A stretch of 64,000 bases of DNA from assembly GCF_900105025.1 (NCBI RefSeq), contig NZ_LT629759.1, forward strand, positions 1,612,001 through 1,676,000. The letters run 5' to 3'. The number at the start of each line of letters is the position of its first letter. Position 1 is the first letter of the stretch. Of the stretch, positions 1 through 64,000 are shown piece after piece. Source of the DNA: Parafannyhessea umbonata. GTDB lineage: Bacteria; Actinomycetota; Coriobacteriia; Coriobacteriales; Atopobiaceae. Below the pieces are notes generated by a model that did no database searches, was not told the DNA's origin, and worked only from the letters and a program-made list of their open reading frames with translations. Made by a program: the position numbers and the translations under genes.

Positions 1-229
1 CCGCCCCGGCATGCGGCAGCATGGCAACGGTGAGCGTTCCGATGCCAGGACCGACCTCGAAGACCACGTCCTTCTCGCCCAACTCCGCCAAGTCGAGGAT
101 GCGTCCTATGACGGAGTCGTTCACCAGGAAGTTCTGCCCGAGGCGGTGCTTGGTGTAGAGGCCGAAGCCGTCCAGGACCTCACGCGTCCTGGACGGGTTG
201 GCAAGCCATGAGTGCAGCGTCTGGGCCAT
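1..229 (-). CDS. rsmA: 16S rRNA dimethyladenosine transferase RsmA (KsgA), N-terminal part
   Basis: Only the first 76 or so codons lie in the window; the gene runs off the left edge. Reading leftward from the ATG at 229-227 gives a protein with KHRLGQNFLVN near residue 28 and FEVGPGIGTLT near residue 57. These are the substrate-recognition segment and the SAM-binding motif I of the KsgA/Dim1 family, which dimethylates two adjacent adenines near the 3' end of 16S rRNA during small-subunit assembly. The start lies 3 bases beyond the metG stop, so the two genes are almost certainly co-transcribed. A metG-tatD-rsmA order is common in bacteria; here tatD is missing between them. A GGCGAGAA octamer lies in frame as a Gly-Glu-Lys codon run. 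Confidence 0.93.
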   Translation of the reverse strand, partial: MAQTLHSWLANPSRTREVLDGFGLYTKHRLGQNFLVNDSVIGRILDLAELGEKDVVFEVGPGIGTLTVAMLPHAGA

Positions 230-232
230 GGG

Positions 233-1837
233 CTACTTCTTGGCCAGACGGGGGAAGAGTGCGTCGCCCTTGGTCACAGGAAGGCCGCCCTTGAGCTGGC
301 CCCACTCGCATGCGGCCGCAAGGTCGTCGGTCGCCGCCTCGTCGCCGTGGCTCATGCGGCGCAGCGCCTCTGCGGAGGTCTCGGGCATGAACGGCGCAAG
401 CAGGTGCGCGCAGATGCGGATGGTCTCCAGCAGATTCAGGATGATGTCCTGCAGCTCGCCCGCACGGGCAGGGTCCTTCGCCACGTTCCAGGGCTCGGAG
501 TCCTCGATGTAGTGGTTCGCCGCGTGGACCAGCTCCATCACGACGTCCTTTGCGTCATCGTACTCGATCTTGTCCATGTGCGCGGCATAGCGGCCCTCGA
601 TGCCGAGCGCCACGTCCCTGAGCGGGTTCGGACGGTCTGCCCAGCCCTCCGGAACCTCGGGGCTCTTGCCATCGAAGTACTTCACGCTCATGTTGAGGGC
701 GCGGCTCACGAGGTTGCCCCAGCTGTTGGCCAGGTCGGCGTTATAGACCTGCTCCATGCGGCTGAAGCTGATGGCGCCGTCCTCGCCGGGCTTGACGTCG
801 GTCATGAAGTAGTAGCGGTAGCCCTCGACGCCCAGAAGGTCGATGACCTCCTGCGGCGCGATGGCGTTGCCGCGGGACTTGCTCATCTTCTCGCCCTGGC
901 CGGTCTCCTCGTTCTTAACCATGAGGAAGCCGTGCGCGAAGACGTGCTCGGGCAGAGCCTCGCCGATGGCCATGAGCATCGCGGGCCAGATGACACAGTG
1001 GAAGCGGATGATGTCCTTGCCCACGACGTGGTACTGCGCGGGCCAGCGGAAAGCGAGCTCCTTCTTCGCGGCTTCGCTGGGGTTACCGTAGCCCACGGCG
1101 GTCATGTAGTTGAGCAGGGCGTCGAACCACACGTAGGTGACGTGCTTCTCGTCGAACGGGAGCTTGATGCCCCAGTCGAAGCTCGTGCGGGACACGGACA
1201 GGTCCTGAAGGCCGCCCTCGACGAAGGTGCGAACCTCGTTCATGCGGAAGGAGGGCTGCACGAAGTCGGGATGCTCGTCGTAGAGCTTGAGCAGCTTGTC
1301 CTGGAAGGCGGAGAGCTTGAAGAACCAGGACTCCTCCTGCACGCGCTCCAAGGGGCGACCGCAGTCGGGGCAGAGGTGCTGACCCTCGGTGTGGCGCTCC
1401 TCGTCCGCGTGGGCGACTTGTGTCTCGGTAAAGTAGGTCTCCTCGGGCACGCAGTACCAGCCGTCGTAGGAGCCCTTGTAGATGTAGCCGGACTCGCGCA
1501 TGCGCTCCCACAGATACTGGACGGCGCGGGTCTGACGCGGCTCAGTCGTGCGGATGAAGTCGTCGTTCGAGATCTCGAGGGTCTTCCAGAGCTCCTTGAA
1601 GTACGGCGCCTGGCTGTCGCACCACTCCTGCGGCTCCATGCCGTGCTCGCGTGCGGCCTCCTCGACCTTCTCGCCGTGCTCGTCCATGCCGGTCAGGAAC
1701 TTGACGTCGTAGCCCTTGGCGCGACGGTAGCGCGCCTGCACGTCGCACAGGACCGTGGAGTACGCAGTTCCCAGGTGCGGCTTGGCATTGACGTAGTAAA
1801 TTGGCGTAGTGATGAAGAACGAGGGCTTGTCTGCCAT
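233..1837 (-). CDS. metG: Methionyl-tRNA synthetase, short form
   Basis: A 534-residue class I synthetase that charges tRNA-Met with methionine in the cytoplasm. The HIGH-type signature appears as HLGT at residues 21-24 and the KMSKS loop at 317-321. A knuckle CPDC sits at 156-159, and the anticodon-binding helical domain follows. The C-terminal EMAP/tRNA-binding dimerisation domain of longer MetRS forms is absent; the protein ends soon after the helical domain. The ATG at 1837 has an AGGAG site about 10 bases upstream. It is the first gene of a pair with rsmA. Upstream lies a 199-base gap with a TACAAT-like element at 1915-1910 (minus strand) and a short hairpin, but nothing I recognise as a T-box leader. 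Confidence 0.97.
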   Translation of the reverse strand: MADKPSFFITTPIYYVNAKPHLGTAYSTVLCDVQARYRRAKGYDVKFLTGMDEHGEKVEEAAREHGMEPQEWCDSQAPYFKELWKTLEISNDDFIRTTEPRQTRAVQYLWERMRESGYIYKGSYDGWYCVPEETYFTETQVAHADEERHTEGQHLCPDCGRPLERVQEESWFFKLSAFQDKLLKLYDEHPDFVQPSFRMNEVRTFVEGGLQDLSVSRTSFDWGIKLPFDEKHVTYVWFDALLNYMTAVGYGNPSEAAKKELAFRWPAQYHVVGKDIIRFHCVIWPAMLMAIGEALPEHVFAHGFLMVKNEETGQGEKMSKSRGNAIAPQEVIDLLGVEGYRYYFMTDVKPGEDGAISFSRMEQVYNADLANSWGNLVSRALNMSVKYFDGKSPEVPEGWADRPNPLRDVALGIEGRYAAHMDKIEYDDAKDVVMELVHAANHYIEDSEPWNVAKDPARAGELQDIILNLLETIRICAHLLAPFMPETSAEALRRMSHGDEAATDDLAAACEWGQLKGGLPVTKGDALFPRLAKK

Positions 1838-2036
1838 GGTGCTGGTCTCCTAATGACGGAATGGTTGGCTTGCCGACGGCGCATGTCGCCGTGACGTTCG
1901 CGATGGACAATTGTAACTCAGGTGCATCTACACGGTTCGCGCAGGTTGAGGGCGCACATCTGCTCCACCTGTCCGCAGGGGGATGCATGGGCACGCCACG
2001 ACACTTGCGCGCCGCGCCATAGTTGGTGTCCTGACG

Positions 2037-2906
2037 CTATTTCTCGATCTCCCGCAGGATCGCGTCGTAGACCTCGGCCTTCGCGAGCGAGAAGGACTTC
2101 GCGAGGCGCTTCGCGAGCTTAGTCTTGGGCTCGCCCTCCTCGAGGCCGGCGCGTATCGCCTCCTCGAGCGACTGGGTCCCCTGACTTGCCGCGTCGCGCC
2201 TTCCCAAGAGCTCCTCCTCCGTGGGGGCGCCGATCACGACGACGCACTCGCCCTTGACCTCGTCCCTCTCCGCGACAAGAGCCGCGAGCTCGGGAGCGTG
2301 GCCCCGGAGGCACTCCTCGTGCACCTTCGTGAGCTCGCGTACGAGGGCGACCTCGCGGTCTGGGAGCACCTCCGCAATGCGCGCCAGCGTCGTCGCGACA
2401 CGATGCGGCGACTCGTACACCACGAGCGCGCCGGGCACGACGGACAGCTCCTCGAGCCTAGCGCGCATGGCGCCCGCCTTGCGCGGCAGGAAGCCCTCGA
2501 AAAAGAAGTGCTCCATGGGAAGGCCGGAGGCGACAAGCGCGCAGATGGCCGCAGACGGCCCCGGAATGACCTCCACGCGCAGCCCCCTGTCGAGTGCCGC
2601 ATCCACCAGCCTCTGGCCAGGGTCGGAGACGCCCGGCATGCCGGCGTCCGAGACAAAGGCGACACGGTCCCCCGCCTCTATGCGCTCGAGCGTCGGCTCC
2701 ACCCTCTGGTCCAACACGTTCTCGTCCGCCCGCTGCAACGGGACGTGCACGTCGAAGCGTGCGAGGAGCTTGCTCGTCACGCGCGTATCCTCGCAGAGCA
2801 GGAGGTCTGCGGACTTCAGGGTCTGGACGACCCTCGGCGATACGTCGGAGAGATTTCCTATGGGGGTGCCCACGACGCTGAGCACGCCCGATGCCGCCGC
2901 GCTCAC
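2037..2906 (-). CDS. rsmI: 16S rRNA 2'-O-ribose C1402 methyltransferase RsmI
   Basis: A 289-residue tetrapyrrole-methylase-fold enzyme. The N-terminus VVGTPIGNLSD (residues 12-22), LCEDTR near 38 and SDAGMPGVSDPG near 86 are hallmarks of RsmI, which methylates the ribose of C1402 in 16S rRNA using SAM. The open frame extends about 126 codons further upstream, but that part is the shadow of the neighbouring gene. I place the start at a GTG (2906-2904) directly before the conserved N-terminus. This GTG overlaps the TGA of the upstream GH5-like gene as GTGA, so translation is probably coupled. The C-terminus carries the usual Lys-rich segment of long RsmI proteins. Confidence 0.94.
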   Translation of the reverse strand: MSAAASGVLSVVGTPIGNLSDVSPRVVQTLKSADLLLCEDTRVTSKLLARFDVHVPLQRADENVLDQRVEPTLERIEAGDRVAFVSDAGMPGVSDPGQRLVDAALDRGLRVEVIPGPSAAICALVASGLPMEHFFFEGFLPRKAGAMRARLEELSVVPGALVVYESPHRVATTLARIAEVLPDREVALVRELTKVHEECLRGHAPELAALVAERDEVKGECVVVIGAPTEEELLGRRDAASQGTQSLEEAIRAGLEEGEPKTKLAKRLAKSFSLAKAEVYDAILREIEK

Positions 2907-3946
2907 GCCAGCATCCTTCGCTCGAAGGATGCGAGGGAGATCCTCGCGTCCCAGCTTGAGAGCTTGCCGTCGGTCTTCCACGTCTGATAGAACCACCCGT
3001 CGCAGTTCTTGAAGGCATTGAGCTGCTCGGAGATGTAGACGCGCTCGAGGGCGATGCGCCCCTCCGGGGTGGTCATGGAGTCCGAGAACGGCAGGGCCGC
3101 AGACCACTTTCCGACCATGACGGGAAGGCCGCTCCTCCTTGCGGCGCGAAGCGACTTCTGGGACTTGTTGACCAGGCTCCTGACGCCTGACGGGCCGGCC
3201 GTCTTGACGCCGTCCGTATAGTGGTAGAGATGGCAGTCGAGCCATACGTTCTTGTAGCGGTCGTGCGCCATGAAGTGACGCCATGAGGCCGGCTCGCCGG
3301 CGTCGGGGATGATGACCCTGACGTCGTCTCCCGCCTCCTGGCGGATGGTGTCGTAGGCATCGCGATAGTAGTTCCGGAGCCTGTGAATCGGAACGCCATC
3401 GGTGAGCGTGAGGCCATGTCTCACCTGTACGGCGGGAGAGTCCGCCACCTCGATGCCCGCGAATGACGCGCGGGTGGCATAGCGCTTGGCGAGCATGCCA
3501 AGGACGGAAACCATGTCATTGCGGTAGTGGGAGAAGTCGTCGTGGTTGCGCACGAGCGACGTCTGGTCGCTCGCGGAACCTGGCGCGATGTCTAGCACGA
3601 GCACGAGGTTGAGGCTTATCTCGTCCGCCCAGTCGAAGGCCTTGTCCACCTTGTCGATGCAGCCGAGGAACGGACCGGCCTCGGGACCGTCGTCCCCGAA
3701 GACGTACCAGGGAACGGGAAGGCGGACAGCGTTGAAACCGCGCGCGGCGATATGGACGAAGTCCGCCTGCTTTATGAAGTCGGCCCTGTGCTCGCTCACG
3801 AGGTCGCGATAGTGACGCTTGCCTAGCGAGCGAACGAGGCTCTCCTCGTCCAGGGCCCCAGAGTCCGCGAACAGGACCGGAGAGACCCACGGCTCGAGCG
3901 TAAGCCAGCCGGAGAGGTTGACCCCATGCAATGCCCTGTCAGACAT
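2903..3946 (-). CDS. GH5-type exo-1,3-beta-glucanase-like protein, predicted catalytically inactive
   Basis: A 347-residue protein that follows the exo-1,3-beta-glucanase branch of glycoside hydrolase family 5 closely: GVNLSGWLTLEPW at residues 8-20, ARGFNAVRLPVPW at 68-80, a C-terminal WFYQTWKTD segment and no signal peptide. The two catalytic glutamates of the family appear to be replaced. The acid/base position (NEP motif) reads VADSP, with Ser at 170; the nucleophile position (GEWSAAL in active relatives) reads GKWSAAL, with Lys at 280. The helper histidine after the fourth strand is also missing (LDIAPGS at 119-125). I therefore read it as a sugar-binding or scaffolding pseudoenzyme. The ATG at 3946 is preferred over the upstream one at 4042 because GGGGA precedes it and a TATACT box lies 38 bases upstream. 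It overlaps rsmI by four bases. Confidence 0.85.
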   Translation of the reverse strand: MSDRALHGVNLSGWLTLEPWVSPVLFADSGALDEESLVRSLGKRHYRDLVSEHRADFIKQADFVHIAARGFNAVRLPVPWYVFGDDGPEAGPFLGCIDKVDKAFDWADEISLNLVLVLDIAPGSASDQTSLVRNHDDFSHYRNDMVSVLGMLAKRYATRASFAGIEVADSPAVQVRHGLTLTDGVPIHRLRNYYRDAYDTIRQEAGDDVRVIIPDAGEPASWRHFMAHDRYKNVWLDCHLYHYTDGVKTAGPSGVRSLVNKSQKSLRAARRSGLPVMVGKWSAALPFSDSMTTPEGRIALERVYISEQLNAFKNCDGWFYQTWKTDGKLSSWDARISLASFERRMLA

Positions 3947-3983
3947 GAATCCCCAATCATCGCAGCTACGACCTTTATTTTTG

Positions 3984-3989
3984 AGTATA
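3984..3989 (-). promoter_or_regulatory. -10-like box TATACT upstream of the GH5-like gene
   Basis: On the minus strand a TATACT hexamer sits 38 bases before the ATG at 3946, inside an AT-rich stretch that is unusual for this genome. No good -35 match lies at 17 bases. It gives the GH5-like/rsmI pair a promoter separate from the polymerase gene upstream. Confidence 0.4.
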
Positions 3990-4044
3990 ACCGCTCCACT
4001 GGACACAAGGTGCACAATGGCGTCTTTCGTTCTCGCCACCATGC

Positions 4045-4317
4045 CTAGCCAAGATACGACGGCGGCACCTTCGCCTCGACGAACCAGCGCGGTCCCTCGT
4101 AGTAGAGGAAGGTATCCCTTCCCGCAACGCGAACGGTGTAGCGCATTCCCGTCCCTCCCGTGCGGAGCGAGTGCGCCTGCCGTCGATCGAGTACGCGGTC
4201 GATCTTATAGCGCGTCCCGTCGTCCCATATGACCTCGAGGGGCTTGACCCGCCCCTCCACGTCCGTCTCGGAAAGGACCTCAACATAGTGCTTCCTCCTG
4301 TCGATTATGCCGTCCAC
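4045..4317 (-). CDS. Small protein encoded with a Y-family polymerase, function unknown
   Basis: A 90-residue protein with alternating beta-strand-like segments (VKPLEVIWDDGTRYKIDRV, RYTVRVAG, RWFVEAKV) and no membrane segment. It starts 11 bases after the stop of the Y-family polymerase gene and shares its transcript, so it probably comes under the same SOS box. Small accessory genes are common next to non-housekeeping Y-family polymerases in Gram-positive bacteria (YolD-like proteins beside UvrX, and small DUF proteins beside ImuB-like genes). The strand pattern is compatible with one of these, but I do not recognise a named family with certainty. A role in translesion synthesis is inferred from context only. 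Confidence 0.75.
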   Translation of the reverse strand: MDGIIDRRKHYVEVLSETDVEGRVKPLEVIWDDGTRYKIDRVLDRRQAHSLRTGGTGMRYTVRVAGRDTFLYYEGPRWFVEAKVPPSYLG

Positions 4318-4328
4318 AAGGGCTCACC

Positions 4329-5603
4329 TCACGCAAAGTACGAGACGGGATGGGTAAAGTGATCGCGCTCGGGGTCGAGGTCAGAGAGCCGTGGATCGAG
4401 CAGCTCCGACGCACGCCTAACCGCATGGTTGCCGAAGCGGTGTCTGAGCTCGTCCATCGACTCGTCGAGCGCACGCTGCCGCAGGCGCCTCTCCTCCACA
4501 CCCTCGATGTCAAGCTGCACGGGACGCATCGCAGGAACCAGGTTCGATGCTCGAACCCCGATTGCGCGGATCTTCTCGTACCTGAAGTCCCAGTCCGACA
4601 CGAGGAGGCTCGCGGCGAGGGAGCATATCTCGGTCGTGATGTTGCTGGGACGGTCGAGCCGAGCCTGGTGGCTGTGGCAGGCAAGCGTGCGGAAGTCGCG
4701 GCCCGTTGCCGATACGGTGCGCGCCATGAGACCAAGCTGCCTGAGCCTCTGGGAAACGGACTCGCCCATGAGCCAGACCACCTGTCTGGCCGTGCGCGCG
4801 TCCTCCACGTCGAAAGGGCAGGTTATGCCGTTGCCCACGCTCTTCACCTCCCGCTCCGTGTCCGTAATGGCAAGGTCGAGCGGCCGGACGGGACTCGCGT
4901 CTCTGCCTTGGGCGAAGGCCTGGACGACGAGGCCGGGCTTGCCGAGCGCTCGTCTGACGAAGGCGGGGTCCGCACGGGCAAGCTGGCCTATGGTCCAGAT
5001 GCCAAAGTGGTTGAGCTTGTGCTCCGTGGCAGGCCCCACGTAGAGGAGGTCTCCCACCGGAGCCTTCCACACGAGGTCGCAGGCGTTGTCCGGAAGCACC
5101 TCCATGTAGCCGTCCGGCTTGTCGTGGTCGCTTCCGAACTTGGCGAAGATCTTGTTCCACGAGTACCCGATGGAGCACGTTATGCCAAGCTCATGCTTTA
5201 TGCGGTTGGAGATGGAGGCCGCAACGGAGCGGACGTCGCCTCCCCACAGGTGGATGGAGCCCGTGAGGTCGAGCCACGCCTCATCGGGACCAAAGGGCTC
5301 CACGAGGTCCGTATAGTTGTAGTAGATGCGACGTGCCGCGTTCGAGTAGCGACGGTAGAGCTCGTAGCGCGGCGGGACGATCACCGCGTCCGGGCAGGCC
5401 TGGCGCGCCTGCCAGAGCGCCATGGCCGTCTTGACGCCGCGACGCTTGGCCTCGTAGCTCGCTGTCAGCACGATGCCGTGCCTGAGCTCCTCGTTTCCGC
5501 CCACGACAAGCGGGCGACCCCTGAGCTCCGGCCGTTCCGCCTGCTCGACGCTCGCATAGAAGGCGTTCATGTCACAGTGCAGGATCTTGCGCGACGTGTC
5601 CAC
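4329..5603 (-). CDS. Y-family translesion DNA polymerase (UvrX/ImuB-like DinB superfamily)
   Basis: A 424-residue error-prone polymerase of the UmuC/DinB superfamily. The catalytic metal ligands are visible: CDMNAFYASVE (Asp11) and the DEAWLDL motif at 107-113, which reads DEA[FY] in many DinB proteins. A helix-hairpin-helix region and a little-finger domain follow. No beta-clamp motif is obvious at the C-terminus. The frame opens at 5627, but GGAGGGGG lies directly before a GTG at 5603-5601, which I take as the start. A perfect Gram-positive LexA box lies about 30 bases upstream, so the gene should be induced by DNA damage. It probably copies past lesions as part of a damage-inducible mutagenesis cassette with the small gene downstream. 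Confidence 0.92.
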   Translation of the reverse strand: MDTSRKILHCDMNAFYASVEQAERPELRGRPLVVGGNEELRHGIVLTASYEAKRRGVKTAMALWQARQACPDAVIVPPRYELYRRYSNAARRIYYNYTDLVEPFGPDEAWLDLTGSIHLWGGDVRSVAASISNRIKHELGITCSIGYSWNKIFAKFGSDHDKPDGYMEVLPDNACDLVWKAPVGDLLYVGPATEHKLNHFGIWTIGQLARADPAFVRRALGKPGLVVQAFAQGRDASPVRPLDLAITDTEREVKSVGNGITCPFDVEDARTARQVVWLMGESVSQRLRQLGLMARTVSATGRDFRTLACHSHQARLDRPSNITTEICSLAASLLVSDWDFRYEKIRAIGVRASNLVPAMRPVQLDIEGVEERRLRQRALDESMDELRHRFGNHAVRRASELLDPRLSDLDPERDHFTHPVSYFA

Positions 5604-5630
5604 CGTTCCCCCTCCGACAACATCCATTTA

Positions 5631-5644
5631 AGAACATCTGTTCG
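5631..5644 (-). promoter_or_regulatory. SOS (LexA) box upstream of the Y-family polymerase
   Basis: Read on the minus strand the site is CGAACAGATGTTCT, a full match to the Gram-positive LexA consensus CGAACRNRYGTTCY. It lies 27 bases before the GTG start of the polymerase. It is the only such site I found in the window by eye, and it implies LexA repression of the polymerase and its small partner gene. Confidence 0.85.
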
Positions 5645-5805
5645 TAGTTTGGAAGGGCCAGTGGACATTAATTCCGCCATTGCGCGTCCGCGGGCCTTCA
5701 GGACAAGACGCGGAGCAGTCCAGGCACAGGTAGGCGCGTTCGCGTGGATAAATAGAACACTTGTGCTGTTTTTGTCGAGAAGGACGTGGCGTCCGGAACA
5801 CGAAG

Positions 5806-5835
5806 AACCCCGCGGACGAAGGGGCTCGCGGGGTT
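5806..5835 (-). terminator. Hairpin downstream of ricT
   Basis: Nine-base arms AACCCCGCG and CGCGGGGTT enclose a 12-base loop, starting 7 bases after the ricT stop. There is no clear T tract. It is placed to end the topA-tmk-holB-ricT transcript. Confidence 0.5.
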
Positions 5836-5841
5836 GCATCT

Positions 5842-7437
5842 CTACTCTGAGGACGGCTTGGGACCGTTGTCGGAGGGCCTTGCGGAGGAGTCTCCGCCCG
5901 GCTTGCCTCCGCCGCGATGGCGACGGCGGCGCTTGGGCTTGTCAGAGCCCTCGGCCGATGACGGGGACGTGCCCTTCGCGCGAGGCGGGCGCTGACTGCC
6001 GGCACCGTCGCCGGGCTGCTGGCCGCCGCGGTCGCCAGGGTGACGGCGGCGCTTGCCGCCCTCAGGCCTTGGCGCCCCTCCCCTCTGCCTCTGGGGACGA
6101 GCCTGGCCGTCCGCACGAGACTGCGTCCTCCCGTCCTGGGAGGGGGCGTCGCCCTCGGCCGTGCGGTGGTGACGACGGCGATGCATGCCGCCCGAGCGGG
6201 TCGGGGGCTGGGAGGCCGCGTCCTTCTCGCCCTGGCGACGCTCGTTCTTCGGAGTGCGGTCCTGGGGCTGTGCCTCTCCCTCCGCCGACTTCTTGCGGCG
6301 GCGACGGCGCGGCGCCTTGTCGGCGGAGGCGCCGTCAGCGGAGGCCTCCGGCGCGGACTTCGCGTGCTTGGGACGCGGACGCTGGGCGGCATCGGCCGCG
6401 GGGTCCTGCGCCTGTCCGCCGGAGCGGCGGCGCCTGCGCGGGCGCGACTCGACGAAGATGTCGGAGTCGTCGTAGGTCTCCGCGGGGGCGACGCCGTTCT
6501 TGCGGTCGAGCTCGGCCAGGGCCATCTGCACCTCGGGGGACTGCAGCTTCTCCAGCGCGGAGCGGGTCACGGTGTCGGGGCGGCAGGCGCAGCCCAGCTC
6601 CTCGCTCTTCTTGTGCGCGGCCGGTGACGCCTCCATGTCCGCAAGGGCGACGCGGACCTGCTTGCCGTTCTCAAGGCGCAGGCAGAGCTGCTCCTTCGGG
6701 GTGTCGTACTCCACGATCTTCGCCTTGCCCAGGGGCGTGTCGATCACGGCGTTGCGCTTGGGCGCGCGGCTCTTGAAGTCGCGGTACGCCTCGAACTCGT
6801 AGCGCAGGCAGCACATGAGCCGTCCGCACGCGCCGGAGATCTTGGACGAGTTGAGGGGCAGGTCCTGCTCCTTTGCCATGCGGATCGAGACCGGCTCGAA
6901 GCGCCTGCCAAAGCGCGTGCAGCACAGCTCCTGGCCGCAGTGGCCAAAGCCGCCCACGATGGCGGCCTCCTCGCGTACGCCTATCTGGCGCATGTCCACG
7001 CGCTCGTGCAGCTCGCGCGAGAGGTCGCGCACCAGCTGGCGGAAGTCTACGCGGTCCTCCGCCGAGAAGTAGCACACGACCTTGCCGCCGCCAAACAGGT
7101 ACTCGACGCCCACGGGCTTCATGTCGAGACCGGACTCGTGCGCAAGCCTGCTGAACGTGGGGAAGGCCTCGTCCCCGCGCTGCGCCAGCATGTCCGCGCG
7201 CGCGAGGTCCTGGTCGGTCGCGACGCGCACCACGGGCTGGAGCCTGCCGGCCTCGCCAATAACCTCGCGCAGGCGCTCTGGGGTGACCTCCTGCGCATCC
7301 ATGGTCGCAAGGCCGATCTCCTGGCCGCGCTCCGTGGTGCAGATGACGTGGTCGCCCTCCTGGGCGCCGGTCCTTCCCGGATCAAACCACAGGTCGTGGG
7401 CCGCATATTTGAACTTCACCGCTAGTACGGTGGGCAT
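5842..7437 (-). CDS. ricT: PSP1-domain protein RicT (YaaT) with long basic disordered tail
   Basis: A 531-residue protein. Residues 1-300 form the PSP1/RicT domain with its cysteine signatures GHCGQELCC (166-173) and GACGRLMCC (202-210). In Firmicutes RicT pairs with RicA and RicF, carries Fe-S clusters and assists RNase Y-dependent mRNA processing. From about residue 310 the chain becomes a roughly 220-residue Arg/Lys/Gly/Gln-rich disordered tail with RRRRR blocks, much longer than in Bacillus YaaT and likely to bind RNA. The ATG at 7437 follows GGAGGC and overlaps the end of holB by 16 bases; holB-ricT (yaaT) is a conserved gene pair. One GGCGAGAA octamer falls in the tail as Gly-Glu-Lys. 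Confidence 0.92.
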   Translation of the reverse strand: MPTVLAVKFKYAAHDLWFDPGRTGAQEGDHVICTTERGQEIGLATMDAQEVTPERLREVIGEAGRLQPVVRVATDQDLARADMLAQRGDEAFPTFSRLAHESGLDMKPVGVEYLFGGGKVVCYFSAEDRVDFRQLVRDLSRELHERVDMRQIGVREEAAIVGGFGHCGQELCCTRFGRRFEPVSIRMAKEQDLPLNSSKISGACGRLMCCLRYEFEAYRDFKSRAPKRNAVIDTPLGKAKIVEYDTPKEQLCLRLENGKQVRVALADMEASPAAHKKSEELGCACRPDTVTRSALEKLQSPEVQMALAELDRKNGVAPAETYDDSDIFVESRPRRRRRSGGQAQDPAADAAQRPRPKHAKSAPEASADGASADKAPRRRRRKKSAEGEAQPQDRTPKNERRQGEKDAASQPPTRSGGMHRRRHHRTAEGDAPSQDGRTQSRADGQARPQRQRGGAPRPEGGKRRRHPGDRGGQQPGDGAGSQRPPRAKGTSPSSAEGSDKPKRRRRHRGGGKPGGDSSARPSDNGPKPSSE

Positions 7438-8579
7438 GAGAGTGCCTCCTTCACGCCAAGCAGCATGACCTCGATGGCCAGCTGGGGTGTCACGTTATGG
7501 GATATGTCGTCCGCGGCGCGGCTGGTTGCAGCAAGCGCGCGCACGACCCCCTCGGTGGTGGTGCCGGCGGCAAGCCGGTCCACGATGTCGGCGGCGTCCT
7601 CGTTCACGATGGGCTCGCCGACGCCCTCGCAGCGCAGCAGCACGTCCCTCAGGAGCGAGTCCGCCGCGGCGATCGTCTCCATCATACCCGAACGCTCGCG
7701 CGCGGTGAGCTCGCGCTTGTTGGAGTCCTCCACCTGACGCATGGCCGCCTTGCCAAGGTAGTCCGCGCTCTCGCCCAGCGCCGCCTCCTGCTCACTCTTC
7801 ACGTCCGCAAGCGGCGCACGGGCCGCCTCCACGATCCGCCGGGCGGACGTCAGCACGTCCCACGAGTCGTCGCGCGCAAGCTCGCCTAGCGTGCGCACCA
7901 CCAGGCGACGCGCCTCGCGCCGGCCCGAGGACGCCAGAAACTGCGCCGCCGCCTCCGGCGTGTGGGTCACGGCCAGTGCGATGCGCGCCTCCGCCCCGCC
8001 GATGCCGCTCATGAGCTCCACCGCGTGCTCCGCCGCGCCCGGGCTCACGATCTGGAACGGAATCTGCTGGCAGCGCGAGACGATGGTTGGCAGAACGGAC
8101 GCCGCCGAGCGCGCAATGAGGATGAACATGACGCCGTCGGGCGGCTCCTCGAGGGTCTTGAGCAGCGCGTTTGCCGCGGCTCCGCGCAGGAGCCCCGCGT
8201 TGTCCAGAATGTAGACCTTGCCAGCCGCGCGGATGGGCGCGAGCGCCACGTCCGCGATGAGCTCGCGGATCTGCCCCACGAGGTAGCCCGTCACGCTCTG
8301 CGGACTCAGGTAGTGCACGTCCGGGTGCGTGCGGTGCGCCACGCGGATGCACTCGTCGCACGTGCCGTCGCCCCCGTTGGGGCAGACGCGCGCCTGGGCC
8401 ACGGCATACGCAGCCTCGAGCATGCCCGAGCCCGGCGCGCCCAGAAACAGGTACGCGTGACTCAGCCTGCCCTCGTCTATCGCCGCGGCGAGAAACTCCT
8501 GCACCCTCGGCTGCTGGGCAAGTCCCGCCAGCACCTTCGGCACGGCCGGTGCGCCCGGTCTTGCGGGGCCGCTACTCAT
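7422..8579 (-). CDS. holB: DNA polymerase III delta' subunit
   Basis: A 385-residue clamp-loader subunit. The open frame runs further upstream, but the protein begins at the ATG at 8579 (MSSGP), which overlaps the tmk stop by 8 bases. The degenerate P-loop GAPGSG lacks the lysine needed for ATP hydrolysis, as is normal for delta'. The SRC (VSRCQQ) motif and the LLKTLEEPP segment of AAA+ clamp loaders are present. In the zinc-binding loop (CPNGGDGTCDEC) one of the four usual cysteines is replaced by Asp. The product loads the sliding clamp together with gamma/tau and delta. It lies in the topA-tmk-holB-ricT operon. Confidence 0.93.
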   Translation of the reverse strand: MSSGPARPGAPAVPKVLAGLAQQPRVQEFLAAAIDEGRLSHAYLFLGAPGSGMLEAAYAVAQARVCPNGGDGTCDECIRVAHRTHPDVHYLSPQSVTGYLVGQIRELIADVALAPIRAAGKVYILDNAGLLRGAAANALLKTLEEPPDGVMFILIARSAASVLPTIVSRCQQIPFQIVSPGAAEHAVELMSGIGGAEARIALAVTHTPEAAAQFLASSGRREARRLVVRTLGELARDDSWDVLTSARRIVEAARAPLADVKSEQEAALGESADYLGKAAMRQVEDSNKRELTARERSGMMETIAAADSLLRDVLLRCEGVGEPIVNEDAADIVDRLAAGTTTEGVVRALAATSRAADDISHNVTPQLAIEVMLLGVKEALSCPPY

Positions 8580-9270
8580 GCGCGACCCCCGCATCCCCGC
8601 ACCGGCACGGCACAACCACGTCCCGAAGCGCCGCATCCACGCGCCCCGCGACGTCCTCGACCGAGCCGACGGCGTCCACCACGCGCACGCGCGCGGGCTC
8701 CGCCTTCGCAAGCCGCAGGTACGCCGCGCGCACGCGCTCCTGAAAGCGCATGCCCTCCTGCTCCAGGCGGTCCGCCCCTCCGGCCGTGGCGCGCGCAAGG
8801 GCGTCCTCGCAGCCAAGGTCCAGCACCAAGGTGCGATCCGGCAGCACGCCGCACGAGCCAAGCTCGTTGCAGCGCGAGACGAGCGACGCATCGAGCCCGC
8901 GTCCTCCCGCCTGATAGGCGTACGTGGAGTCCAGGTAGCGGTCGCACACCACGACGGCCCCGCGCGCGAGCGCCGGCGCGACCACCTCGCGCACCAGCTG
9001 CGCGCGGCTGGCCTCGTACAGCAGCAGCTCGCACTCGTCTGCCATGGCCCCGTTCTGGGGGTCAAGCAGAATCTTCCTGATCTTCTCGCCTATGGCGGTG
9101 CCTCCCGGCTCGCGCAGGCGCACCACCTCGTGCCCCGCCGCCTCCAGGCGATCGGCCAGAAGCGTCGCCTGCGTGGACTTTCCGCAGCCGTCGATTCCCT
9201 CGAGCGAGATGAACGTGCCGCGCCGACCTGCGGGCGCAGCCATGGTCCGGACGTCAGCCATGCTCCGCAC
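8572..9270 (-). CDS. tmk: Thymidylate kinase
   Basis: About 232 residues. Phosphorylates dTMP to dTDP with ATP. FISLEGIDGCGKSTQ carries the P-loop, REPGGTAIGEKIR is the dTMP-binding DR/EPGGT motif, and CDRYLDSTYAYQ is the DRY-type signature; a lid region follows. The GTG at 9270 is only 2 bases from the topA stop and has GAGG upstream. An ATG at 9261 (MADV) and another at 9243 are alternatives that would shorten the protein by 3 or 9 residues. Its end overlaps holB, so the two are translationally coupled. The octamer GGCGAGAA occurs in frame in the EPGGTAIGEK segment. Confidence 0.95.
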   Translation of the reverse strand: MRSMADVRTMAAPAGRRGTFISLEGIDGCGKSTQATLLADRLEAAGHEVVRLREPGGTAIGEKIRKILLDPQNGAMADECELLLYEASRAQLVREVVAPALARGAVVVCDRYLDSTYAYQAGGRGLDASLVSRCNELGSCGVLPDRTLVLDLGCEDALARATAGGADRLEQEGMRFQERVRAAYLRLAKAEPARVRVVDAVGSVEDVAGRVDAALRDVVVPCRCGDAGVAHE

Positions 9271-9272
9271 CC

Positions 9273-11888
9273 CTAGTCCTCGGAGTCCGCGGCGGTCGTC
9301 TTCTTAGCAGGCGCCTTCCTCGCGGTGGACTTCTTCGCCGTGGACTTCTTCGCGGTAGTCTTCCTGGCGGCAGTCTTCTTCGCGGTCGCCTTCTTCGCGC
9401 CAGAGCGCTTCGTACCGCGCGCGGCCTTCGACTCCTCCTTCTTCTTCCTGCCGGGGCAGTCCATGTTCACGCAGATGCGCCACGGGCCGCGCTGCGTCAC
9501 CACCTCCACGATGGGGGCGCCGCACTCCGGGCACACCTCGCCCGTCGCGTGTAGCTCGCCGCGCTGGGGCAGCGGGTAGCTCGTGCCGCACTCCTCGTAG
9601 TTGGTGCAACGTATGAAGCGCTTGCCGGTGCGCTCGCTCTTGTGGGCCACCAGGTCGCCGTGACGGCCGGCCGCGGCGCACGCCGCGCACTCGCCCACCA
9701 CCACGTCCGGCTCGCGGTTCGTGGGGCACGCCGGGTTCACGCAGATCTCGTACGCGCGCTGGCGGAACGGCTGCACCTTTACGCGCGGGGCGTGGCACAC
9801 GGGGCACACGCCCTTCTCGCCCTCTATGGCCTGCACGCGGCCCTTGGGCACCGGGTACGTCACGTCGCAGTCCGGCCAGCCCATGCAGCCTATGAAGCTA
9901 GAGTGGTTCTTCGCGGAGGTCTTCATGACGAGGTCCTTGCCGCACTTGGGACAGACGCCCACCTTCGCGTCGGCCGTGACCGCGTCCGCGATAGCCTCGC
10001 CCAGATCGTCCTTGTGCTCGATGAGCGGCCCCACCATGCTCGCCAGAAGCGCGCGCGAGTGGTCCACGACCTCGGTCTGGGTCTCCTCGCCGCGCGCGAC
10101 CTCCGTCATGTCGCTCTCGAGCTCGGCCGTCATGTCCGGGCTCGTGATGTGCGGCGCGTACTCCGTGAGCGCCTCGATGACGGCGATGCCAAGCTGGCTG
10201 GGCTCCACGGGGTCGTTCTTCAGGTACTTCACGTCGTACAGGCGCTGGATGATGCTCGCGCGCGTGGACTTGGTGCCCAGGTTGCACTTCTCCATCTCCT
10301 GGATCAGGCGGCCCTGGCTGTAGCGCGCCGGCGGCTCCGTCTGCTTCGCCTCGAGCGCCATGTCGCTCACGTCGCACGAGTCGCCCACGGCAAGCTGCGG
10401 CAGCTGCTCGTCCTTGCGCAGGCCAAACGGGTAGGCGCGGCGGAAGCCCGGCTTCACCAGCACCGTGCCGGACGCGACAAACGGCTCGCCGTTCACGTCG
10501 AAGCTGAACTTGGTGCTCTCGCTCACGGACGGCTCCATGAGCGTCGCAAGGAAGCGCCGCGCGATGAGGTTGTACAGCTTCCACGCGGCGCCGTCCAGGC
10601 GGTCGGGGTCGGCCGCCGCCGTGGGATAGATGGGCGGGTGGTCCGTGGTCTCCTGCTTGCCGCGCGTGGCCGTGAGCTTGGGAAGGGCGAGAAGATCGTT
10701 GCATACCGGGCGGTAGTTTGGCACCTGGGCGAGCGTCCTCACGCAGTCGCGCAGGTCGAGCGACTTGGGGTACACCGTGTTGTCGACGCGCGGATACGAG
10801 ATGAGGCCGTCCATGTACAGCGACTCCGCGAGGCGCATGGCGCGCGCCGGGCTGATGCCCTCCGCCGCGGCGGCCGTCTGAAGCGACGTGGTGTTGAACG
10901 GTGCAGGCGGCCTCGTGGTGCGGCTCTTGCGCTCCACGTTCGTGACCGTGGCCGTGGTGGCGTCCCGGACGTGGCTCCAGGCAAGGTCCGCCGCGGCCTT
11001 CTCCTTGAAGCGGGCCGTGGCGTGGGTCGTCTTGAACGAGTGGGACTCGTCCGAGTCGCCCGCGGGCGCCATCCTGCCCGAAATCACCCAGTAGTCCTCC
11101 GGCACGAACGCCTGGCGCTCGCGCTCCTTCTGCACCACAAGGGCGAGCGTGGGGGTCTGGACGCGACCGGCGGAGCGCACGTGGCCCAGGCCGCTGAAGC
11201 GCGCCATCGTGAGGTAGCGCGTGAGCACGGCGCCCCAGATGAGGTCGATGTACTGGCGCGACTCGCCAGCGTCCGCAAGGTCCTGGTCGAGGTCGACGAG
11301 GTTCGCGAACGCATGGTCGATCTCGGCCTTCGTGAACGCGGAGTAGCGGGCACGCGACACCGGCGTGTCGGGCGCGACCTCGCGCATCTGGCGCAGCGCA
11401 TCAGAGCCGATGAGCTCGCCCTCGCGGTCGAAGTCCGTGCCGATCACGATGGAGTCCGCCTTCGCGGCGAGGTTCTTGAGCGAGCGGATGATGCCCTTCT
11501 CGGCGGGGACCTTTTCGATGGGGGCCCACACGAGGTACGGCAGGCTCGGCACCTTCCAGCCCTTGATGTCGATTCCGTCCTTCAAAAACGGCTTGCGCTT
11601 GGTCTCATACGGGGGGCGCGGAAGGTCGTCCGGAATGTGCGCGGGGATGACCTCGCCCTCCGCCGTGACGGCCCACCAGCCCTCCTTCTTGCTGTAGTGC
11701 AGCTCGTGGGCGAAGTCGGGCGCCATGATGTGACCGCGCAGGCCTATGGTGACCCACTCCTCCCCGTCGTGCTTGAAGCGGTAGACGGGAGTGTCGTACA
11801 CCTTGCCGGCCTCCGGCTTGCCCACGGTGGAGAGCAAGCGGGCTATCTGCTGGGCGGCATCGTTCTTCTCGGTAACAACGAGCTTCAA
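9273..11888 (-). CDS. topA: DNA topoisomerase I (type IA), archaeal-type core with zinc ribbons and Lys-rich tail
   Basis: An 871-residue type IA topoisomerase that relaxes negative supercoils. Toprim residues are Glu7 and the DFDRE run at 152-156, and the active-site tyrosine is Tyr365 in LISYPRVDNT. The N-terminus KLVVTEKNDAAQQIARLLS and the segment WAPIEKVPAEKGIIRSL resemble archaeal Topo I more than the usual bacterial KLVIVESPAKAKTI type. After the core come several Cys4 zinc ribbons (about residues 665-820) and a roughly 45-residue AKKTT/AKKST tail of the sort seen on mycobacterial TopA. It is the first gene of topA-tmk-holB-ricT. It is probably the main relaxing enzyme of the cell, since no second topA lies in the window. 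Confidence 0.93.
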   Translation of the reverse strand: MKLVVTEKNDAAQQIARLLSTVGKPEAGKVYDTPVYRFKHDGEEWVTIGLRGHIMAPDFAHELHYSKKEGWWAVTAEGEVIPAHIPDDLPRPPYETKRKPFLKDGIDIKGWKVPSLPYLVWAPIEKVPAEKGIIRSLKNLAAKADSIVIGTDFDREGELIGSDALRQMREVAPDTPVSRARYSAFTKAEIDHAFANLVDLDQDLADAGESRQYIDLIWGAVLTRYLTMARFSGLGHVRSAGRVQTPTLALVVQKERERQAFVPEDYWVISGRMAPAGDSDESHSFKTTHATARFKEKAAADLAWSHVRDATTATVTNVERKSRTTRPPAPFNTTSLQTAAAAEGISPARAMRLAESLYMDGLISYPRVDNTVYPKSLDLRDCVRTLAQVPNYRPVCNDLLALPKLTATRGKQETTDHPPIYPTAAADPDRLDGAAWKLYNLIARRFLATLMEPSVSESTKFSFDVNGEPFVASGTVLVKPGFRRAYPFGLRKDEQLPQLAVGDSCDVSDMALEAKQTEPPARYSQGRLIQEMEKCNLGTKSTRASIIQRLYDVKYLKNDPVEPSQLGIAVIEALTEYAPHITSPDMTAELESDMTEVARGEETQTEVVDHSRALLASMVGPLIEHKDDLGEAIADAVTADAKVGVCPKCGKDLVMKTSAKNHSSFIGCMGWPDCDVTYPVPKGRVQAIEGEKGVCPVCHAPRVKVQPFRQRAYEICVNPACPTNREPDVVVGECAACAAAGRHGDLVAHKSERTGKRFIRCTNYEECGTSYPLPQRGELHATGEVCPECGAPIVEVVTQRGPWRICVNMDCPGRKKKEESKAARGTKRSGAKKATAKKTAARKTTAKKSTAKKSTARKAPAKKTTAADSED
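9285..9396 (-). repeat. Degenerate codon repeats encoding the AKKT/S tail of TopA
   Basis: The plus strand repeats TTCTTCGCGGT-like units every 15 bases or so, each encoding Ala-Lys-Lys-Thr/Ser on the minus strand. This is ordinary low-complexity coding sequence for a DNA-binding tail, and it may vary in length between strains. Confidence 0.7.
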
Positions 11889-11970
11889 TCTATCCCCCGG
11901 TTTCGAGTCTTCGTCTTGCGGTGCGACCGCGCGTGCGCGCGGGGCATGCGTCTTGCCGTTATACCCGAAA

Positions 11971-11986
11971 GGCGCCTTGCGGCGCC
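11971..11986 (-). terminator. GGCGCC hairpin between tatC and topA
   Basis: A self-complementary GGCGCC-TTGC-GGCGCC hairpin lies in the 167-base gap between tatC and topA, followed on the minus strand by TTTC. It is a weak candidate terminator for the tat transcript. Confidence 0.35.
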
Positions 11987-12055
11987 CATCGGTCGGTCAG
12001 TAGTGGCAAAACACTAGATTATCAGCGCTTAGCGAGCCGTTGTGCGCGGCGGGCG

Positions 12056-12859
12056 CTAAAGCTTCGACATCTCTTCCTCGTACTTGTGCTCCTGGTACTC
12101 CTCGCGCGTCCACTTGAGGGACTCCTTGCCGTCGCGGGCAACAAGCACGTAGCGGGCGATGGCGAGCGCAACCTCGTACAAGCCGATGAGTGCCGCGAAC
12201 ATGAGGACCATCGTGACGGGCGAGGCATCGGGCGTCACGACGGCCGAGAGCACCATGAGGCCGACGTAGATGTAGCGCCACTGCGCGCGGAACGTCTTAT
12301 ACGGCACGAGGTGCAGCACGGAGAGGTAGAAGATCGCAAGCGGCAGCTGGAACGCGATGCCGAAGCCGATCTCCAGCAGCATCATGATGTTGATGTAGTC
12401 CTCCGCGTTGGCCACGATGTTGGCGAAGTCGCGCGACTGGTCGATCATCCAGCCGACCGCCGCGTTCTGGATGATGAGGTAGCAGAAGGCCATGCCCAGG
12501 TAGAACAGGATGACCATGGCCGCGACCGTCGGAATGACCCACTTGCGCTCGTTCTTCTTGAGCGCGGGCAGGAAGAACGCCATGACCTCCCAGATGATGA
12601 TGGGCGAGCATACGATGGCGCCAAAGAAGACCGCCACCTTGAAGCGGATGGTGAATCCGCCCAGCACCGTGAGAATCGTGAGCTTGGAGCCATGCGGGAG
12701 CGCCTCGCGAATGGGGTTCATGATGAAGTCGATGAGGACGGGCGTCGCGTTGTAGAGCACGATGGCCGTAATCACAAGCGAGACGACGATGATGGTGAGG
12801 CGGCGCCTGAGCTCGCCGAGGTGGTCCATGAGCGGCATGCGCGCTGGTCCGATGGGCAT
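12056..12859 (-). CDS. tatC: Sec-independent (twin-arginine) translocase subunit TatC
   Basis: A 267-residue six-helix membrane protein that binds twin-arginine signal peptides and recruits TatA for export of folded proteins. The N-terminal MDHLGELRRRL segment, an early conserved Phe/Pro-rich stretch (SPIIIWEVMAFFLPAL) and the VVTPDASPVTM loop before the fifth helix are TatC signatures. The ATG overlaps the TAA of the tatA/B gene by one base (TAATG), so the pair is coupled. It is the last gene of the TPR-STAS-tatA/B-tatC run. Confidence 0.96.
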   Translation of the reverse strand: MPIGPARMPLMDHLGELRRRLTIIVVSLVITAIVLYNATPVLIDFIMNPIREALPHGSKLTILTVLGGFTIRFKVAVFFGAIVCSPIIIWEVMAFFLPALKKNERKWVIPTVAAMVILFYLGMAFCYLIIQNAAVGWMIDQSRDFANIVANAEDYINIMMLLEIGFGIAFQLPLAIFYLSVLHLVPYKTFRAQWRYIYVGLMVLSAVVTPDASPVTMVLMFAALIGLYEVALAIARYVLVARDGKESLKWTREEYQEHKYEEEMSKL

Positions 12860-13509
12860 TAGTCCTCCCCTCCCTTCGCGGCGGGCTTCGCGGTGACGTC
12901 GGCGTCAGAGTCGACGCTCGCGTCGGCATCGCCGTCGGCGTCCTCGTCCGCGGGCCTCGCGACGGGCTTCGCCTTGCGCGTGCCCTTCATGGCGTACAGC
13001 GACGCGACGCTCCTTGCAGGGGCGGCGGACTCGGAGGAAGGCTCCTCGTCCTTCTCGCCGGCGGAAGCCTGGGGCGCGTCGACATCCGCGTCGGAGTCCA
13101 CGTCGGAATCGGAGTCCACGTCCTTCTCGCCCGCGGAGTCTGCGGCCGTCGCGGCCTCCTGCTCTGCGGCGGCACGCTCGCGCGCCAGGCGCTCGCGGCG
13201 CTCGGCGAACGTCTCGCGCCGGGGAGCCGCACCGTCTACGCCGGACTCGATGTCCGCGTCCTCGTCCATCGCGGCCGCCCGCGCGGAGCTGCGCTTCTTC
13301 TCGTCCTCGGTCTGCGGCTCGTTCATCGCGTTGTTGAGCGGGTCCATGACCTCGGTCTGGACGACCTCGGTGAATCCCTCCTGGGCCTCGCGGAACTGCC
13401 TGAGCATGCGACCGATGGTCCTGCCCATGCCAGGGAGCTTGTCGGGCCCAAAGATCAGGAACGCGAAGATCAAGATCAGGGCGAGCTCTGTCTCACCAAT
13501 ACCAAACAC
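12859..13509 (-). CDS. TatA/TatB-family translocase subunit with long acidic tail
   Basis: A 216-residue protein with the short N-terminal membrane helix, FGPxKLP hinge (FGPDKLPGMGR) and amphipathic helix of the TatA/TatB family, followed by about 150 residues of acidic low-complexity tail with DSD/DAD repeats. Typical TatA proteins are 60-100 residues, so the length and the tail suggest TatB or a single combined TatA/B component; a second copy is not in the window. The start is GTG at 13509, with GGAGGT upstream. The tail contains two in-frame GGCGAGAA octamers (AGEKD), 72 bases apart. It forms the export channel with TatC. Confidence 0.9.
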   Translation of the reverse strand: MFGIGETELALILIFAFLIFGPDKLPGMGRTIGRMLRQFREAQEGFTEVVQTEVMDPLNNAMNEPQTEDEKKRSSARAAAMDEDADIESGVDGAAPRRETFAERRERLARERAAAEQEAATAADSAGEKDVDSDSDVDSDADVDAPQASAGEKDEEPSSESAAPARSVASLYAMKGTRKAKPVARPADEDADGDADASVDSDADVTAKPAAKGGED

Positions 13510-13549
13510 GCAAGCACACCTCCAAGTGCGTCGTCGCGGACGAGAAGAA

Positions 13550-13855
13550 CTAGGCCCCTATACCGAGCTCGCCACTGACGCCCAGCATGTCGAGCACGCG
13601 GGCGACGTTGCGCTGCGGGTTCGAGGCGGTAAGCGAGAGGCCAGCGTCAGACGCACGGTGCACCGCGCCCACGAGGACGCCGATGCCGGTCGAGTCGATG
13701 TAGCTCACCTGAGAGAGGTCGACGTCGATGGACGGCACCCCCTGGTTAAGGAGCTCGTCGATGGCGTCGCGGAGCTTCGAGGCGTTCGACACGTCCACCT
13801 CGCCCGTGACCTGCAGCCTGCGGCCGTTTTCGGCCTGGGTAGTCAAGATTTCCAT
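13550..13855 (-). CDS. STAS-domain protein (anti-sigma factor antagonist family)
   Basis: A 101-residue single STAS domain. VDLSQVSYIDSTGIGVLVG near residues 45-63 holds the conserved Asp-Ser pair, whose serine is phosphorylated by an anti-sigma kinase in SpoIIAA/RsbV proteins. In those systems the dephosphorylated form frees a sigma factor. No partner kinase or phosphatase is nearby. Instead the gene sits between a membrane-anchored TPR protein (18-base gap) and the Tat genes (40-base gap), so a link to envelope or export stress is possible but only inferred. Confidence 0.9.
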   Translation of the reverse strand: MEILTTQAENGRRLQVTGEVDVSNASKLRDAIDELLNQGVPSIDVDLSQVSYIDSTGIGVLVGAVHRASDAGLSLTASNPQRNVARVLDMLGVSGELGIGA

Positions 13856-13873
13856 GTGATTCGTTTCCTTCTC

Positions 13874-14827
13874 TTAGTTGCCCGAGCCGGAGAGCCCGAT
13901 GCCTCCGAGTGCGCCGGAGAGTCCCTGGCCCGAGGTTCCTGAGGTGGTTCCCGTCGTGGAGCTCGCTCCGTTGGCAGAGGAGCTCGCCGCGGACTCGATG
14001 GCAGAGAGGCGCTGCTCCGCGAACGACTTTGCGCCGTAGCTGTCCTTCGGGTCCGTCTTCTCGGCCTTCTTGTACGCCGCCTGCGCGTTGCCCGTCTGAC
14101 CCTTTGACTCGTACACCATGCCCAGGTTCGCCCAGCCAAGCGGGAACTTGGGCGAGTCCTCGGTCACCTTCTGCAGCGCTTGGAGCGCGGCATCGGTGTC
14201 GCCCTGGTAGAACTGGCAGAGCGCGCGGTTCACCTTCACCGTATCGGAATCGTTCAACTCGAGGTACTGGTCGAAGTAGTCGATCGCCTTGCCAAGGATG
14301 TCATTCACGTGCGTCTTGTCGGCGTCGGTCGTTGCGAGCGACGCTGCCTGGTAGCCCCACGACATGTAGCCGTTGCCGAGGTTCAGCAGGGCGGCGAGGT
14401 CCTTGGGGTTCTTCTTGAGGCGCCTCTGGAGGGAGGCGAGCGACTCCTCGTACGATGAGTCGAGCTTCTTGAGGGAGTCCGACGTCGAGGCGGTCTTGGA
14501 GCTCGAGGAGCTGGAGTCGTCCTTTTGGGAAGAGCTGGAGGAGTCGTCCTTATTAGACGAGGTGCTCTCCTTCTTGGCGCTCTCGCTCGCCTGGTTGTTG
14601 CCGACGATTGCCGAACAGGACGGCATCATCATGGAAACGGCCATGATGACCGCGAACACGATGATCACGATGCTCGTGACGCGCTTCTTGCGATCGGCCC
14701 TGACCTGCGCCGGGGTCTTCTTCTTGGGGGCGGGACGGGAGTCCTTCTCACCCGTGGCGGAGCCCTCCGTCGGCTTGACCTTTGCGCGTGCGAGGCGCTT
14801 GCTGTTGTGCTTTCCCGAGCTAGACAT
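13874..14827 (-). CDS. Membrane-anchored tetratricopeptide-repeat protein
   Basis: A 317-residue protein with a short basic cytoplasmic N-terminus (Lys/Arg-rich, to about residue 50), one transmembrane helix (TSIVIIVFAVIMAVSMMM), a Ser/Asp/Lys-rich linker, then TPR-like helical repeats (about residues 120-270) and a Gly/Ser-rich end. The topology suggests an extracellular TPR domain that scaffolds proteins at the outer face of the membrane. The start is the ATG at 14827, with AAGGG upstream, rather than the longer frame from 14851. A minus-strand TAGAAT box lies at 14910-14905. It is the first gene of the TPR-STAS-tat operon. Partners are unknown. Confidence 0.85.
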   Translation of the reverse strand: MSSSGKHNSKRLARAKVKPTEGSATGEKDSRPAPKKKTPAQVRADRKKRVTSIVIIVFAVIMAVSMMMPSCSAIVGNNQASESAKKESTSSNKDDSSSSSQKDDSSSSSSKTASTSDSLKKLDSSYEESLASLQRRLKKNPKDLAALLNLGNGYMSWGYQAASLATTDADKTHVNDILGKAIDYFDQYLELNDSDTVKVNRALCQFYQGDTDAALQALQKVTEDSPKFPLGWANLGMVYESKGQTGNAQAAYKKAEKTDPKDSYGAKSFAEQRLSAIESAASSSANGASSTTGTTSGTSGQGLSGALGGIGLSGSGN

Positions 14828-14904
14828 CGAACGAACCCTTTCGACAACCACGCCGCAAGGCGCGGGCGAGACAAACCAACGCCCGTGGGCGGACGCAATT
14901 GCCC

Positions 14905-14910
14905 ATTCTA
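14905..14910 (-). promoter_or_regulatory. -10-like box TAGAAT before the TPR-STAS-tat operon
   Basis: TAGAAT on the minus strand lies 78 bases upstream of the TPR gene start in a locally AT-rich gap. TAGAAT/TAGACT/TATCAT boxes recur before other genes in this window. The -35 region is poorly conserved. Confidence 0.35.
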
Positions 14911-14956
14911 CAGAAACTAATGACTGTTCTGTGTGCGAGAGACGCGAGTTGCGCCG

Positions 14957-16243
14957 CTAGGCGCGCGACTCGCGCGCGAGCCTTGCGGACACGAGCTTCA
15001 CCGCGACCACGAAGACGTCCAGCGCCTTGCCGAGGTCCTCGAGCGAGGGGTAGGTCGGCGCGATGCGGATGTTGGAGTCGTTCGGGTCGTCTCCGTACGG
15101 CCAGGTGGCACCGGCCGGCGTGAGCTTCACGCCGAGCTCGGCCATGAGCGCGACGGTCTTGCGCGCCGAGCCCTTCGGGCCGTCGAACGAGACGAAGTAC
15201 CCGCCGTGCGGGTGGGTCCACGTGGCGACGCCGGTCTGGCCAAGGCCGTCCGTCAGCTTCTGCTCCACAAGCGCGAAGCGGGGGCCGACGATCGCGGCGT
15301 GCTTGCGCATGTGGGCCTTGACGCCGTCGAGGTCCTTCAGGAAGAGCACGTGCGCAAGCTGGGAGAACTTCTCGGAGCTCACGCGCTCGACCGCGAACGC
15401 CTTGCGGATCTCCGTGATGTCGGCCTTGCTGGCCGCGACGAACGCGATGCCCGAGCTGGGGAAGGTGACCTTCGCCGTTGAGCCGAACTCGTAGACGAGG
15501 TCGGTGTTGCCGGCCTCCTTGAGCGCGTCGAAGATGTTGAGGAGGTTGTCGTCCTTCTCGCCAAAGGCGTGCACGCAGTAGGCGTTGTCCCAGTAGATGC
15601 GGAAGTCGGGCGCCGCGGGCTGGAGCTGCGCGAAGCGGCGGACGACCTCGTCGGAGTACGTGATGCCCGTGGGGTTAGCGTACTTTGGCACGCACCAGAT
15701 GCCCTTGACGGAGGGGTCGCCCTCGACGAGGCGCTGGACCATGTCCATGTCCGGCCCATCCTCGAGCATGGGGATGGGGACGTTCTTGATGCCGAGGTGC
15801 GCGGTGACGCTGAAGTGGCGGTCGTAGCCGGGGGCCGGGCAGAGCCACTTGACCTCGCCCTGCTGGTAGAAGGGCTTGTTGCCCGCGACGCCGTTCGTGA
15901 AGCCGTGCGTCACGAGGTCATGCATGAGGTTCAGGCTCGAGGATCCGTTGACGACGACGTTCTCCGCATCGACGCCGAGGATCTCTGCGGCAAGGCGACG
16001 GGCGGAGGGCAGGCCCTCCGGCGTGCCGTAGTTGTCCACGATCGCGTTTCCGTCGACGAGCGGCGTGGACGAGTTGAGGACGTCCAGCATCGGGCGAGCG
16101 AGCGCCGTCTGCTCCGGCGAGGGCTTGCCGCGGGCCATGTCGAGTGCCAGGTTCTGTGCCTTGAGGTCTGCCGCCTCGCGCTCGAGCTCCTCGATGGTGG
16201 CGTCTAGCTCTTCTGATTCCATTTGCTGGTAGATGTTTGCCAT
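14957..16243 (-). CDS. PLP-dependent aminotransferase of the MocR-like aspartate aminotransferase group
   Basis: A 428-residue fold-type I aminotransferase. The N-terminal DMARGKPSPEQ motif (near residue 35), NYGTPEGLPSAR, CPAPGYDRHF, KYANPTGITYSD and the PLP lysine in FGSTAKVTF place it in the MocR-type aminotransferase domain family, whose characterised members act on aspartate. It lacks a GntR DNA-binding domain, so it is an enzyme rather than a regulator. The start is the ATG at 16243, with AGGAGC upstream. A TATACT box lies at 16285-16280 on the minus strand. The likely role is amino-group transfer between aspartate and 2-oxoglutarate; the substrate is inferred from the family. Confidence 0.88.
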   Translation of the reverse strand: MANIYQQMESEELDATIEELEREAADLKAQNLALDMARGKPSPEQTALARPMLDVLNSSTPLVDGNAIVDNYGTPEGLPSARRLAAEILGVDAENVVVNGSSSLNLMHDLVTHGFTNGVAGNKPFYQQGEVKWLCPAPGYDRHFSVTAHLGIKNVPIPMLEDGPDMDMVQRLVEGDPSVKGIWCVPKYANPTGITYSDEVVRRFAQLQPAAPDFRIYWDNAYCVHAFGEKDDNLLNIFDALKEAGNTDLVYEFGSTAKVTFPSSGIAFVAASKADITEIRKAFAVERVSSEKFSQLAHVLFLKDLDGVKAHMRKHAAIVGPRFALVEQKLTDGLGQTGVATWTHPHGGYFVSFDGPKGSARKTVALMAELGVKLTPAGATWPYGDDPNDSNIRIAPTYPSLEDLGKALDVFVVAVKLVSARLARESRA

Positions 16244-16279
16244 GGTGGCTCCTAGGTTCAGGTGTGCAACTAACAGGAG

Positions 16280-16285
16280 AGTATA
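16280..16285 (-). promoter_or_regulatory. -10 box TATACT of the aminotransferase gene
   Basis: TATACT on the minus strand lies 37 bases before the aminotransferase ATG, in the divergent gap shared with the small plus-strand gene at 16384. Confidence 0.45.
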
Positions 16286-16383
16286 TCCCCGTGTGCGCGC
16301 GCGGTCATATACAGTAATAATATGGCAAGACACATTCACCCTATGGGCGTCGCGAAGGACACCGACAACCGGAGGCGGAGACC

Positions 16384-16662
16384 TTGGAGAAGAGCGAACA
16401 GACGTGGCCCGGCGGCACCCAGGCACCCGAGTTCGGGGACTTGCAGAGACTGGTCGACGAGCTCTTCGAGAACGAGCCCGCGCGCATGGTGGGCAAGCTC
16501 GACGCCATCGAGCGCGCGCAGATAGACGATCTGAGCGAGGACCTGCTCGAGGTGATAGACCTCCTGCCCGGTGGCAGGTATGGCCGTCACGCACTCTGCA
16601 ACCAGCTGAACTCCATACTCACCGCGCATGGATGGGGATACACCCACGGCACCGTATCGTAG
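16384..16662 (+). CDS. Small acidic hypothetical protein
   Basis: A 92-residue soluble protein rich in Glu, Asp and Leu, with predicted helices (LQRLVDELFENEP, IDDLSEDLLEVIDLL) and a conserved-looking end (ALCNQLNSILTAHGWGYTHG). I do not recognise the family. The start is a TTG at 16384 with GGAGGCGGAG 8-14 bases upstream; an out-of-frame ATG at 16322 has no comparable site. It is transcribed divergently from the aminotransferase and followed by a strong hairpin, so it forms a single-gene unit. Confidence 0.65.
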   Translation: MEKSEQTWPGGTQAPEFGDLQRLVDELFENEPARMVGKLDAIERAQIDDLSEDLLEVIDLLPGGRYGRHALCNQLNSILTAHGWGYTHGTVS

Positions 16663-16684
16663 GCCCCGCTCGTGAGGCACGTCA

Positions 16685-16722
16685 CCCCGGGCGCGTGCGT
16701 AGCGGTGCACGCTAACCCGGGG
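16685..16722 (+). terminator. Two-part hairpin after the small gene
   Basis: Outer arms CCCCGGG and CCCGGGG (7 bases), and inner arms GCGTGC and GCACGC around an 8-base loop, start 22 bases after the stop at 16662. There is no T tract. The rest of 16723-16895 shows no gene or RNA I can support. Confidence 0.5.
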
Positions 16723-16895
16723 CGACGCAAGGGAACCCCTTTGCCGCACTCAGGATCGCATCTGTTGGAGCGCGGCCTGAACACTCAGACAATCGGCGCG
16801 ACTAGCTGCTTGAGGAGCCTCCGTCGGTTTTGGTAGAGCCACTTTCGGCCTTGTTTCCCCTCACGTGTTCCTACAGAGCCTCCTGCGAGTCTCTT

Positions 16896-16926
16896 GAACG
16901 GCGCCCGAGGCATCTCGGCGCCGTTC
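16896..16926 (-). terminator. Strong hairpin after the zinc-ribbon gene
   Basis: Ten-base perfect arms GAACGGCGCC and GGCGCCGTTC lie 17 bases beyond the stop of the DUF4428-type gene. They are probably the transcript end for that gene; no T run is seen. Confidence 0.5.
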
Positions 16927-16942
16927 CTCACAACCGCAACGC

Positions 16943-17677
16943 CTATGCGCCCATCGCGCCGCCGCAGTACTCGCAGCGGCCGTTCGCGTCCGGAATGGTC
17001 GTCGCACCGCAGAACGGGCAGGTACGCGCCGTCTTTGGCGCCGAGGCCGCAGCGACCTTCTCGCGCTCGCCCTCGCGCAGCTGCGTAAGCGCCTCGCGAA
17101 TCTCGCTTGCCTGTCGCTCGGCCTCGCGGAACTCCACCGAGTTGCGCTCCTCGATCCGGTAGTCGTTCACCTTGAACGTGATCGAGTCGTAGTAGGGCAC
17201 GTTCACGTGTATGGTCACGTACACGTCGTAGTCCACGTCGTAGCGAGGCGGGTCGTAGCTGTGCTCCGTGCCGTCCTTGTCCTTCCGGCGGAGCTCGGTG
17301 CGGGTCTCGCGCGTCTCGGTGTCACAGCCCGTCACCTGCGAGAAGTCCAGCACGTCCGGATTTGCCTCGCGCCAGCGCGAGGCCGATGTCACCAGGAAGC
17401 GACTTGCGTCCTCGTCCAGGAGCACCTTCGTGTCGCAGCCAAGCGTGCGCGTGACGTTGAAGGCGGATACGCGCTCCCTGTTTGCCTCGCGCCAGTCCAG
17501 CTGCTCGCGTATCTGCTCGACCGTGGAGCGCCGCCTGTCGCTGAAGAACGGCGAGAGCTTCCTTGCGCACTCTTTGCAGAGGTTGCCGTCCTCGAGCTTG
17601 CGATTACCGAGTAGCCCAATCTCGCCACCGCAGATGCTGCAGGTCTTCTTCTCGAACATCTTCCCGAACAGTCCCAT
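16943..17677 (-). CDS. DUF4428-type double zinc-ribbon protein
   Basis: A 244-residue protein framed by two zinc-binding modules. The N-terminal CSICGGEIGLLGNRKL...CKECARKLSPFF (residues 13-45) matches the DUF4428 treble-clef-like domain. The C-terminal CPFCGATTIPDANGRCEYCGG (residues 220-240) is a zinc ribbon. Between them lies a beta-rich middle with YDVDYDVYVTIHVNVPYYD and a Glu/Arg-rich helix. There is no membrane segment. DUF4428 proteins are common in Gram-positive anaerobes, and their biochemical role is not known to me. An SPFH protein with similar C-terminal ribbons lies 4 kb away (21973-23241), which may hint at a shared process. Confidence 0.85.
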   Translation of the reverse strand: MGLFGKMFEKKTCSICGGEIGLLGNRKLEDGNLCKECARKLSPFFSDRRRSTVEQIREQLDWREANRERVSAFNVTRTLGCDTKVLLDEDASRFLVTSASRWREANPDVLDFSQVTGCDTETRETRTELRRKDKDGTEHSYDPPRYDVDYDVYVTIHVNVPYYDSITFKVNDYRIEERNSVEFREAERQASEIREALTQLREGEREKVAAASAPKTARTCPFCGATTIPDANGRCEYCGGAMGA

Positions 17678-17763
17678 GGTCGCCGCTCCCTTCCATCCCC
17701 CTGGGGTTTCTCGCCCCTACACCTGTCATCACAGATTGTGTCGCGAGCACGCCTCGCACAGAA

Positions 17764-17796
17764 GTGCCCCGCGGCCCATCCAGAGCCACGGGGCAC
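17764..17796 (-). terminator. Hairpin after the response-regulator locus
   Basis: Arms GTGCCCCG and CGGGGCAC enclose a 17-base loop, 39 bases beyond the stop of the frameshifted regulator. It probably ends the three-gene sensor operon. A GGCGAGAA octamer lies in the same gap at 17715-17708 (minus). Confidence 0.5.
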
Positions 17797-17834
17797 GACG
17801 CGAAGTCCAAACGTCGCGGGGTCTCGCCCTCCCC

Positions 17835-18454
17835 TCATCCCTTCATGCCGGGAACAATCAGGCCGTTCGAGACGGCGTGCACCGCAAGGCGCAGGATGTT
17901 GTCGTAGCCGGTCTTGGCAAGAATCTCGGAGATGTGCCGCTTGACCGTCCCCTCGCTCAGGTAGAGCTCCGCAGCTATCTCCTTTCTGGTCTTGGACTCG
18001 CACACCAGGCGCAGGATGTCTATCTCGACTTGGGAAAGCTCCACGCCGTCGGGGATGATGCGCTGCTTCGCCAGGGGAAGGTCGAGTAGCCCTCCATGGT
18101 CGACCGAATGATGCCAAGGAGCTCGCCGGTCCCAACGTTCTTGTACACGAAGCTGTCCACGCCCGCCTTTCGCGCACCATCCACGAAGGTGATCTCCGGA
18201 AGGCCGGTCATGATGACCACCCGCACGTCCGGCATCTCCTCCTTGATGAGGCGGGCCGCCACGATGCCGCTCGAGTCGTTCTCGGTGCACACGTCGAGAA
18301 GTGCGCAGGTGGCGCCGGTGCGACGCGTCGCCTCCAGGGCGTCCGCGGCGTTGGCGAAAGCCGCCACGACCTCCATGTCCTGCTGCGCGTTGATGGTGCA
18401 GACGAGCGAGTCCCGAAGCATCGCCTGGTCCTCCACGAGCACGATGCGAATCAT
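17835..18454 (-). pseudogene. NarL/LuxR-family response regulator, frameshifted between receiver and HTH domain
   Basis: The receiver domain starts at the ATG at 18454: IVLVEDQAMLRDSL, phospho-Asp in ALLDV, Thr in IMTG and Lys in VYKN. The LuxR helix-turn-helix (LSQVEIDILRLVCESKTRKEIAAEL, split here: LSQVEIDILRLV then TRKEIAAELYLSEGTVKRH) is in another frame and ends at 17835. The two parts join if one C is added to the CCCC run at 18077-18074 (minus strand): ..GYSTFP then LAKQRIIPDG... Read as it stands, the gene gives a 144-residue receiver-only product with an off-frame tail. This may be a real inactivating slip, a phase-variable tract or a sequencing error. The ATG overlaps the kinase stop (ATGA). 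The predicted role, if intact, is transcription control by the adjacent sensor pair. Confidence 0.85.
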
Positions 18455-19941
18455 GCGCGCCCCCCTTCATCCTTGGTTTCAATGGCGAATGCGGCGTCTT
18501 GCCCCACCGACCCCGCGCCGGCTCCGCTCGGCAGAAGTGTTACCTCGACGGAGAAGGGCGGCCCGACGCTCACGGCAAGCGTGGCGCCAACGGCGGCCGC
18601 CACCCGCCTCATGCCGGGGATGCCCGTCCCCTCGACGATCCCCTCCGGCACGCAGCCGTCGTTGGTCACGGCCAGCGACGCCGCGCCACCGGGACCCCGA
18701 CAGATCCTCACGTCCACGCGCCGCGCCTGGGCGTGCTTCGCGGCGTTGGTCACCGCCTCGAGGGCTATCTCGACGAACGCGCGGGCAACGGCCTCGTCCT
18801 CCGGAAGCTCGCCCACGAGTCGCACCTCCACGCCCACGAGCGAGAACGCGCTGCGGATGGACTCCAGGCCCGCACGTGCGGAGGGCAGGTCCTTCTCGGC
18901 AAGGTCGTCCACGATCCCGTTCAGAAGCCCGGTTATCCTCTCAAGCGCCTCCGGGTCGTCGCGGTCGTCCTCCAGGTATCGATGGAGTATCGAGAGGCGC
19001 GAGCCGATGGTGTCGTGGACGCGCGCCCTCATCCGCATGAGCACCTCCGCCTCCGCCACCTTGCGCACCTGCAGCATCGACGCACGCAACTCTTCGTTCG
19101 CAGCCTCGAGGAGCCGGTTGACGCTCTCCAAGCGAGCGTTGGTCGCCACTTCCTCCGTCACGTCGAGCGCCATCACGCGATCGCACGGCGTCCTGCGCAG
19201 CCGTGCCCTGTCGCGCACGAAGAGGCAGGTCATCCCGCTATCCACGTCGACAAGCAGCCGGTCGTCCGCCACCTCCCGCGCCCGCCCCTCGAGGCTCTGC
19301 CACAGGCCGTGGGCGTCCGCGAGGTCCGTCGACAACCCCATGCGCTTCAGGACCTCGCGCATGGCGTCGTTCATGAAGAGCACCTCGCACCCCTGGTTCA
19401 TCCACATAACGCCGTCGGGCAGGGCGTCCAGCGCATCGATGAGGGAGAGCCGCGTGACCGATGCCCTGCTTTTGCGCTCGTCGAGCACCAGCACCGCCAG
19501 GACGCGCGCCGTGAAGAACGACACGTCGGCTATCAGCAGCAGCGAAGCGCCCTCCCCCACGGCCGCGATGGCCGGCGGCGTGCAGCAGGCGAGAAGCGCC
19601 ACCTCCGCAAGCATCCAGGGGCGACGCAGGCAGGCGGCGCAGACGGCTCCCAGCACGGCGGCGAGGGCGTTTGCCCAGAGCAGCGACTCCACGCCAAGGA
19701 GCACGGGATGCAGCCACAGGAGGATTGCCCCCTGGTTCTCCATGGCAGAGTTCGAGACGGCGCACACGAAGAGCAGGTGGACGGCGAGCATGGCCTCGTA
19801 CCAGACGCGGAGCCAGCGCAACCTGCCGTCCCGCCGCACCGTGGCAAAGCACGTGTGGATGGTCTGACCGGCGGCAAGGAGGTACGAGACCCCGCAGACC
19901 ACCATGAGCGTGGACGCCCTCATCAAGAAGAGATGGCTCAC
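18451..19941 (-). CDS. Sensor histidine kinase (NarL-partner type, HisKA_3-like)
   Basis: A 496-residue kinase. About five hydrophobic helices occupy residues 10-165, a PAS-like domain lies near 185-285, a coiled coil follows, then the phospho-acceptor helix RVHDTIGSRLSILHR. The HATPase domain has its N box in EIALEAVTNAAKHAQA and a G box in GTGIPGMRRVAAAVGA. The start is a GTG at 19941 with GGGAGG 9 bases upstream; it overlaps the TGA of the gene before it (GTGA), and its own end overlaps the regulator. All three genes are therefore coupled in one operon. The signal is unknown. Since the response regulator is frameshifted, output of this kinase may be blocked in this strain. Confidence 0.9.
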   Translation of the reverse strand: MSHLFLMRASTLMVVCGVSYLLAAGQTIHTCFATVRRDGRLRWLRVWYEAMLAVHLLFVCAVSNSAMENQGAILLWLHPVLLGVESLLWANALAAVLGAVCAACLRRPWMLAEVALLACCTPPAIAAVGEGASLLLIADVSFFTARVLAVLVLDERKSRASVTRLSLIDALDALPDGVMWMNQGCEVLFMNDAMREVLKRMGLSTDLADAHGLWQSLEGRAREVADDRLLVDVDSGMTCLFVRDRARLRRTPCDRVMALDVTEEVATNARLESVNRLLEAANEELRASMLQVRKVAEAEVLMRMRARVHDTIGSRLSILHRYLEDDRDDPEALERITGLLNGIVDDLAEKDLPSARAGLESIRSAFSLVGVEVRLVGELPEDEAVARAFVEIALEAVTNAAKHAQARRVDVRICRGPGGAASLAVTNDGCVPEGIVEGTGIPGMRRVAAAVGATLAVSVGPPFSVEVTLLPSGAGAGSVGQDAAFAIETKDEGGRA

Positions 19942-21770
19942 GACGCACCACCTCCCTGCCGGACGACGCCACCCACGCGAACGCGAACTGCCGCGTTCAG
20001 CGAGGTTGGGGACAGCTGGAGGGAGAGGCTTCCGCCAGAGTCAGCAAGGTCTTCTCGCAGGCTCGACGCCGCGGCCTCCAGACGCGCCGCATCCACCCAT
20101 GCCGCATCGAGCGCCGCCCGCATGCCCACGCCCTTCTCGTCCCCACTCACGAAGATCATGAGGATGGGGTCGATGGCAAAGAGGGCGACGGACGCCACGT
20201 CGTACAGGCAGTCGTAGAGCACGCTCACCACGGTGGCCGGAAGTTCGCTCTCCAGGCTGACCGCCGCCGCGCAGTCGACACCGATGGAGCGCAGGTCGGA
20301 GGCCGTCTCGTTAAAGACGAGCTGCAGGCGGTCGCGGTCGAACTCCGGGTCGCTCCTTTCGGAGAGCACGAGCGCGCCCTTCCGCTTGCAGTAGGCGACG
20401 AGAAGCTTGACCTCGGTGAGCATATCCCTCCTTCGCGCGCGGTCAGCCGCATCGCCTCCCTTTGGCAGCGTGGCAAGGAGCTCGCGCATGCGGCCGACCT
20501 TGTCCGAGATGGACCCCTCCACGCTCGCGAGCAGGCGCCGCTCGCTCTCGAGGCGCCACAGCTCGTGGCGGAGGCTGCTCTCGTGCCGAAGGACCTCGTT
20601 GCTTCTGCGCAGGCGCTCCTGGCGCTCGGCAAGCACGCGGTGCCGCTCGTCCAGGGGCGCCACGTCCTCGGTGAGAAGCGCCGCCCCGCCGCTTACGCCG
20701 TAGACCTTGAACAGCGCGTGCGGGATGGCGGAGGTCCTGACTCTCGTGACCCTCTCTCGCACCTGCGACCGCGCGACCCGCAGCGCAAGGTCGAGCACGG
20801 GGGCGGGCATCGGACCCGCCACGTTTGTCGCGAAGGCGACCGAGCCGTCCCTCGCAAGGACCTTGAGGTCGAGGGGCAGACGCGAGAACGCCTCGTCGTA
20901 CCACGAGTACGACGGCAGGAGGCCAAAGTCCAGTGCAAGCTCAAGGAGCGCCACGACTACCAGACAGTAGTTGAGCGAGAAGTTCGTCCTGACGGCGAAC
21001 TCGTGGCGCAGGACGTACATGAGGCAGTAGGCGCCAAACGGAAGCGCCGCCATAAGGAGGAGCGCGATGGCCCCGTGCAGCCTCCGGCGCGACGCAACGA
21101 AGAGAAAGGCGAAAAATCCCAGGTACTCCGCAACGTAGACCGCGACCGCCAGACAGTATCCCCAGTTGTAGGCGTAGGCATCCTGCCAGTCTGGCCTTGA
21201 GATGTCGAGCGAGAAGACCTGCAGGTGGACGCTGTTCGTAAGCACCAGGGCGATGATCGCGATGCTTAGTGCCCAGGCAGCGCGCCTGAGGAGGCGTGCC
21301 CAGGGCCTGGCGTCCAGAGCGGACGCGCGCAGGGCGCACAGCAGGCACAGCAGCGGGATAAGCGTCATCGGCACGTAGTAGAGGTACCAGAGGAGGGCTA
21401 TGAGCTGGGGGTCGTCGATGGGATAGCGGTACTTGAGGATCACGTTCAGCATCCACAGGCCAACGAGCAGGGCAACGCCCTTGAGGCAGTGGCGAATCTG
21501 CGCGTCAGAGCACCGCACGTGGACCGAGAAGCCCCAGGCAGCCGCGGCAGGAGCCATGAGGATCATGAGTCCCGAGGTGGAGGATGGCACCACGTTGTAG
21601 GCGCCCGATGGCCAAAAGAGCGGCCCGAGCGTGAACCTGGCGCTGCCCGGCTCGGGCGGGGGCGCGCTGCCAAACGCCTGCATGGCGAGAAGGGCGAGGC
21701 ACAGGACGGCGCCACCGGCGCACGCGCCGGCGACGACCTTTCGCACCTGCGTGTCGTCAGACCTGCTCAA
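19938..21770 (-). CDS. Seven-helix membrane sensor protein, kinase-like without visible ATPase motifs
   Basis: About 610 residues. Some seven to eight hydrophobic helices fill residues 15-285, in the style of the histidine-kinase N-terminal 7TM module. A small PAS-like region comes next (SWYDEAFSRLPLDL onward), then a long coiled coil (HRVLAERQERLRRSNEVL) and a C-terminal domain in which I cannot find the N or G boxes of a HATPase. It is probably a sensory or allosteric partner of the kinase encoded directly downstream rather than a kinase itself. The start is uncertain: a TTG at 21770 has GAGAGGGG 8 bases upstream, whereas the frame opens at a TTG at 21800 with no site. Expression probably starts at a minus-strand TAGAAT near 21820. 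Confidence 0.75.
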   Translation of the reverse strand: MSRSDDTQVRKVVAGACAGGAVLCLALLAMQAFGSAPPPEPGSARFTLGPLFWPSGAYNVVPSSTSGLMILMAPAAAAWGFSVHVRCSDAQIRHCLKGVALLVGLWMLNVILKYRYPIDDPQLIALLWYLYYVPMTLIPLLCLLCALRASALDARPWARLLRRAAWALSIAIIALVLTNSVHLQVFSLDISRPDWQDAYAYNWGYCLAVAVYVAEYLGFFAFLFVASRRRLHGAIALLLMAALPFGAYCLMYVLRHEFAVRTNFSLNYCLVVVALLELALDFGLLPSYSWYDEAFSRLPLDLKVLARDGSVAFATNVAGPMPAPVLDLALRVARSQVRERVTRVRTSAIPHALFKVYGVSGGAALLTEDVAPLDERHRVLAERQERLRRSNEVLRHESSLRHELWRLESERRLLASVEGSISDKVGRMRELLATLPKGGDAADRARRRDMLTEVKLLVAYCKRKGALVLSERSDPEFDRDRLQLVFNETASDLRSIGVDCAAAVSLESELPATVVSVLYDCLYDVASVALFAIDPILMIFVSGDEKGVGMRAALDAAWVDAARLEAAASSLREDLADSGGSLSLQLSPTSLNAAVRVRVGGVVRQGGGAS

Positions 21771-21972
21771 GCGGGCGTCCCCTCTCGCTCGCACCTCCAA
21801 CGGCAGTCCATACGCTCATTCTAGTTGCGCCGCGCTCGGCGCTTTGGGTCACGCGGCCAACGTTCGACAGGCGTTTTGGGACGTTCGGTGGTTCCGCAGT
21901 TGGGACGTACGAATCACCCTGATGGTGAGGGCATGCGCGCCCGACGAGCACGACGACGAAGGAGCGTGGACC

Positions 21973-23241
21973 ATGGGACTGCTAAGGGCTGGAATGGGTG
22001 CCGCGGGTGGGGTTCTTGCCGATTCCTGGCGTGAGTACTTCTACTGCGACTCGCTTGACGCGAACACCCTTGTGGCAAAGGGACACAAGAGGACGTCCTC
22101 CCAGGGACGCTCGTCAAACACCCTCGGCGAGGACAACATCATCTCGAACGGCTCCGTCATCGCCGTGAACGAGGGACAGTACATGATCATCGTGGAGCAG
22201 GGCGCCGTGGTGGAGGCGTGCGGCGAGCCAGGAGAGTTCGTGTTCGACAGCTCGACGGAGCCGAGCCTGTTCTTTGGCGAGGGGGGCACGCTCGGCGAGC
22301 GGATACGAGCGTCGTTCGAGCGCGTGGGCACGCGCTTCTCGTTTGGCGGTGACACGGGCAAGGACCAGCGCGTCTACTTCTTCAACTCCAAGGAGATCGT
22401 GGGCAACAAGTACGGGACGGCGACGCCCGTGCCCTTCCGCGTGGTCGACAACAACATCGGGCTGGACGTGGACATCGCCGTGCGCTGCAACGGCGAGTAC
22501 TCGTACCGGATCGTCGACCCGCTCATGTTCTACAAGAACGTGTGCGGCAACGTCGAGGAGCCGTACCTGCGCAACAACATCGACTCTCAGCTCAAGAGCG
22601 AGCTGCTCACGGCACTGCAGCCGGCGTTCGCGCGCATATCCGCCATGGGCGTGCGCTACTCGGCGGTACCTGCGCACACGAGGGAGCTGGCCCAGGCGCT
22701 CAACGCGGAGCTGTCCGAGTCATGGGGGCAGATGCGCGGCATCGAGGTGGCGGCGTTTGGCGTGAACTCCATCGCGGCGTCGCCCGAGGACGAGGCCATG
22801 ATCAAGGAGCTGCAGAGGGCCGCGGTGATGAGAGACCCCACGATGGCGGCGGCGAACCTCGCGGCATCGCAGGCGGACGCCATGCGCATGGCGGCGTCCA
22901 ACGGCGCGGGCGCGGCCGTCGGCTTCATGGGCATGGGGATGGCCAACGCCATGGGTGGGGGCGTGAGCATGCAGGACCTCTACGGGATGGGCTCCGGAGG
23001 CAGGCCGGCAGGCGGAATGCCGCCGCAGGCAGGCGGGCAGGCCCCCGGCGTGGCGACGGGCGCCGCAGCTGGAGCGGCCCAAGGCACCTGGACCTGCTCG
23101 TGTGGCGCCCAGAACACGGGGCGCTTCTGCGGCAACTGCGGCAGCCCAAGGCCGCAGCCTGAAGGCGGGCCGTGGACCTGCTCGTGCGGTGCCCAGAACA
23201 CCGGCCGGTTCTGCGGCAACTGCGGAAGCCCTCGCCCCTAG
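21973..23241 (+). CDS. SPFH-domain (virion core protein/YdjI-like) protein with two C-terminal zinc ribbons
   Basis: A 422-residue protein. Residues 20-260 form an SPFH/stomatin-like domain of the YdjI (so-called virion core protein) type: SNGSVIAVNEGQYMIIVEQG, FFNSKEIVGNKYGTATPVPF, and so on. A Met/Gly/Ala-rich linker follows, then two nearly identical 22-residue zinc ribbons of the form CSCGAQNTGRFCGNCGSPRP. The family is often linked to envelope-stress loci. The start is the ATG at 21973, with AAGGAG upstream; the frame opens earlier only because of GC-rich read-through. The gene stands alone between the divergent sensor operon and the convergent nhaA. Confidence 0.9.
   Translation: MGLLRAGMGAAGGVLADSWREYFYCDSLDANTLVAKGHKRTSSQGRSSNTLGEDNIISNGSVIAVNEGQYMIIVEQGAVVEACGEPGEFVFDSSTEPSLFFGEGGTLGERIRASFERVGTRFSFGGDTGKDQRVYFFNSKEIVGNKYGTATPVPFRVVDNNIGLDVDIAVRCNGEYSYRIVDPLMFYKNVCGNVEEPYLRNNIDSQLKSELLTALQPAFARISAMGVRYSAVPAHTRELAQALNAELSESWGQMRGIEVAAFGVNSIAASPEDEAMIKELQRAAVMRDPTMAAANLAASQADAMRMAASNGAGAAVGFMGMGMANAMGGGVSMQDLYGMGSGGRPAGGMPPQAGGQAPGVATGAAAGAAQGTWTCSCGAQNTGRFCGNCGSPRPQPEGGPWTCSCGAQNTGRFCGNCGSPRP
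23089..23238 (+). repeat. Tandem duplication of a zinc-ribbon exon-like unit
   Basis: Two copies, 84 bases apart, each encoding a 22-residue Cys4 ribbon starting Trp-Thr-Cys-Ser-Cys-Gly. Their amino acids are nearly identical while several third codon positions differ, so the duplication is not recent. Confidence 0.8.
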
Positions 23242-23260
23242 GCACCCATCTTGAGAGAAG

Positions 23261-23294
23261 GGCGCCCACCGGCATGCGCAAGCCGGTGGGCGCC
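23261..23294 (-). terminator. Bidirectional hairpin between the SPFH gene and nhaA
   Basis: Thirteen-base arms GGCGCCCACCGGC and GCCGGTGGGCGCC enclose an 8-base loop. On the minus strand it is followed by CTTCTCTC, so it best suits nhaA, whose stop is 48 bases away. It may serve the SPFH gene as well. Confidence 0.65.
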
Positions 23295-23342
23295 TCATCC
23301 CAGCATGTGGCTTCCACAAGAAAGCCATGCGCTTCTCGGCGG

Positions 23343-24827
23343 TTAGTTGATGTCCTCCACCTGGTCCTCCATCTCGCTCTCGGCGTCGTCCTCGTCGTCC
23401 GAGCCAAGCAGCGTCCCGTTGACGACGGCGTCGTGCACCCTCACGAAGACGATGCCCAGCACGCCCGACGTAATGGACCCGGCGAGAATCGCACACTTGG
23501 CCGCAAGGATCTCGTGCGCCTGCGGAAACGCCAGGCCCGCGATGAGGATGGACATGGTGAACCCCATGCCGCCCATGATGCCGACGGCAATTATCTGGTC
23601 CCACGTCACGTTGTGGGGAAGCTTCGCGAAGCCGATCTTCACGAGCAGGAGCGTCACCAGGATGATGCCGAGCGGCTTTCCGAGCACGGCGCCCAGGTAG
23701 GCGCCCTGGGTAACGGGATCGAGCACGATGCTGCCCAGGTCGACGCCCACCAGCCTCACCTGCGCGTTCGTAAACGCGAAGAGCGGCAGGATCAGGAAGT
23801 TCACCGTCGTGGAGAGGTTGCGCTCCACGCGCTGCAGGGGCGGGGTCACGTGGTGGATGATCTTCTCCACGCGGTTCGCGGACGCCGTGAAGTCGTGCTG
23901 GCCCAGGACGTGCGTGCCGTCGTCGTAGTCGTCGTCCAGCATCGCGGCCTTCTCCTGCAGCCAGTCCCCCAGGTTAGAGAGACGGATGTCGGACTTCGCG
24001 GGCAGGAAGAACGCCAGGATGACACCGGCAAGCGTCGCGTGGATGCCGCTGTTGTACATGCACACCCACAGCAGCAGGCCCACCACCATGTACGGCTTGA
24101 CCGAGTACACGCGGGCTCGGGACAGCGTCGCAAGCAGCATCACCGCGATGAGCGAGGCCGCGATCCACGCGATGTCCGGCGTCTGCCCGTAGAACAGCGC
24201 AAGCACCACGATCGCGAGGATGTCGTCCGCGATGGCGAGCGTCTGGAAGAACACCTTCGTCTCCGGGGCGACGCGGTCACCCAGAAGCGACATCACGCCC
24301 AGCGCGAACGCGATGTCCGTCGCAATGGGAATCGCCCATCCGTGCGGGGCGCCCGCATGGTTGAACGCCAGGTAGATGATAGCGGGAAACGCGACGCCAC
24401 CCACCGCGGCCAGCATGGGAAGCATCGCCTGGCGGGGCCTGCGCAGCTGTCCCACGGTCATCTCGTACTTCAGCTCTATGCCCACGAGCAGGAAGAACAG
24501 TGCCATCAGGAAGTCGTTCACGAACCCCTCGAACGAGATTCCCGCAACGACGGGGCCGATCCTGAGCTCGAGCGGCGTCCCGAGGAAGTGATGCACCGCC
24601 TCGTACGCCCCGGAGTTCGCGACGATCACGGCAAGCAGGGCAGCGCCAACCATGACGGCGGCGGCGATCGTGCCGTTCGACGTCACCTTCTCGAGCGCGT
24701 TCTTCTGGTCGCGCCGTCGCACGACCGCGGGCTCGCGGATTATCACGCTCTTGCGGACCACGCGTCCCCTCCTCCCCTTCGCGTCACTCGTCTTCTGGCC
24801 GGGCCTGGATGCTTTGCTCTGCACCAT
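23343..24827 (-). CDS. nhaA: Na+/H+ antiporter NhaA
   Basis: A 494-residue twelve-helix membrane protein that exports Na+ in exchange for protons. The cation-binding aspartates are visible in ATDIAFALGVMSLLG and ADDILAIVVLALFYG. The segment GIELKYEM and a C-terminal acidic tail (DDEDDAESEMEDQ) are also present. The hydrophilic loop between helices (about residues 280-345) is longer than in E. coli NhaA. The start is the ATG at 24827 (MVQSK); the open frame begins 21 codons earlier without a site. It is transcribed alone, away from the degV cluster. Confidence 0.95.
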   Translation of the reverse strand: MVQSKASRPGQKTSDAKGRRGRVVRKSVIIREPAVVRRRDQKNALEKVTSNGTIAAAVMVGAALLAVIVANSGAYEAVHHFLGTPLELRIGPVVAGISFEGFVNDFLMALFFLLVGIELKYEMTVGQLRRPRQAMLPMLAAVGGVAFPAIIYLAFNHAGAPHGWAIPIATDIAFALGVMSLLGDRVAPETKVFFQTLAIADDILAIVVLALFYGQTPDIAWIAASLIAVMLLATLSRARVYSVKPYMVVGLLLWVCMYNSGIHATLAGVILAFFLPAKSDIRLSNLGDWLQEKAAMLDDDYDDGTHVLGQHDFTASANRVEKIIHHVTPPLQRVERNLSTTVNFLILPLFAFTNAQVRLVGVDLGSIVLDPVTQGAYLGAVLGKPLGIILVTLLLVKIGFAKLPHNVTWDQIIAVGIMGGMGFTMSILIAGLAFPQAHEILAAKCAILAGSITSGVLGIVFVRVHDAVVNGTLLGSDDEDDAESEMEDQVEDIN

Positions 24828-25059
24828 GTTCGCTTTCTCTTCGAGGTCGACGTTAACGGTCGCGGCCCGCGCCTCGCGGGACACATACATAAAGATACGT
24901 TACCCGCAACCGTCCCCTCGCCGGTCGCCCCCCGATAACAAAGCTCCTCCAAGGCTTTCCGCAAGCGACATGCCATGCGACGCGAACTTGGGCAGAGGCG
25001 CACGCGCGTGTGCGCCGGGCGAGAAGGGCGCGTTCCCATGGCAGTTCCCGGGACGTTGT
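24828..25059. other. Intergenic region between divergent nhaA and degV
   Basis: Part of a 367-base gap, the longest in the window. It holds one intergenic GGGCGAGAAGGGCG element (25017-25030), several short GC-rich inverted repeats and, just to the right, the degV promoter. I see no gene, RNA or riboswitch in it. Confidence 0.6.
25017..25030 (+). repeat. Intergenic copy of the GGGCGAGAAGGRCG element
   Basis: Reads GGGCGAGAAGGGCG outside any gene. It is one of at least 34 copies of the core octamer GGCGAGAA in the window. Other intergenic copies lie at 4030, 17708, 40508, 55272 and 55505. Confidence 0.6.
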
Positions 25060-25089
25060 TTGCACGCGGACGGAAACGGGAACTATAGT
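25060..25089 (+). promoter_or_regulatory. Promoter of the degV-aldolase-mtnA-deoD cluster
   Basis: TTGCAC (25060-25065) and TATAGT (25084-25089) are separated by 18 bases, the best sigma-A-type promoter in the window. Transcription would start near 25096, leaving about 100 bases of leader before degV. I see no riboswitch fold in that leader. Confidence 0.6.
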
Positions 25090-25194
25090 AGGTGCACGCA
25101 CGCCGCACATCGCGAGGACGCGGCGCGGCGCACGGGAGGGCCCGCGCGAGGGGGCCAGACGGGGGCGCATTTGCGCCAGATGTCGGAGGAAACC

Positions 25195-26067
25195 ATGAAC
25201 GACCAGCGCATCGCAGTCATCACCGACTCTGGCACGGACACCCCGGCGGAGTTCTGCCGCGAGCACGACGTGAGGGTCATGCCGCTGCACATCAACTATG
25301 CGGACGGCACCTCGTTCCAGAGCGGCGTGGACATCACGGCGGACGAGGTTACCCGTCGCCTCGCGACGGAGATTCCCAAGACGTCGCTCCCCTCCCCCCA
25401 CCAGATTCAGACGACGCTCGAGCAGGCACGCGCCGACGGCTACCAAAAGGCCGTCGTCGTCACCATCGCGAGCGCGCTCTCCGCCACGAACCAGACCGCC
25501 CACATGGTCGCGGGCCAGATGGAGGACTTCCCCACCATCGTGGTGGACACGCGCTCCATCGGCATGGTCGCGGGCATGGTCGTCGAGCGCACCGTGCAGA
25601 TGGTCGAAGCCGGCGTACCGTTCGAGCAGCTCCTAAGCAGGCTCGATTCCGTCGCGCAGCAGTCCAACGTGTTCTTTGCAGTCAAGTCGTTGGACTTCCT
25701 GTACAAGGGCGGCCGCATCAACGGCCACATCTACCGCATCGGCTCCGTGCTGAACATAAAGCCGGTCCTCACCTGCGACGACGAGGGCTACTACACCATC
25801 GCCAAGAAGGCCCGCGGCTGGGACCGCGCGCTCGACACCATGGTCTCGCTCGTTGCGGACAGGGCGCGCCAGTACAAGCGGGCCCGTCTTGCCATCTGCT
25901 GCTCGTCCACCACGCGCGACCTGTACGATGCCCTCGAGCAGAAGCTGCGCGCAGCCGTCCCCAACGTGGAGAGCGTCCAGAGGCATGACCTCTCCGCGGA
26001 CCTCCTGGTGCACACTGGGCCAGAGATGGCTGGCATGGGCGTGCAAAACGCCGAACTCGACTTCTAG
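25195..26067 (+). CDS. DegV-family fatty-acid-binding protein
   Basis: A 290-residue two-domain DegV protein. IAVITDSGTDTP at the N-terminus, TSLPSPHQIQ near residue 63 and the SLDFLYKGGRI motif near 165 are characteristic. The family binds a fatty acid between the domains and, in Firmicutes, hands it to fatty-acid kinase (FakA). No fakA lies in the window. The start is the ATG at 25195, with GGAGGAAACC upstream; an earlier in-frame ATG (MSEETM) lacks spacing. It is the first gene after a good promoter and shares the strand with the aldolase gene 67 bases on. Whether it belongs functionally to that cluster is unclear. Confidence 0.92.
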   Translation: MNDQRIAVITDSGTDTPAEFCREHDVRVMPLHINYADGTSFQSGVDITADEVTRRLATEIPKTSLPSPHQIQTTLEQARADGYQKAVVVTIASALSATNQTAHMVAGQMEDFPTIVVDTRSIGMVAGMVVERTVQMVEAGVPFEQLLSRLDSVAQQSNVFFAVKSLDFLYKGGRINGHIYRIGSVLNIKPVLTCDDEGYYTIAKKARGWDRALDTMVSLVADRARQYKRARLAICCSSTTRDLYDALEQKLRAAVPNVESVQRHDLSADLLVHTGPEMAGMGVQNAELDF

Positions 26068-26134
26068 CTGACACGTGCCGGCGCCCCCACACGCCGGCAC
26101 GCTCGTTTTTCTCGACAGACCTTTGGGAGGCTCC

Positions 26135-26839
26135 ATGGGAAAGGACGTGCGCGCAGACATCTGCGAGGTCGGAAAGCTCCTGTACGACCGCGGTTACGTC
26201 GCGTCCAACGACGGAAACATCTCCGTGCGCGTTGGCGAGAACGAGGTCGTCGTCACGCCATCGGGCGTGAGCAAGGGGCGCATGGAGCCGGGCATGCTCG
26301 TGCGCTGCGACCTGGACGGCAACGTGCTTCCGGGCGACGCGTCCGGGCGCTTCCCCTCGTCCGAGGTCAAGATGCACCTTGCCGTGTACCGCGCCCGCCC
26401 GGACGTGCGTGCCGTCGTCCACGCGCACCCGGTCTTCGCCACGGCGTTCGCCATCTGCCGCCGCGAGCTCGCGGAGCCCTACCTGCCCGAACTCGTGCTC
26501 AACTTCGGCAAGATACCCGTGACCGACTTCGCGATGCTCTCCACCGACGAGGTGCCGCAAAGCCTCATGCCGTTCGTCCACGATTACAACGGCGTGCTCC
26601 TTGCAAACCACGGCGCGGTCGCCTGGGGCGGCGACGTCTGGGCGGCGTTCGACCTCATGGAGACGATCGAGCACAGCGCGAAGATCTACAAGGCCGTGCA
26701 CGACCTGGGCGGCGGCGTGCCGCTTGCGCCGGAGGACGTCGCGCACCTGGAGCGGCTGCGCGCATTCTATCGCCAGCGCGCGGCGCATCGCGACGACGCG
26801 ACCGCAAGCGACAGCGGCACAACGGGCGCCAACGCATAG
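26135..26839 (+). CDS. Class II aldolase (fuculose-phosphate aldolase family), probable 5-deoxyribulose-1-P aldolase
   Basis: A 234-residue zinc aldolase of the AraD/FucA/MtnB fold. The metal ligands are visible: VVHAHPVF (His96, His98) and LLANHGAVAWG (His159). The catalytic Glu77 lies in FPSSEVKMH. GVSKGRM and SNDGNIS bind phosphate. Next to mtnA, two readings are possible. In a DHAP shunt it would split 5-deoxyribulose-1-P (or the methylthio analogue) into DHAP and an aldehyde. In a methionine salvage pathway it would be MtnB, a dehydratase. No mtnW/X/C/D genes are in the window, which favours the aldolase. The start ATG at 26135 follows GGGAGG. It is probably co-transcribed with mtnA. Confidence 0.85.
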   Translation: MGKDVRADICEVGKLLYDRGYVASNDGNISVRVGENEVVVTPSGVSKGRMEPGMLVRCDLDGNVLPGDASGRFPSSEVKMHLAVYRARPDVRAVVHAHPVFATAFAICRRELAEPYLPELVLNFGKIPVTDFAMLSTDEVPQSLMPFVHDYNGVLLANHGAVAWGGDVWAAFDLMETIEHSAKIYKAVHDLGGGVPLAPEDVAHLERLRAFYRQRAAHRDDATASDSGTTGANA

Positions 26840-26900
26840 GATTTCGAACCAAACAATAGGGACAAAACGATAAGGACCAGACGAGAAGGGCGTGACAACC

Positions 26901-28022
26901 ATGGCAGAGGAAGGGCCAGAGCCGGCGACGCCGGAGGCGGCTGCGACGCAGACCGCCACGAGCGGCGTCACCAACGTGGACGCGGTGGAGCTGAGGGCGG
27001 ACGGGGGCGCGGTCGTGATAATCGACCAGACGCTTCTGCCCAACAGGCTCGAGTACCTCGAGCTCGCGGACGCGAAGGACATGTACGACGCCATCTTCCA
27101 GCTCAAGGTGCGCGGCGCGCCGGCAATTGGCGTGTGCGCCGGCTACTGCTACTACGTGCTCGCCCGCCAGGAGGCCGCCCGCGCCGCCGGCTACGAGGAG
27201 TTCGCCTCCGCCATGGAGCGCCAGCGCGCCTACCTCAACTCCTCGCGCCCCACGGCGGTGAACCTCTCGTGGGCGCTCAGCCGCATGCACGGCGTGACGC
27301 TCGCGCACCAGGGAGAGGACCCGGCCGGCATCGTCGGCCTTCTCCGCGACGAGGCCGTCGCCATCCACCGCGAGGACCTCGCGATGTCGGAGGAGATCAG
27401 CCGACTGGGCGCAAGCCTGCTTAAGGACGGGGACGGCGTGCTCACGCACTGCAACGCCGGCCCGCTCGCGTGCCTGGGCTATGGCACGGGCCAGGGGCCG
27501 CTGTACTACGCGCACGACCACGGCAAGCGCGTGCGCGTGTTTGCGGACGAGACGCGACCGCTGCTGCAGGGCGCGCGCCTCACGAGCTACGAGCTTAGCC
27601 GCGCCGGGATCGACGTCACGCTCATCTGCGACAACATGGCGTCCATCGTGATGAAGAACGGCTGGGTGCAGGCGTGCATGGTCGGCTGCGACCGCGTCGC
27701 CATGAACGGCGACGCCGCGAACAAGATCGGCACCTCGGGCGTCGCGATCCTGGCCGCGCACTACGGCATCCCGTTCTACGTGCTGGGACCCACGTCCACC
27801 ATCGACCGCGACTGCCCCACCGGCGACGACATCAAGATCGAGCAGCGCGACCCGGACGAGATCAAGACCATGTTCTACGCACAGCCCAAGGCGCTGCCCG
27901 AGGTCAAGTGCTACAACCCCGCGTTCGACGTGACGGACCACAGCCTGATCACGGCCATCGTGACCGAGAAGGGCATCTGCCGTCCCCCGTACACCCAGAG
28001 CCTCGCGGCGCTCTTCGAGTAG
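26901..28022 (+). CDS. mtnA: S-methyl-5-thioribose-1-phosphate isomerase (MtnA)
   Basis: A 373-residue MtnA/eIF2B-like isomerase that converts the aldose methylthioribose-1-P, or 5-deoxyribose-1-P, to the ketose. The catalytic Cys184 is in THCNAG and the catalytic Asp263 in [25 protein letters not shown] near residue 71 binds phosphate. About 25 extra N-terminal residues rich in Ala/Glu/Thr are unlike most MtnA proteins. I chose the ATG at 26901 over a GTG at 26892, which sits too close to its AAGGG site. It lies 61 bases after the aldolase and 51 before deoD, so substrate made by the phosphorylase could feed directly to it and on to the aldolase. Confidence 0.93.
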
Positions 28023-28073
28023 CGACCGCCCGGCCAGCCCGCAACCGACATCCACAAGCGAGAGGAATCCCCC

Positions 28074-28796
28074 ATGTTCGAGACCGCATCAGCCTGCATC
28101 CGCTGCAACAAGGAAGACGTCGCGAAGGTCGTCCTCATGCCCGGCGACCCGCTGCGCGCCAAGTTCATCGCCGAGCACTACCTCGAGGCGCCCGTCCTGT
28201 TCAACGACGTCCGCAACATGCTGGGCTACACGGGCACGTACAAGGGCAGGCGCGTGAGCGTCATGGGCTCCGGCATGGGCATCCCCAGCATGTGCCTGTA
28301 CGCGCACGAGCTGTACACGCAGGTCGGCGTGGACGCCATCGTCCGCGTTGGCACCACGGGCGGCCTGCAGGACGACCTCCACGCCGGCGACATCGTGATC
28401 GCGCAGAGCGCGGCCACGAACTCCTCCATCGCGAGCCTGTACGACTCCCCCGTCAAGCTGGCCCCCACCGCGAGCTGGGACATGCTGCGCGACGCCGTCG
28501 CGGCGTGCGAGCGCCTGGGCTACGGCTACCAGGTGGGCCAGGTCGTGAGCTCCGACGTGTTCTACAACCCGCGCGAGGACGCGCCGGCACGCTACCGCGA
28601 CCTCGGCCTGCTTTGCGTCGAGATGGAGACGGCGGGCCTCTACATCGAGGCCCAGACCAGCCACAAGAAGGCCGTGTCCATCCTGTCCGTGTCGGACACG
28701 TTCTTCACGGGCGAGTCGCTGAGCGCGGACGAGCGCGAGAAGAGCTTCACCAACATGATGGAGGCCTCGCTGGAGACCGCGCTCAACTACGCGTAG
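28074..28796 (+). CDS. deoD: Purine-nucleoside phosphorylase, hexameric DeoD type
   Basis: A 240-residue phosphorylase that cleaves purine nucleosides with phosphate to base and sugar-1-phosphate. LMPGDPLRAKFIAE (phosphate site), GSGMGIPSM, the VEMETAGLY ribose-binding motif and the catalytic Asp in VSDTFFTGE are all present. DeoD enzymes differ in how well they accept 5'-deoxy or 5'-methylthio nucleosides. Placement directly after mtnA, which needs a sugar-1-phosphate, suggests that methylthioadenosine or 5'-deoxyadenosine may be a substrate here. The ATG at 28074 follows GAGAGGAA. It is convergent with mtnN, separated by 35 bases that contain a hairpin. Confidence 0.94.
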   Translation: MFETASACIRCNKEDVAKVVLMPGDPLRAKFIAEHYLEAPVLFNDVRNMLGYTGTYKGRRVSVMGSGMGIPSMCLYAHELYTQVGVDAIVRVGTTGGLQDDLHAGDIVIAQSAATNSSIASLYDSPVKLAPTASWDMLRDAVAACERLGYGYQVGQVVSSDVFYNPREDAPARYRDLGLLCVEMETAGLYIEAQTSHKKAVSILSVSDTFFTGESLSADEREKSFTNMMEASLETALNYA

Positions 28797-28824
28797 CGTC
28801 TCACCCCAAGGCACGGGGCCGACC

Positions 28825-28847
28825 GGCGCACCTACGACAGGTGCGCC
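28825..28847. terminator. Hairpin at the convergent ends of deoD and mtnN
   Basis: Perfect nine-base arms GGCGCACCT and AGGTGCGCC with a 5-base loop overlap the last codons of mtnN. There is no T tract on either side, so its strength as a terminator is uncertain. Confidence 0.45.
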
Positions 28848-29530
28848 ACCATGTGGCTCACGATCTTCGCGCAGTGCTCGGCCGCCTGCGCCTCGAACAC
28901 GGGGTACTCCACCTCGGCGGTCCCGTCCGCCTTGTCGCTTATGGCGCGCACGATCACGTACGGCACGTCGTTCAGCCACGCGGTCTGGGCGATGCTCGCA
29001 CCCTCCATCTCGACGCAGCTCGCGCCAAACGTCGTGCGGATGCGGTCCTTCTCGCCCTGCGTGCGCACAAACTGGTCGCCGGACGCCACGCGTCCCTCCA
29101 CGCACGCCACGTCCGGCGCCACGGCGCGCACGGCGTCCTCGGCGGCCTTGCGCAGGCGCTCGTCCGCGGGAAAGTACGTGATGCCCAGGCTCGGCACCTC
29201 GCCGGGCGCGTAGCCAAAGTTCGTCGCGTCCACGTCGTGGTGTACGGCGTCCGTGGACACCAGCACGTCGCCTATGTTCAGGCGCGCGTCCAGCGATCCC
29301 GCGACGCCGGTGTTGATGATGGCTTCCGCGCCAAAGCGCTCGATGAGCACCTGGGCGCATACCGCGGCGTCCACCTTGCCCACGCCGCACTTCACCACGG
29401 TCACCGGCGTGCCGCCGATCGTGCCGTCGTCAAACGCCATGCCGGCCACCTTCACGCGCGTGGGGTCGACCACCTTGCCACGCAGGTGCTCCACCTCGAC
29501 GTCCATGGCGCCAATGATTCCAAGTTTCAT
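28832..29530 (-). CDS. mtnN: 5'-methylthioadenosine/S-adenosylhomocysteine nucleosidase
   Basis: A 232-residue hydrolase that removes adenine from methylthioadenosine, S-adenosylhomocysteine and 5'-deoxyadenosine. IGAMDVEVEHL (with the catalytic Glu of the MxxE motif), NTGVAGSL, CVEMEGASIAQ and ISDKAD (general-acid Asp) are present. The ATG at 29530 follows GGGGAGAG; the frame extends upstream without support. It is encoded opposite the deoD cluster, as the last gene of a probable pcrA-mscS-mtnN transcript. Its product, a free sugar, would need a kinase (MtnK type) to enter the mtnA step, and none is in the window. The insert FVRTQGEKD carries an in-frame octamer. Confidence 0.94.
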   Translation of the reverse strand: MKLGIIGAMDVEVEHLRGKVVDPTRVKVAGMAFDDGTIGGTPVTVVKCGVGKVDAAVCAQVLIERFGAEAIINTGVAGSLDARLNIGDVLVSTDAVHHDVDATNFGYAPGEVPSLGITYFPADERLRKAAEDAVRAVAPDVACVEGRVASGDQFVRTQGEKDRIRTTFGASCVEMEGASIAQTAWLNDVPYVIVRAISDKADGTAEVEYPVFEAQAAEHCAKIVSHMVAHLS

Positions 29531-29576
29531 GTTCTCTCCCCGTCTGCCGCGAAGCGCGCCCCGCGGCCCTCGTTTT

Positions 29577-30335
29577 TTACTCCCGCGCGCCTGTCGCGTC
29601 CGCCAGCCACGGCCTTCCCTGCAGCACGCGCGTGACGCGGTCCTGAGCCGTACCAAACGCCACGTCCGGCCTCACGTGCAGCCACACCGTGCCGCGGGTG
29701 CCGTACGCGTCGAAGCCGGAAAACGTCACGCCCACCTCGAACGCGTCGTCCGCAAGCTCGCCCAAGGCCTCCGTCGCCAGGCGCCTGACCTCCTCGCTCA
29801 CGCTCGTAAGGTCCGCGTCGGGGCGCACCAGCACGTCCACGCCGCAGCAGCCCAGCGACGAGGCCCCCTTGCGCGTGAACGCGGTCTTGTTCAGCACGCT
29901 GTTGGGGATGACCTGGTCGTTTCCCAGACGGTCGTGCACGATGGTGCTGCGCCAGTTCACGTCCGTCACGAAGCCCTCGAACCCGCCAACGGACACGTAG
30001 TCGCCCGGCTGCACCACCTTGCCCAGCATGAGCCCCAGCCCGCTGAACACGTTCGACACCGTGTCCTGCAGGCCAAATGACAGCACGACGGACGTGACGC
30101 CCAAGGCGGCCACGAACGCCGTCGCCTTGATGCCAAACACGGGCTCCAGCACACTCAGCAGCCCAAACGCCCAGATCACGCCGCGGATGATGTTCACGAA
30201 GATCGACGCGGACGGTATGGAGGACGCGTCCAGCACGCGCCTGGCCACGCGGGTGACGCCGCGGTCAACCACAAGCGTCACCACGGCAGCCACGGCCAGG
30301 TACACGACCTTCCACACAACCGTTGCCCAATCCAT
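29577..30335 (-). CDS. mscS: Small mechanosensitive channel, MscS family
   Basis: A 252-residue membrane protein. Three hydrophobic helices come first, then the pore helix region (ALGVTSVVLSFGLQDTVSNVFSGL), the beta domain (QPGDYVSVGGFEGFVTDVNWRST...DQVIPNS) and an alpha/beta C-terminal domain. Such channels open under membrane tension to release solutes on osmotic downshift. GGGAGG precedes the ATG at 30335, which is 12 bases after the pcrA stop; mtnN follows after 46 bases. Confidence 0.93.
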   Translation of the reverse strand: MDWATVVWKVVYLAVAAVVTLVVDRGVTRVARRVLDASSIPSASIFVNIIRGVIWAFGLLSVLEPVFGIKATAFVAALGVTSVVLSFGLQDTVSNVFSGLGLMLGKVVQPGDYVSVGGFEGFVTDVNWRSTIVHDRLGNDQVIPNSVLNKTAFTRKGASSLGCCGVDVLVRPDADLTSVSEEVRRLATEALGELADDAFEVGVTFSGFDAYGTRGTVWLHVRPDVAFGTAQDRVTRVLQGRPWLADATGARE

Positions 30336-30347
30336 CGCAACCTCCCG

Positions 30348-33014
30348 CTAGCCTATCTTCACGATGGGCGCGAAGCCCTTCATAAGCTTCTTCGTCTTGC
30401 CGGTCCTCGTGAAGTACACGGTGATGGTGTCGCCGGAGGCCTCCTTCACGATGCCGGGCCCAAACGTCTTGTGCGACACCTGGTCACCGGGAGCAAACGT
30501 CTCCTCCGCCTTCTTGCGGTCGCGCACGGGCGCTGCCGCCGGGCGAGAAGAGCCTGCCCCCATGCCCGCGGACGCACCGCCAATCGGGCGACCCGGCCAG
30601 CTGGGGGCCGCGGTGCCGCTCGGACGCGCGCCGCCGGTCGAGCGCGTGTGGCTGCCGAACACGTGGCCCCCGTACACCTCGGAGCCGCGGCCCGATCCGT
30701 ACGTGCCGTGACGGTCGCCGCGCTTCTCCCATCCCACGCCAGAGAAGCCGGACGACCCCACGCCGATGGCGTTCACGTCCTCGGCCGGGATCTCGTTCAA
30801 AAAGCGGCTGCACGGGTTTGTCTGCACGGAGCCAAACATGCGGCGCGTCACGGCGTACGTTAGGTACAGCCGCCTCTCCGCGCGCGTGATGGCCACGTAC
30901 GCAAGGCGGCGCTCCTCCTCGATGGACTCCGCGTCGCCCTCGTGCGCGCGGTGCGGGAAGATGCCCTCCTCCATGCCGGCCACGAACACCACGGGAAACT
31001 CCAGGCCCTTGGCGGAGTGGATCGTCATCATCGTGATGGCGCTCGACTGCCCCGCAAGCGAGTCGAGGTCACTCCTCAGGGCCAGCCACTCCATGAACGC
31101 GGGGAGCTTCTCGGCCGCCACCGGCGGAAGTCCGCCCGCGCCCTGCGCCGCTGCCCCCGCCGCCGGCGCAGCGGCTGCGCCGCCGTCGAGCGCGCCGGCC
31201 TCGCGCAGCTGCTCCAGGCTCTCGAGCGTCGCCGCCGCGTCCTCGTGCGTCTCGTCGAACTCCTGCGCGACGCCAAAGAACTCCTTGATGTTCTCTACCC
31301 TGCCGTCGGCCTCCATGGTCTGCTCCGCCTCGAGTGCCTGGATCAGCCCGGTGCGGTCGATGATCATCTGCACCACGTCCGCCAGGTCGCCGTCAAAGTG
31401 GCGCGCCGCCTCGATCGCGTTCGTGAAGCCGGCGAGCGCGTTTCTGGCCTTCGCGCTCAGGACGCCCGGCTCCGTGACGCACGCCTCCGCGGCCGAGAAG
31501 AACGATATACCCCGCTCGGCGGCATAGGCGCGGATGCGGTTGACGGACGTCGTCCCCAGCCCGCGGCGCGGCGTGTTGATGACGCGCAGCGCGCTGACGT
31601 CGTCGTCCGGGTTCACGACCAGCTTGAGGTAGGCCATAACGTCGCGGATCTCCGCGCGGTCGAAGAAGCGCGTGCCGCCCACGATCTTGTACGGCACGCC
31701 CGCGCGCAGGAACATGTCCTCGAGCGTGCGCGACTGCGCGTTCGTGCGATAGAACACGGCGACGTCGTCGTAGCTCGTGCCGCGGTCGTGCAGCTTCTCT
31801 ATCTCGCTGCCGATCCAGCGCCCCTCGTCGCGCTCGTCCGCGGCCTGGAACACCTCGATCTTTTCGCCGTCGCCGCGGTCCGTGAACAGGCGCTTCTGCT
31901 CGCGGCGCGAGTTGTTGCGCACCACGGCGTTCGCGGCGTTCAGGATGTGGCCGGTCGAGCGGTAGTTCTGCTCAAGCTTCACCACCTCGGCGTCCGGGTA
32001 GTCCTTTCGGAAGCTCAGGATGTTCTTGATGTCCGCGCCACGCCAGCTATAGATGGACTGGTCGTCGTCGCCCACGACCATGAGGTTGCGGTACTTCTTC
32101 GCAAGCAGGTTCGTGATCGCGTACTGCACGGCGTTCGTATCCTGGTACTCGTCCACGCTGATCTGGCGGAAGCGCTCCTGGTAGCGGTCGAGCACCTCCG
32201 GCTCCTTGCTCAGGAGCTCGAACGTCTTTACCAGCAGGTCGTCGAAGTCCATCGCGTTCGCGCGGGCCAGGCGCCGGTCGAGCTCCGCGTACACGCGGGC
32301 CGCGGCGCGCTCCACGGGCGACTGCGCCTGCGAGGACATCTCCTCCGCAGACACGAGGGCGTTCTTCGCCTGGCTTATCTTGGAGCGCACCGCCGGCAGC
32401 GGGCACTGCTTCGAGTCGAGGTCGAGGTCGCTCATGATGCTCTTGACCAGGCGCTTCGAGTCGTCGTCGTCGTAGATCGTGAAGTTTGGCTTGTAGCCCA
32501 GAAGGTCGGCGTCCTCGCGCAGCATGCGCACGCACATGGCGTGGAACGTGCAGATCCACATGCCGCGCGTGCCGCCGGGCAGCACCTTGCCCAGGCGCTC
32601 GCGCATCTCGGCCGCAGCCTTGTTGGTGAACGTGATGGCCAGCACCTGCCACGGGCGCACGCCCTCGTCCGCGATCATGTGAGCGATGCGGTACGTGAGC
32701 ACGCGCGTCTTACCAGAGCCCGCGCCGGCAAGCACCAGAAGCGGGCCGCGCGTGCACTCCGCCGCCCTGCGCTGCGCGGGGTTGAGGCCGTCCAGGTCGA
32801 CGCTCGGGCGCGCGGGCGCCTGGGGTACGGGCGCGGGACCGTCGGCGGGAACGTAGTCCGCGGGTGCCCAGGCGGCGCCGTCTGAAACGCCGTCCTGCGC
32901 GGTCACGTCGCCGTACGCGTCGAGCGGCACCTCCTCCGGCGCAGGCGCGGGCGAGCCCTGGCCCGCAGGGCCTCCCATCAGCGAAAAGAGCGATTGTTGC
33001 ACGTCTTGGGGCAT
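30348..33014 (-). CDS. pcrA: ATP-dependent DNA helicase PcrA/UvrD
   Basis: An 888-residue superfamily 1 3'-5' helicase for nucleotide-excision repair and clearing of replication blocks. An N-terminal Pro/Ala-rich extension of about 75 residues precedes motif I, AGAGSGKTR (96-104). Further motifs include VDEYQDTN (II), VGDDDQSIYSWRGA (III), LEQNYRST (IV), MTIHSAKGLEFPVVF (V) and AYVAITRAERRLYL (VI). The C-terminal Tudor-like module (VSHKTFGPGIVKEASGDT) binds RNA polymerase in related PcrA proteins. An Ala/Gly/Pro-rich insert lies near residues 610-640. The start is the ATG at 33014, with GGAGGAG upstream; the longer frame to 33323 is read-through over the divergent gap. Confidence 0.96.
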   Translation of the reverse strand: MPQDVQQSLFSLMGGPAGQGSPAPAPEEVPLDAYGDVTAQDGVSDGAAWAPADYVPADGPAPVPQAPARPSVDLDGLNPAQRRAAECTRGPLLVLAGAGSGKTRVLTYRIAHMIADEGVRPWQVLAITFTNKAAAEMRERLGKVLPGGTRGMWICTFHAMCVRMLREDADLLGYKPNFTIYDDDDSKRLVKSIMSDLDLDSKQCPLPAVRSKISQAKNALVSAEEMSSQAQSPVERAAARVYAELDRRLARANAMDFDDLLVKTFELLSKEPEVLDRYQERFRQISVDEYQDTNAVQYAITNLLAKKYRNLMVVGDDDQSIYSWRGADIKNILSFRKDYPDAEVVKLEQNYRSTGHILNAANAVVRNNSRREQKRLFTDRGDGEKIEVFQAADERDEGRWIGSEIEKLHDRGTSYDDVAVFYRTNAQSRTLEDMFLRAGVPYKIVGGTRFFDRAEIRDVMAYLKLVVNPDDDVSALRVINTPRRGLGTTSVNRIRAYAAERGISFFSAAEACVTEPGVLSAKARNALAGFTNAIEAARHFDGDLADVVQMIIDRTGLIQALEAEQTMEADGRVENIKEFFGVAQEFDETHEDAAATLESLEQLREAGALDGGAAAAPAAGAAAQGAGGLPPVAAEKLPAFMEWLALRSDLDSLAGQSSAITMMTIHSAKGLEFPVVFVAGMEEGIFPHRAHEGDAESIEEERRLAYVAITRAERRLYLTYAVTRRMFGSVQTNPCSRFLNEIPAEDVNAIGVGSSGFSGVGWEKRGDRHGTYGSGRGSEVYGGHVFGSHTRSTGGARPSGTAAPSWPGRPIGGASAGMGAGSSRPAAAPVRDRKKAEETFAPGDQVSHKTFGPGIVKEASGDTITVYFTRTGKTKKLMKGFAPIVKIG

Positions 33015-33134
33015 GTACTTCTCCTCCAGCCTCTTGTTTGTCCTGAATGAGTCTAGCGCAGCCGGGCGACACGAATCCCACCCTGCGGAATACCTCCGCA
33101 CGATTTGCCGCCGCCCGTCCGCGGCTGCGTTCGC

Positions 33135-33140
33135 TATCAT
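33135..33140 (+). promoter_or_regulatory. -10-like box TATCAT before the 2Fe-2S protein gene
   Basis: TATCAT lies 64 bases upstream of the BFD-like gene in the divergent gap with pcrA. A TTTGCC hexamer lies 26 bases before it, which is too far for a standard -35. Confidence 0.3.
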
Positions 33141-33204
33141 GTCCCCAACCACGCGCCAGCCGCAGGGGCCCGGCGCGCCAGGCACGCGACGGACGGGAGC
33201 CCGC

Positions 33205-33417
33205 ATGAAGATGACGAAGACGTTCTGCAACTGCCGCGACGTGACGTATGCGGACATCATGGCGGCCATGCGCGCCGGCGCCACCACGGCGGAAGAGGTG
33301 TCGGCCGCCACGGGCGCGGGCACGGGCTGCGGGCGGTGCCGCGAGGCGCTGGACTTCGTGGTGCGCGACTTTCTGGAGGAGCTCGGGGCCGAGAAGGACG
33401 GCTCCCTCCCCCTGTAG
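33205..33417 (+). CDS. BFD-like 2Fe-2S protein
   Basis: A 70-residue protein with the cysteine spacing of bacterioferritin-associated ferredoxin domains: FCNC near residue 7 and GCGRC near residue 40. Free-standing BFD proteins carry a 2Fe-2S cluster and, in proteobacteria, help release iron from bacterioferritin; in anaerobes their partners are less clear. GGGAG precedes the ATG at 33205; a second ATG two codons later is also possible. It lies upstream of a metal-exporting ATPase and a cobalt/nickel importer, so a metal-related job is plausible by context. Confidence 0.85.
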   Translation: MKMTKTFCNCRDVTYADIMAAMRAGATTAEEVSAATGAGTGCGRCREALDFVVRDFLEELGAEKDGSLPL

Positions 33418-33576
33418 CGCCCGCGGTGCCGCGCGCCGTCATACAGTGTTTCTCACCTTGCCGAACTTGACAACCGAGTGGGTAGATGCAACACTTTCAC
33501 CAGTAGTTATGAATGTCTGCTCATGTGTTCAAGTCTTGTGCGCGACACCCGCGCGCACTGCGAGGAAGGATGTGCC

Positions 33577-35589
33577 ATGTCCTGCAAGTGCTGCTCTTCC
33601 ACAGAGGACGATTCCTGCCGCCACCGCGACGAAGACGAGGCCGAGCGCGACGCGTCGTGCGGCTGCTGCTCGGGCGATGCCGACGTCGACAGCGATGACG
33701 ATGATGACGACGAGGACCCCTCCGTCCTGCGGAAGAAGATCTGCGCGTCCGCGGTGCTTCTGGTGGTGGCCGTCGTCGTAAACCGCGCGGCCGCGCTGCC
33801 GCTGTGGGCCCAGCTCGTCACCTACCTGCCCGCCTACCTGGTGGCGGGCTGGGGCGTGCTGCGCGAGGCCGCGGAGTCCATCGCGGAGCGCCGCCCGTTT
33901 GACGAGGACTTCCTCATGTCCGTCGCGACGCTGGGCGCGCTGCTCATTGGCTTTGTGCCGGGCGGCGAACCACAGTTTGCGGAGGCGGTGTTCGTGATGC
34001 TCTTCTTCCAGGTGGGAGAGCTGTTCGAGGGCATGGCGGAGGAGAGCTCGCGCCGCTCCATCCGCGAGCTGATGCAGATTCGCCCCGACGTGGCGTACGT
34101 GGAGCGCGACGGCGAGGTAGTGGCCGCAGACCCAGGCGACGTTGCGGTGGGCGACGTCATGGTGGTGCGCCCGGGCGAGAAGATCGCGCTGGACGGCGTT
34201 GTGATCGAGGGCCAGACGAGCCTTGACACCGTGGCCCTGACCGGCGAGAGCGTGCCGCGCGACGCCGGCGTGGGAGACGACGTGGCGTCCGGCTGCGTGA
34301 ACCTGACGGGGCTTCTGCGCGTGCGCGTGACGAGGGGCTTTGGCGAGTCCACGGCGAGCAGGATCATCGACCTGGTGCAGAACGCGAGCCGCAGCAAGTC
34401 GCGCTCCGAGAACTTCATCAAGCGCTTTGCACGGGTGTACACCCCGGTCGTGGTGTACCTGGCCATGGCCGTCGCGCTGGTGCCGCCGATCTTCTCGCCC
34501 GACTTTGCGGCGGCGCTTCCCACGTGGGTACTGCGCGCACTCACGTTTTTGGTGGTGAGCTGCCCGTGCGCGCTGGTGCTTTCGGTACCGCTGACGTTCT
34601 TTGGCGGGATTGGCGGGGCGTCGCGCCGCGGCATCCTGGTGAAGGGCTCCAACTACCTGGAGGCGCTCGCGAAGGCGCAGACCGTGGTGTTCGACAAGAC
34701 GGGCACGCTCACGAAGGGGACGTTCAAGGTGACACAGGTGCATCCGTCAAACATGACGGACGAGGAGCTTTTGCACCTGGCCGCGCACGTGGAGGCGAAC
34801 TCCACCCACCCGATCGCGGCGGCGCTCAGACTGGCGTTTCCGCTGGACGATGACGACTGCGTCGTGAGCGACGTGACGGAGGAGGCCGGCCACGGCGTGG
34901 TTGCGACGGTGAACGGGCATCGCGTGGCCGTGGGCAACGCAGCCCTGATGCGCGAGGTGGGTGCCACGCCGGAGACCTGCCACACGCTGGGCGGATCGGT
35001 GGTGCACGTTGCCGTGGACGGCGCGTACGCCGGGCACGTGCACGTTGCGGACGAGGTGAAGCCGGACGCGGCGGAGGCCATCCGCGCGCTGAGGGAGCTG
35101 GGCGTGCGCCGCACCGTCATGCTGACGGGCGACCGCGAGGTGACGGCAGAGATGGTGGCGCGCGAGCTTGGCATCGACGAGTTCCACGCTGAGCTTCTGC
35201 CCGAGGACAAGCTCGACCAGGTGGAGGGCCTGATGGACTCCCGCGAGGAGGACGCGACCCTTGCGTTTGTGGGCGACGGCATAAACGACGCCCCCGTGCT
35301 TGCCCGCGCGGACGTGGGCATTGCCATGGGCGCCATGGGGTCTGACGCCGCCATCGAGGCCGCGGACGTGGTGCTGATGGACGACAAGCCGTCGAACGTG
35401 GCAGTCGCCATGCGCATCGCCCGGCGCACGCTGCGGATTGCCCGCCAGAACATCGTGTTCGCGGTGGCAGTGAAGGTCGCGATACTGGCGCTGGCCGCCG
35501 TGGGCCTGGCCCCCATGTGGCTTGCGGTCTTTGGCGACGTGGGCGTGATGGTGCTGTGCGTGCTGAACGCGACGCGCGCGCTGAGGTAG
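33577..35589 (+). CDS. P1B-type heavy-metal-translocating ATPase (ZntA/CadA-like)
   Basis: A 670-residue ATP-driven metal exporter. The membrane SCPCALVLSVP motif (Cys329, Cys331), the phosphorylated Asp373 in DKTGTLT, TGES, and the hinge GDGINDAPVL are all visible. An Asp in the last helix region (FGDVGVMVLCVLNATRAL) is typical of Zn/Cd/Co-type pumps. In place of a folded HMA domain the N-terminus has two cysteine clusters (CKCC, CGCC) and a run of Asp residues, a probable metal-sensing or metal-buffering tail. The ATG at 33577 follows AGGAAGGA. A TTGACA at 33468 may be part of its promoter. The likely substrates are zinc, cadmium or lead. Confidence 0.92.
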   Translation: MSCKCCSSTEDDSCRHRDEDEAERDASCGCCSGDADVDSDDDDDDEDPSVLRKKICASAVLLVVAVVVNRAAALPLWAQLVTYLPAYLVAGWGVLREAAESIAERRPFDEDFLMSVATLGALLIGFVPGGEPQFAEAVFVMLFFQVGELFEGMAEESSRRSIRELMQIRPDVAYVERDGEVVAADPGDVAVGDVMVVRPGEKIALDGVVIEGQTSLDTVALTGESVPRDAGVGDDVASGCVNLTGLLRVRVTRGFGESTASRIIDLVQNASRSKSRSENFIKRFARVYTPVVVYLAMAVALVPPIFSPDFAAALPTWVLRALTFLVVSCPCALVLSVPLTFFGGIGGASRRGILVKGSNYLEALAKAQTVVFDKTGTLTKGTFKVTQVHPSNMTDEELLHLAAHVEANSTHPIAAALRLAFPLDDDDCVVSDVTEEAGHGVVATVNGHRVAVGNAALMREVGATPETCHTLGGSVVHVAVDGAYAGHVHVADEVKPDAAEAIRALRELGVRRTVMLTGDREVTAEMVARELGIDEFHAELLPEDKLDQVEGLMDSREEDATLAFVGDGINDAPVLARADVGIAMGAMGSDAAIEAADVVLMDDKPSNVAVAMRIARRTLRIARQNIVFAVAVKVAILALAAVGLAPMWLAVFGDVGVMVLCVLNATRALR

Positions 35590-35644
35590 CGGCGACGGCA
35601 GAGCGTGCCTGGACCCATGATAGCCGCGCGGCGGGCGCTCGCGC

Positions 35645-35650
35645 TAGAAT
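35645..35650 (+). promoter_or_regulatory. -10-like box TAGAAT before cbiM
   Basis: TAGAAT in the context CGCTAGAATGG lies 60 bases upstream of the cbiM start. The gap is only 120 bases long and has no room for a cobalamin riboswitch. The element marks the ECF operon as separately transcribed from the ATPase. Confidence 0.4.
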
Positions 35651-35709
35651 GGCCTAACGCGCCGCACGACGCAGCGCACGCCACCGACCACCCGCCCCGA
35701 AGGAGCGCC

Positions 35710-36765
35710 ATGCACATTCCGGAGAACTACCTGAGCCCATCCACCTGCGGCGTGTTCGCCGTTGCCATGGTGCCCATATGGATGCGCGCCGTGCGCCACG
35801 TGCGCGAGGAGGTGCCGCGCCAGAAGATGCCGCTCGTGGGCGTGGCTGCCGCGTTCTGCTTTCTGGCCATGATGTTCAACATCCCGCTGCCCGGCGGCAC
35901 CACCGGCCACGCCGTGGCGGGAACGCTGGTGGCGATCCTGTTTGGCCCGTGGGCGGCGACGCTTGCCATAAGCATCGCGCTGGCGATCCAGGCCGTGATG
36001 TTTGGCGACGGCGGCATCCTGGCGCTTCCGGCGAACTGCTTCAACATGGCGTTTGTGCTGCCGATGTGCGGGTACGCCGTGTACGGCCTGGTGCGCGGGC
36101 GAGAAGGACGGCACACCGGCGCGAGGGCGGGCTCGGGACGCCCAGGCCTGGGACGGGAGCTTGTTGCGGCCGGCGTGGGCTCCTACGTTGGCATCAACGC
36201 CGCCGCCCTGTGCGCCGCCATCGAGTTTGGCGTGCAGCCGCTGCTGTTTTCTGACGCGGCGGGACGCGCGCTGTACTGCCCGTACCCGCTGTGGGTGTCC
36301 GTTCCGGCCATGCTTGTGGGGCACCTGACCGTGTGGGGCGCCGCGGAGGTGGTGTTCACGGTTGGCATCCTGGCGTTCGTTCGCAGGGTGGCGCCGGGCT
36401 TTGGCCTGGGAGGCCTTGCCGGCGACGGCGTGCAGGCCACACCGGTGCGCGCGGCGCGTCCCGTGCTGGCACTGGTGGCGGCACTTGCCGTGCTGACGCC
36501 GCTTGGACTTCTGGCCACGGGCGACGCCTGGGGCGAGTGGTCCACGGCAGACCTTGCCGCGCAGGTGGGCTACACCCCCGCCGGAATGGCGCACGGATGG
36601 GAGTGGGCGTCGCTCATGCCTGACTACTCCCTGGGGGCGCTGCCGTCGTGGCTGGGCTACGTGCTGAGCGCCGCGATCGGCGTGGGCGCTCTGCTCGTTG
36701 CGTTCAGGCTGCTTGGCGCGGGCGCGTCTTCCCGCGTTGACTTTGGGCCGCGCCACGATGGCTAG
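35710..36765 (+). CDS. cbiM: Cobalt/nickel ECF importer substrate-binding component CbiM/NikM, with CbiN-like C-terminal part
   Basis: A 351-residue membrane protein. It begins MHIPENYLSP, where Met1 and His2 of the conserved MHIP(D/E) start form part of the metal site in CbiM/NikM. About seven helices follow. After a variable Arg/Gly loop (residues 130-150) the last 100 residues (TPLGLLATGDAWGEWS then a final helix) resemble a fused CbiN/PDGLE domain. The ATG at 35710 follows GAAGGAG. It overlaps the next gene by 8 bases. Together with CbiQ and CbiO it should import Co2+ or Ni2+; the sequence alone does not tell which. Confidence 0.9.
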   Translation: MHIPENYLSPSTCGVFAVAMVPIWMRAVRHVREEVPRQKMPLVGVAAAFCFLAMMFNIPLPGGTTGHAVAGTLVAILFGPWAATLAISIALAIQAVMFGDGGILALPANCFNMAFVLPMCGYAVYGLVRGREGRHTGARAGSGRPGLGRELVAAGVGSYVGINAAALCAAIEFGVQPLLFSDAAGRALYCPYPLWVSVPAMLVGHLTVWGAAEVVFTVGILAFVRRVAPGFGLGGLAGDGVQATPVRAARPVLALVAALAVLTPLGLLATGDAWGEWSTADLAAQVGYTPAGMAHGWEWASLMPDYSLGALPSWLGYVLSAAIGVGALLVAFRLLGAGASSRVDFGPRHDG

Positions 36766-37600
36766 CGGCGACGGGCAAGACGCGGGGCAGGCCGGGCTTC
36801 CCACATGGCTCACGCGCGACGAGGAGTACGAGCCGCCACGGGAGCGGGGCAACTTCGTGGCGAAGAGCATGCTGGGCATGGCGGGCGTACTCGCGCGGAT
36901 GCGCCTGGACGATGGTCAGGCAGGACCACTGAGCCCCTCCGCCCCGCTGAAGCTTGTACTGGGGCTTGCGATGATCCTGCTGACCTCGCTCAGCCAAAAC
37001 TACGCCTTTGTGCTGGTGGCGCTGGCGCTTGCCCTTGTGCGTGCCGCGCTCTTGCCCGCCCGGGCCCTGAGACGCACGGCCGCGGTGGCCGGCGTTGCGG
37101 CGGCGCTCACGTTTGTTGTCATGCTGCCGGCGACGCTGTTGGGGCAGGCGCACTCCGCGGTGCTCTTGGGCACGAAGGCCCTGGTGACGACCGCCATCGC
37201 CATGGAGGTGACGCTCGGCACGCCCGCAGGTGCGCTGACGCGCGCCCTGCGCACGCTGCGCGTGCCGGCCACGGCCGTGCTGACGCTTGACCTTGCGCTA
37301 CGGAGCATTGTGGACCTGGGCCGCGTGGCCGAGGAGGTGCTGTGCGCCCTGCGCCTGAGGAGCGTGGGCCGCGACCACGACAAGAGGTCTTCCATCGGAG
37401 GCGTCGGCGGCGTGCTCTTGCTGAAGGCCGGCAGGTCCGCGGCCGAGACGGCGGACGCGATGGCGTGCCGCGGCTTCGACGGCTCCTACGACGTGGCGCC
37501 CGAGAGGCGCCGTCCGCACCAGCGCGCGGTCGACTGCGCGTGGCTGCTGGGAACGGCGGTTCTTCTCGCCCTCTTCATCTATCTGCAAGGACTGGTCTAG
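36758..37600 (+). CDS. cbiQ: ECF transporter transmembrane component CbiQ (EcfT)
   Basis: A 280-residue membrane protein with four to five helices in residues 65-200 and near the end, plus the cytoplasmic coupling segment ADAMACRGFDGSY, which matches the A-x-RG motif by which EcfT contacts the ATPases. The first 50 residues are soluble and unlike known CbiQ proteins. The ATG at 36758 overlaps the cbiM stop, and the stop abuts the ATG of cbiO (TAGATG), so all three genes are coupled. A GGCGAGAA octamer lies antisense near the 3' end. Confidence 0.9.
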   Translation: MASGDGQDAGQAGLPTWLTRDEEYEPPRERGNFVAKSMLGMAGVLARMRLDDGQAGPLSPSAPLKLVLGLAMILLTSLSQNYAFVLVALALALVRAALLPARALRRTAAVAGVAAALTFVVMLPATLLGQAHSAVLLGTKALVTTAIAMEVTLGTPAGALTRALRTLRVPATAVLTLDLALRSIVDLGRVAEEVLCALRLRSVGRDHDKRSSIGGVGGVLLLKAGRSAAETADAMACRGFDGSYDVAPERRRPHQRAVDCAWLLGTAVLLALFIYLQGLV

Positions 37601-38353
37601 ATGCATCCCTACGTTCACCCACAGCGCCTCCACCACCCGCACGCAGCGGGCGCGCGACCGGCGCTCATGCGCTTTGACGACTTCTGCTTTGCCTACGACG
37701 ACGTGCCCGTGCTGCGCCACATCGACCTTGAGATCGACGCGGGCGACTCCGTGGTGCTGATGGGCGACAACGGCTCGGGGAAGTCCACGCTGCTGCGCGC
37801 GATGAGCGGGCTGGTGCACCCGCAGGTGGGGACGTACCGCTTTGACGGGCGGGTGGTGGACGCGGCCTCCATGCGCGACCCGGAGTTCAGCCGCCGGCTG
37901 CACCAGCGCGTGGGGTTCATCTTCCAGGACAGCGACAGCATGCTCTTTACGGCGAGCGTGGAGGACGAGGTGGCGTTTGGACCGTCGCAGATGGGGCTCT
38001 CCGCGAAGGAGGTCTCTGCGCGCGTGGACGACTGCCTGGGGCTTCTGGGCATTGGGCACCTGCGTGGGCGCGCGCCGTACAACCTTTCCGGCGGTGAGAA
38101 GAAGAAGGTGGCCATCGCGAGCGTACTGGCCATGAACCCCGAGGTGCTGTGCCTGGACGAGCCGATGGCCGCGCTGGACGCTCGCACGCAGGAGTGGCTG
38201 CTGGGGTTTCTGAAGCAGCTGAAGCATGCCGGGAAGACCCTGGTGGTGGCGACGCACGACCAGTCCCTTGCGGACGAGCTCGCGGACTACTTCGTGTACA
38301 TGGGCGACTTCCACGGATACGCCGACCGGCCCCACGTGCACGTGAACGAGTAG
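37601..38353 (+). CDS. cbiO: ECF transporter ATPase CbiO with His-rich N-terminus
   Basis: A 250-residue ABC ATPase. Walker A is GDNGSGKST, the Q-loop lies in GFIFQDSDSML, the signature is LSGGEKKK and Walker B is VLCLDEP, followed by a switch His in VATHDQS. It energises CbiM-CbiQ as a homodimer. The first 20 residues (HPYVHPQRLHHPH) are unusually rich in His, and the C-terminus also carries several His, which suggests sensing or buffering of the imported metal. The ATG directly follows the cbiQ stop. Confidence 0.93.
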   Translation: MHPYVHPQRLHHPHAAGARPALMRFDDFCFAYDDVPVLRHIDLEIDAGDSVVLMGDNGSGKSTLLRAMSGLVHPQVGTYRFDGRVVDAASMRDPEFSRRLHQRVGFIFQDSDSMLFTASVEDEVAFGPSQMGLSAKEVSARVDDCLGLLGIGHLRGRAPYNLSGGEKKKVAIASVLAMNPEVLCLDEPMAALDARTQEWLLGFLKQLKHAGKTLVVATHDQSLADELADYFVYMGDFHGYADRPHVHVNE

Positions 38354-38401
38354 TGCTCGCGAGCGCCGAGGCGACGCCCGCGAGCGCCCTCCCGCGCCGC
38401 C

Positions 38402-39355
38402 CTACGCGTCGAGCTTTCCGTAGAACGAGCTCAGCAGCTCGGCGGACTTGTGCAGCGCCGCCAGCTCGTCCTCCTGCAGGTCGATCTCCACAATTTCCTT
38501 CACGCCGGTGTGGTCCAGGATCGCCGGGACGGAGAGGTACGTGCCGTTGAGGCCGTACATGCCGTCGACGCGCACGGACACCGGCATGATGCTCTTCTCG
38601 TCCAGGAGGATGGACTTCGCGATGGCCGTCACGCTCGCCCCGATGCCGTAGCAGGTGTTGCCCTTGCGGCTGAACACGTCCCAGCCGGCCTGGACCGTGC
38701 GCTTGCGCAGGTCCTCGCGGGTAGTGCCGCGCGTGCGCGGGGCGTTGTCGCGCAGGACGTCGTCCACGCGCTTGCCGCCTATGGTCGCGCTGTTCCAGCT
38801 CACGATTTCGGAATCACCGTGCTCGCCCAGCACGAACGCCTCAACGCTCGCGGGCGACAGATCGTACATCTGCGACAGCGCGCGGCACAGGCGCGCCGTG
38901 TCCAGGTTGGTGCCAGAGCCGATCACGCGCTCCGCGGGAAGCCCGCTCACGCGCCACGTGTAGTAGGTCATGATGTCCACGGGGTTCGACACCACCACGA
39001 AGATGCCGTTGAAGCCGGAGGCCATCACGCTCTGCACCACCTCGCGCACCACGTGCAGGCTGGGCCTCAGCATCTCCAGGCGGTCGTTGGAGTCCTTCGG
39101 CATGGGCGCCGCGGCCGTGATGACCACGATGTCGGCGTCGGAGCACTCCTCGTAGCCGCCCGCGTGCACCCTCATGTTGCGGTTCATGAAGTACACGGCG
39201 TCCTGCATGTCCAGCGCCTGTCCCTCGGCGACCTCCTTGTTGATGTCGATCAGGCAGACGTCCTCGCACAGCCCCTGGCTCACGATGCTGAACGCGGTGG
39301 TGGAGCCCACGTTTCCCGCGCCGACGATTACGACCTTAGAGTTCCTGAAGCTCAT
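38402..39355 (-). CDS. L-lactate dehydrogenase-family 2-hydroxyacid dehydrogenase
   Basis: A 317-residue NAD-dependent enzyme of the LDH/MDH family. VVIVGAGNVGSTTAF binds NAD; SGTNLDTARL holds Asp and Arg for catalysis and substrate binding; LGEHGDSE holds the catalytic His. The mobile specificity loop reads AAPMPKDSNDRLEM where lactate dehydrogenases usually have a Gln (NQKPGETR-like). The substrate may therefore be a bulkier 2-oxoacid than pyruvate, as in hydroxyisocaproate dehydrogenases. The ATG at 39355 has GCGAGG upstream. It stands alone and converges on the cbi operon with 48 bases between stops. Confidence 0.87.
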   Translation of the reverse strand: MSFRNSKVVIVGAGNVGSTTAFSIVSQGLCEDVCLIDINKEVAEGQALDMQDAVYFMNRNMRVHAGGYEECSDADIVVITAAAPMPKDSNDRLEMLRPSLHVVREVVQSVMASGFNGIFVVVSNPVDIMTYYTWRVSGLPAERVIGSGTNLDTARLCRALSQMYDLSPASVEAFVLGEHGDSEIVSWNSATIGGKRVDDVLRDNAPRTRGTTREDLRKRTVQAGWDVFSRKGNTCYGIGASVTAIAKSILLDEKSIMPVSVRVDGMYGLNGTYLSVPAILDHTGVKEIVEIDLQEDELAALHKSAELLSSFYGKLDA

Positions 39356-39643
39356 GTGTACCTCGCTTCTCTTGGTTGGTTCACACACCTGCCGCCGCGG
39401 CCGCAGACGCGACGGCACAACACCTGTCATGCTTGCACAAACGCCCGGGCGCGGGCACGGCACGTGGCGAACGTCTCACCGACAACACATGCGGCGACGC
39501 GCCTTTGCACCACGAGAGGGGCGTTCGGTACCAGCTACGGCCCGTATCAGGCACCAACCTGCCCGTTCTGCGAACGTTTCGCGTGGCGCCCCAACTTGCC
39601 GTATGCTGGTGCAAGTTTGCAACCCGCGAAGGGAGGGCCGGTC

Positions 39644-40465
39644 GTGGAAGACCAGATCCTGCTCATCAACGACATGTGCGGCTACGGCAAGGTGGCGCTC
39701 GCCGCCATGCTGCCCGTGCTCACCCACATGGGATATCGCATCCACAACCTGCCGACGGCGCTGGTCTCGGACACGCTCAACTACCCCAAGTTCTACATCC
39801 AGGACTGCACGGAGTACGTCCGCAACACGCTCCCCATCTGGGACGAGCTTGGCTTCACGTTCGATGCGATCTCGACCGGCTTCATCCAGAGCGAGGAGGA
39901 GTCCCGCATCATCGCAGATTTCTGCGAGCGCCACGCCGCCAAGGGCACGCGCATCTTCGTGGACCCCATCATGGCGGACCAAGGCCGCCTGTACGCCGGC
40001 GTCCCCAAGACCACCATCGGCCTCATGCGCAGGCTCGTCTCGCTCGCGGACTGCACCGTGCCCAACTACACCGAGGCCTGCCTGCTCACGGATACCCCCG
40101 TCGACCTTGAGCGCGGCGTTTCTCGCCCAGAGGCGGACCGGCTCGTGGACGGCATCCGCAAGATCGGAGCACGCTCCGTCGTGATCACAAGCGCCCTCGT
40201 AGAGGGCCGCCCCATGGTGCTTGGGTACGACCACCTGCTCGGCGAGCGCTTCGCCCTACCCATCCAGATGGTGGACGTGTACTTCCCCGGCACGGGCGAC
40301 ATATTCTCGTCCGTCATGATCGGCCACGTGCTGCGCGGCATGCCGCTGGCCCAGGCCACGTCGCGCGCGATGGAGGCGGTGCGCAAGCTCATCGTGCGCA
40401 ACCAGTACCAGGAGGACAAGTCGCGCGGCATCCCCATCGAGACCTGCCTGGACGCGCTGGACTAG
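39644..40465 (+). CDS. Pyridoxamine/pyridoxal kinase-like PfkB-family enzyme
   Basis: A 273-residue ribokinase-fold protein. INDMCGYGKVALAAMLP, the AISTGFIQSEEES segment, VDPIMADQGRLY, VPNYTEACLL and the late anion-hole motif FPGTGDIFSSV are typical of pyridoxal kinases (PdxK/PdxY type), which phosphorylate vitamin B6 vitamers. The family signature is clear, but the vitamer is not readable from sequence. The start is GTG at 39644, with GGGAGGGCC upstream; the earlier part of the frame is not coding. It lies divergently from the lactate-dehydrogenase-like gene. Confidence 0.85.
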   Translation: MEDQILLINDMCGYGKVALAAMLPVLTHMGYRIHNLPTALVSDTLNYPKFYIQDCTEYVRNTLPIWDELGFTFDAISTGFIQSEEESRIIADFCERHAAKGTRIFVDPIMADQGRLYAGVPKTTIGLMRRLVSLADCTVPNYTEACLLTDTPVDLERGVSRPEADRLVDGIRKIGARSVVITSALVEGRPMVLGYDHLLGERFALPIQMVDVYFPGTGDIFSSVMIGHVLRGMPLAQATSRAMEAVRKLIVRNQYQEDKSRGIPIETCLDALD

Positions 40466-40506
40466 CCCCGCGATGGACTGGCTCCGCTGGCGCCGGCACT
40501 GGCGCC

Positions 40507-40520
40507 GGGCGAGAAGAGCG
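40507..40520 (+). repeat. Intergenic copy of the GGGCGAGAAGGRCG element
   Basis: Reads GGGCGAGAAGAGCG, 41 bases after the stop of the kinase-like gene and outside any gene. Confidence 0.6.
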
Positions 40521-40556
40521 CGACCCCTTGGCTAGAACCCTGGCGGAGAGGCACGC

Positions 40557-40590
40557 AAAAGCGGCCCCGGAGCGTGAACTCCGGGGCCGC
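40557..40590 (-). terminator. Intrinsic terminator of the C69 dipeptidase gene
   Basis: Twelve-base arms GCGGCCCCGGAG and CTCCGGGGCCGC with a 6-base loop, followed on the minus strand by TTTTGCG. The stem begins 41 bases after the stop at 40632. It can also stop plus-strand transcripts from the kinase-like gene. Confidence 0.8.
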
Positions 40591-40631
40591 CGTCTTACCG
40601 TGTCAGGAGGCCTTCCCCTTGTCGCGTACCG

Positions 40632-42932
40632 CTACTCGCGGTTGCGCTTGCGCACCACGAGGGCGATGACCACGATCGCGACGCCGGCGATGGCAATCGC
40701 GACGGGAACCATCGCGTTGTTGGTGTCGCCCGTAGAGACGAGCCTGCCAGGCGCGGCCTTGGCCGGGCTCTTCTTGCTGGGCGCGGTGCCACCGTTGGCG
40801 TTGGCGTTGTTGCCGTTACCGGCGTTGGCGTTGTTGCCCTTGTCATCCGTGCTCGGCTTGTCGTCGGGCTTCGGCGCCGGCTGCTTCTCCTTCACCGTGA
40901 TCGTGGCGGCCTCGGACGTGACGGACTCGCCGTTCACGCTGTTCGTGACGGTGCACGTGTAGGTGGTCGTTCCCACCTTGGAGGTGTCCACGGGGATCGT
41001 GGAGCTCTGGCTTGCCGTGCCGGGTGCGGCGGCGCGGGCCATCGGCTTCGCTGCTGCCGTGGCCTTCGCGGAGGCGTCGGCGGTGTCGGACTCGGCGGTC
41101 CACTTGTAGGTCAGGTACTGGTCGGAGCCGGCGACGCCGTCGGGGATGGTGGCGGTCACCTTGAGGTCGGCGGCCTTGTCGCCCTTCTCGTACGTGGCGC
41201 CCTGCGGCTGCTCGCTAATCTGGGGAGCGAAGAACGCGGTTGCATAGCGAATCGGGGTCTTCAGGTCGCCCTTAGCGGCATCGAGGTCGCTCGGGACGAA
41301 GTCGCCCTTCATGCCACCGTTCACGTAGGTGCGCATCTCGTCCAGGAGCGCCTTCGTCTTGGCGTAGGTCTCCTTGCTTGCCTGCTCGAAGAGCTTGTTC
41401 GCAAGGTCGGAGCGATCCTTGGCGGGCGTCTGCTTCATGATGTCGTCCACGGTTGCCTGCTGCGAGATGAGCTCCTTCTGCAGGGCGTCCAGGTAGGCAC
41501 GGGTGGGAACGGCGAGCTTTTCGCGGTTGTTGTACGCAAGCGTGTTGATGTCCATCAGCACGTAGTCGAGCGAGCCGTTGTCGGTCGACGCATCGAGGGC
41601 GCCCTTGACGTTGTCCCTCTCGTGGGCGTCGCCGGTGTGGGACTCGTCCCACTTGTCAACCTCGGGATAGATGGTCGTGTCCACCTTCGTCAGCAGCGCG
41701 GAGTACACGGGCACGGCGACGCTGAACTCGGCGCGGGACAGCGCCTCCCACTGGACGGTCGCGATGTCAGAGGTGAGGCCGCTCCTGATCTGGAACATGT
41801 GGGTCTCGACCGTGCGGTTGTTGCCGATGGCATACAGCTTGGAGTTGGTATTCGCGTTCAGGTCGCTCGTCTGCTCGCCGCGGGCGGCGTAGGAGCGCAG
41901 CGCCTGGAACAGACTCACCTGGCCGGACGGGGCAAAGAGCAGCTCCGGGTCAGAGATCGAGGTCACGCCCTGCCAGTCGGAGGTAGTGGTGAGGTCCTTC
42001 GTGTACGTGCCGTCCGCAAGGGGGTTGCCAAAGTACGCGCGGCCCTGGGCATAGCGGGTGTTCTGCCCGGCGCTCTCGTCCTTGCCGTAGGACGTGGCGA
42101 CGTCCAGCCGGCCGTCGTCGAAGTACTCGGCGGTGTGGGCGTCCTTCGCAACCTTCTCCAGGTCGGCAGAGTGCAGGCAGACGTCCTCGTTTTCAAGGTC
42201 CACGTCGAACTTCAGGTTGCTCATGTTCGGGTTCACGGAGACCTTGTCCGGCGCGACGGCCGTCAGGTTGACGGCGCACCACTGGTGTCCGGAGAGCTGC
42301 ATGAAGACCCAAGTCTCGGCGCTGTCCGCGATGATGATCTGGTTGCAGTCGTAGCTGCCATTCTCGTCGATGATCTTGCCCAGCAGCTTAACGCCGTTGC
42401 GCGCTGTGTCCGCGCAACCCAGCACGACGTCGGGAATCGTGTACTCGCCGATGCCGGTTGATTTTTCGGCAATGGCATTGCCCTTATCGTCATAATAAGC
42501 GCCGCAAGGATCCTTTTCGGCAATCTTGTCGTTGTAATCCGTGGTCAGTGTAGCAGAGACGCTCACGCCCTTCTCGTTGGTGCCGGCCTCGGAGTACGCG
42601 TCAGTATCTCCCCATCCGCTGGGGGTATCACGAACATACGTATGACGAAACGTCTGTCCGCCCGAATATGTCCACGTAAAGGTTGACTCACCGGATTTAA
42701 ACGTGGGGTTCTCGCGCGGCTCCTGGATGCCGAATGCCTTGGGATGGCGGTTCGCGTAGTCCTCCGAGCGGCCGACGTAGGTGTCGCCGGTGTCCGTGAC
42801 GCCCTTGCCCATGTAGATCTGGGTGCACGCAAGCGCGCCCGTGGGCATTGCCATCACGATGGCGGCGGCCACGGTCATCGCACGTCCGAAGCGCGTGAAG
42901 CGACCGAGCAACCCTGGATGGGTCCTTCTCAT
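40632..42932 (-). CDS. Secreted C69-family dipeptidase with Ig-like domain and wall-anchor-type C-terminus
   Basis: A 766-residue surface protein. A signal peptide (residues 1-35) ends in ALA; the next residue, Cys36 of CTQIYMGKG, is the expected nucleophile of the N-terminal-nucleophile peptidase family C69 (PepD). The catalytic domain runs to about 560. An Ig-like beta domain follows (about 565-680: AATYEKGDKAADLKV, TTYTCTVTNSVNGES), then an Asn/Gly/Lys linker, LVSTGD, a membrane helix and a RKRNRE tail. The end has the layout of sortase substrates, but the LPxTG motif is degenerate. It probably trims dipeptides from peptides outside the cell. The ATG at 42932 follows GGGGAGG. Confidence 0.9.
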   Translation of the reverse strand: MRRTHPGLLGRFTRFGRAMTVAAAIVMAMPTGALACTQIYMGKGVTDTGDTYVGRSEDYANRHPKAFGIQEPRENPTFKSGESTFTWTYSGGQTFRHTYVRDTPSGWGDTDAYSEAGTNEKGVSVSATLTTDYNDKIAEKDPCGAYYDDKGNAIAEKSTGIGEYTIPDVVLGCADTARNGVKLLGKIIDENGSYDCNQIIIADSAETWVFMQLSGHQWCAVNLTAVAPDKVSVNPNMSNLKFDVDLENEDVCLHSADLEKVAKDAHTAEYFDDGRLDVATSYGKDESAGQNTRYAQGRAYFGNPLADGTYTKDLTTTSDWQGVTSISDPELLFAPSGQVSLFQALRSYAARGEQTSDLNANTNSKLYAIGNNRTVETHMFQIRSGLTSDIATVQWEALSRAEFSVAVPVYSALLTKVDTTIYPEVDKWDESHTGDAHERDNVKGALDASTDNGSLDYVLMDINTLAYNNREKLAVPTRAYLDALQKELISQQATVDDIMKQTPAKDRSDLANKLFEQASKETYAKTKALLDEMRTYVNGGMKGDFVPSDLDAAKGDLKTPIRYATAFFAPQISEQPQGATYEKGDKAADLKVTATIPDGVAGSDQYLTYKWTAESDTADASAKATAAAKPMARAAAPGTASQSSTIPVDTSKVGTTTYTCTVTNSVNGESVTSEAATITVKEKQPAPKPDDKPSTDDKGNNANAGNGNNANANGGTAPSKKSPAKAAPGRLVSTGDTNNAMVPVAIAIAGVAIVVIALVVRKRNRE

Positions 42933-43075
42933 AAAGCCTCCCCGATTCTTGTGGCACGATACGGCATCGCGCCAGACGTTATAACCAGCAGATGCATCGT
43001 CCCACGGTACGAACTTCCTGTAAAGCGGCTTAAACGCGTGCGACACAATACGGACGGTAAGCGGAAAAAATTAAA

Positions 43076-43122
43076 TAATTTAACGAGAAGGACCTGCCGC
43101 GCGTGCTTGCGAGGCAGGTCCT
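43076..43122 (-). terminator. Terminator after ettA
   Basis: Ten-base arms AGGACCTGCC and GGCAGGTCCT with a 14-base loop are followed on the minus strand by CTTCTCGTTAAATTATTTAATTT, a T-rich run. The stem starts 50 bases after the ettA stop. Confidence 0.7.
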
Positions 43123-43171
43123 AAACAGCAGGTCTATGCAATATCCCAAGCGGGCGCGCCGCGGGCGCCCC

Positions 43172-44851
43172 CTAGTCGCGCGTCAGCTTGCGGTGCAGGC
43201 GGTGCGGCTTGGAGAGGTCGGGTCCCAGGCGCTTCACGCGGTCCTTCTGGTAGTCCTCGAAGTTGCCCTCGAACCAGTGCCACGCGCCGGGGTTCTCGTC
43301 CGTTCCCTCCCACGCAAGGATGTGCGTGCAGATGCGGTCCATGAACCAGCGGTCGTGGCTCGTAATCACGCAGCAGCCGGGAAACTCCAAGAGCGCCTCC
43401 TCCAGGCTCTCCAGGGTCTCGGTGTCGAGGTCGTTCGTCGGCTCGTCAAGGAGCACCAGGTTTCCGCCCTGGCGCAGGGTCAGGGCCAGGTTCAGCCTGT
43501 TCCTCTCGCCGCCGGAAAGCACGCCGGCGCGCTTCTGCTGGTCGGTTCCCTTGAAGCCGAACGCGCTTACGTACGCGCGGCTCGGAATCTCCTGCTTACC
43601 CACGGTGATGTAGTCGTTGCCGCCGCTCACGACCTCCCACACCGTCTTCTGCGGGTCGAGCCCCTCGCGGTTCTGGTCCACGTAGGAGAGCTTCACCGTC
43701 TCGCCCAACTCGAGCGAGCCGGAGCTCACGGGCTCCTGCCCCACGATCATCTTGAACAGGGTCGACTTGCCCACGCCGTTGGGGCCGATGACGCCCACGA
43801 TGCCGTTGCGCGGGAGGCTGAAGCTCAGATCGTCTATGAGGACGCGGTCGCCAAAGGCCTTGTGCAGGTGGTTTGCCTCCAGCACCTTGTTGCCCAGGCG
43901 CGGACCCACGGGAAGGTGGATGTCGGTGTAGTCGACCTTCTCGGCGCGCGCCGCCGCGGCCTCCATCTCCTCGTACGCGGCGAGGCGGGCCTTGCTCTTC
44001 GCCTGGCGGGCCTTCTGCGAGCTGCGCACCCACGCAAGCTCGTCACGCATCTTCTTCGCACGCTTCGCGTTCTGCTTGGACTCCATCTCCAGGCGGGCGG
44101 ACTTCGTCTCCAGGTACGTGGAGTAGTTGCCCTTGTACGGGTACAGCGTGCCGCGATCGACCTCGCAGATCCACTCCGCCACGTTGTCCAGGAAGTAGCG
44201 GTCGTGCGTGACGGCGAGCACGGCGCCCTGGTAGTTCTTGAGGAACTGCTCCAGCCACAGCACGGACTCCGCGTCCAGGTGGTTGGTGGGCTCGTCCAGA
44301 AGCAGCAGGTCCGGCGCCTCGAGCAGCAGCTTGCACAGCGCGACGCGACGGCGCTCCCCGCCGGAGAGGTGCTCGACGGACTCGTCGCCGTCGGGGCACT
44401 GCAGCGCGTCCATTGCCTGCGAGAGCTGGCTGTCGATGTCCCAGCCGTTCGCGGTGTCGATCTGGTTCTGGAGCTCGCCCATCTCGGCCATGAGCGCGTC
44501 GAAGTCCGCGTCGGGGTCGCCCATCTCCTCGCCAATCTGGTTGAAGCGGTTGACCTTGGCGATCACGTCGCCAAACGCCATCTCGATGTTCTGCTTCACG
44601 GTCTTGGTATCGTCCAGCGGCGGCTCCTGCAGCAGGATGCCCACGGAGTAGCCGGGCGAGAGGCGCGCCTCGCCGTTGCTGATGTCCTCGATCCCGGCCA
44701 TGATCTTCAGCAGCGTGGACTTGCCCATGCCGTTGGGGCCCACGACGCCGATCTTGGCGCCGGGGAAGAAGCCCATGGTCACGTCGTCCAGGATGACCTT
44801 GCCGTCGAACGCCTTGCGGACCTTCTCCATCTGGTAGATGAACTCTGCCAT
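43172..44851 (-). CDS. ettA: Energy-dependent translational throttle protein EttA (ABC-F)
   Basis: A 559-residue soluble protein with two ABC domains and no membrane helices. Walker A motifs are GPNGMGKST and GPNGVGKST, signatures LSGGERRR and LSGGERNR, and Walker B LLLLDEPTNHLD and LVLLDEPTNDLD. The inter-domain linker is the Lys/Arg/Ala-rich P-site tRNA-interaction helix pair (about 240-310). EttA binds the ribosomal E site and gates the first peptide bond according to the ATP/ADP ratio. The start is the ATG at 44851, with AGGAGC upstream; the additional 24 codons to 44923 are not conserved-looking. A GATACT box lies about 50 bases upstream. Confidence 0.94.
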   Translation of the reverse strand: MAEFIYQMEKVRKAFDGKVILDDVTMGFFPGAKIGVVGPNGMGKSTLLKIMAGIEDISNGEARLSPGYSVGILLQEPPLDDTKTVKQNIEMAFGDVIAKVNRFNQIGEEMGDPDADFDALMAEMGELQNQIDTANGWDIDSQLSQAMDALQCPDGDESVEHLSGGERRRVALCKLLLEAPDLLLLDEPTNHLDAESVLWLEQFLKNYQGAVLAVTHDRYFLDNVAEWICEVDRGTLYPYKGNYSTYLETKSARLEMESKQNAKRAKKMRDELAWVRSSQKARQAKSKARLAAYEEMEAAAARAEKVDYTDIHLPVGPRLGNKVLEANHLHKAFGDRVLIDDLSFSLPRNGIVGVIGPNGVGKSTLFKMIVGQEPVSSGSLELGETVKLSYVDQNREGLDPQKTVWEVVSGGNDYITVGKQEIPSRAYVSAFGFKGTDQQKRAGVLSGGERNRLNLALTLRQGGNLVLLDEPTNDLDTETLESLEEALLEFPGCCVITSHDRWFMDRICTHILAWEGTDENPGAWHWFEGNFEDYQKDRVKRLGPDLSKPHRLHRKLTRD

Positions 44852-45037
44852 CTGTCTTGCTCCTATCTGGCGCGAGAGCGCCTGCGGGTTGAGTCCTGCC
44901 AGTATCCCATACGCCCCGCGCACAAGAAAGGGGCCGCGCCACGGCTCCGCGACGCGACCACCAATTCTTCTTCCCTGCTCCCCCGTCGCGCACGAGCCGT
45001 CGCCGCGGCGAAGGTGGCGCCCACCTTGGCGCGGGCG

Positions 45038-45367
45038 TTATCCCATGATGAGGCGCAGCACGAGCAGCACGACCATGATGACGAGAAGGACGAGGGCGAC
45101 GCGCATGAGGTAGCCCTTGGTGCCGAAGCGGCGCATGTTGTCCTGGACGCCGGAGAGGTCCGTCATGTTGTTGGCCACGTCGCCGAGGCCCTCTGCCACG
45201 GACTTCGGGTCCTCTTCCTCCTCCATGGGCACGTACCCGATCCGCGGGTTGCCGGTGAAGATGCGCCCACCGCTCGTGACCACGTACTCGGTACCGTCGT
45301 CGTCCAGACGCGTGACCTCGCCCATCAGACGCTTGCCCTGCCACACGAAGCTCCTGCCACCAGGCAT
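45038..45367 (-). CDS. Small membrane-anchored hypothetical protein
   Basis: A 109-residue protein with a soluble N-terminal part of beta character (VTRLDDDGTEYVVTSGGRIFTGN), an acidic patch (MEEEEDP), an amphipathic stretch and a C-terminal membrane helix (YLMRVALVLLVIMVVLLVLRLIMG, split: MRVALVLLVIMVVLL then VLRLIMG). It looks like a tail-anchored protein. I do not recognise a family. The ATG at 45367 is followed upstream by a minus-strand TAGCAT box at 45409-45404. It stands between bceB and ettA, with 109- and 186-base gaps, so it is probably its own unit. Confidence 0.7.
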   Translation of the reverse strand: MPGGRSFVWQGKRLMGEVTRLDDDGTEYVVTSGGRIFTGNPRIGYVPMEEEEDPKSVAEGLGDVANNMTDLSGVQDNMRRFGTKGYLMRVALVLLVIMVVLLVLRLIMG

Positions 45368-45476
45368 GCCGACCGCCTTTCCCAGATTGCGCTTTCCCTA
45401 GGAATGCTACAGCAATCCGCGGCCGGCGCGCACGGGACGCTCCGACCGCGGATGCGCAAAACCCATGGGAGGGCGG

Positions 45477-47534
45477 CTACTCGCGACGCCGGGCCTTCTC
45501 GCCTATGACGCCGCGCGCCATACCGTACGTGAGGAGGAAGTAGCCTCCGTACAGTACGAGCACGATGGCCATGGTGACGCCGAGGGGACGCAGGAAGTCG
45601 AGCACGCCCAGGCTCTTGATGACGCCTCCGAGGACGCCGAGCGCCACGTAGGAGTGCGCGAGCGCCACGACGAGCGGGAACAGGAAGTACGTGGCGATCT
45701 GCGCGAGGATGGCGTGGTTGACCATGCTGCGCTCGGCGCCGAGGTCGAAGAGCACCCGATAGCGGGGCGCGCTTTCCGCCACGTCGCTGAGCTGCTGGAT
45801 GGCGAGGATCGCCGCGCAGCTGACGAACAGGACGAAGCCGATGTAGAGCGCGAGGTAGCCGACGATCGCGGTGAGGCCGACGACCTCCTCCTTTGCCGTG
45901 GACTTGGACCCTGCCGCAAACAGCAGGCCCGGCTGGTGCGCCTTCACGACCTCCTTGTAGAGGCGGGCCTCCGCCCGGGAGCCTGCTGTCTTCACGTTGA
46001 GGAGGGAGGAGAGGGGCTCGAGCTGGGCGCGCTTGGACTCGAGCGCGGCATCCGGCACGACGATCGTGCCCACGCTGGTGTTGACGGAGTTCTGGTACTC
46101 CATCGTGGTGCTGCGTGCGCGCAGGCGCAGGGCGGTGCCGAGGAAGTCGAAGCTCCCGCGCTTGAGGGCGACGCGCTGCCAGAAGCCGACCATGTTGTTC
46201 ATGTCCGTGGTCACGAGGGCCTCGTTTGCCTTGAGGGTGGCCGGCTTGTCGCCGCGCAGGGCGAGGGTCGCGTTGTACTGCGAGAGCGAGACGACGTAGA
46301 TGGGGACCTTGTCCAGGCCGTTGGTGTACTTCGCGAAGCTGTCCGGAAGCTCGACCCCGGTGTCTCCGCGCAGCGTCTTGAGGTTCAGGCGCATGCTGGG
46401 GTCCTGGTAGAGGTCGATGCGGGCGGAGTCCGCGACGAGGGAGTCCCAGTCTGGGACGGAGGCCTTGAGGAGCGCCTCCTTCCCGCTGCCGCTGACGTCG
46501 TCGGCATCGGAAGCATGCGAGGTCTGGGCGGTGGAGTACATGGCGACGCTCACGTCGTAGTGGGTGATGGCGCTCACGCTCTGGTTGATGGAGCTGACGA
46601 TGGCAAAGCCACCGCACGTTGACGTTATGGCCAGAAACAGCGCGGCGCACACGATGGATATGGAGACCCAGGCGCTGTTGACGCGGCTGGAGAGCTGGCG
46701 GAGCGCAAACATGTTGAGGCCGCGCAGGTAGAAGCCACGGGCGGACTGGCCCAGGCGAAGCAGGAAGCCGGAGACGCTGAAGAACAGCAGGAACGTGCCC
46801 ACGCTGACGAGGGCGGTCGCGAGGTTGAAGCGCCAGTCGATCGCGTACATGCCGTTCACGCGCAGCTCGTGGTACGCGACGCCGATGAGCGCGAGCGAGA
46901 CGACGAACAGTGCGACGGAGAGCGGCAGGTTGCGGACGAGGCTCTTCTCGCCCTTGCGGTCCGCGTTCATGAGGTCGATGAGCCTGAAGCGCGAGACCTC
47001 GAACACGTTGAGGGCACCGACGACGAGGAAGATGATGGCGAAGCTCATGACGGTGTAGGCGCAGGCCTGTCCGCTGAACATGAGGCCGAAGCCCGTGACG
47101 TGGGTGTTGAACAGGCGCGCCGTGGCGTAGAGCAGCGCCTGCGACAGCAGGACGCCCACGGCGAGGCCGACGACGAGCGCACCCGCGCCGACGGCGAGCG
47201 ACTCCATGGCGACGATGCCCGAGACGTGGCGGCGGTCCATGCCGAGCGTGAGGTAGATGGCGAACTCGCGCTTGCGTCGGCGGATGAGGAAGCGGTTGCC
47301 GAACAGGACGAGAAACGCGAGGAGCACGGCCACGAAGATGGAGACACCCCTGATGATCGTCCCGAGCTCCTGCACGAGGGTGCGCATGTTGCCCGAAAGC
47401 CTGAGCACCGCGCTCTGTTGCGTGACGGAGTTGAACGCGTAGTACACGGCGACGCCGAGCACGAGCGTGAGGAAGTAGATGCCGAAGTCCCTAATGGAGC
47501 GACGGACGTTGCCGAGGGCGATCCTAGCGTACAT
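45477..47534 (-). CDS. Bce-type ABC transporter permease (antimicrobial-peptide detoxification)
   Basis: A 685-residue permease with about ten helices. Four lie in the first 180 residues, others near 200-320, and a roughly 220-residue extracellular domain (about 320-535) precedes the last three helices. This large loop before the eighth helix is the mark of BceB/FtsX-type permeases that remove bacitracin, lantibiotics and similar peptides from lipid II and that sense them for the partner kinase. The start is the ATG at 47534, with GGGGAGG upstream, overlapping the ATPase gene by 11 bases. A BceS/BceR-like pair lies 2 kb upstream on the same strand. The peptide is unknown. Confidence 0.88.
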   Translation of the reverse strand: MYARIALGNVRRSIRDFGIYFLTLVLGVAVYYAFNSVTQQSAVLRLSGNMRTLVQELGTIIRGVSIFVAVLLAFLVLFGNRFLIRRRKREFAIYLTLGMDRRHVSGIVAMESLAVGAGALVVGLAVGVLLSQALLYATARLFNTHVTGFGLMFSGQACAYTVMSFAIIFLVVGALNVFEVSRFRLIDLMNADRKGEKSLVRNLPLSVALFVVSLALIGVAYHELRVNGMYAIDWRFNLATALVSVGTFLLFFSVSGFLLRLGQSARGFYLRGLNMFALRQLSSRVNSAWVSISIVCAALFLAITSTCGGFAIVSSINQSVSAITHYDVSVAMYSTAQTSHASDADDVSGSGKEALLKASVPDWDSLVADSARIDLYQDPSMRLNLKTLRGDTGVELPDSFAKYTNGLDKVPIYVVSLSQYNATLALRGDKPATLKANEALVTTDMNNMVGFWQRVALKRGSFDFLGTALRLRARSTTMEYQNSVNTSVGTIVVPDAALESKRAQLEPLSSLLNVKTAGSRAEARLYKEVVKAHQPGLLFAAGSKSTAKEEVVGLTAIVGYLALYIGFVLFVSCAAILAIQQLSDVAESAPRYRVLFDLGAERSMVNHAILAQIATYFLFPLVVALAHSYVALGVLGGVIKSLGVLDFLRPLGVTMAIVLVLYGGYFLLTYGMARGVIGEKARRRE

Positions 47535-48303
47535 CTGCCGCCTCCCCACCCATGAAGCTCACGACGTCCATGATCTTCTGGAAGAACTGCTGGCGGGACT
47601 CGTCGCCACGCGAGAGCTCGTTGAAGATGCGGCCGTCCTTTATGAAGAGCACGCGGCTGGACCAGCTGGCGGCGTACGAGTCGTGCGTGACCATGAGGAT
47701 GGTGGCGCCCTGGCGGTTGAGGTCTGCGAGGCTACCGAGCAGGAGGCGCGAGTTCTTGGAGTCGAGCGCACCCGTGGGCTCGTCCGCGAGGACGATGGCC
47801 GGCCTGGTGACGATGGCGCGGGCGCAGGCGATGCGCTGGCGCTGGCCGCCGGACATCTGGTACGGGTACTTCTTAAGCACGTCCGCCACGTCGAGCATGG
47901 CGGCGACCTGCTCCACGCGGCCGGGAATCTCTTTGGGGCTCACGCGGTTGATCGTGAGCGCGAGGGCGATGTTCTCCTCGCCCGTGAGGGTGTCGAGCAG
48001 GTTGGAATCCTGGAACACGAAGCCGAGGCGCTCGCGGCGGAAGCGCGAGAGGTCCCTCTGCCTCATGCTTGTGACGTCACGGCCGTCGACCACGATCTGG
48101 CCGGCCGTGGGACGGTCGATGGTGGAGATGCAGTTGAGCAGGGTGGACTTGCCGGAGCCGGACGTGCCCATGATCGCGATGAACTCCCCCTTGCGCACGT
48201 CGAAGCTCACGCCGTCGAGCGCCTTGGTCATGGCGGTCCCCATGCCGCGGCCCTTCGAACCGTAGTACTTCTGCACGTTGTGTACCTGAAGGACGGTTTC
48301 CAT
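47524..48303 (-). CDS. Bce-type ABC transporter ATPase
   Basis: A 259-residue ABC ATPase of the MacB/BceA group. Walker A is GTSGSGKST, the Q-loop lies in LGFVFQDSNLL, the signature is MSGGQRQR, Walker B is IVLADEPTGALD and the switch His is in MVTHDSY. The length and motif details match BceA, LolD and similar subunits that work with FtsX-type permeases. AGGAGA precedes the ATG at 48303. It is co-translated with the permease gene. A 22-base palindrome at 48420-48441 lies 116 bases upstream, between this gene and the divergent MFS gene. Confidence 0.92.
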   Translation of the reverse strand: METVLQVHNVQKYYGSKGRGMGTAMTKALDGVSFDVRKGEFIAIMGTSGSGKSTLLNCISTIDRPTAGQIVVDGRDVTSMRQRDLSRFRRERLGFVFQDSNLLDTLTGEENIALALTINRVSPKEIPGRVEQVAAMLDVADVLKKYPYQMSGGQRQRIACARAIVTRPAIVLADEPTGALDSKNSRLLLGSLADLNRQGATILMVTHDSYAASWSSRVLFIKDGRIFNELSRGDESRQQFFQKIMDVVSFMGGEAADVR

Positions 48304-48419
48304 GTTCTTCTCCTCTTGCCGGACGCGCCGGCGTTGCGTCTTTGGGCATGACATGCCGTCGGTTTACATGCTCATGGTGCCACCGCGCGCATGGGGCAGC
48401 CATAGGCCTGGGTGACGGG

Positions 48420-48441
48420 AACCTTATGGTCTTGTAAGGTT
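48420..48441. promoter_or_regulatory. Palindrome AACCTTA-N8-TAAGGTT, putative operator
   Basis: Perfect seven-base arms with an 8-base spacer lie in the divergent gap between the Bce-type ATPase gene and the MFS gene. The arms resemble MerR-family operators (ACCTTx..xAAGGT), but a site for the adjacent BceR-like regulator is as likely. Confidence 0.5.
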
Positions 48442-48556
48442 GGGCAAGGCGAAGGCGCCCGCGCGCCTCGCACCAGACGCGCACGCCCCGGCCCGGGACC
48501 CGCCGACAACCCCGGGACCCACCAACAACACGAGAGACCCAAGAGAGGCTGACCCC

Positions 48557-49756
48557 ATGACCCATGCACTTATTGCCATCATCTACCTCGCGTTCGTGAG
48601 CCTTGGGCTCCCCGACGGCCTTCTGGGCGCCGCCTGGCCCGCCATGCACGCGGATCTGGGCGCCGCCGTGTCGCTCGCCGGCGCGATATCGGTCGTCATC
48701 TGCCTGGGGACCATCGTCTCGAGCCTCATGACCGACACGCTCGTGCGGCGCCTGGGAACGGGCAGGCTCACGGCCGCGTCCGTGGCCCTGACGGCCGTGG
48801 CGCTGTTTGGCTTCTCCACGTGCACGGCGCTGTGGCAGCTGGTGCTCTGGGCCATCCCGTACGGCCTGGGCGCGGGCGCCGTGGACGCAGCGCTGAACGC
48901 GTTTGTGGCGACGCACTACGCGGCGCGCCACATGAACTGGCTGCACTGCTGCTGGGGCATCGGCGCGGCCGCGGGACCCATGGTCATGTCCTGGCAGATG
49001 TCTGGCGCCGCCGGCTGGCCGGGAGGCTATCGCGTGGTGGGCGTGGTGCAGGTGGCGCTCGTGGCGGCGATCGCGCTGAGCCTGCCGCTGTGGCACGACC
49101 GCAAGGGCGGCGCGGGCGAGAGGGGCGGGGCGCACGGCGCCGGGCGCGCCACGGCGACGCGCAGGGAGCTGCTCTCGCGGCCCGGCGTGCCCCAGGCGAT
49201 GGCGGGCTTCCTGTGCTACTGCGCGCTCGAGTCCTCGTGCGGGCTCTGGGCCTCGACGTTCCTCGTGCTTGGGCATGGGGTCTCTGCTCAGACCGCCGCC
49301 CTTCTCGCCTCGCTCTTCTATGCGGGGATCACCGTGGGCAGGTTCCTCTCGGGCGTGCTCACCTTGAGGCTCGACGGCAGACAGCTGCTGAGGCTGGGCG
49401 AGGTCGTCATGGCGCTGGGAATCGTGACGATGCTCGTGGCGCCGGGGGTCGTGGCCCTGGGCGCGGGACTTGCGCTGCTGGGGCTTGGCTGCGCCCCGAT
49501 CTACCCGCAGATGATCCAGCTCACGCCCAAGCGCTTTGGGGCGGACGGCGCTCAGTCGCTCATGGGCATGCAGATGGCGTGCGCATACGTGGGATCGATG
49601 GCGTTTCCGCCGCTCATGGGTCTGGTGGTGGAGGGGGTGTCCCCGCTTCTGCTGCCGGTCGTCGCCGCGGTGCTGCTTGTGGTGATGACCTGCAGCCTCA
49701 CGGTGTGCGACCGCCGCGCTACCGGCCCGAGTCCGGAAACTCGATGCTCACGGTAG
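48557..49756 (+). CDS. Major facilitator superfamily transporter
   Basis: A 399-residue protein with about twelve hydrophobic helices in two halves, joined by a charged central loop near residues 180-215 (HDRKGGAGERGG). The first helix FVSLGLPDGLLGAAWP and LHCCWGIGAAAGP resemble the FucP/FHS branch of sugar and drug transporters. The substrate is not readable. The ATG at 48557 follows AGAGG. It lies on the opposite strand between the Bce-type transporter and its presumed two-component system, and its last 38 bases overlap the end of the kinase gene tail to tail. Confidence 0.88.
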   Translation: MTHALIAIIYLAFVSLGLPDGLLGAAWPAMHADLGAAVSLAGAISVVICLGTIVSSLMTDTLVRRLGTGRLTAASVALTAVALFGFSTCTALWQLVLWAIPYGLGAGAVDAALNAFVATHYAARHMNWLHCCWGIGAAAGPMVMSWQMSGAAGWPGGYRVVGVVQVALVAAIALSLPLWHDRKGGAGERGGAHGAGRATATRRELLSRPGVPQAMAGFLCYCALESSCGLWASTFLVLGHGVSAQTAALLASLFYAGITVGRFLSGVLTLRLDGRQLLRLGEVVMALGIVTMLVAPGVVALGAGLALLGLGCAPIYPQMIQLTPKRFGADGAQSLMGMQMACAYVGSMAFPPLMGLVVEGVSPLLLPVVAAVLLVVMTCSLTVCDRRATGPSPETRCSR

Positions 49757-50756
49757 TGCCGCGGCCAACCTGCGACGCAAGCGTCACGCGAAGCCCCATC
49801 TTCTCGCACAGGCTCCGCACCAGATAGAGACCGATGCCGGTCGACTTCGCAAAGCGACGGCCGTTCTGGCCGGTAAACCCCCTGTCAAACACGCGGTCCA
49901 CGTCCTCGGAGGGAATGCCGACCCCCTCGTCGGCGATGCTCAGCACCGTCACGCGCGCGTCTGCCTCGCTTTGGCGGCGCCTTGCCCCTATGCGAAGCCT
50001 CGCGGGCTCCAGCACGCCGTCGGGCCCCACCGGCTTGCGGTACTTTGCGGCGTTCACCAGCACCTGACCCAGCACAAACGTCAGCCACTTTGGGTCGCAG
50101 CGCACCTTAAAGTCAAGGTCTCCCAGCTCGGGGGCTATGCGAGCGTCAATCAGCGTCCGGGCGTTCGCCTTCAGGGCGCCGCGCACCAGCTCGTCCAGCG
50201 ACACGCTGCGGATGGCAAAGTCGCGGTCGACCGAGGTGCTCCGTGCATAATAGAGCGCCTGTTCTGCATAGCCCTCTATGCGCACCAGCTCGCGGTCCAT
50301 GGCGGCCGTCGCGGCGTCCGGATGGTTCTGGGCCACAAGGCGCGCCGCGGCGATGGGCGTCTTCACCTCGTGGATCCACGTCTCCACGTAGTCGCGGTAC
50401 TCGCGCTGCGCCAGGCGCTCCGCCTCCACCTCGTCCGTCATCGCCTTCGACTCGCGCGCGAGCGCGTCGTACATCAGCCGCCCCTCCAGGGTGGTCGGCC
50501 TTCCCACCAGCTCGCTCGCCAGGTACTTGCTGTCCAGCGCGTCCAGCGCCTCCCGCAACCGGCAGAAGAACTCGCGCCGCCGCAGCCAGTCAAGCAGCAG
50601 CCCCGCAAGCACGCACGCGCACACCACGCACGCCACCTCGACAAACACGCGCACGTCCACGCCGCGGGCGAGAAGCGCCAGCCCCGATAGCAGCACCCCC
50701 GCCACAAGCCCCACGACTATCGCGAGCCTGTCTACGAGATACGACCAGAAGCCCAT
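49719..50756 (-). CDS. BceS-like intramembrane-sensing histidine kinase
   Basis: A 345-residue kinase. Two membrane helices (about 10-32 and 36-58) with almost no extracellular loop are typical of BceS-type kinases, which rely on their transporter to detect peptides. The phospho-acceptor box reads YVETWIHEVKTPIAA, as in that family. The HATPase domain shows VLVNAAKYRKP (N box), IADEGVGIP (G1) and STGIGLYLVRSL (G2). It starts 52 bases after the response-regulator stop. Its 3' end overlaps the convergent MFS gene by 38 bases. Confidence 0.92.
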   Translation of the reverse strand: MGFWSYLVDRLAIVVGLVAGVLLSGLALLARGVDVRVFVEVACVVCACVLAGLLLDWLRRREFFCRLREALDALDSKYLASELVGRPTTLEGRLMYDALARESKAMTDEVEAERLAQREYRDYVETWIHEVKTPIAAARLVAQNHPDAATAAMDRELVRIEGYAEQALYYARSTSVDRDFAIRSVSLDELVRGALKANARTLIDARIAPELGDLDFKVRCDPKWLTFVLGQVLVNAAKYRKPVGPDGVLEPARLRIGARRRQSEADARVTVLSIADEGVGIPSEDVDRVFDRGFTGQNGRRFAKSTGIGLYLVRSLCEKMGLRVTLASQVGRGTTVSIEFPDSGR

Positions 50757-50808
50757 GTGCCGTCAGTCCTCCCCACCGCGGCGTCGCGTGACACCGCGCA
50801 CCCGCGCG

Positions 50809-51489
50809 CTACAAGACGAGGTAGCCCAGCCCGCGGCGTGTCTGCACAAAGTCGCGCGCCCCTATGGAGGCGAGCGTCTGGCGCAGGTGGCTCACGTTCA
50901 CGGTCAGCGTGTTGTCGTCCACGAACTCGTCCGTCTGCCACAGCTCCTCCTGGATGCGCTGGCGGCTCACCACCTTGCCGGCGTTGCGCATCAAGAGCGA
51001 GAGGATTCTGAGCTCGTTCTTCGTGAGCTCCACGGAGCGTCCGCCGTGCTCGGCCACGCAGCGGTCGCAGTCCAGGCGCACGCCGCCGCGCTCCAGCACG
51101 GCAGAGCGGCTGGCGCTCCCATATGCGCGCTCAAGCAGGCGCGCAATGCGCGCAAGCAGCACGGGGGCGTTGTACGGCTTCGCCACGAAGTCGTCGGCGC
51201 CAAAGCTCATGCTCAGAAGCTCGTCCATCTGCCCGTCCCGGCTCGTCACCACGATGATGGGCACGTCGGACTCGCGTCGCACCTCGCGGCACACGTACTG
51301 GCCGTCCACGCCCGGCAGGTTCAGGTCCAGAAGCACCAGGTCCGCCCCGGCGGCAAGCACCTGCCCCACCACGTCGTCGAACGCCTCGAGGGCGCACGGC
51401 TGGTATCCGTTGTTCCCCAGGAGCGCCACGAGCTCCTCCCTCAGCTTTGGGTCGTCCTCGACCACAAGCAGCCTGTCGTGCATCTGCAA
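50809..51489 (-). CDS. OmpR-family response regulator (BceR-like)
   Basis: A 226-residue regulator. The receiver domain has VVEDD at the N-terminus, the phospho-Asp in LVLLDLNLPG, Ser in VVTSRD and Lys in VAKPY. The C-terminal winged helix has ELTKNELRILSLLM and VNVSHLRQTL. It should activate the Bce-type transporter genes when the kinase reports peptide stress. The start is uncertain: a TTG at 51489 has GGAGG 10 bases upstream, while the ATG at 51483, two codons later, has a longer spacing of 16. Confidence 0.92.
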   Translation of the reverse strand: MQMHDRLLVVEDDPKLREELVALLGNNGYQPCALEAFDDVVGQVLAAGADLVLLDLNLPGVDGQYVCREVRRESDVPIIVVTSRDGQMDELLSMSFGADDFVAKPYNAPVLLARIARLLERAYGSASRSAVLERGGVRLDCDRCVAEHGGRSVELTKNELRILSLLMRNAGKVVSRQRIQEELWQTDEFVDDNTLTVNVSHLRQTLASIGARDFVQTRRGLGYLVL

Positions 51490-51592
51490 GACCGGAGCGC
51501 CTCCTCTAAAGCGTCGCCAACGGGTCGAATCAGTGTACCATCATGGGTTGTCGCTAACCTGCACACGGCAGAAGGACGGAAGGCGGGCGCTC

Positions 51593-52597
51593 TTGAAGAA
51601 CATACTTGTCATGGCCACGGGAGGCACCATCGCGTCGCTGCCCCACAAGGACGGCCTCGCGCCCGGCCTCACCGGCGAGGAGCTGGTGGAGCGCGTGCCT
51701 CTCATCGACAGCCTCTGCCACATCGACGTGGTGCAGCCCATGAACATCGACAGCACCAACATGCGCCCGCGCGACTGGATGCAGATCGCAGACGGCCTCG
51801 CCCGGCGCTACGACGACTACGACGGCTTCGTGGTGCTGCACGGAACGGACACCATGGCGTACACGGCGGCAGCGCTCAGCTACCTCTTGCAGGGCGGCTC
51901 CAAGCCCATCGTGCTCACGGGCTCGCAGCAGCCCATGGCCGCGCCGTTCACGGACGCGAAGCTCAACCTGTACCAGAGCCTGCTCGTGGCCACGGACGAC
52001 GCCGCGCGCGACGTGTGCGTCGTGTTCGGCGGCAAGGTCATCGCCGGCACGCGTGCCCACAAGCAGCGCACCATGAGCTACAACGCGTTCGTGAGCATGA
52101 ACTTCCCCACCCTGGCCTACGTCAGGGGCGACCGCGTGCTCTGGAGCGGCGGGCGCCCGCCAAGGGAGAAGGACCTCCCGTGGCGTCGCTTCCGCGCCAT
52201 GGACGACCGCGTCATCGTGCTGAGGCTGACCCCGGAGTTCAGGCCGCAGATCTTCTCGCTCCTGAAGGACGACTACGACGCCATCATCCTCGAGACGTTT
52301 GGCATCGGCGGCATCCCGGACTACGACGGCAACGCGTTCAGGCGCGCGATCTTCGACTGGGTGGACTCCGGCCGCACGCTCGTGCTGACGACGCAGGTGC
52401 CGGAGGAGGGGCTCGACCTGGGCGTGTACGAGGTCGGGCGCGCGTACTCCAACCACCCCGGAATCCTGAAGGGGGCGGACATGTCCACGGAGGCGCTCGT
52501 CGCGAAGACCATGTGGGCGCTGGGCCAGTCAAAGGACCCAAACCGCGTGCGCGAGCTGTTCCTGCGTCCCGTGAACCACGACCGCGCCGAGCCGTAG
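51593..52597 (+). CDS. ansA: L-asparaginase, type I
   Basis: A 334-residue cytoplasmic amidohydrolase that converts asparagine to aspartate and ammonia. The two threonine motifs are visible: MATGGTIAS near residue 8 and LHGTDTMAYTA near residue 83. SQQPM and the Lys of THKQ-like RAHKQRTM complete the site. There is no signal peptide, which indicates type I. The start is a TTG (LKNILVMATGG) at 51593 behind GGAAGG; I prefer it because the conserved strand begins right after it. It is divergent from the BceR-like gene. Confidence 0.9.
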   Translation: MKNILVMATGGTIASLPHKDGLAPGLTGEELVERVPLIDSLCHIDVVQPMNIDSTNMRPRDWMQIADGLARRYDDYDGFVVLHGTDTMAYTAAALSYLLQGGSKPIVLTGSQQPMAAPFTDAKLNLYQSLLVATDDAARDVCVVFGGKVIAGTRAHKQRTMSYNAFVSMNFPTLAYVRGDRVLWSGGRPPREKDLPWRRFRAMDDRVIVLRLTPEFRPQIFSLLKDDYDAIILETFGIGGIPDYDGNAFRRAIFDWVDSGRTLVLTTQVPEEGLDLGVYEVGRAYSNHPGILKGADMSTEALVAKTMWALGQSKDPNRVRELFLRPVNHDRAEP

Positions 52598-52712
52598 CGC
52601 CCACGCGCACCGCTGTCCGCGCATGGCGCCGTCTATATGCAGTTGGTGTCCCATGGCCAATCTTCCCGCCCACGCAGGGAACTTGTGCCATGATGATGAG
52701 TCATGCATAAGG

Positions 52713-52738
52713 AAATGAACACGGTTTGGTGTTCATTT
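52713..52738. promoter_or_regulatory. Palindrome AAATGAACAC-N6-GTGTTCATTT before the pyrophosphatase gene
   Basis: Perfect ten-base arms enclose a 6-base centre and end 6 bases before the TAAGGAG ribosome site. It could be an operator (TGAACA/TGTTCA half-sites occur for metal-sensing ArsR- and Fur-type repressors) or a 5'-UTR hairpin that affects translation. Confidence 0.6.
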
Positions 52739-52757
52739 GACGTTAAGGAGTCCAACA

Positions 52758-54425
52758 ATGCCCGAGGCCATCCGCAAGGTCAACGTCATCGGTCACCTGC
52801 ATCCCGACACAGACAGCATCTGCTCTGCCATCGCGTATGCGTACCTCAAGAACCAGATCAGCGACATCGAGTACGAGCCCCGCCGCGCCGGCGCCATCAA
52901 CCGCGAGACCGCGTTCGCGCTCAAGACCTTCGGCTTCGAGGAGCCCGAGCTCATCACGAGCGTCGCCCCGCAAATCAAGGACACCCAGATCTCCAAGCAG
53001 AGGAGCATCGAGGCGGACACCTCGCTCTTCTCGGCGTGGAACCTCATGCGCGACCTCAAGACCAGCACCCTGTGCATCACGGACGAGAAGAACGACCTCC
53101 TTGGCCTGATCGCGGTGAAGGACATCGCGAGCGCGAACATGGACATCTTCGACACCGCCATGCTCTCTACCGCGAAGACGCTCTTCTCCAACGTGCTCGA
53201 AACGCTGAAGGGCACCATGGTGCTTGGCGACCCCGCCGACCGCATCTGCCAGGGCAACATCCGCATCGGCACCACGCCCGAGATGATGGAGGGCAACATC
53301 GAGAAGGGCGACATCGTCCTGGTGACCAACCGCTACGAGACCCAGCGCTACGCGGTCGAGGCCGGCGCGAGCTGCCTGGTGGTCTGCAACGGCGCGTCCG
53401 TGTCCGACGTCGTCATCGAGGCCGCGAAGGCGAACGGCTGCACCGTGCTCACCACCCCGTACGACACGTACTCCGCCGCACGCCTCATCCCCATGGCGAC
53501 GCCCGTCTCCGCCGAGATGCTGCCCGAGGACAAGGTCCTGCGCTTCTCGGTCAACACGGCCGTGGACGACGCCCTGAAGGTCATGGCCAACTCGCAGCAC
53601 CGCTTCTTCCCCGTGATGGACGAGGACGGCCGCTACGTGGGCGTCGTGAGCTCGCCTAACATGATCAACGTGAACAAGAAGCACGTGATCCTCGTTGACC
53701 ACAACGAGCGCAGCCAGGCGGTGAGCGGCCTCGAGCGCGCCGAGATCATGGAGATCATCGACCACCACCGCATCGGCACGATCGAGACGAGCTCCCCCGC
53801 GTACTTCCGCAACGAGCCCGTGGGCTGCACCAACACCATCCTCTTCAGCATCTACCAGGAGAAGGGCGTCGAGATCCCCCAGAACATCGCGGGCCTTATG
53901 CTGTCCGCCATCCTGTCCGACACGCTGGCGTTCCGCTCCCCCACCTGCACCGACCGCGACAGGTACGCCGGCCGCGAGCTCGCGAAGATCGCGGGCGTGG
54001 ACATCGACGAGTACGCGGACGCCATGTTCGACGCCGGCGCGGACCTGACGGGCCGCACCGCCGAGGAGGTCTTCAACTCTGACTTCAAGGTCTTCTCGCG
54101 CGGGCACGCACGCTTTGGCGTTGGCCAGGGCAGCTTCATGACGGAGTCCAGCCGCAAGGCGGCCGAGGCTCTTGTGGGGCCGTACCTAAAGGAGGCCGCG
54201 GCGGCGAACGACATCCCAATGGTGTTCTACATGTTCACGGACGTGAAGTCCCAGACCACCGAGATGCTGTACTGGGGCGCGAACACCGACCAGATCGTGG
54301 CGCGCACGTTTGGCGTGACCCCGGTCGACGGCATCGCAACGCTGCCCGGCGTCGTCAGCCGCAAGAAGCAGGTCATCCCGCCCCTGATGACGACGCTCCA
54401 GGACATGGACGAGGAAGACGAGTAG
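52758..54425 (+). CDS. Family II Mn-dependent inorganic pyrophosphatase with CBS and DRTGG regulatory insert
   Basis: A 555-residue enzyme that hydrolyses pyrophosphate. The DHH core is split. N-terminal GHLHPDTDSICSAIAYAY carries the HxxxDxD metal ligands, and after a regulatory insert the core resumes with VDHNERSQ and IIDHHRIG. The C-terminal SRKKQVIPPL is the DHHA2 substrate-binding motif. The insert (about residues 70-300) contains two CBS motifs flanking a DRTGG-type domain, the arrangement of CBS-pyrophosphatases that are inhibited by AMP/ADP and activated by ATP or diadenosine polyphosphates. TAAGGAG precedes the ATG at 52758, and a perfect palindrome sits just upstream. A strong terminator follows. 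Confidence 0.94.
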   Translation: MPEAIRKVNVIGHLHPDTDSICSAIAYAYLKNQISDIEYEPRRAGAINRETAFALKTFGFEEPELITSVAPQIKDTQISKQRSIEADTSLFSAWNLMRDLKTSTLCITDEKNDLLGLIAVKDIASANMDIFDTAMLSTAKTLFSNVLETLKGTMVLGDPADRICQGNIRIGTTPEMMEGNIEKGDIVLVTNRYETQRYAVEAGASCLVVCNGASVSDVVIEAAKANGCTVLTTPYDTYSAARLIPMATPVSAEMLPEDKVLRFSVNTAVDDALKVMANSQHRFFPVMDEDGRYVGVVSSPNMINVNKKHVILVDHNERSQAVSGLERAEIMEIIDHHRIGTIETSSPAYFRNEPVGCTNTILFSIYQEKGVEIPQNIAGLMLSAILSDTLAFRSPTCTDRDRYAGRELAKIAGVDIDEYADAMFDAGADLTGRTAEEVFNSDFKVFSRGHARFGVGQGSFMTESSRKAAEALVGPYLKEAAAANDIPMVFYMFTDVKSQTTEMLYWGANTDQIVARTFGVTPVDGIATLPGVVSRKKQVIPPLMTTLQDMDEEDE

Positions 54426-54498
54426 CGCCTGCTCGCACGAGCTCGATAGAGGCGCAGCCCTGCAAGAGAGACGCAACGCATCGCATGGCTGCGTAGCT

Positions 54499-54543
54499 GG
54501 CCGGCCGGATTGGTCCCCGTGACCGCTCCGGCCGGCCTTTTTT
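54499..54543 (+). terminator. Intrinsic terminator after the pyrophosphatase gene
   Basis: Eleven-base arms GGCCGGCCGGA and TCCGGCCGGCC with a 17-base loop, directly followed by TTTTTT. It is the clearest Rho-independent terminator in the window. Confidence 0.88.
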
Positions 54544-54559
54544 CGTCCACGCCGCCCGC

Positions 54560-54565
54560 TAGACT
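54560..54565 (+). promoter_or_regulatory. -10-like box TAGACT before the yfbR-like gene
   Basis: TAGACT in the context CGCTAGACTTG lies 50 bases before the start and just after the terminator. The same CTAGAMT box recurs before several other genes here. Confidence 0.4.
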
Positions 54566-54614
54566 TGTGCAAGACTTGGTAGGGACCGTTCGCAAGGGTC
54601 ATTTGGGAGGTCTG

Positions 54615-55250
54615 ATGGCGGAACGTGACGAAACGCTCGGTCAGTCGAGCTTCTTCGCACTTGTGTCGAGGATGAAGTACATAGAGCGCTGGGCACTCAT
54701 GCGCAGCACCCACCCGGAGAACCTCTCGGAGCACTCGCTGGAGGTGGCCGTGATCGCACACGCGCTCGCAACGATCGCAAACGTGCGCTACGGACGCTCG
54801 CTCGACGCGGGCAAGGCCGCTCTCGTGGGGCTGTTCCACGACGCGTCAGAGATCATCACCGGCGACATGCCCACCCCCGTGAAGTACGCGAACGGCCAGA
54901 TCCTGGGCGCGTACAAGGACGTGGAGGCGCGCGCGGAGCGGCGCCTTCTGGACGAGCTTCCGCCGGACCTTGCCCCCGCGTACCGGGAGCTCTTCTTTCC
55001 CACGGCAGACGGCGACGACGCGGCGCAGGAGGGCGACGCGTACCTGCGCGGCCTGGTGAAGGCGGCGGACAAGATATCCGCCCTCATAAAGTGCCTGGAC
55101 GAGGCCCACGTGGGCAACGCGGAGTTCGCGAGCGCCCAGGCCACGACGCAGGCGGCCGTCGACGAGCTGGCCGCGCGCTACCCCGAGGTGAACGACTTCG
55201 TGCGGCAGTTCCTGCCTCCGTACGGCAAGACGCTGGACGAGCTGCTGTAG
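54615..55250 (+). CDS. yfbR: YfbR-like 5'-deoxynucleotidase (HD domain)
   Basis: A 211-residue HD-domain phosphohydrolase. HPENLSEHSLEVAVIAHALA and LFHDASEIITGDMPTPVKY carry the metal-binding His and His-Asp residues and match E. coli YfbR, which removes phosphate from deoxynucleoside 5'-monophosphates. The usual C-terminal KAADKISALIKCLDEA helix is present. GGGAGG precedes the ATG at 54615. It is a single gene between a terminator and the radical SAM gene. Confidence 0.9.
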   Translation: MAERDETLGQSSFFALVSRMKYIERWALMRSTHPENLSEHSLEVAVIAHALATIANVRYGRSLDAGKAALVGLFHDASEIITGDMPTPVKYANGQILGAYKDVEARAERRLLDELPPDLAPAYRELFFPTADGDDAAQEGDAYLRGLVKAADKISALIKCLDEAHVGNAEFASAQATTQAAVDELAARYPEVNDFVRQFLPPYGKTLDELL

Positions 55251-55270
55251 CGCGCCCCGTCAGTGCCGCC

Positions 55271-55284
55271 AGGCGAGAAGGGCG
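55271..55284 (+). repeat. Intergenic copy of the GGGCGAGAAGGRCG element
   Basis: Reads AGGCGAGAAGGGCG, 21 bases after the yfbR-like stop. A second copy in the opposite orientation lies in the same gap at 55512-55505. Confidence 0.6.
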
Positions 55285-55348
55285 TCCGCACAGCCCGCGG
55301 CCCTATCGTGCGTTTTCGAACACATTTGCCTGTAACTGTCTGTATGTA

Positions 55349-55370
55349 AACGCAATGTCACTCATGCGTT
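55349..55370. promoter_or_regulatory. Inverted repeat AACGCA-N10-TGCGTT before the radical SAM gene
   Basis: Six-base perfect arms lie in an AT-rich island between the yfbR-like and radical SAM genes, upstream of a TAGAAT box. It is a possible operator; no regulator is encoded nearby. Confidence 0.35.
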
Positions 55371-55421
55371 CAATTTTGACTCTGCTTCAAAAAACAGCAC
55401 GACCCAGCAGTCGCGAACGGC

Positions 55422-55427
55422 TAGAAT
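55422..55427 (+). promoter_or_regulatory. -10-like box TAGAAT before the radical SAM gene
   Basis: TAGAAT in the context GGCTAGAATCC lies 116 bases before the ATG at 55543. The first -35-like hexamer, TTGACT at 55377, is 40 bases away, so the element is supported only by its recurrence. Confidence 0.35.
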
Positions 55428-55542
55428 CCCACGCATGGGAAGATAGGGGCGCAACGGCGCGTCCCGCGCAGAGCAGCCGCAGGTGCAGGACGGTGGGCAC
55501 GTTCTTCTCGCCCTGTCGCGGCCGAGAGGTTGGTGGATTCTC

Positions 55543-57015
55543 ATGCAGAACAAGCTGGCGCACGCGGCGGAGCGCAAGGCGTTCTCCGTCGTGCTCGACA
55601 AGGCGATCGACGCGGTCCGCGGCGACCATCCCGAGGAGGCGATCGAGAAGTTCCTGGACATGGGACAGAAGATGCTCTCTGGCACCGCGCCCGACATGGC
55701 GAAGTCGCTGCGCGAAGCGTTCTACCCCGGCTCCAAGTGGGAGAACATGGTCATCGACATGGCGCGCAGGATCGACCCGCACATCCTTCACACCGCGCTT
55801 CTGAACGGCGCGTACGAGTCCGCGTTCCGCGGCCTGCGCGAGACCACGATCTCTGCCCAGAAGAACCAGTGCAACGTGCCGTGGATCATCATCTTCGACC
55901 CCACGAGCGCGTGCAACATGCACTGCGTGGGCTGCTGGGCCGCAGACTACTCCAAGTCGCTCAACCTCACGTTCGACGAGATGGACTCCCTGGTGAAGCA
56001 GGCAAACGACCTTGGCTGTCACTGGTTCTTCATGACCGGCGGCGAGCCCATGGTGCGCTGGAAGGACATCGTGAAGCTGGCCGAGAAGCACAACGACTCG
56101 CTCTTCAGCCTCTATACCAACGGCACCCTCATCAACCAGCAGGTCTGCAACGATTGCAAGCGCCTGGGCAACGTGCTGTTCTCCGTCTCGCTCGAGGGCT
56201 CGAAGGAGGCGAACGACGGCCGCCGCGGCGAGGGCGACTACGACAAGGTCATGGCCGCGTTCGACCTCATGAAGGCCAACGGCATCCCGTTTGGCGTCTC
56301 CACGGCGTACACCCGCGCCAACGTCGAGGCCGTCACCTCTGACGAGTACTACGACATGCTCATCGAGAAGGGCGCCCTCTGGGCCTGGTACTTCCACTAC
56401 ATGCCCGTGGGCGAGGGCGCCAACGCCGACCTCATGCCCACGCTTGAGCAGCGCGAGTACATGATCAAGCGCATCCGCGACGTGCGCGCCTACGACGGCG
56501 GCAAGCCCATCATGGTGATGGACTTCCAGAACGACGGCGAGTTCGTGGGCGGCTGCATCGCCGGCGGACGCGTGTTCTGCCACATCACGGCCCGTGGCGA
56601 CGTGGAGCCCTGCGTCTTCATCCACTACTCCAACGCCAACATCAAGGAGCAGAGCCTGCTGGACTGCCTGAAGCAGCCGCTGTTCCAGCAGTACCGCGCC
56701 AACTGGCCGTGGAACGACAACATGCTGCGCCCGTGCCCCATGCTCGAGAACCCCGAGGTCCTGCCGAAGATGGTCCACGCCGCGGACGCGAAGTCCACGG
56801 AGTACGTCACGCCGGAAAGCGTCGACCACCTGTGCGCCCGCACCGCGGAGTACGCGAAGGCGTGGGCACCCGTGGGCGACAGGATCTGGCTGGAGGAGCA
56901 CCCCACCGGCAAGAAGGTCTACGAGGACGACATCTCCATGATGCCCGTCGACCAGAAGGGCAAGATGCTCGAGGAGCAGGACGAGAAGGGCTTTGGCGTC
57001 ACGCTCGACGACTAA
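55543..57015 (+). CDS. Radical SAM enzyme with SPASM-like C-terminal cysteines, substrate unknown
   Basis: A 490-residue protein. An N-terminal helical region of about 110 residues precedes the radical SAM barrel, whose cluster motif is CNMHCVGC (Cys124, Cys128, Cys131; CX3CX2C). MTGGEPMVR and a later SVSLEGSKE are standard barrel motifs. Further cysteines at GGCIAGGRVFCH and DVEPCVF (about 345-370), and one in RPCPM, resemble a SPASM or twitch domain that would hold a second cluster. Relatives occur in many gut anaerobes, and I do not know a proven reaction. No precursor-peptide gene is evident next to it. It would make 5'-deoxyadenosine, the compound the mtnN/deoD cluster can salvage. The start ATG at 55543 has GGTGG upstream. 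Confidence 0.85.
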   Translation: MQNKLAHAAERKAFSVVLDKAIDAVRGDHPEEAIEKFLDMGQKMLSGTAPDMAKSLREAFYPGSKWENMVIDMARRIDPHILHTALLNGAYESAFRGLRETTISAQKNQCNVPWIIIFDPTSACNMHCVGCWAADYSKSLNLTFDEMDSLVKQANDLGCHWFFMTGGEPMVRWKDIVKLAEKHNDSLFSLYTNGTLINQQVCNDCKRLGNVLFSVSLEGSKEANDGRRGEGDYDKVMAAFDLMKANGIPFGVSTAYTRANVEAVTSDEYYDMLIEKGALWAWYFHYMPVGEGANADLMPTLEQREYMIKRIRDVRAYDGGKPIMVMDFQNDGEFVGGCIAGGRVFCHITARGDVEPCVFIHYSNANIKEQSLLDCLKQPLFQQYRANWPWNDNMLRPCPMLENPEVLPKMVHAADAKSTEYVTPESVDHLCARTAEYAKAWAPVGDRIWLEEHPTGKKVYEDDISMMPVDQKGKMLEEQDEKGFGVTLDD

Positions 57016-57063
57016 GGTCCGCGCGTTCTTCTCGTCCGTGCCCGCAACACATGCAAAACACCT

Positions 57064-57100
57064 CCCGGCGCCTGCAGACCCTGCGGGCGCCGGGTCCTTT
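57064..57100 (+). terminator. Terminator after the radical SAM gene
   Basis: Nine-base arms CCCGGCGCC and GGCGCCGGG with a 13-base loop are followed by TCCTTT, 49 bases after the stop at 57015. Confidence 0.65.
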
Positions 57101-57158
57101 GCGCGCCCCGCCCTGATGGGTTATTCGTATGCGTACCTGCGCCTCCGTGGGCGTGGGC

Positions 57159-57164
57159 TATGAT
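57159..57164 (+). promoter_or_regulatory. -10-like box TATGAT before the ABC exporter gene
   Basis: TATGAT in the context GGGCTATGATGG lies 76 bases before the ATG at 57240 and after the preceding terminator, so the exporter probably has its own promoter. Confidence 0.35.
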
Positions 57165-57239
57165 GGTTCCTCGGCTGCCGGCAGACGGCCCCACACCCTA
57201 CACATTGCAACGGCCACGCAGTGGCTTGGAGGACAAGGC

Positions 57240-59051
57240 ATGCAGAACACCCGCACGACCGCAACGGACGCACGCAACCAGGAAGGCGCGCCCAGGCTCA
57301 CCACCGCCGGGCTCATGAGACGCTTCCTGGGCTACTACCAAGGGCAGATGCACCTGTTCGTGGGCGATATCGCATGTGCCGTCGTGGTCGCGGGCATCGA
57401 CCTCGCGTTCCCGCAGATCCTGCGCACGCTCACGGGCGGGCTGTTCACGCAGGGGGCGGACGCCATCCTGGGCGCGCTGGGGTATCTGGCGGCAGGCCTT
57501 CTGGCCATGTACGCCGTGCGCTTTGCGTGCCGCTACTTCGTGGCGTACTGGGGGCACGTGATGGGCGCCCGCATGGAGAGCCGCATGCGCGAGGACCTGT
57601 TTGCCGCATACCAGCGCATGAGCTTCTCGTTCTTCGACCGCAACAAGTCCGGAGACCTCATGAGCCGCCTGGTGAGCGACCTGTTTGACATCAGCGAGAC
57701 CGCCCACCACGGACCGGAGTTCCTGCTCATTGGCGCGGTGGAAATCGTGGGCTCGTTCGTGATCCTTGGGTTTGTGAACGTGCCGCTCACGCTGGTGCTC
57801 GCGGCGGTGCTCGTGGTGCTGACCGCGTACAACCTTCGCGCGAACCTGCGCATGAAGGCCATCTTCCGCGAGAACCGCGTGCGCATCTCCGGCGTGAACT
57901 CGCGCGTGGAGGACAGCCTCGCCGGCATCCGCGTGGTGAAGGGCTTTGCCGCCGAGGACGTGGAGAAGGACAAGTTCCGCGCCAGCAACGACGCGTACCT
58001 GGACTCCAAGGTGCGGATGTACCGCGCCATGGGCACGTACCAGGCCGGCATCGCCGCGCTCATGGGCGCGCTGTACACCGTGATCGTGTGCCTGGGCGGC
58101 TGGCTCATCGCGAAGGGCCAGATGCAGCCGCAGGACCTTGCGACGTTTGCTCTGTACATCACGCTCTTCACCACCCCGATCGACAACATCCTGAACTTCA
58201 CGGAGACGTTCCAGAAGGCCATCGCGGGATTCCGCCGCTTCGAGGAGGTGCTGGTGGCAGAGCCGGACATCAGGGACGCGCCGGGGGCACGGCCGCTTGC
58301 CGTCACCCGCGGCGCCATCAGCTACCGGGGCGTGCGCTTCTCGTACGACGAGGGCCCGGAGGTCCTGCACGGGCTCGACCTTGCCGTGGAACCCGGCAGC
58401 ACGGTGGCGCTCGTGGGCCCGTCCGGCGGCGGCAAGTCGACCATCTGCGCACTTCTCCCCCGCTTCTATGACGTGCAGGCGGGGTCCATCACCATCGACG
58501 GGCAGGACGTGCGCGACGTCACCGTGCGCAGCCTGCGGCAGGCCATAGGCATCGTGCAGCAGGACGTGTACCTGTTTGACGGCACGATCGCCGAGAACAT
58601 CGCGTACGGCCGGCCGGACGCCACCGCGCGCGAGATCCGCGAGGCGGCGCGCAAGGCGAACATCGAGGAGTTCGTGGATTCGCTTCCCGACGGGTTCGAG
58701 ACCACGGTGGGCGAGCGCGGCGCGCGCCTTTCCGGCGGGCAGAAGCAGCGCATCGCCATCGCGCGCGTGTTCCTGAAGGACCCGCAGGTGCTCATTCTGG
58801 ACGAGGCGACCTCCGCGCTCGACAACGAGAGCGAGCGGGCCGTGCAGCACTCGCTGGCGCAGCTCTCGCGCGGACGCACGACCATCGTGATCGCGCACAG
58901 GCTCTCGACCATCAAGGGCGCGGACGAGATCGTGACCATCGACCACGGTCGCGTGGCCGAGAAGGGCACGCACGACGAGCTGCTGGCACGCGGCGGGACG
59001 TATGCCCGCTACTATCGCATGCAGTTTGGCGACGGCCGCACGCAGGACTGA
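57240..59051 (+). CDS. ABC exporter half-transporter (MsbA/multidrug type)
   Basis: A 603-residue protein with an N-terminal six-helix exporter domain (about 25-340) fused to an ATPase domain. Walker A is GPSGGGKST, the Q-loop lies in IGIVQQDVYLFDG, the signature is LSGGQKQR, Walker B is VLILDEATSALD and the switch His is in IVIAHRLSTI. It works as a homodimer or with a partner not seen here. There is no peptidase domain, so it is unlikely to process peptides. GGAGG precedes the ATG at 57240. It follows the radical SAM gene but is separated from it by a terminator, and it lies 56 bases upstream of the trmB-like gene, with which it may share a transcript. The substrate is unknown. Confidence 0.92.
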   Translation: MQNTRTTATDARNQEGAPRLTTAGLMRRFLGYYQGQMHLFVGDIACAVVVAGIDLAFPQILRTLTGGLFTQGADAILGALGYLAAGLLAMYAVRFACRYFVAYWGHVMGARMESRMREDLFAAYQRMSFSFFDRNKSGDLMSRLVSDLFDISETAHHGPEFLLIGAVEIVGSFVILGFVNVPLTLVLAAVLVVLTAYNLRANLRMKAIFRENRVRISGVNSRVEDSLAGIRVVKGFAAEDVEKDKFRASNDAYLDSKVRMYRAMGTYQAGIAALMGALYTVIVCLGGWLIAKGQMQPQDLATFALYITLFTTPIDNILNFTETFQKAIAGFRRFEEVLVAEPDIRDAPGARPLAVTRGAISYRGVRFSYDEGPEVLHGLDLAVEPGSTVALVGPSGGGKSTICALLPRFYDVQAGSITIDGQDVRDVTVRSLRQAIGIVQQDVYLFDGTIAENIAYGRPDATAREIREAARKANIEEFVDSLPDGFETTVGERGARLSGGQKQRIAIARVFLKDPQVLILDEATSALDNESERAVQHSLAQLSRGRTTIVIAHRLSTIKGADEIVTIDHGRVAEKGTHDELLARGGTYARYYRMQFGDGRTQD

Positions 59052-59107
59052 CGGGACGGCGGACCGGACGGACGAGCCGCCGTACACAAGACGACAGGAA
59101 GACCACC

Positions 59108-59962
59108 ATGCACGCCCTTCACGCAAGGCTACCGAAGAACTTCGTGCTCGAGGAGCGGCTCGAGCGCTACGCAGACTCCATAGAGGCGAGCCCCGCCCGC
59201 TACGCGGGGCTTTGGGCCGAGGCCTGCCACCCGCTTGACGCAGTGGCGCCGCACGCGCGCTACGACCGCGTGGTGCTGGACATGGGCTGCGGCAAGGGCG
59301 CCTCGACCGTGGAGGCGGCAGAGCGCGAGCCGGGCACGCTGTTTGTGGGCGTGGACCTGGAGCCGATCTGCATTGCGTACGCCGCGCAGCGGGCGCAGGA
59401 GGCCGGCGTGGCAAACGCGGTGTTTGCGCCCGGCGTGGCCAGCAAGCTCGAGGAGTACTTCTCGCCCGGCGAGCTGAGCCAGGTGATCTTGAACTTTCCC
59501 ACGCCGTTCCCGCGCAAGAAGGAGGCCTGGCAGCGCCTGACGCACGCGGACAACCTGGTGCGCTACCGCCGGCTGCTGGCCCCGGGCGGCGTGGTGACGC
59601 TGAAGACGGACAGCTCCCCGCTGTGGGAGTTCACGCGCGGGCAGCTGGCGCTTGCGGGCTTCCGCACGCTGTGGGAGTCCGCGGATGCGCGCTCCGAGCG
59701 GCCCGATGACCCCGTGAGCTGGTACGAGCGGCGTCTGAGCGCACAGGGCGCGAAGGTACTGGCCATAGAGGCGACGCCGGACCCCGCGCGCGAGCCCAAG
59801 CTGGACGCGGACGGCCGCGTGCGCCAGACCATGCCGCTAAGCCTTATAGACTACCTTCCGGACGACCTGGAGCACATGGACTACATTCCCCATGGCATGC
59901 AGGGCACCGTCATCAACCTGCGAAACCTTGCGCGCAAGGGGCACTTCGACCGGCATCTGTAG
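59108..59962 (+). CDS. trmB: tRNA (guanine-N7)-methyltransferase, TrmB family
   Basis: A 284-residue SAM-dependent enzyme expected to make m7G46 in tRNA. VLDMGCGKGAST and FVGVDLEP form the SAM site; NFPTPFPRKKEAWQRLTH corresponds to the TrmB signature NxPDPWPKxRHxKxR with some changes (Thr for Asp, Phe for Trp); SWYERRLSAQG corresponds to the TxYE..F..G element. A C-terminal extension of about 60 residues (IDYLPDDLEHMDYIPH...) is longer than in E. coli TrmB. The altered NFPTPFP motif deserves a check for activity. The ATG at 59108 follows ACAGGAAGACC. Confidence 0.85.
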   Translation: MHALHARLPKNFVLEERLERYADSIEASPARYAGLWAEACHPLDAVAPHARYDRVVLDMGCGKGASTVEAAEREPGTLFVGVDLEPICIAYAAQRAQEAGVANAVFAPGVASKLEEYFSPGELSQVILNFPTPFPRKKEAWQRLTHADNLVRYRRLLAPGGVVTLKTDSSPLWEFTRGQLALAGFRTLWESADARSERPDDPVSWYERRLSAQGAKVLAIEATPDPAREPKLDADGRVRQTMPLSLIDYLPDDLEHMDYIPHGMQGTVINLRNLARKGHFDRHL

Positions 59963-59988
59963 CACGGGGTGCGTCCCGGGCGGGCGCG

Positions 59989-61641
59989 CTAGCCGCGGGC
60001 CAACTCCTCCAGGAACGCGTCCCCGTAGCGCTCGAGCTTCGTGGTGCCGACGCCCGGCACCTGGAGCAGCGCCTCCCGGTCGCGGGGCTTCCGCCGGACC
60101 ATGGCCCTGAGCGTCGCGTCGCTGAATATCACGTACGGGGGCACGCCCTTCTCGCCCGCAAGGCGCTTGCGCAGGGCGCGCAAGCGCTGGAACAGCTCCT
60201 CGTCGCCGTCCGTGGCAACGTAGTCCAGCGCCTCCTCGCGCGCGGCGGCGCGGCGGCGGGAGCGGGGACGGGCGTCGCCTGCGGCGTCGAGCTCGTCGTC
60301 AAAGGCGGCGTGGCCGAACGCGTGCGACGCCCGGGCGGGCGCGAGGTAGCGCTCCGGCGTGGCGCCGGTGCAGACGGAGCACGAGCCGCAGTTGTCCGGC
60401 AGCGCGGACACGTCCTGCCCAAAGTACGCGAGGATGCGCCGGCGCAGGCACGTGGCGCTCTGGGCGTAGTCGACCATGTGGTTGAGAAGGGCACGGCGCG
60501 AGCGCTCGAGGCGCTGGCGCTCCGCGGCGGGCGTGGACTCCGGAAGGTCGTCGCGGTCGATGAGGAAGCGGCACGTGCGGATGTCGCCGCGGCTCCACAG
60601 CAGGTAGCACTCCGCGGGCTCGCCGTCGCGGCCGGCCCGGCCGGCCTCCTGGTAGTACTCCTCCAGCGAGAGCGGCAGCCCGCAGTTCACGACGAAGCGC
60701 ACGTTGGACTTGTCGATCCCCATGCCAAACGCGTTCGTGGCGACCATCACGCGCGCGTCGTCCATCACGAAGCGGCGCTGGGCCTCCTCGCGGGCGTCCG
60801 CCTCGTAGCCGGCGTGGTAGGACACGGCGGCCACGCCGGCGTCTCGCAGCGCCTGGGCAAGCTCGTCCACCCTCTTGCGCGTGGTGGCGTACACGATGCC
60901 GGACTCGTCGGGGTGCGCGGCGGCGTAGGCGCACACCCAACGCGTGCGCTCCCTTGGCTTGAGCTCGAAGCTCGCGAAGCTGAGGTTGGGCCGGTCGAAG
61001 CCGGTGACCGTGACCTGCGGGTCCTTAAGCCCGATGAGCGAGACCACGTCGCGCCGCACGCGCTCGGTCGCCGTTGCGGTGAGCGCCACGACGGGCGGGC
61101 GCACGGGCAGGCTCGCAACGAAGTCCGCGATGCCGGTGTACGCGGGACGGAAGTCCTGTCCCCACTGGCTAACGCAGTGGGCCTCGTCCACGGCAAGGAG
61201 CGGTACGCGGGCCTGCGCGGCGAACGCGCGAAACGCCGGGTCTGCCAGGCGCTCCGGCGCGACGTACATGAGGTCGTACCAGCCGTCGAGCGCGCGGGCC
61301 ATCACTACGGCCTGCTGGCGCGGCGTGAGGCTGGAGTTGAGGTAGCTGCCGCGGATGCCCGCCTCGCGCAGGCCGCGGACCTGGTCGCCCATGAGCGAGA
61401 TGAGCGGGGACACCACGATGGTGAGCCCACGCATGAGCGCGGCCGGCACCTGGTAGCAGACGCTCTTGCCCGCGCCTGTGGGCATGACGGCAAGCGCGTC
61501 CCTCCCCGCGAGCACGGCGCGGATGACCTCGACCTGCCCCGGCCTGAAGCTGGCGTAGCCAAAGTGGCGCGCGAGCGCCGCCTCTGCGTCCGCCATGGTG
61601 GGCGCGTCGAACTTAAGAGGCGGGTCCTGCCGTGACGCCAT
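59989..61641 (-). CDS. recQ: ATP-dependent DNA helicase RecQ
   Basis: A 550-residue superfamily 2 3'-5' helicase. FRPGQ (motif 0), MPTGAGKS (I), VDEAHCVSQWGQDFRPAY (II and the aromatic-rich loop), ALTATAT (III) and a QEAGRAGRDG motif VI are present. The RecQ-C-terminal zinc module has its cysteines in CLRRRILAYFGQ and CGSCSVC, and an HRDC domain closes the protein (VPGVGTTKLERYGDAFLEEL, split: VPGVGTTKLERYG then DAFLEEL). GGGGAGAAG precedes the ATG at 61641. The frame extends far upstream to 63690, but that part is a shadow of plus-strand genes. It is convergent with trmB, with only 26 bases between stops. Confidence 0.95.
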   Translation of the reverse strand: MASRQDPPLKFDAPTMADAEAALARHFGYASFRPGQVEVIRAVLAGRDALAVMPTGAGKSVCYQVPAALMRGLTIVVSPLISLMGDQVRGLREAGIRGSYLNSSLTPRQQAVVMARALDGWYDLMYVAPERLADPAFRAFAAQARVPLLAVDEAHCVSQWGQDFRPAYTGIADFVASLPVRPPVVALTATATERVRRDVVSLIGLKDPQVTVTGFDRPNLSFASFELKPRERTRWVCAYAAAHPDESGIVYATTRKRVDELAQALRDAGVAAVSYHAGYEADAREEAQRRFVMDDARVMVATNAFGMGIDKSNVRFVVNCGLPLSLEEYYQEAGRAGRDGEPAECYLLWSRGDIRTCRFLIDRDDLPESTPAAERQRLERSRRALLNHMVDYAQSATCLRRRILAYFGQDVSALPDNCGSCSVCTGATPERYLAPARASHAFGHAAFDDELDAAGDARPRSRRRAAAREEALDYVATDGDEELFQRLRALRKRLAGEKGVPPYVIFSDATLRAMVRRKPRDREALLQVPGVGTTKLERYGDAFLEELARG

Positions 61642-61788
61642 GCGCTTCTCCCCTGACCGCTTGCGGAATTTGCCGACACACCACGTTAGCACGGCAGACG
61701 CGCAAAAGCATTCGCAATGCGCAGCTAGACGCACGCGCGCTGGCGCGCTGTCCGCCGGATGCGCCGACTGCCGCCGCGGCGCGTGGGG

Positions 61789-61794
61789 TAGACT
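61789..61794 (+). promoter_or_regulatory. -10-like box TAGACT before the esterase gene
   Basis: TAGACT lies 30 bases before the esterase ATG in the divergent gap with recQ. The -35 region is GC-rich and unconvincing. Confidence 0.4.
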
Positions 61795-61824
61795 AGAGAG
61801 CATGTATCGAAGATTGGAGCCCGC

Positions 61825-62835
61825 ATGAAGAAGACCACCAAGACCATACTCTCCGTCACCGGGGCCATCGCGGGTGCCGCGGCCGCAGCGGGCGGCTTTG
61901 AGCTGTGGTCCCGCTCGAAGTTTGGGCGCTCGGGCGTCGCGACCGCGATGGAGGGCGCGCTGCGCGCCACGGGCTTTCGCAACGTCGTGCTTGGCCAGGA
62001 CCTGGGACGCTACGACGACTTCATCGAGAAGAGCCGTGTTGCCAACGAGCAGGAGTACCACATTCCGTCGTGGCTTCGCCTGAGGTCGCTGGTGTTTGAC
62101 GAGACGTCCCACGGCATGAAGGTCTACCACGTGGGGACGACCGGCAAGAACGAGCATGCCGTCCTGTACCTGCACGGCGGCGGATACGTGAGCCAGATCA
62201 CGCCCGCGCACTGGCGCTTTGTGGACAAGCTGTGCCAGGAGACGGGCGCGGAGATCGTGGTGCCGATCTACCCCTTGGCGCCGGAGCACGACTACGACGA
62301 GTCTTACACCCAGCTCACCACCGTGTACGAGAACCTGTGCAAGCGCTACGGCGCGGACGCCATCACGCTTATGGGCGACTCCGCCGGCGGCGGCCTTGCA
62401 CTTGGCCTGGCGGAGAGCCTGCCGCAGTACAACCTGGAGCAGCCGGCGAACCTGGTGCTCATAAGCCCGGAGCTTGACCTGTCGATGCGCAACCCCAAGA
62501 TCCGCGACTACTTTGACGCGGACCCGGTGCTTGCGCCGTGGGGCATGGCCCAGATGGGCGACCTGTGGGCCGACGGGGACGAGATAGAGAACTTCCGCCT
62601 GAGCCCCATTAACGGCGACGTGAGCGCCCTGCGCAACGTGCTTCTGCTTGCCGGCACGCGGGAGATCTACTATCCCGACTGCGCGAGGCTTGCCCAGAAG
62701 CTGATCACCGCGGGCGTGAGGTCCGACATGGTGATTGGCGAGGGCATGAACCACGACTGGCCGCTGCTGCCCATCCCGGAGGCACGCAAGGCCCGCAGGC
62801 GCATCGCGGAGTGCGTCCTGCGCAAGGTGAACTAG
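61825..62835 (+). CDS. Membrane-anchored alpha/beta-hydrolase, HSL-type esterase
   Basis: A 336-residue protein. An uncleaved-looking N-terminal signal anchor (residues 5-25) precedes the hydrolase fold. LYLHGGGYVS holds the oxyanion-hole HGGGY of the hormone-sensitive-lipase family, GDSAGGG holds the nucleophile Ser, and a catalytic His lies in GMNHDWPL. The acidic member is probably in GTREIYYPDC, where Glu occupies the usual Asp position. It is likely to hydrolyse short acyl esters at the outer face of the membrane. GGAG precedes the ATG at 61825. Confidence 0.9.
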   Translation: MKKTTKTILSVTGAIAGAAAAAGGFELWSRSKFGRSGVATAMEGALRATGFRNVVLGQDLGRYDDFIEKSRVANEQEYHIPSWLRLRSLVFDETSHGMKVYHVGTTGKNEHAVLYLHGGGYVSQITPAHWRFVDKLCQETGAEIVVPIYPLAPEHDYDESYTQLTTVYENLCKRYGADAITLMGDSAGGGLALGLAESLPQYNLEQPANLVLISPELDLSMRNPKIRDYFDADPVLAPWGMAQMGDLWADGDEIENFRLSPINGDVSALRNVLLLAGTREIYYPDCARLAQKLITAGVRSDMVIGEGMNHDWPLLPIPEARKARRRIAECVLRKVN

Positions 62836-62841
62836 GCACCG

Positions 62842-62866
62842 GGGCCGGCACGCGACGTGTCGGCCC
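62842..62866 (+). terminator. Hairpin after the esterase gene
   Basis: Arms GGGCCG and CGGCCC with an inner CAC/GTG pair, starting 6 bases after the stop at 62835. There is no T tract. Confidence 0.45.
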
Positions 62867-63069
62867 GCACAATGCCGCACTCGGCCGTCGCCTGCACGGG
62901 CGGCGCGGTTTCGTGCGGCACGGGGTGGCACGCATGCCGCCGCGGTCGCACGCCGGCCGCAGACGCCCCAATGCGGCACACCCGGCACAAACGCACCACC
63001 GCACCGTTCAAACACACCAACCGCGCCGGGACCCGCTCCCCCGCGAAAACCATAGGAAGGCCCGCTATC

Positions 63070-64000
63070 ATGTCCAGAATCACCGCAGGCAACCGCCTGT
63101 ACCTGTACCGCCTCTTCAAGAACCAGGTAGGAACCGGAAAGCAGGAGCGCATACAGCGCTTCGAGGAGGTGCTGGCGGCAGACGACATAGCCCCGGACGA
63201 CCTTGACTGCAAGGACGTGACGGAGCTTTTGGGCGCCCTGGACGGCATGGTGAAGCTGACCGTGTTCAAGAAGGGGCGCACGTACGCGACGCTCTTGGCG
63301 AACCCAGAGCTGGACGCCGCCCTCGCCGCGGCCGAGGCGCCCTCCGCGCAGAAGAAGGCCGTGCAGAGCGGCAAGTCGTGGAAGCGCAAGAAGTCGGCCA
63401 AGGTGGCAAAGCCCGCAAAGCCACGCCACAAGAAGCAAAAACCGGCGCCAAAGGCAGCGCCGGAACCTGTGGCGAAGACCGACTCGCGGCCAACGGAGGA
63501 GCTGGCAATGCCCGCGGGCGAGAAGGACGAGGCGCCGCAGCCGCAGCACGCAGCCGCTGCCGAGCCCAAAGCCGACGCGTCGGTCACCGCCACCGAGGTC
63601 GAGGCCCCGACGGAGACGACATCCGAGTCCACCCCACAGGAACACGAGGGCATCAAGCTCACGATCACGTACGATCCCACGACCGATCAAGGCGCGGCCT
63701 CTCCGGCGCCGCAGACGCAGCCCGCGCCAGCCCCCAAGCCGGAAGCCGCGGCGCAGGCGGAGCCCGCGCCGGAGCCCGCGCCCGTCGCGACGCCGCAGCC
63801 CGCGCCCACCACGCAGCCCGCCGCGGGTAAGAAGGACCCGGACGCCACGGCAAAGGCCGCTCCAGAGCCCAAGGCGGCGCCCGTGGTCGAGGACGCCCCG
63901 TCCATCTCGCTCACCATCACCTACGACCCGACGCAGGACGAGGAGCCCGCGCCCGAGGGGTCGCTGCCCGCGGAGGGAAGTTTCTCGTTCGAGGAGCAGC
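63070..64000 (+). CDS. Long Ala/Pro/Glu/Lys-rich protein, N-terminal part, function unknown
   Basis: An open frame from the ATG at 63070 to the right edge (310 codons, no stop). AGGAAGG lies 9 bases before the ATG. Residues 1-85 form a compact-looking domain (NRLYLYRLFKNQVGTG, ERIQRFEEVLAADDI, VTELLGALDGMVKL, TYATLLANPELDAAL), which I do not recognise. A basic stretch (about 100-135, KSWKRKKSAKVAKPAK) follows, then a disordered Pro/Ala/Glu linker in which the motif [KS]LTITYDPT occurs twice, about 80 residues apart. One in-frame GGCGAGAAG (AGEKD) lies in the linker. The pattern suggests a modular protein whose catalytic part lies beyond the window. Confidence 0.7.
   Translation, partial: MSRITAGNRLYLYRLFKNQVGTGKQERIQRFEEVLAADDIAPDDLDCKDVTELLGALDGMVKLTVFKKGRTYATLLANPELDAALAAAEAPSAQKKAVQSGKSWKRKKSAKVAKPAKPRHKKQKPAPKAAPEPVAKTDSRPTEELAMPAGEKDEAPQPQHAAAAEPKADASVTATEVEAPTETTSESTPQEHEGIKLTITYDPTTDQGAASPAPQTQPAPAPKPEAAAQAEPAPEPAPVATPQPAPTTQPAAGKKDPDATAKAAPEPKAAPVVEDAPSISLTITYDPTQDEEPAPEGSLPAEGSFSFEEQ

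Follow-up and report, generated by a model that had tools for sequence, protein, structure and literature searches.

A gene that retains the fold of a glycosidase after losing its catalytic residues, and that lies directly ahead of an rRNA methyltransferase gene, raises the question of what its product is kept for. The gene considered here occupies positions 2903-3946 of the window, by which we mean the whole 64,000-nucleotide stretch of Parafannyhessea umbonata DNA that was analyzed; it lies on the minus strand, as do all other window features mentioned below. Its reading frame is intact and encodes 347 amino acids, which the open reading frame, Pfam, structure searches and an AlphaFold model together define as a GH5 exo-1,3-glucanase-like pseudoenzyme with a (beta/alpha)8 barrel. 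The Pfam profile PF00150 (Cellulase) matches the window protein at 7.3e-8, exceeding the curated cut-off, and also matches 27 of the 27 orthologues tested. Among solved structures, the exo-beta-1,3-glucanase PDB 6zb9 comes closest (phmmer, E ~9e-38), followed, after its E167Q/E295Q mutant 6zb8, by enzymes of Aspergillus and Candida. The closest solved relatives are thus exo-1,3-glucanases, and GH5_9, a fungal subfamily as defined in 2012 (PMC3526467), is used here as a nearest-relative label only. An AlphaFold model built from 27 orthologues (pLDDT 82, pTM 0.86, with low confidence in the loops on the active-site side) resembles 6zb9 more than any other structure compared (Z 36.6, with an rmsd of 2.8 over 332 residues). 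The window protein therefore has the GH5 fold of the exo-beta-1,3-glucanase type, as an earlier, sequence-only reading of this DNA had proposed, and the structural modeling named there as a check bore this out. No signal peptide is visible in the sequence of the protein, in agreement with the cytoplasmic location that the same reading had assumed.

The two catalytic positions are occupied by other residues. At the acid/base site, at the end of beta-4 (NEP in active enzymes), phmmer aligns GIEPINEP of 6zb9 without gaps to GIEVADSP of the window protein, and at the nucleophile site, at the end of beta-7 (GEW), VVVGEWC to VMVGKWS. By these alignments Ser170 (TCT, 3437-3439) and Lys280 (AAG, 3107-3109) are the counterparts of E167 and E295 of 6zb9, standing where an active retaining glycosidase carries its two glutamates. 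A misalignment of the catalytic site was ruled out by the absence of gaps at both motifs together with the consistent neighboring residues in 99 orthologues, and a sequencing error is excluded by two close genomes in which K280 is retained and position 170 is D or S. The replacement of both glutamates had already been noticed from the letters, as had the loss of the helper His (DLHxxP motif), which the orthologue alignment places at Asp119 (3590-3592). That list of changes was incomplete: the Asn ahead of the acid/base is replaced by Asp169 (3440-3442; orthologue alignment), and the Trp that beta-8 contributes to the -1 subsite by Gln321 (2984-2986; alignment to 6zb9 and to orthologues). The -1 subsite set (Arg, His, Asn, His, Tyr, Trp) is accordingly broken at its first His, Asn and Trp, and only three of the eight canonical GH5 active-site residues are retained (R75, H239 and Y241). 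Since retaining GH5 chemistry requires both carboxylates, the window protein is predicted to have no retaining-glycosidase activity, and its residues likewise argue against exo-1,3-glucanase activity.

The sequence-only reading had described the dead site for one gene, and comparison with 99 distinct orthologues showed that it extends well beyond it, to two families of gut and oral bacteria, the Atopobiaceae and a second one that is probably the Coriobacteriaceae (its large genus would then be Collinsella). The helper His is present in none of the 99 orthologues and in 5/5 active-type paralogues, the beta-8 Trp in none and in 4/5, respectively, and the Asn ahead of the acid/base is Asp in 84/99. 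No orthologue retains more than six of the eight canonical residues, while four of the five paralogues retain all eight and the fifth retains seven. Position 170 is E in 31, D in 28 and S in 26 orthologues, the others having A, T, N, R, Q or G, and its entropy exceeds that of 71% of positions; position 280 is K in 45, E in 41, A in eight, S in three and T in two. As to whether the replacements are conserved, the loss of His and Trp is so throughout (99/99) and the exact residues are not, position 170 being free and position 280 having K, A, S or T within the clade described next. An orthologue tree from which the columns of the acid/base, of the residue before it and of the nucleophile had been removed places a single loss of the nucleophile Glu, never reversed, at the root of a large Atopobiaceae clade (46 rows, SH-aLRT 99) that includes the window; Lys predominates in that clade at position 280. 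At the acid/base position, Glu was gained or lost 14 times or more. Both catalytic Glu are retained in 13/99 orthologues, all of them without helper His and beta-8 Trp, and in the second family E280 and D169 are each present in 22/22, so that some of these early branches might retain chemistry. Y241 and, less often, H239 are missing in part of the nucleophile-loss clade. The most degraded active site among the orthologues was observed in a subclade of rumen and gut Atopobiaceae (L052-L055), in which the beta-6 His and Tyr are also gone (SFT, SMR) and the nucleophile is A or S. A salt bridge between K280 and D/E170 in place of the catalytic pair was considered and rejected: D or E stands at position 170 in 40 of the 45 K280 sequences, yet the association is not significant because only three independent pairs exist, and the window protein itself has S170.

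The gene itself is under constraint. Estimates of dN/dS by the Nei-Gojobori method ranged from 0.018 to 0.28 among orthologues (median ~0.09, some dS values being near saturation), and were below those of the neighboring rsmI in 18 of 21 estimable pairs, not all of which are independent. Invariant among the orthologues are R75, W281, T293, E295-G296, R302, T322-W323-K324-T325 and W332, and the reading frame is intact in 99/99. A protein without a role would not be expected to show such low dN/dS and such invariant residues. With its catalytic residues lost and its fold and gene under purifying selection, the GH5 gene is a maintained pseudo-glycosidase, and the earlier statement that it is not a decayed gene holds.

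The orthologue is a single-copy gene in almost all Atopobiaceae and in the second family. Matches were found in 133 of 140 Atopobiaceae genomes, including two with paralogue-level matches only (G153, G162) and one with a 44-residue piece (G015). These three, together with G130 and two highly incomplete assemblies (G011, G108), gave no rsmI match either, which suggests that the region is missing from the assembly and that their lack of a full orthologue is probably an assembly gap. A true absence was found in one genus (g31), which keeps rsmI. At one of its loci (L165) a PTPS/queD-like gene (L165:5240-5665) lies directly before rsmI, in the usual place of the GH5 gene, and two others (L166, L167) likewise have no GH5 gene ahead of rsmI. 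Since the RsmI of this genus nests inside the Atopobiaceae in the RsmI tree, the GH5 gene was lost there and RsmI can work without it. In the same tree, the RsmI proteins of L031/L111 and L032/L112 sit on very long branches, hinting at an altered or fast-evolving RsmI. No match to the orthologue was found in the sampled genomes of the other families of the order, and 396 genomes across the phylum gave further matches that were weak and partial only. A mobile or phage gene was ruled out, as there was no phage match, none in viral contigs, and plasmid matches reached at most ~30% identity.

The linkage of this gene to rsmI is as tight as the first inspection had indicated. In the window, the GTG start of rsmI (2037-2906; TIGR00096, 1.3e-67), the gene for the 16S rRNA C1402 2'-O-methyltransferase, overlaps the GH5 stop by four bases (GTGA), and wherever an orthologue locus extends far enough to reveal the order, rsmI follows the GH5 gene directly. 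Stop and start overlap in most Atopobiaceae, often by 1-4 bases, whereas in the second family the gap between them ranges from a few bases to some dozens. Long open frames in G136, G156 and G122 that could pass for a GH5-RsmI fusion proved to be overlapping GC-rich frames. Downstream lies metG (233-1837), as in most relatives, while the genes upstream vary, being dinB with a 90-aa ORF, PSP1-holB-tmk, or others. In the window these are the 90-aa ORF (4045-4317), a DinB/ImpB-type Y-family polymerase gene (4329-5627) and a gene for a PSP1-domain protein (5842-7437), the last forming a common upstream block with holB and tmk. The 90-aa ORF, located between the polymerase and GH5 genes, matches no family of Pfam or NCBIfam and is conserved in several relatives. 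A -10-like hexamer, TATACT (3984-3989), is found 43 nt upstream of the GH5 start codon, and a hexamer of this type occurs within 110 nt upstream in 67 of the 99 orthologues, against 7 expected. The motif TGTCC stands 11 nt upstream of it in the window (together 3984-4005; TTGTGTCC-N11-TATACT spans 3984-4008) and recurs upstream of orthologues, often with the hexamer. A regulon motif was ruled out, since TGTCC-N11-TATACT has a single site in its own genome and is thus gene-specific; its spacing is unlike that of a standard -35/-10 pair, and it may be a regulator site. In several loci of the second family a hairpin with a T-run, resembling a terminator by eye, lies shortly ahead of the GH5 gene, which together with the hexamer suggests that GH5 is probably the first gene of a GH5-rsmI transcription unit.

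Comparison with known systems helps to place this protein. With its exo-1,3-glucanase relatives, including the Aspergillus enzyme AoBgl (8z2w), it shares the whole fold (Z 33-37), the N-terminal GVNLxGWL.LEPW, VR.PVPW and the beta-7 G.W, and with the fungal ones also the beta-8 TWKT. It differs from them in its low identity (~25-29%), in the replaced helper His, Asn, acid/base, nucleophile and beta-8 Trp, in a short beta-7/alpha-7 segment with the motif MTPEGRxALxR, and in being a cytoplasmic protein whose gene adjoins rsmI. The active-type paralogues (L038-L041 and L149, from some Atopobiaceae and one genome of the second family) belong to the same GH5 sub-branch at 27-32% identity, whereas they retain DLH, NEP and GEW and sit elsewhere, without rsmI. 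Inactive GH5 lineages are already known: GH5_30, a fungal subfamily placed among mannan-type subfamilies, is entirely inactive (Aspeborg et al., 2012, PMC3526467), and an expansin-linked Xanthomonas subgroup is another case (PMC3526467). Like GH5_30, the present lineage as a whole lacks the catalytic machinery, but by description it is bacterial, glucanase-like and locked in an operon. In Clostridium thermocellum, Rsi24C-GH5 acts as a sensor that binds cellulose despite the loss of its acid/base (PMC3526467), a precedent that counts for a non-catalytic binding role in the window protein as well, although Rsi24C-GH5 is the extracellular sensor domain of an anti-sigma factor and the window protein is free and cytoplasmic. 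Our literature search found no paper joining Atopobiaceae and rsmI and, in the open-licence literature, none on this GH5 protein. An inactive lineage that is bacterial and cytoplasmic, is inherited vertically in single copy and is locked to rsmI thus appears to be undescribed.

With moderate confidence, we propose that the product is a pseudo-glycosidase of the cytoplasm, retained for a task other than catalysis, of which binding a ligand or partner is the likeliest, and that its gene opens a unit shared with rsmI. The exo-1,3-glucanase barrel would have become incapable of retaining catalysis by double displacement, and a saccharide, a sugar-like molecule or a partner would bind at the entrance to the former active site, as the conserved aromatic and Arg residues suggest. 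A beta-linked gluco-oligosaccharide or other sugar compound would be the first candidate, and the second a partner, protein or RNA, with a link to RsmI; translation of rsmI would be coupled to that of GH5. The partial loss of Y241 and H239, expected aids in sugar binding, counts against the ligand. No active GH5 paralogue was found in the window's own genome, and hence the protein is not simply the regulator of a sister enzyme.

Other explanations draw on the same data. If the barrel, without catalysis, took part in the work of RsmI or in ribosome maturation, binding RsmI, 16S rRNA or a pre-30S particle, it would have a consequence for RsmI or the ribosome, and the invariant GH5-rsmI adjacency in two families, the frequent overlap of 1-4 bases and the translation-related neighborhood with metG would be explained; we nevertheless regard this as rather unlikely, because genus g31 dispensed with GH5 and kept rsmI beside a PTPS/queD-like gene, the gene is missing from the sampled genomes of the order's other families, no fusion was found, and in compact bacterial operons adjacency does not imply interaction. 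It also seems quite unlikely that the protein is an enzyme with new chemistry, in which other conserved residues of the same barrel, for example T293, E295, R302 and K324, or D169 paired with E280 where the latter is kept, would form a new active site. The invariance of the TxEG..A motif and of the TWKT residues, that of E280 and D169 in the second family and the strong selection on the gene are consistent with it, but TWKT occurs in the active fungal relative 8z2w too (WTWKTE) and is no new invention, the gene is still kept in the clade in which E280 became K, A, S or T, and no invariant new acidic pair was identified at the strand ends.

The overlap with the rsmI start and the promoter-like site upstream could also mean that GH5 is a leader ORF, whose translation matters for coupling to rsmI and whose product matters little. 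This is very improbable, given that over short distances the amino-acid conservation of the GH5 protein exceeds that of RsmI and that invariant motifs extend over its full length. Almost no credence is left for a decaying pseudogene, which would account for the missing catalytic residues and is refuted by the selection data, by the intact frames and by near-universal retention. Beyond the binding role, we consider it decidedly doubtful that the barrel was captured in the common ancestor of the Atopobiaceae and their sister family as a housekeeping protein of the translation operon, gave up catalysis step by step and today works in the cytoplasm together with RsmI or the ribosome; if true, a sugar or metabolite signal, for instance, could be tied to methylation of the decoding center.

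For the organisms that carry it, the gene has a practical consequence, since profile searches call it a GH5 cellulase and their CAZyme counts may be one too high. The orthologues also show, in a single syntenic gene present once per genome, catalytic residues disappearing by degrees in nature, a series that could serve studies of how an enzyme turns into a pseudoenzyme. The constant pairing with the gene for an rRNA methyltransferase, in turn, opens a direct way of testing whether a sugar-binding fold is linked to translation.

Follow-up and report, generated by a model that had tools for sequence, protein, structure and literature searches.

The question raised by this locus in Parafannyhessea umbonata is what role an inverted repeat could have directly before the ribosome site of a pyrophosphatase gene. 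The window, that is, the whole stretch of 64,000 nucleotides that was analyzed, contains the inverted repeat AAATGAACAC-GGTTTG-GTGTTCATTT at positions 52713-52738 of the forward strand, with perfect 10-bp arms (left, AAATGAACAC, 52713-52722; right, GTGTTCATTT, 52729-52738) and a 6-nt centre (GGTTTG, 52723-52728). The repeat ends 6 nt before the Shine-Dalgarno sequence AAGGAG (52745-52750, forward strand), which lies 7 nt 5' of the ATG at 52758 and is invariant in a three-sequence alignment. The arms of ten bases around 6 bases, and their position before the ribosome site, are exactly as the initial annotation gave them. Its description of a perfect 26-base palindrome is accurate for the arms but not for the 26 bases as a whole, since the centre is not self-complementary and relatives keep a 9 bp-N8-9 bp form.

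Genomic context and chance expectation

The gene downstream of the repeat (52758-54425, forward strand) encodes a manganese-dependent inorganic pyrophosphatase of family II with 555 aa (NCBIfam NF011443; Pfam DHH, DHHA2, CBS, and DRTGG). Its upstream neighbour on the same strand is a type I asparaginase gene (51593-52597; TIGR00519 from residue 17 of the translation begun at 51545, 51593 being the start of the family match and not an assigned start codon), the end of which lies 160 nt before the pyrophosphatase gene. The two genes adjoin in P. umbonata 105184, MAG COR2, and P. umbonata KHGC19, but not in genome G026. Beside the asparaginase gene, window positions 45477-51489 hold an ABC permease and ATPase, an MFS transporter, a sensor kinase, and a response regulator (named by eye). 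Comparison of 11 window genes with the COR2 contig, which includes about 14 kb upstream of the asparaginase gene and ends 1.8 kb past the pyrophosphatase gene, revealed that these transporter and two-component genes, adjacent in 105184 too, are missing from that contig. Among open-access papers, judged by titles and passages, none was found on transcriptional control of a CBS pyrophosphatase, and a query with the arm letters, judged by titles alone, yielded nothing on a bacterial operator. Passages of one review describe little as known for bacterial pyrophosphatases and cite RegA for a membrane one (PMC11210485).

The arms had been called well beyond chance, which is too strong a judgement for the window by itself, whereas a repeat of this type is unusual for the 160-nt intergenic region. 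Repeats with perfect arms 10 bp or longer and loops of 3-8 occurred at a mean of 1.13 per 64 kb in 30 dinucleotide shuffles of the window, while the intergenic region contained such a repeat in 20 of 20,000 shuffles. Seven such repeats were listed in the window, two of them nested, leaving six that are distinct; the one before the pyrophosphatase gene is alone in being A+T-rich, the other five being G+C-rich. By itself the repeat is unremarkable at the scale of the 64-kb window, and it is convincing because it is conserved in the genus.

Conservation within the genus

The genus sample comprised three genomes, namely the window genome (G000), P. umbonata 105184 (G001), and MAG COR2 (G002), the first two of which are very close. 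P. umbonata 105184 (Atopobiaceae, Coriobacteriia) is the nearest named relative, with a pyrophosphatase 98% identical to that of the window. All three genomes carry the repeat at -45 or -44 from the pyrophosphatase start codon, as AAATGAACACGGTTTGGTGTTCATTT in the window, AAATGAACACGGTTTGATGTTCATTT in 105184, and AAATGAGCAGCAATCCGTGCTCATTT in COR2, and share the form AAATGARCA-N8-TGYTCATTT, with the conserved cores of the left and right arms at 52713-52721 and 52730-52738, respectively. Since 105184 and the window are nearly alike here (18/18 in the arms, 58/60 over the 60 nt upstream), the sample amounts in effect to one informative comparison, that of the window with COR2. Between these two, 16 of 18 arm positions are identical and both differences pair together, a symmetrical A-T to G-C change that leaves eight of the nine base pairs unchanged. 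The surroundings have diverged, with identities of 4/18 in the 18 nt 5' of the arms, 2/8 in the loop, 11 of the 19 nt after the repeat (Shine-Dalgarno sequence included), and 31 of the 60 nt upstream. Arms left to drift in simulations, with a per-site difference of 30% or 40%, retained the full set of nine pairs in 0.0029 or 0.0003 of cases, respectively. The length of the repeat stays at 26 bp, although the alignment puts a single-base gap on either side of it in COR2.

Our preferred reading, to which we assign a probability of about 0.45, is that AAATGARCA-N8-TGYTCATTT is a dyad operator inside the transcribed leader, just downstream of the promoter. Several observed features argue for an operator: a sequence with A+T-rich half-sites, conserved in three genomes, in which the arm letters are kept beyond pairing alone and stand beside a diverged flank and loop; a total length that is fixed though gaps flank the repeat in COR2; and a place after a -10-like motif. 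We infer the remaining parts, from the transcription start to any signal: a dimeric DNA-binding protein would bind both half-sites and, once bound, would block promoter clearance or elongation by analogy with HrcA at CIRCE, resulting in repression. Against this stands the small sample of three genomes, two of which are very close to each other. The initial suggestion of a repressor site or a hairpin finds broad support in the symmetry and position in all three genus genomes and in one paired change, control of translation being a candidate role of such a hairpin. With three sequences and a single paired change, operator and hairpin cannot be told apart, and the two could coexist.

The 8-nt core between the conserved arms (52722-52729) is variable and possibly inverted in COR2. 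The window core, CGGTTTGG, is identical to that of COR2, GCAATCCG, at 2/8 positions in forward orientation and at 6/8 when the latter is reverse-complemented (CGGATTGC), a likeness equalled by 1.4% of shuffled cores in a post hoc comparison of 8 bases. The pattern would be accounted for by a small inversion through the hairpin; inversions of this kind have been described at hairpins in chloroplasts (PMC12928735). Template switching, in which hairpin-templated mutation keeps the symmetry of a repeat without regulatory role, would account for the inverted loop and could draw on the same chloroplast precedent. Nevertheless, we consider it improbable, as it leaves conserved arm letters beside diverged flanks unexplained, and the loop result is post hoc over few bases. 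Rather less credible still is a single-target element arisen in one genus that would act as both DNA operator and leader hairpin, with a core flipping orientation between species through the hairpin.

Distribution beyond the genus and within genomes

Upstream regions of pyrophosphatase genes were collected from two sets (30 and 26, a total of 56), of which 49 were distinct over the last 150 nt. Even when as many as 4 mismatches were allowed, matches among these 49 were confined to the three from the genus. Absence before orthologues in close relatives had been proposed as grounds for refutation; the repeat proved present in 3/3 genus genomes and absent outside the genus, in the other 46 distinct upstream regions. 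P. umbonata KHGC19 (G028), which is classed in another genus and has a pyrophosphatase 80% identical to that of the window, is without the repeat. When at most 1 mismatch was allowed, a search of 140 family genomes located the pattern in three, at the pyrophosphatase gene only, and a search of 396 class genomes located it in six, including the three of the genus; the 3,026 bases of each of the other three class-level loci (L073-L075) contain nothing that matched a pyrophosphatase. Judged from sequence, the repeat is a real, conserved cis-element of a known kind, so far seen in one genus.

A genome scan for further copies and their target genes had also been proposed as a check, and no second good site was found in the window's own genome. 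At up to 3 mismatches, the 64-kb window contains no other match to the repeat, and the whole genome adds one weak locus when the 10-bp form is used and three with the 9-bp form, none of them a convincing second copy. This counts against an operator, as a regulator with a single target and without such a site at its own gene is unusual. Nor did the adjacent genes supply a candidate regulator: the neighboring two-component system was considered as a partner of the repeat and rejected, it and the transporter genes being absent from the COR2 contig. Metal or nucleotide sensing, a possibility raised at the outset, gained no support from these searches: the operator of such a regulon would be expected before several functionally related genes, the window's genome has a single good copy, and Rfam yielded no riboswitch.

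A shorter core at up to 2 mismatches gave 18, 18, and 23 matches in the window genome, 105184, and COR2, compared with 12, 16, and 11 for a reversed control, an excess of about twofold in COR2. Twelve of the 56 matches besides the repeat itself were inspected; judged by third-position G+C, nine or ten of them fall in likely coding frames. With spacers of 3 to 30 allowed, the window genome yielded no extra match, 105184 one, and COR2 three (control, 0 each); among these four (L093-L096), L094 and L096 look coding, L095 probably is, and L093 is ambiguous.

One weak match lies before an acetyltransferase-like gene in the window genome (L002) and in COR2 (L083), where it overlaps a -35-like TGTACA and by eye is only partly symmetrical in either; it was rejected as a further site. 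At these two loci, a stretch (L002 1536-1916, G000:C1 617594-617974, with the matching stretch of L083 in G002:C1) has no evident gene and lies some 300 nt before a GNAT acetyltransferase gene (Pfam PF13508). It can be aligned between the two species, with identities of 80% (275 columns) and 75% (72 columns), and shows by eye a hairpin resembling a terminator. A comparison with Rfam gave no family above threshold, and the stretch is possibly an undescribed structured RNA.

A plasmid search for the pattern yielded no match. Eight matches were found in viral contigs, two inside open reading frames and four (L067, L068, L070, and L072) consisting of AAATGAGCA...TGCTCATTT repeats flanked by long T or A runs; the latter probably represent terminators of phages whose likeness to the pattern is fortuitous. 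Such terminator-like company is the point in favour of reading the repeat as a transcription terminator or attenuator, and its 9-N8-9 layout, which resembles the core sites of tyrosine recombinases, is that in favour of a recombination or attachment site. Both are very unlikely. A search for an intrinsic terminator (a G+C-rich stem with a T run) at 52500-52900 found none, the stem here ending in three T only, and the asparaginase and pyrophosphatase genes adjoin in the window, 105184, and COR2 with nothing large inserted between them.

Promoter-like motif and leader structure

A putative extended -10 element, TGCCATGAT (motif TGNCANNAT), lies at 52686-52694 on the forward strand. Because this -10-like motif sits upstream of it, the repeat is probably transcribed, and the transcription start is probably near 52701, which would place the repeat at about +13 to +38. 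After removal of seven Gemmiger sequences from the 49 distinct upstream regions, TGNCANNAT was present between -98 and -43 in 17 of the remaining 42 (14/39 outside the genus) and absent from 25, compared with a mean of 0.47 and a maximum of 4 in 200 mononucleotide shuffles, a test that is post hoc because the motif was picked after viewing the sequences. The assigned start is misplaced by a few codons at some loci (e.g. L010, L011, L026, L027, and L030), shifting distances in both the motif and the leader-fold analyses. The form TGGCACAAT was seen in 11/42 upstream sequences (e.g. L008, L009, L014, L016, and L024), at 43-98 nt upstream of the start codon, and is perhaps an extended -10 promoter of pyrophosphatase genes. 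A generic promoter scan found no promoter before the pyrophosphatase gene. A candidate upstream open reading frame, starting at ATG 52703 or at ATG 52715 within the repeat, was rejected by eye as not conserved because its frame differs, being out of frame in the window and in frame in COR2.

The removed sequences (L052-L058) belong to Gemmiger, a genus of another phylum, and their genes encode pyrophosphatases 58-61% identical to that of the window. Such identity across different phyla suggests gene transfer. Some Gemmiger leaders have other hairpins (L053, z -3.07).

If transcribed, the repeat may instead act at the RNA level as a 5'-UTR hairpin that would begin some 12 nt from the 5' terminus of the transcript and stop short of the Shine-Dalgarno sequence; it would slow transcript decay or affect access to the ribosome site and need no dedicated regulator. 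We regard this as a serious contender, somewhat less probable than an operator. A stem is predicted in all three genus genomes (-11.3, -6.7, and -10.1 kcal/mol), the A-T to G-C change occurs on both sides in COR2 around a variable loop, and an RNA that acts in cis would naturally be present once. A study of Helicobacter pylori reports that disruption of the vacA 5'-UTR stem-loop lowered mRNA half-life (PMC4843948); the likeness is that of a short 5'-UTR stem-loop, and organism and gene differ. Against the hairpin, the predicted fold of the leader is barely better than those of shuffled sequences (z -0.30 over 111 nt; -2.04, -0.83, and -1.47 over 57 nt in the three genomes), and orthologue leaders are unstructured as a set, with a mean z of -0.11 over 49 sequences, the genus three included, and four below -1.5. 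The stem letters are also kept more than pairing needs, and no Rfam family was found, the two matches in Rfam 15 (14.7 and 14.2 bits) falling below the gathering cut-offs of 45 and 75.9. The main predicted stem stops before the Shine-Dalgarno sequence in 3/3 genomes, although weak further folds pair part of it, a further point against this reading. A hairpin over the Shine-Dalgarno sequence, TTTGACGTTAAGGAGTCAAA, was listed for strain 105184 only and was rejected.

Comparison with known systems and implications

Among known operators, the CIRCE element of HrcA has the letters TTAGCACTC-N9-GAGTGCTAA and is placed in the leader. KdgR-type operators (IclR family) resemble the repeat in their outer half-site letters, AAATGAA/TTCATTT, with shorter spacing and different inner bases. 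The half-site centres of the repeat are 17 bp apart, which is wider than for common dimers and is a point against the operator. Like CIRCE, described in passages of one paper as a 9-bp inverted repeat bound by HrcA (PMC7760821), the pyrophosphatase repeat has 9-bp arms, a similar spacer length, and an inverted repeat at the promoter region; unlike CIRCE, it has unrelated arm letters, N8 rather than N9, and one genomic site. No CIRCE-like site (TTAGCACTC/GAGTGCTAA) was found in the window's own genome at up to 2 mismatches.

The repeat is probably a small local control element of an ordinary kind, either a protein-binding site or an RNA hairpin. If it served as both operator and hairpin, it would add a layer of expression control, lacking in relatives, to a nucleotide-regulated pyrophosphatase. 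A conserved site in the leader would lead to its regulator by simple pull-down, and would suggest that control of pyrophosphatase in one genus of Actinomycetota extends to its expression.
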